From a virus, in IMG/VR virus record IMGVR_UViG_3300028569_000115, positions 1 to 30,868 of that record: DNA of 30,868 bases, one strand, 5' to 3'. The notes beneath the pieces were generated by a model. That model worked only from the letters and a program-made list of their open reading frames with translations, ran no database searches and had not been told where the DNA came from. Positions within the stretch are counted from its first letter, which is position 1, and each line of letters opens with the position of its first letter. This document shows positions 1-30,868 of this stretch, one piece after another. The position numbers and the translations under genes are program-made.

Positions 1-1
1 G

Positions 2-361
2 ATGGATAAGCAAGCGTTAGCGGAGTGGGATCGGATGATTCCAAACCTGCGAGGCTTAGGTATTATAACCACGGTGGATGCTAGCTTGTTAGTGAATTAT
101 TGCATTACTGCCTCTGTGGCTATGCAAGCCTCTTTAGAGATTCAAAAGCATGGTTTGATATACCAGACTGAGAGTAGAGCGGGTGAACTTTCATACCGCA
201 AAAACCCCGCTGTGGATGTATTTAATCAATCAGCATCAACTTGCAAAGCTTTAATGGCGGAGATGGGGCTAACCCCCAGCGCTCGCAGTAAGCTGGTGGT
301 AAGCAAGCCGGAAGATGATGATCCGATGGATAACTTGCTGCGGATGGAAAGGGTGAAGTGA
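2..361 (+). CDS. terS: Terminase small subunit, P27-type, probably N-terminally incomplete
   Basis: The small terminase subunit recognises phage DNA and presents it to the large subunit for cutting and packaging. The 119 visible residues match the central and C-terminal part of the P27 (Terminase_4) family: an AEWDRMIPNLRGLGIIT helix-turn segment followed by a long helix and a Ser/Pro-rich LTPSARSKL motif near residue 90. P27 proteins are usually about 130-170 aa, with a basic N-terminal segment that is missing here. The first ATG is only 2 bases from the window edge, so the true start is probably upstream. The next gene overlaps it by ATGA, and the large terminase follows, which supports the call. 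The family assignment is from sequence pattern only. Confidence 0.75.
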   Translation: MDKQALAEWDRMIPNLRGLGIITTVDASLLVNYCITASVAMQASLEIQKHGLIYQTESRAGELSYRKNPAVDVFNQSASTCKALMAEMGLTPSARSKLVVSKPEDDDPMDNLLRMERVK

Positions 362-582
362 TGACGGTAATTAAACCTTTTCAGCTTATGGTTGATGTGT
401 TTGAGAAAATTGAATTACTGGGTTACAAGCGCCCTGAGCATTTAACCTTTGGTGGTTTTCGCCCTTGGTTTAACGAGACCTTCAATTGTGAATTAGAGAA
501 TGGCCCTCACAATGCTGTGGCTAAAGCCATGCTGGATGTGTTAGAGGTTCAGAAGCCTGCCAAAAAGGGGAAAGCTAAATAA
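358..582 (+). CDS. Small hypothetical protein between terminase genes
   Basis: This 74-aa protein starts at an ATG that overlaps the terS stop (ATGA), so it is probably translationally coupled to it. It is a mixed, soluble-looking sequence with a basic C-terminus (QKPAKKGKAK) and no membrane segment or recognisable motif. Its position between small and large terminase suggests a packaging or head-gene accessory role, but that is inference from location only. I do not recognise the family. The coding call rests on the intact frame, the coupling overlap and the snug fit in the operon. Confidence 0.7.
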   Translation: MMTVIKPFQLMVDVFEKIELLGYKRPEHLTFGGFRPWFNETFNCELENGPHNAVAKAMLDVLEVQKPAKKGKAK

Positions 583-599
583 CGGATGCCGTTCACCCA

Positions 600-2246
600 G
601 TGACACAGTATGCGCTCGATGTGTTATCGGGTGAGATTGTGGCGTGTGAAAAGGTGAAGCTAGCGTGCCAACGCCACCTAAACGACTTACAGCGCACCGA
701 TATTTACTTTGATGAAAACGAAGCCAATCGATTTTTTACGTTTGCAGAGAATCTAAAGCACGTTAAAGGGCGGTGGGACAATCCTTACTTTCGGTTAGAG
801 CCTTGGCAAAAGTTTGTTTGTGGTTCCATCTTTGGGTGGAAGGTAGTTGAAACAGATTTAAGGCGGTTTAGAACCGCTTACATCCAGCTTGCCCGAAAAA
901 ACGCCAAGTCGACAATGGCGGCTTGGATGGGCCTCTATATGCTGGTAGCCGATGGGGAGCCGGGCGCAGAGGTATACAGCGCCGCTACTGCTCGACATCA
1001 GGCAAGGATTATTTTTGATGTGGCGAAATCAATGATTCGCTCATCAAAAGCACTATCGAACCGCCTTGGGGTTCACACGTTTAACATTCACGATTTAAAG
1101 ACTTCAAGTAAGTTTGAACCCGTATCCTCTGATGCGGATTCGTTGGATGGTTTAAACATCCATTGTGCCTTAGTTGATGAGCTACACGCTCATAAAGACG
1201 GTAAGGTGTGGCAGGTCTTGGATACAGCCACAGGGTCACGTCGGCAACCGTTGATGTTAGCCATTACTACAGCGGGGTTTGAGCGATCAATTTGTATAGA
1301 AAAATATTATTACAGCGAACAAGTACTTACTGGGGTTATAGATGATGACAGCATCTTTGCCTTTATTACTGAAATGGATGATGGCGACGACTGGAAAAAT
1401 GAACTTTCTTGGAAAAAAGCAAATCCTAACTATGGAATCTCAGTTTTTAAAGAAGAATTTGAAAAGCTGTGCAAACAAGCGCAGCACGTCCCTAGTGATC
1501 AAAACAGTTTTTTAACCAAAAAGCTCAACAAGTGGACGAACCAAGCCAATCGCTGGATTGACTTGGACGTATGGAACGCCAATGGTGGCGAGTATGATGA
1601 ACAAAGCCTCATTGGCCGTGAATGCTATGGCGGGTTAGATTTAGCCGCCACAACCGATATAAATGCCTTTGTGCTGCTGTTTCCTCCTACACTAGAGGAT
1701 GATAAGTGGCGCACCATTTACCGCTTTTGGGTGCCAGAGGAAGCGATCCATAACCGAAGCCAAGGCAACTCACTGACGAAAGTAGCGTATGACGGGTGGG
1801 AGCGTGAAGGCTGGCTTCACACAATGCCCGGTAAAACAGCGGATTACCTTTACCTTGAAAAAGAAATCGTTAAGCTAGCTGGCTTATACGATATCAAAGA
1901 TATTGCCTATGACCCTTGGAACGCCACACAAACGGCGATTAACCTTGAGGCTCAAGGCTTGGAATTAACCCAGTACCGCCAAGGGGCGATGAGCTTTAAC
2001 GAACCCATGAAGCGGTTGGAATCGCTGCTGATTGATAAAAAGTTTAACCACGGTAATTGCCCTGTGATGACGTGGATGGCGAATAACATGGTTGTGCGCT
2101 ACGACGCCAACTTAAACATGGCCCCAGATAAAGGTAAGGCTAAGGATAAGATTGACGGCGTGGTGGCTCTCCTGATGGCCTTAGGGCTATCAATACGAGA
2201 CAAGATGGAACAGGCACATGTGCCTAGCATTGAAGTATGGGGTTAA
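600..2246 (+). CDS. terL: Terminase large subunit (ATPase and nuclease)
   Basis: This is the packaging motor and headful/cos nuclease. In the 548-aa product the Walker A-like motif is LARKNAKST (residues 97-105), the deviant phage form of the P-loop. Walker B with its catalytic acid is CALVDELHAH (D193/E194). The C-terminal RNase H-like nuclease has GGLDLAATTD (first Asp D347), a second acidic strand IAYDPW (D438) and DKIDGVVAL near residues 516-524. Length and motif order are typical of HK97-like terminases. The start is GTG at 600; no in-frame ATG, GTG or TTG lies upstream before a stop, and QYALDVLSGEIVAC is the usual N-terminus of this group. No good Shine-Dalgarno precedes it, so translation may depend on coupling with the upstream genes. 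Confidence 0.95.
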   Translation: MTQYALDVLSGEIVACEKVKLACQRHLNDLQRTDIYFDENEANRFFTFAENLKHVKGRWDNPYFRLEPWQKFVCGSIFGWKVVETDLRRFRTAYIQLARKNAKSTMAAWMGLYMLVADGEPGAEVYSAATARHQARIIFDVAKSMIRSSKALSNRLGVHTFNIHDLKTSSKFEPVSSDADSLDGLNIHCALVDELHAHKDGKVWQVLDTATGSRRQPLMLAITTAGFERSICIEKYYYSEQVLTGVIDDDSIFAFITEMDDGDDWKNELSWKKANPNYGISVFKEEFEKLCKQAQHVPSDQNSFLTKKLNKWTNQANRWIDLDVWNANGGEYDEQSLIGRECYGGLDLAATTDINAFVLLFPPTLEDDKWRTIYRFWVPEEAIHNRSQGNSLTKVAYDGWEREGWLHTMPGKTADYLYLEKEIVKLAGLYDIKDIAYDPWNATQTAINLEAQGLELTQYRQGAMSFNEPMKRLESLLIDKKFNHGNCPVMTWMANNMVVRYDANLNMAPDKGKAKDKIDGVVALLMALGLSIRDKMEQAHVPSIEVWG

Positions 2247-2252
2247 GACGGT

Positions 2253-3485
2253 TTGAAACTGATTGAGACATTTAAAAGCTTCTTTCAGTCTGCAACGCCT
2301 AGCGCTGGGGATGATTTTTGGTATGAAGATGCTGTGGGCGGCTCCGCTTCGGGTGCCCGCATTTCGCCAGAATCGGCGATGGCCATTGCGGCGGTGTATA
2401 GCTGCGTTAATATTCTCGCTTCTTCTGTGGCTTCATTGCCTTTGGTGGTGTACCGCAAGCTTCCCAATGGCGGCAAAGAAGAAATCCCCACTCACCCACT
2501 GTATAATCTACTTAAGTACCAACCTAACGCCCTACAAACCCGCTACAACTTCATGCAAATGTTAGTGGGTCATGCGGCCTTGCGTGGTAACTTCTATGCG
2601 GAGATTGTGTATAACAATCAGGGCTTTATTGAGGAGTTGTACCCACTCAATCCTGCTAAAATGCAGGTGGAAGCCACTCGTAACCGTGGTGTGCGCTTTG
2701 TGTATTGGGATGATGAGGTTGGCAAGCGGGTTTACTTACCCTCAGAGCTACTGCGCTTCACAGGCTTAAGCTCCGATGGTGTCACCGGCCTGTCTGTTGT
2801 GGCTCATGCCCGTGAAACTTTTGGGATTGCGTTGCAAACTGAGAATTACGCCGCTCGATTCTTTAAAAATGACTCGAAGCCCGGTGGTATTTTACAAAGT
2901 GATCTGCCAATGACGGCGGAAGCCCAAAAGGCTAATCGTGAGTCATGGGAGCGGGCGCATCGTGGGGCAGCCAATGCCCATAAAATAGCGGTGTTACAAG
3001 GCTTAAAGTTCCAACAGATTGGCATGACCAACGAGGATAGCCAATTTTTAGAGACTCGCAAGTTTACAAAGGCTGAAATCTGCGGAATCTTTGGGATTCC
3101 CCCTCATTTAATTGCTGACCTTGAGCGTTCGACCTTCTCAAACATTGAACAACAAGATATTGGCTTTTATAAGCACACCATCCGCCACTGGGTGACGAAC
3201 ATTGAGCAAACCATCAAGCGCGACTTGATTCTTGAGCAAGATGTGTACGCTGAGTTCAAGGTGGACGCCCTGTTGCGTGGTGATAGCCAGTCACGGGCGG
3301 AATACTACAGTAAAGCCCTTGGCTCTGGTGGCTCCCCTGCGTGGATGACGCAAGCAGAAGTTAGACAGTTAGAAAATCTGAATCCCATTGAGGGTGCAGA
3401 TAAATTGTGGCAGCCAACAAATACCCCAAGCCAAGAGGCAACGGCAGCAATGGCAATAGATTTAACAAAAGAGGTAAACCAATGA
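2253..3485 (+). CDS. Portal protein, HK97 type
   Basis: The portal forms the dodecameric ring at the head vertex through which DNA enters and leaves and to which terminase and tail bind. The 410-aa product has HK97 portal hallmarks: AIAAVYSCVNILASSVASLP near residues 44-64, NFYAEIVYNNQGFIEELYPL in the middle, and KAEICGIFGIPPHLIADLE followed by a long helix with SNIEQQDIGFYKH. The start is a TTG at 2253, giving MKLIETFKSFF, a plausible natural N-terminus 6 nt after the terL stop; no better ATG lies nearby. The 3' end overlaps the head protease start by ATGA. The C-terminal tail is low complexity, as is common in this family. Confidence 0.93.
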   Translation: MKLIETFKSFFQSATPSAGDDFWYEDAVGGSASGARISPESAMAIAAVYSCVNILASSVASLPLVVYRKLPNGGKEEIPTHPLYNLLKYQPNALQTRYNFMQMLVGHAALRGNFYAEIVYNNQGFIEELYPLNPAKMQVEATRNRGVRFVYWDDEVGKRVYLPSELLRFTGLSSDGVTGLSVVAHARETFGIALQTENYAARFFKNDSKPGGILQSDLPMTAEAQKANRESWERAHRGAANAHKIAVLQGLKFQQIGMTNEDSQFLETRKFTKAEICGIFGIPPHLIADLERSTFSNIEQQDIGFYKHTIRHWVTNIEQTIKRDLILEQDVYAEFKVDALLRGDSQSRAEYYSKALGSGGSPAWMTQAEVRQLENLNPIEGADKLWQPTNTPSQEATAAMAIDLTKEVNQ

Positions 3486-4369
3486 ACTTAACTCGATTGA
3501 TGGCAAGCTTTTACCTGACCCCTTGGGCGATTGCTGATAGCTTCCTTGAGATGATTAAAACGGAGCTAGTAGCAGCTCATGATACTAACGACGAGGAACG
3601 CCTAGAGCGCCTCAATGGGCGTGTCACCAAGAGCCAAGTCAATGGCGCTGTGGCGGTGATTCCTATTCAGGGGGCCATCGGCCACCGTTCAAATTTTATT
3701 AGTGAATACTTTGGCTGGCCCACCACTGAAAAGCTGGGGGGGATGCTTGACGATGCAATGGAAAATAAAGCCATCGGGGCCATCGTGTTTGACATTAACA
3801 GCCCTGGCGGCTTAGCCGTTGGCAACCAAGAATTGCACGACAAGATGATGAGCTACCGTGGCAAAAAGCCGATGGTGGCTGTAGCCAATGGGATGGCAGC
3901 CAGTGCAGCGTATTACATTGCCAGCGCTGCGGATGAGTTTGTTGTGACCCCTAGCGGTGAAGTGGGCAGCATTGGCACTGTTATGGTACATGCTGATATG
4001 AGTAAGTACTACGAGGAAGCGGGTATCAAAACAACCGTCATTAAGGCGGGCAAGTACAAGTGGGAAGGCAACCCTTACGCTCCTTTAACCGAAGAAACAT
4101 TGGAAGAATTACAGCGGGGTGTAAATGCCCACTATGAGATGTTTATAAATGCTGTGGCGGTAGGTCGAGGCGTAAGCGCCGCCAAGGTTAAAAAAGATTT
4201 TGGACAAGGCCGCATGGTTATGGCGGAGGAAGCCAAGAGTAAAGGAATGGTGGATCGGGTGGATACGTTGGAAAACGTGTTGGCTCGGTTATCCGGTACG
4301 AAGGCACCCACTAAAAAGGGTGTGCGGAGTGAAGTGTACGCCTTAATAACCCAAGGCTTAGCCTTGTAA
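3482..4369 (+). CDS. S49-family (SppA-like) head maturation protease
   Basis: A 295-aa serine protease of the SppA/S49 type that, between portal and capsid, most likely cleaves the capsid scaffold domain during prohead maturation. Visible motifs are FDINSPGG (residues 103-110, oxyanion region), the nucleophile segment ANGMAASAAYY with candidate Ser141, and AGKYKWEGNPYAPL with candidate general base Lys193. The start is ATG 3482, preceded by a GAGG Shine-Dalgarno at 3471-3474 and overlapping the portal stop. An in-frame start at 3407 exists but would overlap the portal by 79 nt and lacks support. The first 22 residues are moderately hydrophobic but do not form a clear signal peptide. Confidence 0.9.
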   Translation: MNLTRLMASFYLTPWAIADSFLEMIKTELVAAHDTNDEERLERLNGRVTKSQVNGAVAVIPIQGAIGHRSNFISEYFGWPTTEKLGGMLDDAMENKAIGAIVFDINSPGGLAVGNQELHDKMMSYRGKKPMVAVANGMAASAAYYIASAADEFVVTPSGEVGSIGTVMVHADMSKYYEEAGIKTTVIKAGKYKWEGNPYAPLTEETLEELQRGVNAHYEMFINAVAVGRGVSAAKVKKDFGQGRMVMAEEAKSKGMVDRVDTLENVLARLSGTKAPTKKGVRSEVYALITQGLAL

Positions 4370-4381
4370 GGTGTTATGAGG

Positions 4382-4396
4382 GTGCCACGGTGGCAC
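4382..4396 (+). other. Perfect short inverted repeat upstream of the capsid gene
   Basis: GTGCCAC and GTGGCAC face each other around one central base in the 69-nt gap between the protease and capsid genes. As RNA it can form a six-bp hairpin with a three-base loop. The following bases are only weakly U-rich (AAAGTTTGTTAG), so it is a poor terminator. It could instead be a processing site or stabilising 5' hairpin for the capsid message. Confidence 0.4.
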
Positions 4397-4438
4397 AAAG
4401 TTTGTTAGTTAGTTACATCGTTATGAATGGAGAATCCA

Positions 4439-5755
4439 ATGGACGCTTTTAAACAGCTTCAAGTGTTGAAGCAAAAAAAATCCGCCTTGACTGAAGAGGC
4501 CAATGCCATTTTGGCCAATGCCGCTTCTCAAGATGGCTTGCTGACTGAAGACCAAGTAAAATTGGTTAATGAAAAGCATGAACAACAAGTCAAAATTAAC
4601 GAAAGCATTGATTTGTTTATGAAACAAATCGAAATGCAACGTGGCTCAGAAGTGGTAAAAGAATTACAAGCCACCGAAGAAAAGCTGCAAGGCGCCCCAG
4701 TGCAAACCCCTAAGCTGTTCGAGAGCTTTGGCGATCAACTGATGGCTATTGCTAATGCAGGCCGTCCTAATGGTTCCATTGACAACCGTTTGGCTGAAAT
4801 CCAAAACTACTCTGGTATGGGAACTGCCGCTGGCGGTGACGGTGGCTTTTTAGTGCAAACCGATTTTGCCAACGAAGTGTTTAAGATTGCCTTTGAAACT
4901 GGCATGCTGTCTTCTTTGTGCCGTGAGATTGAAATTGGCGCACAAAGCAACGCTATTGAAGTGCCTTATATTAAAGAATCCAGCCGTGTGAATGGTTCTC
5001 GCTGGGGTGGTGTTCAAGTGTACCGTGTGGCTGAGGGTGGCACTGCTACTGCATCGAAGCCCGTCATCGGCAAACACCGTATCGAGCTGGAAAAGCTCAT
5101 GGGTATCGGTTACGCCACCGAAGAATTGCTTCGTGACGCTACCGCCATGGGTAGCCTGATGACTCAAGCCTTTGGCGAAGAGTTTGGTTACAAGCTAGAT
5201 GATGAAATCATCAATGGTAACGGCGCTGGTGAGTGCTTAGGTATTCTTAACTCCAATGCTCTTGTTGCTGTGGCTAAGGCTACCGGACAGGAAGCGGATA
5301 CCGTGTTAGCTGAAAACTTGAACGCCATGTATCATCGCTTCTTATCTCGCCGGCGTGCCAACGCTGTTTGGTTGGTCAACCCTGACGTGGAAGCCCAATT
5401 CGATGAGATGGTATTGCCTATCGGTACAGGTGGCGTCCCTGTGTACCTGCCTGCTGGCGGTTATGCTGATACCCCCTACAGCCGCTTGAAAGGCCGTCCT
5501 GTGATGCCTATTGAGCAATGCGCTGCGTTGGGTGATCAAGGCGATGTAATCCTTGCTGATTTGAGCCAATACGCTTTGATCCGCAAAGGTCGCTTACAAC
5601 AAGCCACCAGCATGCATGTGCGTTTCATCTACGACGAAATGGCTTTCCGCTTCACGATGCGCGTGAATGGTCAACCGTTGTTACATAACGCCATCACGCC
5701 TGCTAATGGCACCAACACCCGTTCCGCGTTTGTTACTTTGGCCGCTCGCGCCTAG
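4439..5755 (+). CDS. Major capsid protein, HK97 fold, with N-terminal scaffold domain
   Basis: This 438-aa protein is the main shell protein. Residues 1 to about 95 are highly charged, Gln/Lys/Glu-rich and predicted helical, like the HK97 delta (scaffold) domain that the upstream S49 protease would remove. The mature region starts around NRLAEIQNYSGMGTAAGGDGG and contains the G-G-F-L-V-Q-T-D-F N-arm and the axial/peripheral segments usual for this fold (FGEEFGYKLDDEIINGNGAGE; RGRLQQATSMHVRFIYDEMAFR). I choose ATG 4439 because GGAG at 4429-4432 lies six bases upstream; an ATG at 4427 would put that Shine-Dalgarno inside the gene. The C-terminus MRVNGQPLLHNAITPANG is typical of phage capsids. 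Confidence 0.93.
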   Translation: MDAFKQLQVLKQKKSALTEEANAILANAASQDGLLTEDQVKLVNEKHEQQVKINESIDLFMKQIEMQRGSEVVKELQATEEKLQGAPVQTPKLFESFGDQLMAIANAGRPNGSIDNRLAEIQNYSGMGTAAGGDGGFLVQTDFANEVFKIAFETGMLSSLCREIEIGAQSNAIEVPYIKESSRVNGSRWGGVQVYRVAEGGTATASKPVIGKHRIELEKLMGIGYATEELLRDATAMGSLMTQAFGEEFGYKLDDEIINGNGAGECLGILNSNALVAVAKATGQEADTVLAENLNAMYHRFLSRRRANAVWLVNPDVEAQFDEMVLPIGTGGVPVYLPAGGYADTPYSRLKGRPVMPIEQCAALGDQGDVILADLSQYALIRKGRLQQATSMHVRFIYDEMAFRFTMRVNGQPLLHNAITPANGTNTRSAFVTLAARA

Positions 5756-5779
5756 TTTATAGAAATAGGAGTTAATCGT

Positions 5780-6244
5780 ATGTTTTTAGAAGAACTGCAC
5801 CTAGTAAAGGGCCTTGACCCTGTAGCCGATGCATTTGCTAGCACCGTCTATTCGGACGTGGTAAACCTTGAAAACTATGGCTCTGCCATGTTTATCATCT
5901 ACAAAGGCGTTGGAGCCACTGGAACCAGCACCATCACGGTTGAAGCTTGCAGCAATTTTGCCGCTGGCGCTGTGGCCGCTGTTCCTTTCCGCTACCGCTC
6001 GGTAACTTCTACGGATGTGCCTAGCGCATTGACTGAAGCCACCACGGCAGGTTTTGCCACCACCGCTGGCTCTAGTCAACTGTACTTTGTGGAAGTAAAC
6101 GTGGAGGATTTAATTGCCTCTGGTTACGAATACGCCCGCCTCAAAGCGGTTGAAGTGGTTGATTCTCCTGTGTTGGGTGGAATCTTGGTTGCCCTTGGCA
6201 AGCCTCGCTTCACCAGCGCTGTGGATGTCACTGCAATCGCCTAG
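5780..6244 (+). CDS. Putative capsid decoration or head-associated protein
   Basis: A 154-aa protein directly behind the capsid gene, with TAGGAG at 5766-5771 as ribosome binding site. It is rich in Ala, Thr and Val, has no charged coiled coil or membrane segment, and looks like an all-beta structural protein (GTSTITVEAC, YFVEVNVEDL, YEYARLKAVEVVDSPVLGGI). Position between capsid and terminator, in the same short transcript as the capsid, argues for a product needed in capsid-like amounts, such as a decoration or cement protein. That role is inferred from location and composition; I do not see a diagnostic motif. Confidence 0.65.
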   Translation: MFLEELHLVKGLDPVADAFASTVYSDVVNLENYGSAMFIIYKGVGATGTSTITVEACSNFAAGAVAAVPFRYRSVTSTDVPSALTEATTAGFATTAGSSQLYFVEVNVEDLIASGYEYARLKAVEVVDSPVLGGILVALGKPRFTSAVDVTAIA

Positions 6245-6261
6245 TTATTAGTTGTGTTACT

Positions 6262-6294
6262 CGCTAGGGGGCTTTAAATCCCCTAGCGCTTTTT
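6262..6294 (+). terminator. Strong rho-independent terminator after capsid genes
   Basis: CGCTAGGGG (6262-6270) pairs perfectly with CCCCTAGCG (6280-6288) across a nine-base loop and is followed by CTTTTT. This nine-bp GC-rich stem plus T-run is a textbook intrinsic terminator. No promoter is visible in the 18 bases before the next gene, so downstream head-tail and tail genes are presumably read by partial read-through or antitermination. Confidence 0.9.
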
Positions 6295-6312
6295 AGAAAG
6301 CGAGAAAATCAA

Positions 6313-7035
6313 ATGGCTGTACATTCCCGTTATATCTCCGGTGCTTTGGCGTTTTATGAAGGCCACCGCTCCAGCCTAGTGGATGCCATTGGCACCAATG
6401 TGGCTAAATACATTGATGATTTTATTGATGTGTCCGTAGATGACACTACCGGCGACCCTACCGCTTGGACGACTACTGTTGTTGAAACTGGCGCTGCTAG
6501 TACTACAGTAACATCGGATAACGTGGCTGGCGGTGCTTTACTAATTACCACGGATGCTGCTGAAAATGACGGCGCTAACATTCAATTGAATGGTGAATCG
6601 TTCAAATTGACGGCTGGCGTTCCTCTTTACTTTGGCACCCGTGTTAAAATAAGCGAAGCTACCGAATCTGATTTGTTTATCGGTTTGGCTATTACTGATA
6701 CCGACATTTTGGGTGGTGTAACCGACCGTATTGGCTTTGAAAAGTTGGACGGCGCTACTGCTCTTAAATTTATGGCTGAAAAAGATGGCACTGAAACCTT
6801 ATCACCTTCTTTAGCAACTGTTGTTGCTGATACTTGGATGAAGTTGGAATTTTTCTACACAGGCAGCGCCCTTCAAATCTTTGTGGATAACGTAGAGCAA
6901 ACTCCTATTGCTTTAACCAACTTACCTGACAATGAAGAGTTGCGGGTTTCGTGCCATTTCCTCGCTGGGTCGGCTGTTGCTAAAACTGCCCACATTGACT
7001 GGATTCGTGTTTTGCAATTTGGTCGTTCCGCGTAA
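6313..7035 (+). CDS. Structural protein with LamG/concanavalin-like fold
   Basis: This 240-aa protein starts MAVHSRYISGALAFYEG and then has a roughly 190-residue beta-rich domain. The segment DTWMKLEFFYTGSALQIFVD followed by NVEQTPIALTNLP (about residues 170-205) is the pattern of LamG/concanavalin-type jellyroll domains, which often bind sugars. It sits between the capsid block and the head-tail connectors, so a role as a head decoration or surface-binding protein is possible. The fold call is by pattern and the function is inferred. The start at ATG 6313 follows the terminator closely; the stop overlaps the next small gene (TAATG). Confidence 0.7.
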   Translation: MAVHSRYISGALAFYEGHRSSLVDAIGTNVAKYIDDFIDVSVDDTTGDPTAWTTTVVETGAASTTVTSDNVAGGALLITTDAAENDGANIQLNGESFKLTAGVPLYFGTRVKISEATESDLFIGLAITDTDILGGVTDRIGFEKLDGATALKFMAEKDGTETLSPSLATVVADTWMKLEFFYTGSALQIFVDNVEQTPIALTNLPDNEELRVSCHFLAGSAVAKTAHIDWIRVLQFGRSA

Positions 7036-7187
7036 TGGCTGAGCGCTTTTATGGTTCCTCTCGGGCTGGGGTCTTTGTGACCCCGCTCGATGCGGAGCGC
7101 TCCACCCCCCGTGAGCCTTTATCTGTGGCTAAAAAGCCTGAGACAAAGGTTAAGCAAAAAGATAAAGAGCCTACTAAGGATAAATAA
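7035..7187 (+). CDS. Small Lys-rich hypothetical protein (50 aa)
   Basis: A short gene starting at an ATG that overlaps the previous stop (TAATG) and ending directly before the connector gene at 7188. The product starts MAERFYGSSRAGVFVTP and ends with a strongly charged, probably disordered tail rich in Lys, Glu and Pro (KKPETKVKQKDKEPTKDK). It fills a 150-nt slot that would otherwise be the only sizeable hole in this operon. Comparable tiny proteins sit before gp6-type connectors in other siphoviruses, but I cannot assign a role. Confidence 0.65.
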   Translation: MAERFYGSSRAGVFVTPLDAERSTPREPLSVAKKPETKVKQKDKEPTKDK

Positions 7188-7787
7188 ATGAACTACGGCA
7201 TTAAACTTGTTACAGCGCCTGAAAAGCTACCAGTCACGGTCGCAGAAGCTAAAGCATACGCCCGTGTTGAGGCTTCCTCGACCGAAGAAGACGCTTTATT
7301 TTCTAGCCTAATTCAGGCTGCTGTAACCCTTGCCGAAAGCTACCTTAATCGCTACTTAATCACTCAAACCCATGATTTAACGCTGGATTGCTTCCCATCT
7401 TCTGATACTGGCGTGATATACCTTCCCAAAGCGCCCGTTCAAAGCATTACTAGCATCACTTATGTAGATGATAACGGCGCAACCCAAACATGGGGAGCTA
7501 GTAACTACTTGTTAGACAACAAGCAAGATCCTGCCCGTTTAACCGCGGCCTATAACATTAGTTACCCTAGTATCCGTGAACAACTTAACAGCGTCACTAT
7601 TCGCCACGTGGTGGGCTACGGGATAGAGCCAACCGACGTGCCCGAAACAATCCGCACCGCTATTAAGTTACTGGTTGGTGAGATGTTCAATACCCGTCAG
7701 CAGTCTGTTTACGGCGTTTCTGTGGCTGAGGTAAGCATTACAGCGGAGCGGTTGCTTAGTATCCATCGATTGCAAAGGTTTGATTAA
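7188..7787 (+). CDS. Head-tail connector, gp6-like / phiE125 gp8 family
   Basis: A 199-aa head completion protein that would bind the portal ring and extend the DNA exit channel. The N-terminal half is the helical Phage_connect (HK97 gp6-like) domain: LPVTVAEAKAYARVEAS, then LFSSLIQAAVTLAESYLNRY. The C-terminal half carries the phiE125-gp8-type extension with YLPKAPVQSITSITYVDDNG and IRHVVGYGIEPTDVPETIRT, ending in a helix (AIKLLVGEMFNTRQQ). Its place upstream of a head closure gene fits the family exactly. It abuts the next gene with no spacer. Confidence 0.88.
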   Translation: MNYGIKLVTAPEKLPVTVAEAKAYARVEASSTEEDALFSSLIQAAVTLAESYLNRYLITQTHDLTLDCFPSSDTGVIYLPKAPVQSITSITYVDDNGATQTWGASNYLLDNKQDPARLTAAYNISYPSIREQLNSVTIRHVVGYGIEPTDVPETIRTAIKLLVGEMFNTRQQSVYGVSVAEVSITAERLLSIHRLQRFD

Positions 7788-8108
7788 ATGAACATCGGCA
7801 TGATGGATCGGCGCATTACCTTGCAATCACGCACAGTGGCTCAGGACGTCACAGGCGAAGCGGATGAGATATTTACCACCATCACTACCGTGTGGGCGCA
7901 AGTGATGCCCACAAGGGAAGCAGAGCCCTTTACAGATAGCGACCAGCATCAAGCTAAGGTTACGCAAACATTTAAAATCTGGTATCGGTTGGATGTGGAC
8001 TATACCACCCGCATTGTGTACCAATCGGATAATTACAATATTGAGTCCATGAAAGAATTGGGACGCCGTGAAGGCTTAGAGATTAAGGCTTACAAGTATG
8101 GCGACTAA
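7788..8108 (+). CDS. Head-tail adaptor / head closure protein (SPP1 gp16-like)
   Basis: This 106-aa protein begins MNIGMMDRRITLQSRTV, the characteristic N-terminus of phage head-tail joining proteins (Phage_H_T_join), followed by VWAQVMPTREAEPF and a beta-rich C-terminus with YRLDVDYTTRIVYQSDNYNI. Members form the stopper ring below the connector that closes the head after packaging. It starts immediately after the connector stop and overlaps the next gene by 11 nt, so these genes are likely translated together. Confidence 0.88.
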   Translation: MNIGMMDRRITLQSRTVAQDVTGEADEIFTTITTVWAQVMPTREAEPFTDSDQHQAKVTQTFKIWYRLDVDYTTRIVYQSDNYNIESMKELGRREGLEIKAYKYGD

Positions 8109-8538
8109 CAAGGCTGGCGGTGAGTGGTTTTCAGTAAGCCTGAAAGGCTTTGAAGAAACCCGTAAGCTGCTAGAATTGTTACCAGATAAAATCCAGCGCA
8201 ACGTAATGAAGCAAGCGATGGCCGCTGGCGCTCGTAAGATTCTGCAGGAAGCCCGCCGTCGTGTGCCTGTACGCACGGGTGAGCTTAAAAAATCGCTAGA
8301 AGTGAAGTTTGTTAAAGCGGCCAGCCAAGGCACCTTTGGAAGAATCGTTTACAAGGTGCAGGCCAAGCGGCCTCAAGGCTCTCATGCCAACTTGGTGGAA
8401 CTGGGCACCACTCGGGCGCAACCGCATCCATTTTTACGCCCTGCGTTTGATGTGGCTAAGGATCAAGCCTTAGCGGCGATTATGGAAAAGTTAAGTAAAG
8501 GTATTTTAAAAGAAGCCACAAAAGGTAAGCGTAAGTGA
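8098..8538 (+). CDS. HK97 gp10-family head-tail / tail component
   Basis: A 146-aa protein of the HK97 gp10 family (tail-component, also called neck protein). The signature is a helical start (GFEETRKLLELLPDKIQRNV), then QEARRRVPVRTGELKKSLEVK, where the VPVRTGxLKxS motif is highly diagnostic, and LVELGTTRAQPHPFLRPAFD near the end, also diagnostic. The family acts in joining the tail to the head. The start overlaps the previous gene by 11 nt, and its stop overlaps the next gene by GTGA. Confidence 0.93.
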   Translation: MATNKAGGEWFSVSLKGFEETRKLLELLPDKIQRNVMKQAMAAGARKILQEARRRVPVRTGELKKSLEVKFVKAASQGTFGRIVYKVQAKRPQGSHANLVELGTTRAQPHPFLRPAFDVAKDQALAAIMEKLSKGILKEATKGKRK

Positions 8539-8921
8539 CGGTTGAAGCTGATATCTATACCCGCCTTAGTGGGTACACCACCCTTGCGGCTCTTATTAGC
8601 ACCCGTGTTTATCCTTCCTTACTGCCTCAGAATGCCACCTATCCAGCGGTAAGTTACCGACGGGTGAGCAGTGAGCGGCCTCCAGTGATGGGGGATGATA
8701 CGGGTATTGTGCGGGCTCGCTTTCAGTTTGACGCATGGGCCCAAAGCTACAGCGGCATGATTGCGGTTAAGGAGCTAGTAAGGGAAGCCTTACAGCGGCA
8801 TCGTGGTACGGCCACGGTGGAGATACTTGAGACTTTTATCTTGATGGATACAGATTTGTATGAAGACGACACCCGCATCCATCACGGCGTTATTGATGTT
8901 GAAATCAACTACAGGGAGTAG
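8535..8921 (+). CDS. Tail completion / terminator protein, DUF3168-like
   Basis: This 128-aa protein starts at a GTG overlapping the gp10 stop. It has the DUF3168 layout: ADIYTRLSGYTTLAALISTRVYPSLLPQNATYPAVSY, then RRVSSERPPVMG, ARFQFDAWAQSYSGM and a C-terminal DTRIHHGVIDVEINY strand. Family members resemble lambda gpU and form the terminator ring that stops tail tube growth and joins tail to head. Location directly before the tail tube genes fits. Confidence 0.88.
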   Translation: MTVEADIYTRLSGYTTLAALISTRVYPSLLPQNATYPAVSYRRVSSERPPVMGDDTGIVRARFQFDAWAQSYSGMIAVKELVREALQRHRGTATVEILETFILMDTDLYEDDTRIHHGVIDVEINYRE

Positions 8922-8924
8922 CCA

Positions 8925-9647
8925 ATGGGTTTTCAGATAATCAAAGACGAAAAAATTTACTTTGGCGGCTATAACCTGACCCCCTCTGTGGGCGGGTTCA
9001 CCCTCGAAGGTAACGTGGAAGTGCAAGATGACACCACGCTGGGAGATTCTACCCGTTCCAATATTGCCGGCCTTAAAACGGTATCCATGCAGATTGAGGG
9101 CAAGTGGGATGGCACTCCTTACGATGCGGCCCTTTACGGCGCGTTATCGCTAGATGAAAAGCCTTTGAGCTTAAGTAATACTGGGGTTGTTGGTCAATCG
9201 GCTTATTTTTTCAATGCGCTGATTGGGGATTACACGCCCGCCGGTGGCTCGGTTGGGGATATTAAGGAATACAGCGCAGGGGCGGTGACTAAAAGCAAAC
9301 TCATCCGAGGCATTATGCTTTTGAACGCCACGGCCTTAACGGCTAGCGCTGCTGGCACCGCTTATCTATTAGCGGCCACATCCTCCACTCAAAAGTTATA
9401 CATTGCCACCCATATGACTGCCTTTAACAATGGGGCGGATACCTTTGCGGTGGATATAGAGAGTAACGCAACAGGGACGTTTTCAGGTAGCCAAACGGTA
9501 AGGGCCACTATTACACCATCGACGGCGTTAAACGGTATTTGGACAGAGGTAAGTGGGCCAATAACGGACACTTACTACCGCCCAAATTACACAATCACGG
9601 GCAGCACTCCATCGTATGGGGTCACAATCTTTATTGGTATAGGTTAG
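8925..9647 (+). CDS. Tail tube protein paralog 1, with C-terminal extension
   Basis: This 240-aa protein has a tail-tube-like N-terminal domain (residues 1 to about 125) with QDDTTLGDSTRSNIAGLK and DYTPAGGSVGDIK. The same two motifs occur in the next gene product (QDDTTMGDTTRSNIAGLK; QYTPATGSVGDVK), so the two are paralogs. Residues from about 125 to 240 form an extra Thr/Ala/Ser-rich beta domain that the neighbour lacks, possibly an Ig-like surface domain. One paralog should be the main tube subunit and the other a tube variant or a first/last ring. Which one is the major protein cannot be told from sequence. A GGGAG-like site precedes ATG 8925. Confidence 0.75.
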   Translation: MGFQIIKDEKIYFGGYNLTPSVGGFTLEGNVEVQDDTTLGDSTRSNIAGLKTVSMQIEGKWDGTPYDAALYGALSLDEKPLSLSNTGVVGQSAYFFNALIGDYTPAGGSVGDIKEYSAGAVTKSKLIRGIMLLNATALTASAAGTAYLLAATSSTQKLYIATHMTAFNNGADTFAVDIESNATGTFSGSQTVRATITPSTALNGIWTEVSGPITDTYYRPNYTITGSTPSYGVTIFIGIG

Positions 9648-9665
9648 TTCATAGGAGTAACATAG

Positions 9666-10094
9666 ATGGCTTTTGATATTTACGATAATGCGTATTTTTC
9701 CTACAACACTAATAACCTTTCGGCTTACATTGAGTCGATTGAGTTAAGCGCAGAGCGTGAGTTGCAGGACGACACCACAATGGGCGATACGACTCGTTCA
9801 AACATTGCGGGTTTGAAAAATTGGACATTTACTGTAAACTTCAAACAAGACGTAGCAGCTAGCGCATTGGATTCTATTATTTGGCCTCTATTTGATGCCG
9901 GAGCCACCCATGCCCTAGAGTTTCGCACCGATGCGGGCTCAGCTAGCGCGTCAAACCCTAAGTGGACTGGCAATGGCTTAATTAGCCAATACACGCCTGC
10001 CACTGGGTCTGTGGGTGATGTGAAAATGGCTTCCATGACGGTTGTACCGGCCAAAGGAAGCGGCAGCGCAGCCCTAACTCGTGCAACGTTGTAG
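9666..10094 (+). CDS. Tail tube protein paralog 2 (compact form)
   Basis: This 142-aa protein is essentially the tube domain alone: start MAFDIYDNAYFSYNTNNLSA, then ELQDDTTMGDTTRSNIAGLK near residues 35-54, a transmembrane-free beta core, and QYTPATGSVGDVKMASMTVV near the end. Size and position directly before the chaperone pair are typical for a siphovirus major tail protein, so this is the better candidate for the main tube subunit. ATAGGAGTAACATAG upstream gives a good ribosome binding site. Homology to the upstream gene points to an ancestral tandem duplication with later domain gain or loss. Confidence 0.78.
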   Translation: MAFDIYDNAYFSYNTNNLSAYIESIELSAERELQDDTTMGDTTRSNIAGLKNWTFTVNFKQDVAASALDSIIWPLFDAGATHALEFRTDAGSASASNPKWTGNGLISQYTPATGSVGDVKMASMTVVPAKGSGSAALTRATL

Positions 10095-10112
10095 TATTAA
10101 AAGGGATGATTC

Positions 10113-10460
10113 ATGGTTTTAAATCGTAGCGACCTGTTAAAAGCAGTAACGAAAATAAAAACCATCGACGTCGAGGGCATCGGGCAAGTATGCGTTAAGC
10201 AATTGCCCGCCTCGGTCGTTTTAACCCTCTCCAGCCTTGACCAAGAGCAAGGGGCGTACCGGATGCTAGCTGCTAGTATTTGTGACGAAGAGGGTCTCCC
10301 AATATTTAAAGAGGAAGAGGTCAAAGACCTGTTTCCGATGGACGCATTAACCAAGCTAGTGAATGCTGCTTTTGAGGTGAATAATTTAACCGAAGAGGCA
10401 GACAAGACACTGGTGGGGGAGTTAAGTCAAACCACGTCTACCGATTCTGTTTCTTCCTAG
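10113..10460 (+). CDS. Tail assembly chaperone, G-like part
   Basis: A 115-aa protein between the tail tube and tape measure genes, the usual place of the lambda gpG analogue, which coats the tape measure during tail assembly. It is acidic and helical, with a Ser/Thr-rich end (TTSTDSVSS). The stop at 10458-10460 is followed by about 170 nt without a new conventional gene, but the -1 frame stays open from 10385 to 10630 and encodes a T-like segment (separate entry). This arrangement is the standard one for programmed -1 frameshifting in long-tailed phages. Function is assigned from position and architecture rather than strong sequence similarity. Confidence 0.82.
   Translation: MVLNRSDLLKAVTKIKTIDVEGIGQVCVKQLPASVVLTLSSLDQEQGAYRMLAASICDEEGLPIFKEEEVKDLFPMDALTKLVNAAFEVNNLTEEADKTLVGELSQTTSTDSVSS
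10415..10421 (+). promoter_or_regulatory. Candidate -1 frameshift site GGGGGAG
   Basis: In the zero frame the codons read GTG GGG GAG. A tRNA on GGG can slip back one base and still pair fully with GGG, while the A-site tRNA would be imperfectly matched. It is the only run in the 10385-10457 window, where the zero and -1 frames are both open, that resembles a slippery heptamer. It is not one of the canonical sequences I know, so the exact site is uncertain. Confidence 0.35.
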
Positions 10461-10630
10461 CGTGTGAGCTAGGGGTTCCTGCCCACGTCATCATGGAATG
10501 GCCGTATACCCATTTAACGGAGTATATGGCTTATTACAAGGTGAAAGCGGAGGAGCGAGAGAATGAAGAGCGTGAGCGTAGGGCACAAAGCAATATACAG
10601 TCACGGCGTAATGCGGTTAGAGGACGGTAA
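10421..10630 (+). CDS. Tail assembly chaperone T-like extension in the -1 frame
   Basis: The -1 frame relative to the G-like gene is open from 10385 and ends with TAA at 10628-10630, which overlaps the tape measure ATG. The segment reads ACELGVPAHVIMEWPYTHL, then TEYMAYYKVKAEERENEERER, ending in a basic tail. This is the style of lambda gpT-like extensions, a small Leu/Pro-Trp helical domain followed by a highly charged helix. Expected product: a G-T fusion made by occasional -1 frameshifting, needed to bring tape measure and tube subunits together. An internal ATG at 10493 could allow separate translation but lacks a convincing ribosome binding site. The left boundary given assumes slippage near 10415-10421. 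Confidence 0.72.
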   Translation, partial: VKSNHVYRFCFFLACELGVPAHVIMEWPYTHLTEYMAYYKVKAEERENEERERRAQSNIQSRRNAVRGR

Positions 10631-13023
10631 TGGCGACACTAGCCACACTTAACGTAGAATTGATGGCGTCATCGGCTCGCTTCAAGGCTAATATGGAGCA
10701 AGCGGGCCGTGCGTTAAATACGTTTTCAGCAAAAACCAAACGTATGGCCCAAGGGGTCAACAGCACTTTCAAGTCAATTGAGGGTGCTGTTTTTAGTTTG
10801 CAAGGGGCTATAGTTGGGCTTGGCGTTGCCACTGCTGGTGCGTTGGTTATGCAGGCTGACGCTTTTAATCAGCTACAAGCAAAGGTTAAAGGCTCTTTGG
10901 ATGACGTAAGCCAGTTTAAAGGTGTATTTACAGAGATTACTCAATCAGCTATTCGCACGGGTGCGCCATTAGATACAATGGCCACATCTTTTCTTCGTAT
11001 TAATAACGCTGTTAAGCGCTTTGGCTATAGCACAGCAGACGTTTTAAAGTTTAACGAAACGTTTGCAAAATTAGGTGCTATCTCAGGGGCGACAACCCGA
11101 GAGATGGGCGACGCCTTGTATCAATTATCACAAGGCTTAGGAAAAGGCCGTTTAGATGGAGAAGAATTAAAAACTGTCTTAGAGGCCATGCCTCCTGTGG
11201 CGGATTTAATCGCCAAAGCTTATTCTGAAAAGTTTGGCGGTTCAGTAGATGAGGCCCGTGGAAAATTAAAAGACCTTGGTGCTGAAGGGGTACTGACTCC
11301 TCAGTTAATTTTAAGCGCCGTATTGGGAGATACAGAGCGAATTAAAAAGGCTTTTGATGCCTTACCGCCATCAGTAGAGCGTAATTTTAACGCTATGAAA
11401 ATATCGGCTTCTGGTCTGCTTGGAGAGCTTAACAATACCTTTAATGCTACAGGCGCTGTGGCTGGTATGATGAACCAACTAGCCACTAGCACGGCGAATG
11501 CTAGTAATTATGTGGCGCAGCATAAAAAACAGATGCAAGATTTAGGCGCAGCTATTGCCGCCGCTGCTATTGGTATTGGTGGAACTGGGGGTCTAATTGC
11601 CACCTTAAGATTATTACCTGCTTTAATTGCAACGGTAGGGGCTACAATTGCGGGGCTGGATGGATTTTTAGCCGGATTAACGGTTAGAACCGCCCTTTTA
11701 ACAGGCGGCCTGACGGTTTTAGCAGGGGCTTTGTCCCTTGTTGCTTACAATACCCTACGCACAAAAAGCATTCAGGAAGAAACCAAAGCGCTTGAAGGTC
11801 AGACCAAAGCTTATTTAGAACGTAAAAAACAGCTAGCCATAGGGCAGCGTGATTTCTTAGGCCTTAAATACAATGTTATTGGCGGTGCGGCTCCTAGCGA
11901 AAAGAAAGCTTTACAGAAACAATACAATGAACTAGAAGCGGCTCGCAAAAAACTAAACAGCCGCATTGCCTCAGAGCGCCCACCTGAAATTAAAATGCCT
12001 GCAATGCCGTCCATTAGAATACCCAGCTTTTCAGGTGGCGGCGGTGGGGGTGGTGCAGCTCGTCACGGGGCTGTGGCTAAAGCCAATGCGGCTAGTATTA
12101 AACAGATGAACCAAGCGTGGAAAGAAACCGACGAGCTACTACGCTCGATTGGTATCAACCCAACCTTAACCACCTTTGGTGACAAGATGGATGAATGGAA
12201 TAAATCCATTGAAGCCAATCGTGAATCAGTGATGGAATTAAACCTTGAGTTATCACCTGAGGCTAACGCTCGGATTGACGCCTACCGTGAGATTATTGGC
12301 TTATCCCAAACCGATAATGAAAAGCTACAAGAGAAAATAGCTTACATCCGCCAATGGGGGCAAGAATTAGGCTTAGCACAGGCCACCGTCGAGGCTGCTG
12401 TGGCTAACGTGTCCAATAATGTGCAAGAGTCTAGCCAAAATAGCTTGTCCAGCGTTAAGGATTCCATTGACGAACTACAATCTGTAGCCCAAAACTTTGG
12501 GCGGAACTTTGAAGACTCCTTTGTTAATGCGGCCATGACTGGCAAGTTTGCCTTTAAAGACCTGATGGCGTCAATCTTAGAAGACTTAGCCCGTGCCACG
12601 CTTCGGATGGCGTTGATTAACCCTATTATGAACGGCTTGTTTGGTAAAGGTGGCACTGGGGATAGTGGCGGCATTGTGGGCAGCCTACTAGGGAAAATTG
12701 GCGGGTCGCTCTTTGGTAAGCGGGCCGCTGGTGGCCCAGTCATGGGAAACCGCCCTTACCTTGTGGGTGAGCGTGGCCCTGAGATATTCACCCCCCACCG
12801 CGCTGGCAGCGTGACCCCAAATAACGCCCTTGGTGGTGGTAATAATAGCTCACAACCTGTCATGGTGACGCAGCACTTTAATTTCACAGGTGATGTGACT
12901 TCTCAAACACGGGCGGAAGTGGCTCGGATGGCTCCTAAGATTATGGAAGACACTAAGAAGGCTTTATACCAAGAAATCCGCACGGGCGGCACGATGAGTA
13001 AACTGGTGGGGCGTAGAGCATAA
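10630..13023 (+). CDS. Tail tape measure protein
   Basis: This 797-aa protein sets tail length and later helps DNA cross the envelope. Residues 75-225 form the tape measure N-terminal domain, with NQLQAKVKGSLDDVSQFKGV, then LSQGLGKGRLDGEELKTVLE and EGVLTPQLI. Hydrophobic segments lie at about 52-75 and 306-375 and could insert in membranes. A Gly-rich linker follows around 465-475. Near the C-terminus are FAFKDLMASILEDLARATLR, as in lambda gpH-like ends, and AAGGPVMGNRPYLVGERGPE, common in tape measures. By the usual ~1.5 angstrom per residue rule the tail would be about 120 nm, an estimate only. The start overlaps the T-like stop (TAATG). Confidence 0.93.
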   Translation: MATLATLNVELMASSARFKANMEQAGRALNTFSAKTKRMAQGVNSTFKSIEGAVFSLQGAIVGLGVATAGALVMQADAFNQLQAKVKGSLDDVSQFKGVFTEITQSAIRTGAPLDTMATSFLRINNAVKRFGYSTADVLKFNETFAKLGAISGATTREMGDALYQLSQGLGKGRLDGEELKTVLEAMPPVADLIAKAYSEKFGGSVDEARGKLKDLGAEGVLTPQLILSAVLGDTERIKKAFDALPPSVERNFNAMKISASGLLGELNNTFNATGAVAGMMNQLATSTANASNYVAQHKKQMQDLGAAIAAAAIGIGGTGGLIATLRLLPALIATVGATIAGLDGFLAGLTVRTALLTGGLTVLAGALSLVAYNTLRTKSIQEETKALEGQTKAYLERKKQLAIGQRDFLGLKYNVIGGAAPSEKKALQKQYNELEAARKKLNSRIASERPPEIKMPAMPSIRIPSFSGGGGGGGAARHGAVAKANAASIKQMNQAWKETDELLRSIGINPTLTTFGDKMDEWNKSIEANRESVMELNLELSPEANARIDAYREIIGLSQTDNEKLQEKIAYIRQWGQELGLAQATVEAAVANVSNNVQESSQNSLSSVKDSIDELQSVAQNFGRNFEDSFVNAAMTGKFAFKDLMASILEDLARATLRMALINPIMNGLFGKGGTGDSGGIVGSLLGKIGGSLFGKRAAGGPVMGNRPYLVGERGPEIFTPHRAGSVTPNNALGGGNNSSQPVMVTQHFNFTGDVTSQTRAEVARMAPKIMEDTKKALYQEIRTGGTMSKLVGRRA

Positions 13024-13625
13024 TGACAACATACTCCATGCCTACCATTGGCTTTCAATCGGCTAGCTTCGGCCTTATACCCAACACCAAACGCTTCACA
13101 AGCCCCTTAAGTGGCGATACACAGCACTTAGAGCTAGCGGGTGCCCGTTGGTTAGCCACCTTTACGTTTAAGACCACCAAGCGCTCTGAGGCGGCTGCTG
13201 TGACGGCCTTTGTTAGTAACTTACTGGGTGGGGCTAATACCTTTTACGGCTACGACCCCAACGCTACCACACCACTAGGCACGGGTAGCGGCACGCCGTT
13301 AGTGCAAGGCAGCAACCAAGTGGGCCGTTCACTCATAACGGACGGATGGACAATCAACCAAACCGTTCTAAAAGCGGGCGATTATTTCACCGTTAATGGT
13401 GAATACAAGATGGTATCGGCTGACGTGACCAGCGATGGTAGCGGCAATGCCACCATTACCTTTGTGCCTGCCTTACGAACCAGCCCTGCCAACAATGCGG
13501 CTATTACTGTCACAAGCCCTACTTGCTTGATGGTGCCAACAGACGACCAGCAAAGCCAATGGCAGATTGATGAGGCGGGCTTTTATACCATTGTGTTTAA
13601 CGCAGTGGAGACGTTTTTCGTATGA
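13023..13625 (+). CDS. Distal tail / minor tail protein (DUF2460-like position)
   Basis: A 200-aa beta-rich protein following the tape measure with a TAATG overlap. It contains LAGARWLATFTFKTTKRSEA and FVSNLLGGANTFYGYDP in the N-terminal half and QSQWQIDEAGFYTIVFNAVE at the end. The first segment resembles phage distal tail or DUF2460-type proteins, in which a strand-rich core forms the ring at the tube end. In gene transfer agents and many siphoviruses the next genes are DUF2163, a peptidase and a J-like protein, exactly as seen here. The family label comes mainly from that synteny. Confidence 0.7.
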   Translation: MTTYSMPTIGFQSASFGLIPNTKRFTSPLSGDTQHLELAGARWLATFTFKTTKRSEAAAVTAFVSNLLGGANTFYGYDPNATTPLGTGSGTPLVQGSNQVGRSLITDGWTINQTVLKAGDYFTVNGEYKMVSADVTSDGSGNATITFVPALRTSPANNAAITVTSPTCLMVPTDDQQSQWQIDEAGFYTIVFNAVETFFV

Positions 13626-14197
13626 CTCGTGAGATTCACGCTGATACGCTTGCGGCATCCTTAACTAGTGTTATCCGTCCTTTTTGGATGGTGTCACTTA
13701 ATTATGACATCGGCACCGTGAGAGCCACTAGCCTGCCGTATGGCATGGATATTACCTTTGGTGGCTTTAGTTGGTATTCAGTGGGTGACTTGGGCACCAT
13801 TAGCAAAGTAAAAGAAAAATCAGATCATTCTGTTCCTGATATTGAACTCACTTTAAACGGTATTGACCCCACCAAAATTAGTGTGGCTTTAAACCAGTAT
13901 TACCAAGGCCGTGAGATTGTCATCTATTTAGGATTACTGGATGAGGACCATGTGGTGATTGGAGAGCCTACGGTGTTATTCCGTGGCTTGATGGACAACC
14001 AGACCATTACCCTTGGGGATAATTGCAGCATCCGTGTAACCGCCAAAAGCCGCTTGGCTCGGTTACTCACCCCTAAGGCTAGCCGTTATAACAATGAAAC
14101 GCAGCAAGTGCGCTACTCTGGCGATAAGGGCTTAGAGTTTGTCGAGCAAGCGGCGCGCAAAGATTTATCATGGGGTAGTGGGGTTAAAAAACGCTAA
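13622..14197 (+). CDS. Minor tail protein, DUF2163-like (tail hub region)
   Basis: This 191-aa protein reads REIHADTLAASLTSVIRPFW, then MDITFGGFSWYSVGDLGTIS, DIELTLNGIDPTKISVALN and GREIVIYLGLLDEDHVVIG, with a basic end. This order (a surface-residue helix, a strand with Y-S-VGDL, and a 'LTLNGID' strand) fits the DUF2163 group, which occurs between DUF2460 and peptidase genes in tail tip modules. It probably forms part of the hub or collar between tube and fibre. It overlaps the previous stop by ATGA and ends at the next start. Confidence 0.72.
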   Translation: MTREIHADTLAASLTSVIRPFWMVSLNYDIGTVRATSLPYGMDITFGGFSWYSVGDLGTISKVKEKSDHSVPDIELTLNGIDPTKISVALNQYYQGREIVIYLGLLDEDHVVIGEPTVLFRGLMDNQTITLGDNCSIRVTAKSRLARLLTPKASRYNNETQQVRYSGDKGLEFVEQAARKDLSWGSGVKKR

Positions 14198-14607
14198 TGC
14201 TACTAGACCAATGGGAAAGCCGCCTAGTGGATGCTATAGAGGCAGCCCGCCACAAGCCCTTTGAATGGGGGCAGCATGATTGTTGCTTGTTTGCTGCTGA
14301 CGTTGTGGCTGCTATTACTGGCACAGATTACGCTACCGACCTACGGGGCACTTACGACACACGCCAAGAGGCACGGGCTATCCTAAAAGGTTACGGCGGC
14401 GTGGAAGCCTACGTCGAACAGTATTTTGAGCCAACACCTTTAACGATGGTAAAGCGTGGGGACTTGGTGCTGTATTGCCAAGCGGAGGCTATTGAGTCTC
14501 TTGGGATTTGTTTAGGTAAAGACAGCGCTTTTGTGACGCTGGCAGGGCTAACCTTTGTGCCCACACGATTAAGTCAAAAGGCGTGGAGTATCCGTAAGCC
14601 TGTATGA
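14197..14607 (+). CDS. NlpC/P60-like tail tip protein (DUF6950-like)
   Basis: This 136-aa protein contains FEWGQHDCCLFAADVVAAIT (residues 23-42), where the Cys in an HDCCLFAAD segment is the nucleophile-type motif of NlpC/P60 papain-like folds as seen in DUF6950 phage proteins. A second block is MVKRGDLVLY around residues 84-93, the 'GDlV' strand typical of these domains. A clear catalytic His is hard to place, so activity is uncertain. Its position before the J-like gene matches phage tail tip peptidases that cut peptidoglycan locally during infection or only act structurally. It overlaps both neighbours by a few bases. Confidence 0.75.
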   Translation: MLLDQWESRLVDAIEAARHKPFEWGQHDCCLFAADVVAAITGTDYATDLRGTYDTRQEARAILKGYGGVEAYVEQYFEPTPLTMVKRGDLVLYCQAEAIESLGICLGKDSAFVTLAGLTFVPTRLSQKAWSIRKPV

Positions 14608-17570
14608 AGCGCTTTTTAACATTATGGGCGATTACCACCCTGTGGCTTTTAGGGGGTGTTTGTCACGCTGAGCCGATTACACTTTTATTGGTTGGGCTTG
14701 GTGTTAGTGCCGCCACAGCGGCCACGATTACAGCTGGAATTGTCACCGCTATAACTGGGGCTGTAATCAGCTATGGCTTATCGGCCATTGCGGGGGTTAT
14801 TAGTAAAAAGAAAACACCTGGAAGCGCTGCCTTTGCTAGCTTTGCTGAAAACCGTATTCAAATGGTTCAATCCAGTATTGAATCGTTTAAGGTTGTGTAT
14901 GGCCGCGCCCGTGTGAGCGGCCCTATTGTTTTAGCCTCAACTACTGATACCTCCAGTTACAGAAACCGAGTTTTACACTTGCTTGTGGTGGTAGCAGGGC
15001 ACGAAGTGGAAGAAATCGAATCAGTTTACCTTGATGAAGATTTGGTGGTTTTAGACGGCAATGACCTCGCCACAAATAGTAAGTTTTTAGGAACTGGCAC
15101 AGATGGCTTTGTGAAAGGTGCTAAACTAGTCAAGGTAAAAAAATATACAGGCAGCCCTGACCAATTAGCTAGTATTGATTTGCTTGAAGATATCCCTGGA
15201 TGGACTAATAACCACCGCTTGCGTGGGCTTGCTTATGTGTATGTTCGCATTTCGCACTCTGTGGACCGCTTTTCTAGTGGTATCCCAAACATCTCTGCCA
15301 TTGTCAAAGGCAAAAAAGTATACGACCCACGCAACGGCTTGACCGCTTATAGTAACAACCTTGCTTTATGTGTCCGTGATTACTTGGCGAGCAACGAATA
15401 CGGCATCGGAGCCACAGAGGAAGAAATTGACGACGATAGCATCATTGCAGCAGCTAACATTTGTGATGAAGATGTAACCCTAAAAGACGGTACTACCCAA
15501 GACCGCTACACCTGTAACGGTGTTGTAGATACTGAGGGTGTGCCTGCTGACATTATTCAAGATTTCGCCGTGAGCGGCGCGGGTGCTGTTACTTACAACC
15601 AAGGGCAATTCCGCGTCCATGTGGGGGCGTATGATACTCCCACTGTGGCTGTGGATGAAAGCTGGCTTGCGGGTGACATTGAGGTTATTGCCCGCCCTGA
15701 GCGTGATGAAGTGTTTAACGCGGTTAAAGGGGTGTTTGTTGACCCTGCTAAGGGCTATCAACCGACCGACTTTCCTATCGTCACTAATGCCACTTATGAA
15801 GCCCAGGATGGAAACGAACAGATCGTTCGTGATGTGGAATTACCCTTTGTTACTGATGTGGAACGCGCTCAGCGTGCGGCTAAGATTGTTTTAGAGAAGG
15901 GCCGTCAAGGCATTATAGCCACCCTCCCTTGCAACTACAAAGCCTTGCAGCTCACCACATGGGATACCATCAGCCTTACTATTGACCTGTTAGGCTGGTC
16001 GTCTAAAGTGTTTCGGGTTATCAATTGGGAACTAGGGCAGGAGGGTGAAATCCTCATCAGCATTCAAGAGGAATCCAGCGGAGCGTATGACTGGAATGCT
16101 GGGGAAGCCACCGTGGTGGATGATGCCCCTGATACAACTCTGCCTGACTTAAGTGATATTGAAGTGCCCGGAAACCCTGTGGTGGTGGAATCACTGTACA
16201 GCACCACAGATGGTAGCGGATTGAAAACCAAGGCGGCGGTAACGTGGGCTGAGAGTGAATACGGATTTACCACTCAATATGAATTAAGCTATAAACTGGC
16301 AGCCGATACAGAATACACCCCTGTGGGTCGATTCCGTAGCACCTTTGGCGAGATTTACGATTTAGAGCCTGGATTTTATGACTTTAAGGTTGTGGCTATT
16401 AACGCCCTTGGTAACACCAGTGAAGGGGCTGTGACTCAAAAAGAAATTATTGGCCTGACCGCACTGCCTGCCGATATCACCGGCTTTAGTATGAACGCGG
16501 TAAATGATCAGGCTCATTTAAGCTGGGTGCAAGCCACAGACTTGGATGTTAAGCTGGGTGGCTCCATTCGATTAAAATGGTCTAGCCTAACTACAGGGGC
16601 GGACTGGACTAACTCAGTCCAGTTAGTTGAGGATTTTTCAGGCATCACCACTACGGCTGTGGTTCCTTTATTAGATGGCACCTATTTAATTAAAGCGGTG
16701 GACTCGGGAGGCCGTGAAAGTGAAAACGCCGCTAGTATTGTTAGTACAGCGGCTTATTTATTCACCCGTAACAGTGTTTTAATTTCCACTCAAAGCCCCA
16801 CTTTTACCGGCACTAAAACCAATATGGTGGTAGATGTTAGTAACCTAAAACTAGAGTCCACAACGCTATGGGATGACGTTTCCCCCTCTGTGGATATTGA
16901 CGATTGGAGTGGGGATATTGATAACCCAGACTCTACAGGCTTAGCCTCCACAGGGGAATATCTATTTTACAACGCTACTTCGTCTGCCACGTATTACGAC
17001 CTCGGAGATGTTTATACAAGCCGTGTTACGGTTGATATTACCTCACAAGTTTACGATACAGGTATAACGTGGGATTCATTAAACACAGGCATTGATATTG
17101 ATAGTTGGACAGGTTTGATTGACGGTGAAGAGCTTTCAGGCACAACAGTCACATTCCAAATACGAACCACTGACGATGATCCTAGCGGCACGCCCACATG
17201 GTCGTCATGGCGTCAATTTGTAGTTGGGGACTATACGGCACGGGCTTATCAAGTAAAGCTTATGGTAGCCAACACAGTGCCATCAAATAACATCAATATT
17301 CAAACATTAGGTGTAACGATTGATATGCCGGATCGTTTAGAGCGCTTTGAAGATCGGGCTATTTTATCAGGTGGCAACGCAATTACTTATGCCAAGCCAT
17401 TTTATGGGCGTCCTGATGTAGCTGTAACCATCCAAGGTGCTATTAGCGGTGACACCTCAAAAGTTACCCACATTTTGACAGGGGCTCTTTACACAGGAGT
17501 TACCGTTCAAATTCTTAATGGCGGCAGTGGTGTGGCAAGAACGTGTGACGTTTACATAAAGGGGTTTTAA
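14604..17570 (+). CDS. Tail tip / host-specificity protein (J-like) with N-terminal signal peptide
   Basis: A 988-aa central tail fibre that would contact the host receptor. Residues 1-22 read as a Sec signal peptide: MKRFLTLWAITTLWLLGGVC followed by HA, a likely cleavage site, then a long hydrophobic stretch (24-66). Residues about 275-460 form the phage tail domain: GVPADIIQDFAVSGAGAVTY, then GDIEVIARPERDEVFNAVKG and ERAQRAAKIVLEKGRQG. Residues 530-720 look like two FN3-type repeats. The C-terminal YAKPFYGRPDVAVTIQGA to VYIKGF is the usual tail fibre end. A signal peptide is unexpected for a cytoplasmically assembled tail protein (see findings). The start overlaps the peptidase gene by ATGA. 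Confidence 0.88.
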   Translation: MKRFLTLWAITTLWLLGGVCHAEPITLLLVGLGVSAATAATITAGIVTAITGAVISYGLSAIAGVISKKKTPGSAAFASFAENRIQMVQSSIESFKVVYGRARVSGPIVLASTTDTSSYRNRVLHLLVVVAGHEVEEIESVYLDEDLVVLDGNDLATNSKFLGTGTDGFVKGAKLVKVKKYTGSPDQLASIDLLEDIPGWTNNHRLRGLAYVYVRISHSVDRFSSGIPNISAIVKGKKVYDPRNGLTAYSNNLALCVRDYLASNEYGIGATEEEIDDDSIIAAANICDEDVTLKDGTTQDRYTCNGVVDTEGVPADIIQDFAVSGAGAVTYNQGQFRVHVGAYDTPTVAVDESWLAGDIEVIARPERDEVFNAVKGVFVDPAKGYQPTDFPIVTNATYEAQDGNEQIVRDVELPFVTDVERAQRAAKIVLEKGRQGIIATLPCNYKALQLTTWDTISLTIDLLGWSSKVFRVINWELGQEGEILISIQEESSGAYDWNAGEATVVDDAPDTTLPDLSDIEVPGNPVVVESLYSTTDGSGLKTKAAVTWAESEYGFTTQYELSYKLAADTEYTPVGRFRSTFGEIYDLEPGFYDFKVVAINALGNTSEGAVTQKEIIGLTALPADITGFSMNAVNDQAHLSWVQATDLDVKLGGSIRLKWSSLTTGADWTNSVQLVEDFSGITTTAVVPLLDGTYLIKAVDSGGRESENAASIVSTAAYLFTRNSVLISTQSPTFTGTKTNMVVDVSNLKLESTTLWDDVSPSVDIDDWSGDIDNPDSTGLASTGEYLFYNATSSATYYDLGDVYTSRVTVDITSQVYDTGITWDSLNTGIDIDSWTGLIDGEELSGTTVTFQIRTTDDDPSGTPTWSSWRQFVVGDYTARAYQVKLMVANTVPSNNINIQTLGVTIDMPDRLERFEDRAILSGGNAITYAKPFYGRPDVAVTIQGAISGDTSKVTHILTGALYTGVTVQILNGGSGVARTCDVYIKGF

Positions 17571-17930
17571 ATGGCGACCAAAGAAGAATTAGCGGCCCGT
17601 GTGGCACAACTAGAAGCGGAGCTTGCAGAGATGGCTCCTCAACCCTTGCAAAGGTATGCAGTGGGGGAGCAAGTCTATTTAAGTATTGGCCATGCCACCA
17701 TTGTGGGTTTTTACTCTGAAGACCTGACTAACCATATAGAAAATGCCAATCCTGACATTGTCGAAAAGGTTAGGGTGCAACTGATGAGCTACGGGCGCCA
17801 CAGTTTTGAGCCAGAGGGTGAAGCCTTGCTATGTAGCTTTGCTTTGGACACTTTTGAAAAGTTAAAAGCCGCTTACCCTCGTTTAAAGGCTAAACGTTTG
17901 AATGAAATCGCCAAAGGAGGCAATTACTAA
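17571..17930 (+). CDS. Hypothetical protein with N-terminal coiled coil
   Basis: A 119-aa protein starting directly at the J-like stop. Residues 2-22 (ATKEELAARVAQLEAELAEM) make a strong coiled-coil heptad pattern, probably for oligomerisation. The rest is a compact alpha/beta-looking domain with YAVGEQVYLSIGHATIVGFY and a helical end. It sits between the tail tip and the fibre gene, so an adaptor or fibre attachment role is plausible. I do not recognise a family. Confidence 0.65.
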   Translation: MATKEELAARVAQLEAELAEMAPQPLQRYAVGEQVYLSIGHATIVGFYSEDLTNHIENANPDIVEKVRVQLMSYGRHSFEPEGEALLCSFALDTFEKLKAAYPRLKAKRLNEIAKGGNY

Positions 17931-18991
17931 TGACACAACATGATATGAATATTGCCAACCAAGGGGCGGCAGCGTTCAGGACGGACCTTAACAACGCTTT
18001 ACTTTCTCTTGTGACACTATCTAGTGGTACCACAGCACCTTCCACTACATTTGCAGGCATGCTGTGGCGTGACACTACTAATAGCTTATATAAACAACGT
18101 AACGCTGCTGATAACGGGTGGATTACATTGTGGGCTCACGATAAAGGGGGCTTTGTGCCTCAAGATGGCTCTTCAATCTACGCAGCAGATGCGGGCTCTT
18201 CTGACACTTATGTTATTACGTTAAGCCCTGCCCCCACAGCCTACACCATAGGAATGGTAGTAAATTTTAAAGCTAATACCTTAAACACGGGTACGGCCAC
18301 AATTAACGTCAATGCCCTTGGTGCTGTCACTATTAAAAAGCAATACAACCAAGATTTAGCCACAGGAGATATTGTGGCCAACCAGATTGTAAGCTTAATT
18401 TACGATGGCACTAACTTTCAAATGCAGTCCCCTGTGGCTGCTGCTACTACTAGCACGCTGCAATACCTTGGAACGAGCGGTGCTATTTCAGGGGCTACCT
18501 CTGTAGATTTCACAAGTGGCACCTATCCCAGCTGGTTTGATGGCACTTACAATGATTTAGAATTTCGCTTTATACGCGTAAAACCAACGACAGATTCGGT
18601 TAATTTTTGGACCAGAGCCAGGGTGTCTAGTACATTTTTAAACACCAATGAATACGATTATATTAATAACGGACGAGATGCAGGTTCGGACACAGCCAGA
18701 GCAGGTAGTGCCGCTTCTCAAGCGCAATTGATTTTAAATGTGAGTACTACGATCGGTAATAATACCAACGAGTTTTTTAGTGGCAAAGCAAGGTTAGGCG
18801 TTGTTTCTTCTGGTGAATGGAAGGAGCTCAATTGGGCAACAGGTCACCGAGGGCCGACTGGCGTTGGGAATTCTAGCTGTGGTCAAGGTTGGGTTAAGAC
18901 AACCAGCGCCTTGGATGGCATACGTTTTTTAATGTCGAGTGGTACAATAGCCTCGGGCGAGATTAAAGTATACGGAGTAAAGGCATCATGA
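17930..18991 (+). CDS. Tail fibre protein
   Basis: A 353-aa protein. The N-terminus is MTQHDMNIANQGAAAFRTDL and NNALLSLVTLSSGTTAPSTT, then MLWRDTTNSLYKQRNAADNG, a repeated theme in short phage fibres that mediates attachment to the tail. A middle Thr/Asn-rich beta segment (about 65-170) follows. The C-terminal domain has WFDGTYNDLEFRFIRVKPT and finishes GIRFLMSSGTIASGEIKVYG, the standard ending of a receptor-facing fibre tip domain. Function in adsorption is inferred from this and the location. Its stop overlaps the next ATG. Confidence 0.82.
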   Translation: MTQHDMNIANQGAAAFRTDLNNALLSLVTLSSGTTAPSTTFAGMLWRDTTNSLYKQRNAADNGWITLWAHDKGGFVPQDGSSIYAADAGSSDTYVITLSPAPTAYTIGMVVNFKANTLNTGTATINVNALGAVTIKKQYNQDLATGDIVANQIVSLIYDGTNFQMQSPVAAATTSTLQYLGTSGAISGATSVDFTSGTYPSWFDGTYNDLEFRFIRVKPTTDSVNFWTRARVSSTFLNTNEYDYINNGRDAGSDTARAGSAASQAQLILNVSTTIGNNTNEFFSGKARLGVVSSGEWKELNWATGHRGPTGVGNSSCGQGWVKTTSALDGIRFLMSSGTIASGEIKVYGVKAS

Positions 18992-19298
18992 TAAAACGTG
19001 TGAATGGTGTTGACCTTGAAATGACACCACAAGAGATAGAGGATTGGACGATAGGTCAACAACCTGTTATACCAAACCCGCTAGAAAATTTAAGGTTTCT
19101 GGTGGCGGCGTTACCTAAACCTGTATTACTTCGGTATGCTGGCCAGTTTCTCATGGTCAGCGAGTTTATCAATGACCGGAATTATGCAGAGCTTGGCGGA
19201 TTAATTACCGCCCTATTAGACATGATGGACACCAATAACGACACAGATGCACAATTCGCTGTGGCTCCTATTGCTGAATTATTAGGGGGGCTTTCCTA

Positions 19299-19299
<1 letters not shown>
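18988..19299 (+). CDS. Hypothetical protein following tail fibre
   Basis: A 103-aa protein starting inside the fibre stop (ATGA). The N-terminal VNGVDLEMTPQEIEDWTIG resembles the short 'MTPEEIA' motif of many fibre assembly or fibre-linked proteins. The rest is mainly helical with LRFLVAALPKPVLLRYAGQF, which is amphipathic rather than a clear membrane span. A chaperone or accessory role for the fibre is possible on position alone. It ends with a TAGTG overlap onto the next gene. Confidence 0.62.
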
Positions 19300-20041
<742 letters not shown>

Positions 20042-20051
20042 GAGTTAAACA

Positions 20052-20336
20052 ATGGCACTACAGAATCTACTAGGGGATTTGGCACTAGAGGCTACGTCGC
20101 AGGATATAGCAGATATTGCTATATTGCTCCGTAGGGCTGTTAAACTGTTAGAGCCTAGCAGTAATGTGGATGTTGCAAACAGGCAGCGTGTGTTACTTGA
20201 CGGTATTACTAACGGTATATCGTTATCTGTAGTAAATAACATAGCAGCAATTGATAGTTATGACCGCAGGCAGTGGCAAGATGGGTCACGCACAGCTTAT
20301 AATACAGGTATTAGACACCACTTGACATTTTCATAA
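20052..20336 (+). CDS. Hypothetical helical protein
   Basis: This 94-aa protein has TAGGAG upstream (20040-20045) as a good ribosome binding site. The first half is amphipathic helix (LLGDLALEATSQDIADIAIL, LRRAVKLLEPSS), the second half ends with YDRRQWQDGSRTAYNTGIRH. I have the impression that short proteins like this accompany fibre genes in other phages, but I cannot name a family. It is likely structural or an adaptor between the collagen-like protein and the large protein that follows. Confidence 0.65.
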   Translation: MALQNLLGDLALEATSQDIADIAILLRRAVKLLEPSSNVDVANRQRVLLDGITNGISLSVVNNIAAIDSYDRRQWQDGSRTAYNTGIRHHLTFS

Positions 20337-20348
20337 GGAATCAAACCA

Positions 20349-22949
20349 ATGGCCCTAGTCAACAGTTTAAGAAAACAAGTGGACCTCCCTGTGTGGGAGC
20401 AACTTCGCTTTGCCCCTGCTGTCTCTGCTGCTGTCTCGTCCGCATGTTCGGCGGATAACTCACTCTTTTCGGCTGAGACGGGGCGATACATTTACTATCT
20501 TATCGCCGCCGCTAGTTTTTGGCGCTACGACACATGGACGGACTCGTACCAACAGTTAGCATCGCCGCCAATTACCCCTGTAACATGGTCAACCATGAAG
20601 TACAGGGGAGCTTATGGCCATGAAGGGTCTGCTTTAGCAGGTGGTGCGTCCACCATCACAATACCAGCCTATTACGGCAATAGTCTTGAAGGGTATGACA
20701 TTCGTATTACTAAAGGAACAGGTGCAGGACAGCAACGAGTCATTACAGATGTAGCTGCCCCTGTTTCTGCGGCTAGTGGGACGGCTACAACGGCTGCTAC
20801 AGGGTCTATTAAAACACTTGCTGATAGCAGTAAAGCTTGGACAATAAACCAATGGGTAGGGTATCAAGTTAGAATTACAATGGCCACAGGCGTGGGTCAG
20901 GTTCGTCGTATCTTATACAACGATGCAACAACCCTATATGTCGGGGATATTAACCGAGCCGCTGTTGATTACAACGCCATACCCGCAGAATTCATCCCTG
21001 CTATTTCCGTCGCCGCTGCTGCCCAATCATCGTATAGTATTGAGAGTTCAGTTGTAACCGTCGATACCGCTTGGGATACACAACCTGATGAAACTTCTGT
21101 TTTCCGAATTTTATCAGGCGGGGTTGTTCTCCTCTCTAATGCAATAATATCGCCATTTTTCACTTTGCAATACTATGACATTGCAACTGATATTTGGTAC
21201 ATTCGTTCTGCTACAACAAACTTATTGAGCGCAGGTGGAACGGAAGCATCTATAGAGCGCACCACTGAAAATGCCAGTGTTTGGGCTAAAGGGAAAGCCA
21301 CGGCAGGTACTACCACCACGTTGACAGATTCTTCAAAATCGTGGGGGGTTAATGAGCATGCGGATCGATGGGTTCGCATCTACAGCGGTGGCGGCAAAAA
21401 CCAGATCGCACAAATCACAAGTAATACTGCTACAGTTTTAACGTTAGCCACCACACTGGGCACAGCAGTTGATTCCACATCGTATTATATGATTGATGGC
21501 TTTGATGCGGGTACTGCTACAGCGGGGGCTACGTCTAGTATTACAGATTCAACTAAGACATGGACTTCAAACCAATGGAAAAACTATTCTGCAAGAATTG
21601 TGGCTGGGACAGGTGCAGGCCAAGTATTGCCTGTTTTAAGCAACACCTCCACGGCATTGACTGTTTATAAGCCTTGGGCAACAACGCCGGACTCTACGTC
21701 TCAGTATGTTATTCAAGGGGATAAGGACAACGTTTATTTAACCTTGGCTGGCCAAGCTCAATTATTTTTACACTCGTTCGAGGCAAACATGGCTTGCCTT
21801 GGACGTATCTATGATGATGGATGCACGCGAATTGGTAGTGCCCAATATGGCTCTTTACCGCCTGTTCCTATTACCTCAATGACAGGAGCCAGCACTACTA
21901 AAACAGTTACCACAACAATTCCACATGGGTTTAAAACAGGGTGGGTAGTTACCCATAAAGGGGACACCGGAGCTTCTGCTGTTCAAAATAATATATCTGC
22001 TGCTGTCACTGTACTAACAACTACAACTTATACCTTTACGGCTGCCGGAAGTTCCGCTGCTGGAACCTTTACCGCCTTAACCACAACAACGTTAAAGGAC
22101 GCAAGCAAAGCATGGACAGTAAATGAGCACGCTAACAAAGTATGCTATTTTACAACCGCTGCCCCTGTGGCTACCAGTGGTTTAACCGCGATGGTAGCGA
22201 TGGAGATTGCTAGTAATACGGCTGATACTTTAACGTTTAAAACAGCTACCACTACTCCTACAAACGGGGTAAGCCGTTACGTTATTTGTGAGCGTCAATC
22301 ATTGGGTGGTCAAGAAAGCGGTATTGCGACAGGGGCGCAATCTACCACCACACTACAAGATACGTCCAAAGCATGGGCGACTAACCAATGGGGTGGGTAT
22401 CGTATAAAGTTCCTATCAGGGACGGGGCAAGGTCTTGAAACTGTTATTAGCTCAAACACCTCCAACACTCTTACGTTTGGGGCTACAACCGCCCCTGTGG
22501 CTGCATCGACATCATATACAATTCTCGGGCGGCTTATATCAAACGTGGGCACAAACCTGAATTGGGCTTATGGAGCATCTGAACACCGAGGCCGTTATAT
22601 GTACTGCCTGCGGGGTAGTGGCTTTGTTGGTATCGATCGTTATGATGTTGCAACTGACACATGGGTAATGCTGGCCACTACTCCGACGACAGAGACATTA
22701 ACCACTGGATCAATGTCGGTTTACGATGGTGGCGATCGGATGTACTTTACAAAAGAAAATTTACTGCGTTTTTACTATTACGATATCGCCACTAACAAAG
22801 TAACAATGGCGGGTATGGCACCTTATATAGCAGGTACTTTAATTGTGGGCAACCGAATGGAGATATTTGAAACAAAGGATCGATTAAAGTATTTATGGTT
22901 TAACCGCCATTCTGCCCAAGATTGTTTCCGCCAATTGTTGTTCTACTAG
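20349..22949 (+). CDS. Large repeat-containing tail adhesion protein
   Basis: This 866-aa protein is the largest adhesion candidate. A block of about 55 residues recurs five times, marked by T-L-x-D-S/A-S/T-K-x-W followed by N-x-W or N-E-H, then an R-I-x-x-G-T-G-x-G-Q strand and S-N-T-x-T-x-L-T. The blocks start near residues 155, 323, 397, 580 and 667, with a partial copy near 105. Kelch-like segments occur at both ends: GRYIYYLIAAASFWRYDTW near 47-65, YYDIATDIWYI near 270, and GIDRYDVATDTWVMLATTPT plus LLRFYYYDIATNKVTMAGM after residue 760. So it probably combines a beta-propeller-like body with inserted beta repeats. Role in receptor or surface binding is inferred from the context. Confidence 0.78.
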   Translation: MALVNSLRKQVDLPVWEQLRFAPAVSAAVSSACSADNSLFSAETGRYIYYLIAAASFWRYDTWTDSYQQLASPPITPVTWSTMKYRGAYGHEGSALAGGASTITIPAYYGNSLEGYDIRITKGTGAGQQRVITDVAAPVSAASGTATTAATGSIKTLADSSKAWTINQWVGYQVRITMATGVGQVRRILYNDATTLYVGDINRAAVDYNAIPAEFIPAISVAAAAQSSYSIESSVVTVDTAWDTQPDETSVFRILSGGVVLLSNAIISPFFTLQYYDIATDIWYIRSATTNLLSAGGTEASIERTTENASVWAKGKATAGTTTTLTDSSKSWGVNEHADRWVRIYSGGGKNQIAQITSNTATVLTLATTLGTAVDSTSYYMIDGFDAGTATAGATSSITDSTKTWTSNQWKNYSARIVAGTGAGQVLPVLSNTSTALTVYKPWATTPDSTSQYVIQGDKDNVYLTLAGQAQLFLHSFEANMACLGRIYDDGCTRIGSAQYGSLPPVPITSMTGASTTKTVTTTIPHGFKTGWVVTHKGDTGASAVQNNISAAVTVLTTTTYTFTAAGSSAAGTFTALTTTTLKDASKAWTVNEHANKVCYFTTAAPVATSGLTAMVAMEIASNTADTLTFKTATTTPTNGVSRYVICERQSLGGQESGIATGAQSTTTLQDTSKAWATNQWGGYRIKFLSGTGQGLETVISSNTSNTLTFGATTAPVAASTSYTILGRLISNVGTNLNWAYGASEHRGRYMYCLRGSGFVGIDRYDVATDTWVMLATTPTTETLTTGSMSVYDGGDRMYFTKENLLRFYYYDIATNKVTMAGMAPYIAGTLIVGNRMEIFETKDRLKYLWFNRHSAQDCFRQLLFY

Positions 22950-22957
22950 GAGGTTTT

Positions 22958-23122
22958 ATGCGGCTCATTGAAATACACTCCATACTTTTAAATAGACTGT
23001 CGTTTTTACAAAACCAGAAACAAGGGGCTGTAAGCCGTGGTGATTTTGACAGTTTGGCTGGCTTAGATTTGGAAATAGTAGAAACGCAAGAGGCTATAGA
23101 TAAAATAGCAGGGGTTTTGTGA
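22958..23122 (+). CDS. Small helical hypothetical protein (54 aa)
   Basis: A very good AGGAGG ribosome binding site at 22948-22953, overlapping the previous stop, precedes ATG 22958 with a four-base spacer. An in-frame start at 22922 would overlap the previous gene, so 22958 is preferred. The product is a single amphipathic helix pair (LIEIHSILLNRLSFLQNQKQ, then FDSLAGLDLEIVETQEAIDK) without a membrane span. The role is unknown. The strong ribosome binding site suggests substantial expression. Confidence 0.68.
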   Translation: MRLIEIHSILLNRLSFLQNQKQGAVSRGDFDSLAGLDLEIVETQEAIDKIAGVL

Positions 23123-23328
23123 TAGCAACCGTGCCTATCAACCTGCACCGCTCTGATGGCCTCCCTAGTGACCGCTGGCGGCTGCAGTGTATCAATGCGC
23201 TAAAGGGTATTACCTACCCTATGTGTGGCTGCCTAGCGGCCCACGCAAGCGAGTATGATGTGTATTGTGAGGAAGCCAATAAAGCGTTAAAATTACTAGA
23301 ATACGAGATGATGGGATTCGAGTTATGA
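23119..23328 (+). CDS. Small Cys-containing hypothetical protein (69 aa)
   Basis: It starts at a GTG overlapping the previous stop (GTGA) and ends in an ATGA overlap with the next gene. The protein contains four Cys, with YPMCGCLAAHASEYDVYCEE in the centre, but spacing does not match a known zinc finger. No membrane segment is visible. Coupled position in the lysis-region operon is the only clue; I do not assign a function. Confidence 0.65.
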   Translation: MIATVPINLHRSDGLPSDRWRLQCINALKGITYPMCGCLAAHASEYDVYCEEANKALKLLEYEMMGFEL

Positions 23329-23612
23329 GTACAGAAATCAACTGGACGATAAACGGATTACTCACTCTCGCGTGTGGCTGGTTGGCCAAGGATCGAATTG
23401 ATATGAAAGCGGATCATAAAGCAGAAGTTACAACACTTCAGGAGGCCTATATGCAAGTGCAACACGCACACATAAGAGCCACAGAGCAGTGTGAAGAGAA
23501 ATTTATGCACTTAAGCAACTTGCTGGATTCCATGATGGCCAAGGTGGAGCAGGCAGACAAGCTAGTTAATCGCATTGTGATAAAAGCTCTAAACCGTAGA
23601 AGCGCTAAGTAG
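23325..23612 (+). CDS. Small membrane-anchored coiled-coil protein candidate
   Basis: A 95-aa protein with an N-terminal weakly hydrophobic segment (INWTINGLLTLACGWLAKD, residues 5-23), which may be a single membrane anchor, followed by a charged helix (KAEVTTLQEAYMQVQHAHIR to the end). Short anchored coiled-coil proteins of this kind are common near phage lysins, where they act as spanin or holin-type components or have unknown roles. No lipobox or second span is visible, so I do not call it a holin. It couples with the upstream gene by ATGA. Confidence 0.65.
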   Translation: MSTEINWTINGLLTLACGWLAKDRIDMKADHKAEVTTLQEAYMQVQHAHIRATEQCEEKFMHLSNLLDSMMAKVEQADKLVNRIVIKALNRRSAK

Positions 23613-23634
23613 ACTTTAGAATTGAGGGCAAGGC

Positions 23635-24087
23635 ATGGAAACCTTTAAGGTATTCTTTGATCGTAGCAGCGACACAATAGACGGTGTCCTAACCCTTCAA
23701 AATACCAAAGGGGTTAAGCTGATTAACCGTGTGAAAGCCCGTAGTGGACAGAAGGGCCACACAGCTAGCAGTTGGACACGGGGTAAAAGCCCGATTCCCT
23801 TTGGGATTCACTGGTTACATTTAAAGCCTAATAACGCAGGATTGAAAGCAGGGGCCCGTGGAATTGGTGAGTTTTATCCTATCTCTACCAATGGCGATGG
23901 CCTTACTATTGTGGGTAAAGACCCTTCCCAACGCCGCTATGAAATAGGCCTGCATGAGGAGAATATGTGGGCGGGTAGTGCTGGCTGCATTGTGATTGTG
24001 AACCCTAACGACTGGCAGGCTATCCGCCAAGAGTTAAAAGCCATTGCTAAAACTGGGGTGGATAAGATTAAAATTGAAGTGGTGTGA
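23635..24087 (+). CDS. L,D-transpeptidase/YkuD-like protein, probable endolysin
   Basis: In this 150-aa protein the segment YEIGLHEENMWAGSAGCIVI (residues 102-121) has H107, S115 and C118 in the order H...S-x-G-C-[IV] of the YkuD/L,D-transpeptidase active site, but with a shorter His-to-Ser distance than in bacterial enzymes. PFGIHWLHLKP near residues 55-65 and a glycine-rich GARGIGEFYPIS segment also match the small cupped beta fold. Such domains in phages are thought to process cell wall peptides. The gene lies after the tail module, as lysins do, and no other lysin is visible in the window. The upstream gap of 22 nt contains GAGGGCAAGGC as ribosome binding site. Confidence 0.6.
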   Translation: METFKVFFDRSSDTIDGVLTLQNTKGVKLINRVKARSGQKGHTASSWTRGKSPIPFGIHWLHLKPNNAGLKAGARGIGEFYPISTNGDGLTIVGKDPSQRRYEIGLHEENMWAGSAGCIVIVNPNDWQAIRQELKAIAKTGVDKIKIEVV

Positions 24088-24191
24088 GAAGCTACCGCCA
24101 GCGGTGCCGTTTAACAGGTGCGCCGCTACGGTATAAAGACTTTTACGAGCAAAATAGTATAATAGAACTGTCGCTTATAGAAAGGCTACAT

Positions 24192-24419
24192 ATGAACATC
24201 GTTGCACTGTTAGCAGACTTGTTAGGCTCTCGCACCCTAGGGCTGGCGATTCGCCTCATCCCTTACATTGGCAAGGCTTATGACAAAGCCAAAGGTGACG
24301 AGTGGATCTACGACAAAATCAAAGGCTATACGCCTAACGCCACACTGGACGAGATGAAAGAAGTCATCAAGACTGGAAGGGCTTTTACCGCTGCATGTTA
24401 CGCCTTTTTTCACAATTAG
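24192..24419 (+). CDS. Small hypothetical protein, start uncertain (24084 or 24192)
   Basis: The frame is open from a GTG at 24084 that overlaps the lysin-like stop (GTGA), giving 111 aa, and an in-frame ATG at 24192 gives 75 aa, preceded by GAAAGG. I give the shorter form because its sequence looks like a complete domain: NIVALLADLLGSRTLGLAIR, then IPYIGKAYDKAKGDEWIYDK and DEMKEVIKTGRAFTAACYAF. The GTGA overlap, seen elsewhere in this genome, supports the longer form. The N-terminus of the short form is amphipathic and moderately hydrophobic, possibly membrane-active, but not a convincing holin. Function unknown. Confidence 0.58.
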   Translation: MNIVALLADLLGSRTLGLAIRLIPYIGKAYDKAKGDEWIYDKIKGYTPNATLDEMKEVIKTGRAFTAACYAFFHN

Positions 24420-24889
24420 TTTTAACCTTGTGGCTCTCAATGGGGGTGGCGCACGCTGCCCTTTTTGAAGACTTTACCGAGGAATACCGTTATATAGCCA
24501 CAACATATAACGGCTATGATTCACGGCAGCCTATCTACACCATTGGCCCTATACACAATGAAGTAAGCAACGCTTGCTATCTTATTAGCGCTCAGTATGA
24601 AGTGAGTAATACAGATGAAAAGCATAACATCATGGTCGGGCAGACCATTATCCGAACTAGAGATTTATCTGACACTCGCGGAGTGCGGATACTACCTGCC
24701 ACCACCACAAACGTTGACCGCCAGCGATACCATGAGCGATGGAATGGAAGCATTGTCGACTGCCCACCTGTCGGGGTCTGGTATTATCGTCTGATGGTTT
24801 ATAGTGGCTTACGTAAAACAATCCAGCCAGCCATACGGGTAGAGCAAGGCTATGGGTTTTTGCAGGCCTACAGGGTTGATAACAACTAG
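24395..24889 (+). CDS. Secreted protein with Sec signal peptide, unknown function
   Basis: A 164-aa protein whose first 21 residues are a classic signal peptide: MLRLFSQLVLTLWLSMGVAH followed by A, with an A-x-A-type cleavage site. The mature part (starting ALFEDFTEEYRY) has two Cys (about residues 49 and 122, by my count) that could form a disulfide in the periplasm. It is beta-rich with no membrane span. A phage-encoded periplasmic protein next to the lysis genes could affect superinfection, envelope state or lysis, but there is no motif to decide. The start overlaps the previous gene by 25 nt, and the gene end lies in the first unit of the 15-bp repeat array. Its signal sequence is related to that of the J-like protein (see findings). 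Confidence 0.75.
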   Translation: MLRLFSQLVLTLWLSMGVAHAALFEDFTEEYRYIATTYNGYDSRQPIYTIGPIHNEVSNACYLISAQYEVSNTDEKHNIMVGQTIIRTRDLSDTRGVRILPATTTNVDRQRYHERWNGSIVDCPPVGVWYYRLMVYSGLRKTIQPAIRVEQGYGFLQAYRVDNN

Positions 24890-24970
24890 CTCATTAACAA
24901 CTAGCTCATTAACAACTAGCTCATTAACAACTAGCTCATTAACAACTAGCTTATTAACAACCAGCTGTCA
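24881..24970 (+). repeat. Array of six 15-bp direct repeats
   Basis: Four identical units AACAACTAGCTCATT (24881-24940), a fifth with one change (CTTATT, 24941-24955), and a diverged sixth (AACAACCAGCTGTCA, 24956-24970). The array starts in the last codons of the upstream gene and its first TAG is that gene's stop. The 15-bp period keeps frame, so every unit except the last repeats the TAG in the same frame. Function may be an iteron-like binding array, or it may be a simple slippage expansion. Confidence 0.93.
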
Positions 24971-25018
24971 CATAACCGCCGTTTCAATCTGCTAACTTTG
25001 TGGCTTGGAGGTGTTTGT

Positions 25019-25426
25019 ATGTTGCAGCTTCAAGGCTATGGAATCTATCGCCCAGCAATTCAATTTACTGGCTGGTTTGAAAAGAAGCTAAAACAAAAGA
25101 TGCTGCATGAGGCTGGTTGTGTTTGCGCTGCATGTGGCGGGGCTTTCCAAAACCCTTGGGAGGCTCAGTTTCACCATCGTAACCCAGAGACTAAAGGGTT
25201 CCATTTAAGCCACAGAGATATGGAAGGGCGGACACTGGAGGAAATTGAGGCGGAGCATAAAAAGGGAGAATGGCTGCATCCTGACTGCCATAAGCATGCC
25301 CATCAAACCAATGACCCCAACCGCTTTGATAGTGAGTATTTGCAGAATAAAGAAGATAGCCATTCTGCAGAAAGTAAACGCCTTGGCAGGTTACGTGGTA
25401 AGATTAAATTCTCAGCGTTAGCTTAG
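25019..25426 (+). CDS. HNH endonuclease-like protein
   Basis: This 135-aa protein has the ββα-metal HNH layout: EAGCVCAACGGAF with the zinc-binding pair C36/C39, then AQFHHRNPETKGF with the catalytic His pair (H52/H53) and Asn, and LHPDCHKHAHQTNDP with C90 and H93/H95. I choose ATG 25019 because GGAGG (25007-25011) lies seven bases upstream. The frame is open further upstream, up to the last TAG of the repeat array. HNH proteins in phages serve DNA packaging with terminase, or act as homing or DNA-degrading nucleases. This one is far from terS in this window, so its job is open. Confidence 0.85.
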   Translation: MLQLQGYGIYRPAIQFTGWFEKKLKQKMLHEAGCVCAACGGAFQNPWEAQFHHRNPETKGFHLSHRDMEGRTLEEIEAEHKKGEWLHPDCHKHAHQTNDPNRFDSEYLQNKEDSHSAESKRLGRLRGKIKFSALA

Positions 25427-25435
25427 GGTTATAGC

Positions 25436-25948
25436 GTGATTCCACCTTTATTAGATGCCCGCATGCAGACATGGGCCACCACCAAACAGCCGTCGTTAGA
25501 CGCTAAACAAGAGATGGGGGATTATTTGTGGCAGTTATACGATAGAGGTTTGCTGACCACACAATTACCCGCCCAATTAGCAGGGGAAGTGAGGCAGGTG
25601 CAAAGTATTAAACGCAAGGCCCATCCGGATAAGTGGGATAAGGTGGAAGAGGAATACCAAGAGCTCTTAGCAGAAGTGCCTGAAATTAACCCAGAGACTT
25701 TAGAGCCATTTCATGTAAAGGGAGAGTTTGATATTCCACTTTCAGAGCCTCACTGGGTGCAATTCCTAGCAGCCCTCAAGTGGCCCTATATTGCAATCGA
25801 AAAGTTTATGGAGTTTGAACGGCTCAAGATTGATGGTCGGCTACGCTATCAGGCCGCTAATCCAACTATTCCAAAAGAGCAACGTAAGGCTGATTTAAAA
25901 CAATACGAAACACAAGCGGCAAAATATGTGTTTGATGTGGGAGGATAG
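25436..25948 (+). CDS. Hypothetical protein at the end of the rightward operon
   Basis: A 170-aa protein starting at GTG 25436, nine bases after the HNH stop. It is helical and charged, with LDAKQEMGDYLWQLYDRGLL, then KRKAHPDKWDKVEEEYQELL and a C-terminal helix EQRKADLKQYETQAAKYVFD. No membrane segment, signal or known motif. It ends the + strand unit just before the terminator at 26003. It could belong to a late or packaging gene set with HNH, but this is only position. I do not recognise it. Confidence 0.7.
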   Translation: MIPPLLDARMQTWATTKQPSLDAKQEMGDYLWQLYDRGLLTTQLPAQLAGEVRQVQSIKRKAHPDKWDKVEEEYQELLAEVPEINPETLEPFHVKGEFDIPLSEPHWVQFLAALKWPYIAIEKFMEFERLKIDGRLRYQAANPTIPKEQRKADLKQYETQAAKYVFDVGG

Positions 25949-26002
25949 GTTCCCGCTAAGCAATCATCTCTACCCCCTGCCCGCTTTCACGCTAGCAGGT
26001 GC

Positions 26003-26026
26003 AAGCCCTCAGCAATGGGGGCTTTT
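26003..26026 (+). terminator. Intrinsic terminator of the rightward operon
   Basis: AAGCCCTC (26003-26010) pairs with GGGGGCTT (26017-26024), with one G-U, around a six-base loop AGCAAT, and is followed by TTTTGCTGTTT on the + strand. It sits 55 nt after the last rightward gene and marks the end of the late unit. Confidence 0.75.
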
Positions 26027-26087
26027 GCTGTTTGAACCTATGTAATTTATGCACAGGTTGCGCTTAATTTAGTGCAGGTTATGAACA

Positions 26088-26109
26088 TATATACACAAAA
26101 CTGTATATA
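26088..26109. other. AT-rich perfect inverted repeat in the convergent gap
   Basis: TATATAC (26088-26094) and GTATATA (26103-26109) form a perfect 7-bp inverted repeat around ACAAAACT. It lies in an AT-rich stretch (about 26040-26125) between the two converging operons. Nearby CACAGGTT (26052-26059) and TGCAGGTT (26073-26080) form a loose direct repeat. The rest of the 25949-26179 gap holds the terminator and nothing else I can name. A binding site or hairpin is possible, but I see no associated promoter. Confidence 0.4.
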
Positions 26110-26179
26110 ACGGTGCATATTATGCTGTGAACTACATACGACCCCGCCAAGCCTCTCAGCGATGCTCAAACCGACGGGG

Positions 26180-26482
26180 CTATTTACTACCATCAATCAT
26201 CGCATCAATCACAATCTTAGCCTCTGGGTCTACCTCTGCCCAACGATAGGCCATCTCTGTCACCACAGTATCTAGCAACTTGTGGGTTAATGGGCATTCT
26301 AGGCGACCCGTCATGACGCCATTCATCACTTTTAGGTCAGTGAGTGCTTGCATCGCCATCGCAAAGCGAAACTCTGGGTTGAGGTTGTCATTGCTAGCTA
26401 GCTTTACGACGTCCATATAGATAAGCCGCTTCACATCATCCAGTGTGGCGGCTTTCTTGGTTACTTTCTTAGAGGCTAGCAT
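26180..26482 (-). CDS. Hypothetical protein, last gene of the leftward operon
   Basis: A 100-aa protein starting at an ATG that directly follows the methylase stop (TGA ATG), so the two are probably co-translated. It starts with a basic segment (MLASKKVTKKAATLDDVKRL) and continues as helices with MDVVKLASNDNLNPEFRFAM and KVMNGVMTGRLECPLTHKLL. No recognisable fold. The coupling suggests it may work with the methylase, for example as a specificity or accessory factor, but that is guesswork. Confidence 0.68.
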   Translation of the reverse strand: MLASKKVTKKAATLDDVKRLIYMDVVKLASNDNLNPEFRFAMAMQALTDLKVMNGVMTGRLECPLTHKLLDTVVTEMAYRWAEVDPEAKIVIDAMIDGSK

Positions 26483-27475
26483 TCAAAACAACCCCATCTG
26501 CTGCACGGTAACTGCGGGGCGGTTGCAGAATAGCCGCTCGGTGGCTACTACATTATTGCTGCTAGAGGATAGTGTCACCCGCTTTTTAAAATTAAACACC
26601 TCGTAAAAATCATCTGGCATGGTGTACTCGCTGATAAACACCGTGTGGTGTTGCTTTCTAAGCCATTCATCAAAAGCCACATAGCAAAACTCTTGGCGGT
26701 ATTTACACGTCCCCCTATAAGGTGGGTCACAATAGATAATCACTTCATTGTCATCATAAGGCAGTGGCACAGCGTTATAGGAGAGGTTTAACAGAGTGAA
26801 CCGTTGGAGCCGTTCGAGTTGTTGGAGCCGTTCGAGTTGTTGGAGTTGTTCGAGTTGTTGGAGCCGTTCGAGTTGTTGGAGTTGTTGGAGCCGTTCGAGT
26901 TGTTGGAGATCATATCGCCCGTATTGCATCTTCACTTGACGCATGATATCCAACCGTCTCTCGTTGACGGTGGCCTTATTGCTTAATTTTACAGCGTTGC
27001 TGTGGGTATCATTAAACCGTTGTAGGCTATCCACACACCCAAACACCACCATATTATGCAGCAGGTGCTTTGTGGCCTCAATTTCAGGATTAAACATGTA
27101 ACTCCTACGGGTATTCCCAAACGAGCAAACCACACGACAGAACTCGCTGTAAGGGGTGTGCAAGTCTATCTGCTCAAAAAACCGCTCACGGGTGACAAAC
27201 TGATAAAAATCGTCAGGGAACAAACCATACTGCCCACGTTCACCGCTAGCAATTCGCTTCATGAGCCACGCCACAAAACTGGCTAGCTGTCCGTCGTACT
27301 CGTTATACACCACCTGCAAGCCAAGCTGGCTGGCCATGAACGACATCGATCCGCCACCACCAAACAGGTCTACAAACACCTTAGCCTGTGGCTTCATGGC
27401 GATCATCTCACGCACCAGCATCTCAGCAACGGTTTGCTTGCCACCCATATAGGGGATTCTTAATGGGTATAACAA
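26483..27475 (-). CDS. DNA adenine N6-methyltransferase, D12 class, with Leu-x-x repeat insert
   Basis: This 330-aa enzyme would methylate adenine in phage DNA, using S-adenosylmethionine, to evade restriction or mark DNA. Order of motifs fits the D12/Dam class: RIPYMGGKQ (residues 6-14), motif I DLFGGGGS (36-43) for AdoMet, and catalytic DPPY (about 249-252) in IIYCDPPYRG. Between them, residues about 189-224 consist of 12 Leu-x-x triads (LQQ, LER, LEQ), then FTLLNLSYN. The repeat is also present at DNA level (separate entry). The start is TTG at 27475, with GGAG nine bases upstream (27485-27488 on the + strand) and an in-frame stop just before. The length without the insert is typical for this family. 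Confidence 0.92.
   Translation of the reverse strand: MLYPLRIPYMGGKQTVAEMLVREMIAMKPQAKVFVDLFGGGGSMSFMASQLGLQVVYNEYDGQLASFVAWLMKRIASGERGQYGLFPDDFYQFVTRERFFEQIDLHTPYSEFCRVVCSFGNTRRSYMFNPEIEATKHLLHNMVVFGCVDSLQRFNDTHSNAVKLSNKATVNERRLDIMRQVKMQYGRYDLQQLERLQQLQQLERLQQLEQLQQLERLQQLERLQRFTLLNLSYNAVPLPYDDNEVIIYCDPPYRGTCKYRQEFCYVAFDEWLRKQHHTVFISEYTMPDDFYEVFNFKKRVTLSSSSNNVVATERLFCNRPAVTVQQMGLF
26803..26910 (-). repeat. Twelve 9-bp repeats inside the methylase gene
   Basis: Read on the + strand, twelve consecutive 9-bp units follow GTT-S-GAG-NN (GTTGGAGCC, GTTCGAGTT, GTTGGAGTT and one GTTGGAGAT), with no interruption. On the coding strand each unit encodes one Leu-Gln/Glu-Gln/Arg triad. The units are never frame-breaking, so unit number could vary without inactivating the enzyme. 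Confidence 0.92.
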
Positions 27476-27543
27476 TTAAACAATCTCCGCAGCACATGTG
27501 AGCGCACAATACTAACACCTGTAAAAATTAACCCGATGACCCC

Positions 27544-27966
27544 CTAGCACTTCATTGCCTCCACTAGCTGAATATGGGTGTCTAAATCTGGGTGAAGAAC
27601 CGCTCCACGGTGCAAACCGTCGTGTAAGGGGTCTAGAGCGGCCACCAAGCCCTTCACTTGCGGCCCCCACCTCTTAGTATCTGCCAATGCCTCTCGTAGG
27701 CCCTCCTGAAGGATAGGCTGGTTGGGATGTTGCCATTTCCATTCATTGATGCGACGCACCATGAGACGGTAAAACTCCAGCCAATAGATGGCTTGCTTAA
27801 GGGTCATTTCTTCAGGGTATTTCTCTAGGGGCATAAAAACGACATCCGTATTATTTCGCATGGTAGCCTTGCCTAGCTCAATTAACTTCGGCGTGTTCCA
27901 CAGGGTGGTATCAATCCATCGGGCTTGCTGCTTACCTGTGGCTTTAGCTGTCCAGAGGGCTAGCAT
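27544..27966 (-). CDS. Hypothetical protein, leftward operon
   Basis: A 140-aa protein, starting at ATG 27966; a TTG at 27981 would add five residues. It is helical with a central TLKQAIYWLEFYRLMVRRIN and a Trp-rich segment NEWKWQHPNQPILQE, and ends LHPDLDTHIQLVEAMKC. No motif is recognised. It overlaps the preceding gene by about 20 nt. The 68-nt gap to the methylase holds only that gene's ribosome binding site. Being in the early-type operon, it may take part in host takeover or DNA metabolism, which cannot be decided here. Confidence 0.68.
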   Translation of the reverse strand: MLALWTAKATGKQQARWIDTTLWNTPKLIELGKATMRNNTDVVFMPLEKYPEEMTLKQAIYWLEFYRLMVRRINEWKWQHPNQPILQEGLREALADTKRWGPQVKGLVAALDPLHDGLHRGAVLHPDLDTHIQLVEAMKC

Positions 27967-28108
27967 TGCTATACGGCTCAACTTCTATTGTGGCTGGCAT
28001 TAACTTGGGCATCTTGAAGTCTGCGTCCCAATACAGCGTCCAGTAGCTTTTATCGGGGCACTGGATCAGCATACTGTAGTCAGTGGCTTCGTTTAGGTGG
28101 GAGATCAT
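27944..28108 (-). CDS. Small hypothetical protein (54 aa)
   Basis: The ATG at 28108 overlaps the stop of the upstream gene (ATGA), which I use as start; the frame is open up to 28168 but that would give a 64-nt overlap. The product contains a Trp/Tyr-rich segment, DYSMLIQCPDKSYWTLYWDA, then KMPKLMPATIEVEPYSN. It looks like a small beta hairpin protein, but nothing more can be said. Confidence 0.6.
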   Translation of the reverse strand: MISHLNEATDYSMLIQCPDKSYWTLYWDADFKMPKLMPATIEVEPYSNASPLDS

Positions 28109-28428
28109 TGGGGGTTTTCTAGCTCCATTAAATAACTGTGTAACGCTGCAATGGTATATAGCCGCCATTGTGGCTTGCTATAAAGGTAGATAATAGCGTG
28201 CTTCTTAACCACCTTCCCCGTGATGCCTTTAGGGCAATCGTAAAACCACCACTCAATAGTGTCTAATTGAGCTTCATTGAAAACAGCCTTGGTTAATATG
28301 TGTGTAGGTAGGCAATACACTTCACGAAACTTCATTAAGTCCACACCCGCATCACTTACAGCATCGTAGGCTTTATCTGACGCCTGCATCGCCTTAATGT
28401 ATTCAGTGAACTCCTCAAGAGATAACAT
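28105..28428 (-). CDS. Hypothetical protein, leftward operon
   Basis: A 107-aa protein. ATG at 28428 overlaps the upstream stop (TGATG); a GTG three bases earlier is also possible. It starts LSLEEFTEYIKAMQASDKAY (helical) and contains IEWWFYDCPKGITGKVVKKH and IIYLYSKPQWRLYTIAALHS. Its layout, a helical start and then a small aromatic-rich domain, is one I associate with uncharacterised phage early proteins, without a known function. Confidence 0.68.
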   Translation of the reverse strand: MLSLEEFTEYIKAMQASDKAYDAVSDAGVDLMKFREVYCLPTHILTKAVFNEAQLDTIEWWFYDCPKGITGKVVKKHAIIYLYSKPQWRLYTIAALHSYLMELENPQ

Positions 28429-28643
28429 CACTCCACCTCCACTTCACCCTTGCAGGCGTTGATAAACTTGGTAAACGTCTCGATGCGAGGCCCCCACACG
28501 CCAGAGAGCAAGCGTGAGACGTGTTGCGAAGACACGCCCATACGTTTGGCAATCTCGACGTTCGTCAGGCCGCTGCGCTCTTTGAGGGTGTGCATCACTT
28601 CGAGATAGTTGGAGTTATTTAGCAGCATTGGTTGATAGTCCAT
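28428..28643 (-). CDS. XRE-type helix-turn-helix DNA-binding protein
   Basis: A 71-aa protein from ATG 28643 (or 66 aa from ATG 28628; the frame is open to 28721). Residues ~18-65 form a lambda-Cro/CI-type HTH: EVMHTLKERSGLTNVEIAKR, then MGVSSQHVSRLLSGVWGPRI and ETFTKFINAC. The recognition helix region is SQHVSRLLSG. It is minimal in size and likely acts as a dimeric repressor or a regulator of a nearby promoter, or an antitoxin-like factor; no toxin partner is seen. It overlaps the nuclease gene, whose stop is at 28615, by 28 nt at the chosen start. Confidence 0.75.
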   Translation of the reverse strand: MDYQPMLLNNSNYLEVMHTLKERSGLTNVEIAKRMGVSSQHVSRLLSGVWGPRIETFTKFINACKGEVEVE

Positions 28644-29199
28644 ATAGATGCTGATGGGGAGGGTCAAGGAACGCGCCGATTGGGAAGGCTTTATCGTTAG
28701 ATAGATAGCTGTGGCCATCATCTAGCAGGCGGGTTATTTCAGCAACGCCGATACACTTAGAAAGGGTGCGAAAGTATGACCACGGCCACACAAGCATGTG
28801 GACACGGTTTTTATACTTAACAAATAGCACTACATAAGCCTTATTGCCTGTCTTATAAATTTTCTCAAGCCATTCACGCTGATGCTCTGCTAGTTGGGCT
28901 TTGCCAAACCCTTTGGGTGCGTGGTCGTACTTAGCTTCATAAACAATAGTGGTGCCATTATTAAGCCACACGATAGTGTCAAAAGGGCGCTTACCTCCTT
29001 TTACTTTTGACTTCGGGGCTGAGTCGTTACTCTTTTCAGCAATGGGGTCAGGTATCTTGTAGGCAACACATTTATTTAGCCGGAGGCCCTCACGCAATTG
29101 GGTTTCGTAAATCCTTTCTTGCTGGCTACGCCCAAGCTTCTTGCCGCTCTTGGTGCGCTTTGGCTCGATTGAAAAGGTGGCATATTTACTGACGTTCAT
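28615..29199 (-). CDS. PD-(D/E)XK nuclease, RecU / Holliday junction resolvase-like
   Basis: This 194-aa protein has the PD-(D/E)XK core: RPFDTIVWLNNGTTIVYEAK, with D74, E88 and K90, followed by FGKAQLAEHQREWLEKIYK, where Q107 fits the RecU-type HQ helix, then GNKAYVVLFVKYKNR. This suggests cutting of branched DNA such as Holliday junctions during replication or packaging. I choose ATG 29199, which overlaps the previous stop (TGATG) and has GGGGGAGG just upstream. A longer form from 29223 is open but lacks a site. Gene order next to an HTH protein, dcd and an SSB-like gene fits a replication/recombination block. Confidence 0.8.
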   Translation of the reverse strand: MNVSKYATFSIEPKRTKSGKKLGRSQQERIYETQLREGLRLNKCVAYKIPDPIAEKSNDSAPKSKVKGGKRPFDTIVWLNNGTTIVYEAKYDHAPKGFGKAQLAEHQREWLEKIYKTGNKAYVVLFVKYKNRVHMLVWPWSYFRTLSKCIGVAEITRLLDDGHSYLSNDKAFPIGAFLDPPHQHLYGLSTNAAK

Positions 29200-29501
29200 C
29201 ACGCCTCCCCCGTCAGGAACCACGACACAAGGCGCTGAAGCCAGTTCTTACGGAGTGCTAGCGCATCATGTTTGGCAGCTACGGCATGGTAGTATTCATA
29301 ATAACCATCCTTAATTACAAACTCCGGCAACGGCTTACGAGACTGGTTGAGGTTTTTCCTTAGCCCGTGATAATTGGCAATATTATCCACCCGTGCGGAT
29401 GTCATACCCAGCTGTTCTGCCACTAGCTTGGTGGGGTACTTGCGCCAGTGCTGTTTAATGTAGGCCAGTTGATCGTCGGTATATGTGCGTGGTCGTGCCA
29501 T
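29199..29501 (-). CDS. HTH-like DNA-binding protein, hypothetical
   Basis: A 100-aa protein with an N-terminal helical domain: RPRTYTDDQLAYIKQHWRKY, then PTKLVAEQLGMTSARVDNIA and NYHGLRKN. The order helix, helix, recognition helix in KLVAEQLGMTSARVDNIANY resembles small winged/HTH or MADS-like homeodomain folds common in phages, often next to nuclease genes. The C-terminal half (DGYYEYYHAVAAKHDALALR) is helical. The start overlaps the dcd stop (TAATG). The call as DNA-binding rests on the pattern only. Confidence 0.7.
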   Translation of the reverse strand: MARPRTYTDDQLAYIKQHWRKYPTKLVAEQLGMTSARVDNIANYHGLRKNLNQSRKPLPEFVIKDGYYEYYHAVAAKHDALALRKNWLQRLVSWFLTGEA

Positions 29502-30046
29502 TACTTCTCCACTCCTTTGCTAATCATATCGGATTCATCTTGCTGTGGACCACCATACTTGCCTTTGTATGGCTCGGTGCAACCCATCACAGGGAAGAAC
29601 TTAATCTGACAGTAGGACTGATTTTCATATTGAAGTATTCCGTAATCATTAACCACCAAGGGGTTAAGAATAAACGGCACCTCAGTATGGTTAGTAATCT
29701 CTAGGGTGATTTTCCCACTGTAACCCGGGTCAACCCAGCCGGCAGACATACAGACGTCAATTCCATCACGCATTGCACTACTACGGGTACTTACTTGCGC
29801 CGCTAGAAACTGACTAAGCCACAGACTCTCTAAGGTGCGTCCTAATATAAACCCTTGTGGCTTCAATACAAAAGGTTCTCTTACATTCCACACGGTTTTA
29901 TTGACGGGGCAGGTAAACCAACTATCCAACCGCAAGTCCACTGAGGCGGGTTGCACCTGTTTCTTTTCCAGCACGCTGGCATTGTTAAACCCCCAGCCAG
30001 TGGGGCTGTTAAACGCTTTGATGATGGCTTCGTTACCAAGAATCAT
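29501..30046 (-). CDS. dcd: dCTP deaminase-family enzyme
   Basis: This 181-aa enzyme converts dCTP to dUTP, feeding dTTP synthesis during phage replication; dUTPase-type activity is possible in some members. Signatures: VQPASVDLRL (31-40), FILGRTLE (67-73), STRSSAMRDG (86-95; nucleotide binding) and MSAGWVDPGYSGKITLEITN (100-119), with E116 corresponding to the catalytic Glu. Near the end YCQIKFFPVMG and YKGKYGGPQ supply the usual substrate contacts. Length matches the family. The start ATG 30046 lies 138 nt downstream of the ssb-like stop, across the folded region at about 30079-30175. Confidence 0.92.
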   Translation of the reverse strand: MILGNEAIIKAFNSPTGWGFNNASVLEKKQVQPASVDLRLDSWFTCPVNKTVWNVREPFVLKPQGFILGRTLESLWLSQFLAAQVSTRSSAMRDGIDVCMSAGWVDPGYSGKITLEITNHTEVPFILNPLVVNDYGILQYENQSYCQIKFFPVMGCTEPYKGKYGGPQQDESDMISKGVEK

Positions 30047-30079
30047 ACTGTTTACTTTATATCAGTTATATCAATAAGC

Positions 30080-30092
30080 CCCGAAGGTCGGG
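30080..30092 (-). terminator. Possible short hairpin with weak U-run, reading leftward
   Basis: On the - strand CCCGA (30092-30088) and TCGGG (30084-30080) form a five-bp stem with a three-base loop, followed by GCTTATTG. It is a weak intrinsic terminator at best and overlaps the base of the folded region beyond it, so the two may be alternatives. It could partly attenuate transcription entering dcd. Confidence 0.3.
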
Positions 30093-30175
30093 TGTGGGGC
30101 CGGATTAGGACCGGCTCGTATACAAAGGCTGTCGTCCAATGCCTCTTACCTAGTTACCGCTAGGCCCGCCCGCAC
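30092..30175. ncRNA. Cloverleaf-like structured region between ssb and dcd
   Basis: Four nested pairings are visible: closing stem GTGTGGG (30092-30098) with CCCGCAC (30169-30175); GCCGG/CCGGC (30099-30103, 30111-30115) with a seven-base loop; AGGC/GCCT (30126-30129, 30141-30144) with an 11-base loop; CCTAG/CTAGG (30149-30153, 30160-30164). All 7 closing pairs form on the + strand with one G-U; on the - strand one is C-A, but the AGGC stem extends to six pairs. The three-arm, one-stem layout resembles a tRNA or riboswitch, but no anticodon loop or CCA end fits. It lies in the dcd 5' leader on the - strand. Confidence 0.4.
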
Positions 30176-30183
30176 CTAAGTGG

Positions 30184-30780
30184 TTAGAATGGGGTGTCAT
30201 CATCCGGTTGTGGCTTACCCGCTGGCCCTTTGGCTGTCGAGGCCACAGCGCCGCTGATGCAATCCGCCCATTCAGGAGAGGTTGCAATCCTGTCCTGTAG
30301 GAACTCAGGTAAAGACATGTAATCTTCTTTGCTGAATTCTTTAGGGTCTAAGGACAAGTAAGTAATAGGGGTAGTGATTGCATGCTCTGCTTTCTGGCCC
30401 TTCATAGGCTTAGCCACAGCGGCAATATATCCCTTTTCATTAAGGGTTACTAATGCTGGCTGGCCTATCAGTTTATCTAGCGTAAAGCCTGCAAGCTCTT
30501 CTTCTGTAAAAGCCTTGCCACGCCACGCCTCAAGATGATTGCGAATCTTAGCTTTAGAGCCAAGGCTAGCCGTATATTCAACAAAGCGAGTGTATTGCTT
30601 GCCATCGTTTGTAGCCTCACCATCCAATTCAAACACCAAAGCAATCTTTTGGACTTCTTTAGGATCTTGACCTTGGAAGGTTTCGGTTAAGGTTCCCATC
30701 TCAACTACTTGAACACAGGTTGAAAGGTAACTGCCAGCCTCTAGGGTTGGGCCACCGCCATTGTCTTTAAGCACTAACAT
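30184..30780 (-). CDS. Phage ssDNA-binding-like protein with SSB C-terminal tip
   Basis: This 198-aa protein has the layout of phage single-stranded DNA-binding proteins of the 'SYLSTCVQVVEMGT' type: an N-terminal beta domain with GSYLSTCVQVVEMGTLTETF and KQYTRFVEYTASLGSKAKIR, then EAWRGKAFTEEELAGFTLDK, GQPALVTLNEKGYIAAVAKP, a linker and a C-terminus ending PDDDTPF. The last residues nearly match the DDDIPF tip that lets bacterial SSB recruit partner proteins. So it likely coats ssDNA and recruits replication or recombination enzymes. The ribosome binding site is AGGAG (CTCCT at 30786-30790 on the + strand), downstream of a promoter at 30838-30865. The OB fold itself is inferred. Confidence 0.8.
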   Translation of the reverse strand: MLVLKDNGGGPTLEAGSYLSTCVQVVEMGTLTETFQGQDPKEVQKIALVFELDGEATNDGKQYTRFVEYTASLGSKAKIRNHLEAWRGKAFTEEELAGFTLDKLIGQPALVTLNEKGYIAAVAKPMKGQKAEHAITTPITYLSLDPKEFSKEDYMSLPEFLQDRIATSPEWADCISGAVASTAKGPAGKPQPDDDTPF

Positions 30781-30837
30781 ATATTACTCCTATATAAGCC
30801 CACAACGGGCGGTAGACAGTCCACAACAGACAAAGGC

Positions 30838-30865
30838 ATTATAGCAAACTACACACAAAAGCCAA
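30838..30865 (-). promoter_or_regulatory. Sigma-70-type promoter for the leftward operon
   Basis: On the - strand TTGGCT (30865-30860) and TATAAT (30843-30838) are separated by 16 bases. The -10 is a perfect consensus, the -35 matches four of six positions. Transcription would start near 30831, giving a roughly 50-nt leader to the ssb-like gene. This is the clearest promoter in the window and fits an early gene unit. Confidence 0.7.
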
Positions 30866-30868
30866 TAG

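Follow-up and report, generated by a model that had tools for sequence, protein, structure and literature searches.

Five in-frame stop codons between two phage genes: probably a recently expanded 15-bp tandem repeat

Five TAG codons follow one another in a single reading frame between two genes of a phage, and the downstream gene lies in that same frame. To find out what this pattern represents, we analyzed the whole stretch of DNA (the window), a 30,868-base IMG/VR record that resembles a siphophage genome fragment. Its plus strand carries genes for a P27-type terminase small subunit, the terminase large subunit, head, tail and lysis-type proteins, and is followed by early-type genes on the minus strand. 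In the lysis region, the protein encoded at 23635-24087 occupies the expected place of the endolysin and has a weak Tlde1 domain match (E 1.4e-4, below Pfam's cut-off). The locus itself consists of a trio of genes and the array:

24395 to 24889, plus strand: secreted-protein gene taken from the open reading frame list, 164 aa with an N-terminal hydrophobic signal-like segment; its TAG stop lies inside array unit 1
24880 to 24969, plus strand: 15-bp tandem array of six units, the last one degenerate (Tandem Repeats Finder score 160)
24887 to 24949, plus strand: five in-frame TAG codons in 15-bp steps (24887, 24902, 24917, 24932, 24947), the first being the stop of the secreted-protein gene
25019 to 25426, plus strand: HNH endonuclease gene, 135 aa from ATG 25019 (PHROG 2255 HNH endonuclease, E 3.9e-13)
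25436 to 25948, plus strand: gene of unknown function, 170 aa, third of the trio

No Pfam family was found for the secreted protein, which has insignificant PHROG matches only, and the 170-aa protein has no match in Pfam or PHROG. Structures of the secreted protein and the HNH protein predicted from two-sequence alignments reached a mean pLDDT of 36 and 53, respectively, and were too poor for use.

Tandem Repeats Finder delimits the array to 24880-24966 with a period of 15, 5.8 copies and 97% matches. Units 1 to 4, at 24880, 24895, 24910 and 24925, are identical (TAACAACTAGCTCAT); unit 5 at 24940 differs from them by one base (TAACAACTAGCTTAT), and unit 6 at 24955-24969 (TAACAACCAGCTGTC) keeps only the first part of the unit before the HNH leader begins. 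The array starts inside the secreted-protein gene, within its last two codons, and the first unit includes the stop. A sequence-only reading had described six units with five in-frame TAGs and a CAG at the sixth in-frame position, followed by the HNH gene, whose frame is that of the TAGs and has no further stop after the last of them (24947); the list of units bears this out. It had extended the feature over 24881-25018, of which the repeated part stands, but the array ends at 24969 and the rest is unrepeated leader. The exact self-match at a shift of 15 is 57 bases long, while 60 Markov shuffles gave at most 13 at any period from 4 to 60; as a repeat, the array is beyond chance. Its units lie head to tail, are nearly identical and fall within the 10-100 bp range of a minisatellite. 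An open frame arising from the repeat itself (LTTSS on the forward strand, third frame; ELVVN on the reverse strand) was also considered and dropped; it is used by no gene.

As 15 is a multiple of three, a stop codon within the unit recurs in the same frame with every copy, and the five in-frame TAGs are no second coincidence beyond the repeat itself. As to the frame common to both genes, 11 of the 32 neighbouring gene pairs of the window agree in frame, with one in three expected, and given the dinucleotides of the window, a run of 23 stop-free codons has a probability of about 0.30.

A comparison became possible with a contig from a 44,122-base viral record (L016), which was found by scanning with the 170-aa protein. 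It is the sole relative of the trio that was found, and the comparison thus rests on two sequences. The three genes occur in the same order as in the window and encode a secreted protein that is 73% identical, an HNH protein that is 31% identical and a 170-aa protein counterpart that is 69% identical; the HNH proteins have the positions Cys, His-His, Asn-Pro and Cys-His...His in common. A search with the conserved end of the 170-aa protein as a degenerate pattern retrieved 13 contigs, among which only that of L016 gave a tblastn match to the trio, and the exact conserved leader as a query matched this contig only. HNH queries gave no usable relative in viral contigs and phage records, the secreted and the 170-aa protein were not found in phage records, scans of genome contigs retrieved neither array nor trio, and the exact two-unit pattern of the array does not occur in the viral contigs. 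Relatives of the terminase and tail proteins do not reach the array locus.

At the site of the array L016 has GATAATAAGTGACCGTCACATAACC, one unit's length and free of repeats. The spacer between stop and ATG measures 129 nt in the window and 53 nt in L016; without five units the window spacer would be 54 nt. The copy number is therefore lineage-specific as judged from this single syntenic relative, and the earlier suggestion of a repeat expansion adjoining the stop of the secreted-protein gene is supported. The unit count differs between the two phages, which favors slippage. The remaining difference of one base (54 vs 53 nt) places the HNH gene of L016 in another frame than its secreted-protein gene (stop to ATG 56 nt, remainder 2), the stop of the latter is TGA, and the HNH frame is shut off upstream by a TAA at 5607. 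Consequently, neither a fusion nor a readthrough product is conserved, and the frame that both genes share in the window is incidental. With no fusion conserved, the second condition that the sequence-only reading had named also comes out in favor of slippage.

The independence of the HNH gene is further supported by the sequence directly in front of it. GGAGGT (25007-25012) stands six bases before ATG 25019, which is the likelier start compared to TTG 24998. Together with two more elements downstream, the leader is shared between both phages:

24967 to 25018, plus strand: HNH leader of about 52 nt with the Shine-Dalgarno sequence GGAGGT at 25007-25012, conserved in L016
26003 to 26031, plus strand: hairpin resembling an intrinsic terminator, where the trio ends; L016 is identical in 29 of 29 bases
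26068 to 26126, no strand assigned: A+T-rich non-coding element, 86% identical in L016

In the alignment of leader and ATG, 49 of 55 columns (about 89%) are identical. The genes of the trio reach DNA identities of 64%, 45% and 66%, and only 37%, 28% and 44% at third codon positions. No 54-nt stretch of the first two genes attains the identity of the leader, and in the third gene 0.7% of the windows do so. Given this excess over coding stretches of the same length, the HNH leader is under constraint. Since the conserved leader with its strong Shine-Dalgarno sequence directly precedes the ATG, the HNH protein is most likely translated independently from its own start. The array takes up exactly the short piece that follows the last conserved codons of the secreted protein and stops where the conserved part of the leader begins.

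The three shared elements (window 24967-25031, 26003-26031 and 26068-26126, corresponding to L016 5601-5664, 6543-6571 and 6830-6888) are 86-100% identical compared to 28-44% at the third positions of the genes between them, which suggests regulatory constraint. A conserved element motif, GTGYATATTATG, did not recur as a genome-wide promoter. In a blastn comparison of window 24001-26300 with L016, shared DNA is confined to the trio and the sequence just after it; the neighbours of the trio in L016 are different, with a terminase-like gene following it. The trio therefore looks like a unit that is exchanged between phages.

Taken together, we consider it probable (roughly 85%) that the array is a young minisatellite which arose by replication slippage or unequal recombination, that the HNH gene is independent, and that the array is a passive spacer. 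A single ancestral 15-bp segment, comprising the final two codons and the stop of the secreted-protein gene together with the start of the HNH leader, would have been multiplied to about six copies in the lineage of the window phage. The stop codon would have been copied as a passenger, with all copies in one frame. The first TAG would terminate the secreted protein, and the HNH protein would be translated separately from ATG 25019 by means of its own Shine-Dalgarno leader. The array would thereby occupy exactly the part that can vary, flanked by two constrained elements, and would probably do no more than lengthen the spacer from 54 to 129 nt.

The mechanism of slippage, the near-neutrality and the direction of the change are what we infer: expansion in the window is preferred over loss in L016 because L016 has no trace of a repeat and the units are nearly identical. 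Four identical units and one with a single change indicate a young array, and the near-identity may reflect either a recent expansion or homogenization by ongoing copy-number change. Two other arrays in the window (19757-19923 and 26801-26908) are both coding and have periods divisible by three, and tandem expansion is therefore a common event in this phage; an array was also present in several of the other loci retrieved for comparison. The first of the two encodes collagen-like Gly-Ala-Thr repeats (units of 18, 27 and 72 bp) in a tail-fibre-associated protein. The second lies in a minus-strand gene (26483-27475) for a DNA adenine methyltransferase of the Pfam D12 class, where an 18/27-bp tandem array encodes a Leu-Gln-rich run of LQQLER-type repeats that interrupts the methyltransferase. 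One must keep in mind that the six units may be an assembly error of the metagenomic contig. In short-read assembly, the collapse of such arrays is commoner than their expansion.

Minisatellites of variable length have been documented in phages. In Corynebacterium phage CL31, a 42-bp unit in clg55 is present 4, 6 or 8 times depending on the plaque (PMC8002715). Both arrays are organized head to tail with nearly identical units of a length divisible by three, one of which differs by a codon. The CL31 array is located inside a gene and its variation was observed among plaques, whereas the window array straddles a stop codon, is mostly intergenic, and its variation is deduced from the single-copy relative. 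The HNH gene likewise agrees with other phage genes of PHROG 2255 in its conserved HNH motif positions, in being free-standing and in having its own ribosome-binding site. It differs from them by its place in a trio with a secreted and a 170-aa protein, which was not found in other phage and genome collections.

A different role for the array would be that the number of units tunes HNH expression through its effect on spacing, on RNA folding or on the coupling with the preceding gene, and acts as a slow switch. The position of the array directly 5' of the strongly conserved leader and the increase of the stop-to-start distance are in line with such a function, and the window's leader, folded by itself, does slightly better than shuffles (z −2.2). 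However, the array itself folds no better than shuffles (z −0.6), the L016 leader gives no such signal (z −0.5), the intact Shine-Dalgarno sequence would drive HNH expression alone, and variation in the number of units was not directly observed. We regard tuning as unlikely.

Slightly less likely again is a set of protein-binding sites (iterons, an origin or an operator) for a phage or host protein. This had been put forward as an alternative in the sequence-only reading, and the even spacing and A+T-richness of the units (34% G+C vs 48% for the window) agree with it. A comparable case is Xanthomonas phage Xop411, whose four perfect 15-bp A+T-rich tandem repeats lie in a region for which the authors suggested a test of replication-origin function (PMC2248197). 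The Xop411 repeats resemble the window array in their 15-bp period, their A+T-rich and non-coding nature, and in being absent or different in the A+T-rich regions of the sister phages as described there; they differ from it by an unrelated unit sequence, an A+T content of 96% over the segment and the proposed origin. Against binding sites speaks that no other copy of the unit occurs in the record within two mismatches, and that the unit is missing from L016, where everything around the array is present; iterons would be expected to be conserved in relatives and bound by a replication protein. The dyad symmetry of the unit (8 of 15 matches) is reached by 77% of shuffled units, and with 15 bp, about 1.4 helical turns, neighbouring units would face different sides of the helix. 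These comparisons lend the binding-site alternative no positive support.

To a similarly small degree we consider an active array, in which the HNH enzyme would nick at or near the spot and break repair would drive the expansion, or in which the unit number would tune the amount of HNH protein. If this were true, the spacer would be an evolvable dial for a mobile gene trio.

Very improbable is a readthrough or amber recoding that leads to a fusion of secreted protein and HNH, or an origin of both genes from one ancestral frame. The one frame of both genes and the lack of a stop between the last TAG and the HNH gene invite this explanation, but translation would have to pass through five TAGs in succession, and the joined product would place a nuclease behind an exported protein. 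Programmed readthrough depends on a conserved open frame after a single leaky stop, and L016, with its TGA and its HNH gene out of frame, has none; the once-continuous frame that had been considered is contradicted by the same findings. Recoding had already been called unlikely and this holds: TAG is the ordinary stop of 16 of the 45 genes assigned in the window, among them those of the major head protein and a major tail protein, and neither a suppressor tRNA nor any other tRNA gene is present in the window, the record being an incomplete genome. Just as improbable are fail-safe terminators selected against readthrough into the HNH gene, as the five stops in frame might suggest, since L016 has no such additional stops, the non-stop part of the unit is copied as faithfully as the stop, and a systematic study found no evidence of selection for additional 3' stops in eubacteria (PMC6764699).

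Downstream of the trio, at 26143-26179 on the plus strand, the window contains an abiF RNA (Rfam RF03085, 48.8 bits at a gathering score of 37), and there is no Abi_2 gene (PF07751) anywhere in the window's record. The same combination was found in the whole records of Acinetobacter phage Acj61, cyanophage S-SZBM1 and the mycobacteriophages Thibault and Bromden, where the RNA match exceeds the gathering score in each case; the match in Arthrobacter phage Mimi is below it. In several of the phages checked the RNA is located in or near a tRNA cluster. A sub-threshold match to the DUF3800-IV RNA was seen near the tRNA genes of Mycobacterium phage Thibault (L035, 4384-4465). An abiF sRNA was reported earlier in cyanophage S-CREM1 (PMC9964418), and in C. 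difficile abiF RNA represses the toxic AbiF protein (PMC12373285). Our guess is that phages may carry the RNA alone as an antidote to a host AbiF.

The eye-catching pattern of five in-frame stops and two genes in one frame is simple arithmetic after the duplication of a 15-bp unit, and one syntenic relative suffices to resolve it. Of greater interest than the array is the orphan abiF RNA. More useful, too, are the leader, the terminator and the A+T-rich element, which in two otherwise different phages are far more conserved than the silent sites of the flanking genes and suggest regulatory constraint on a mobile gene trio.
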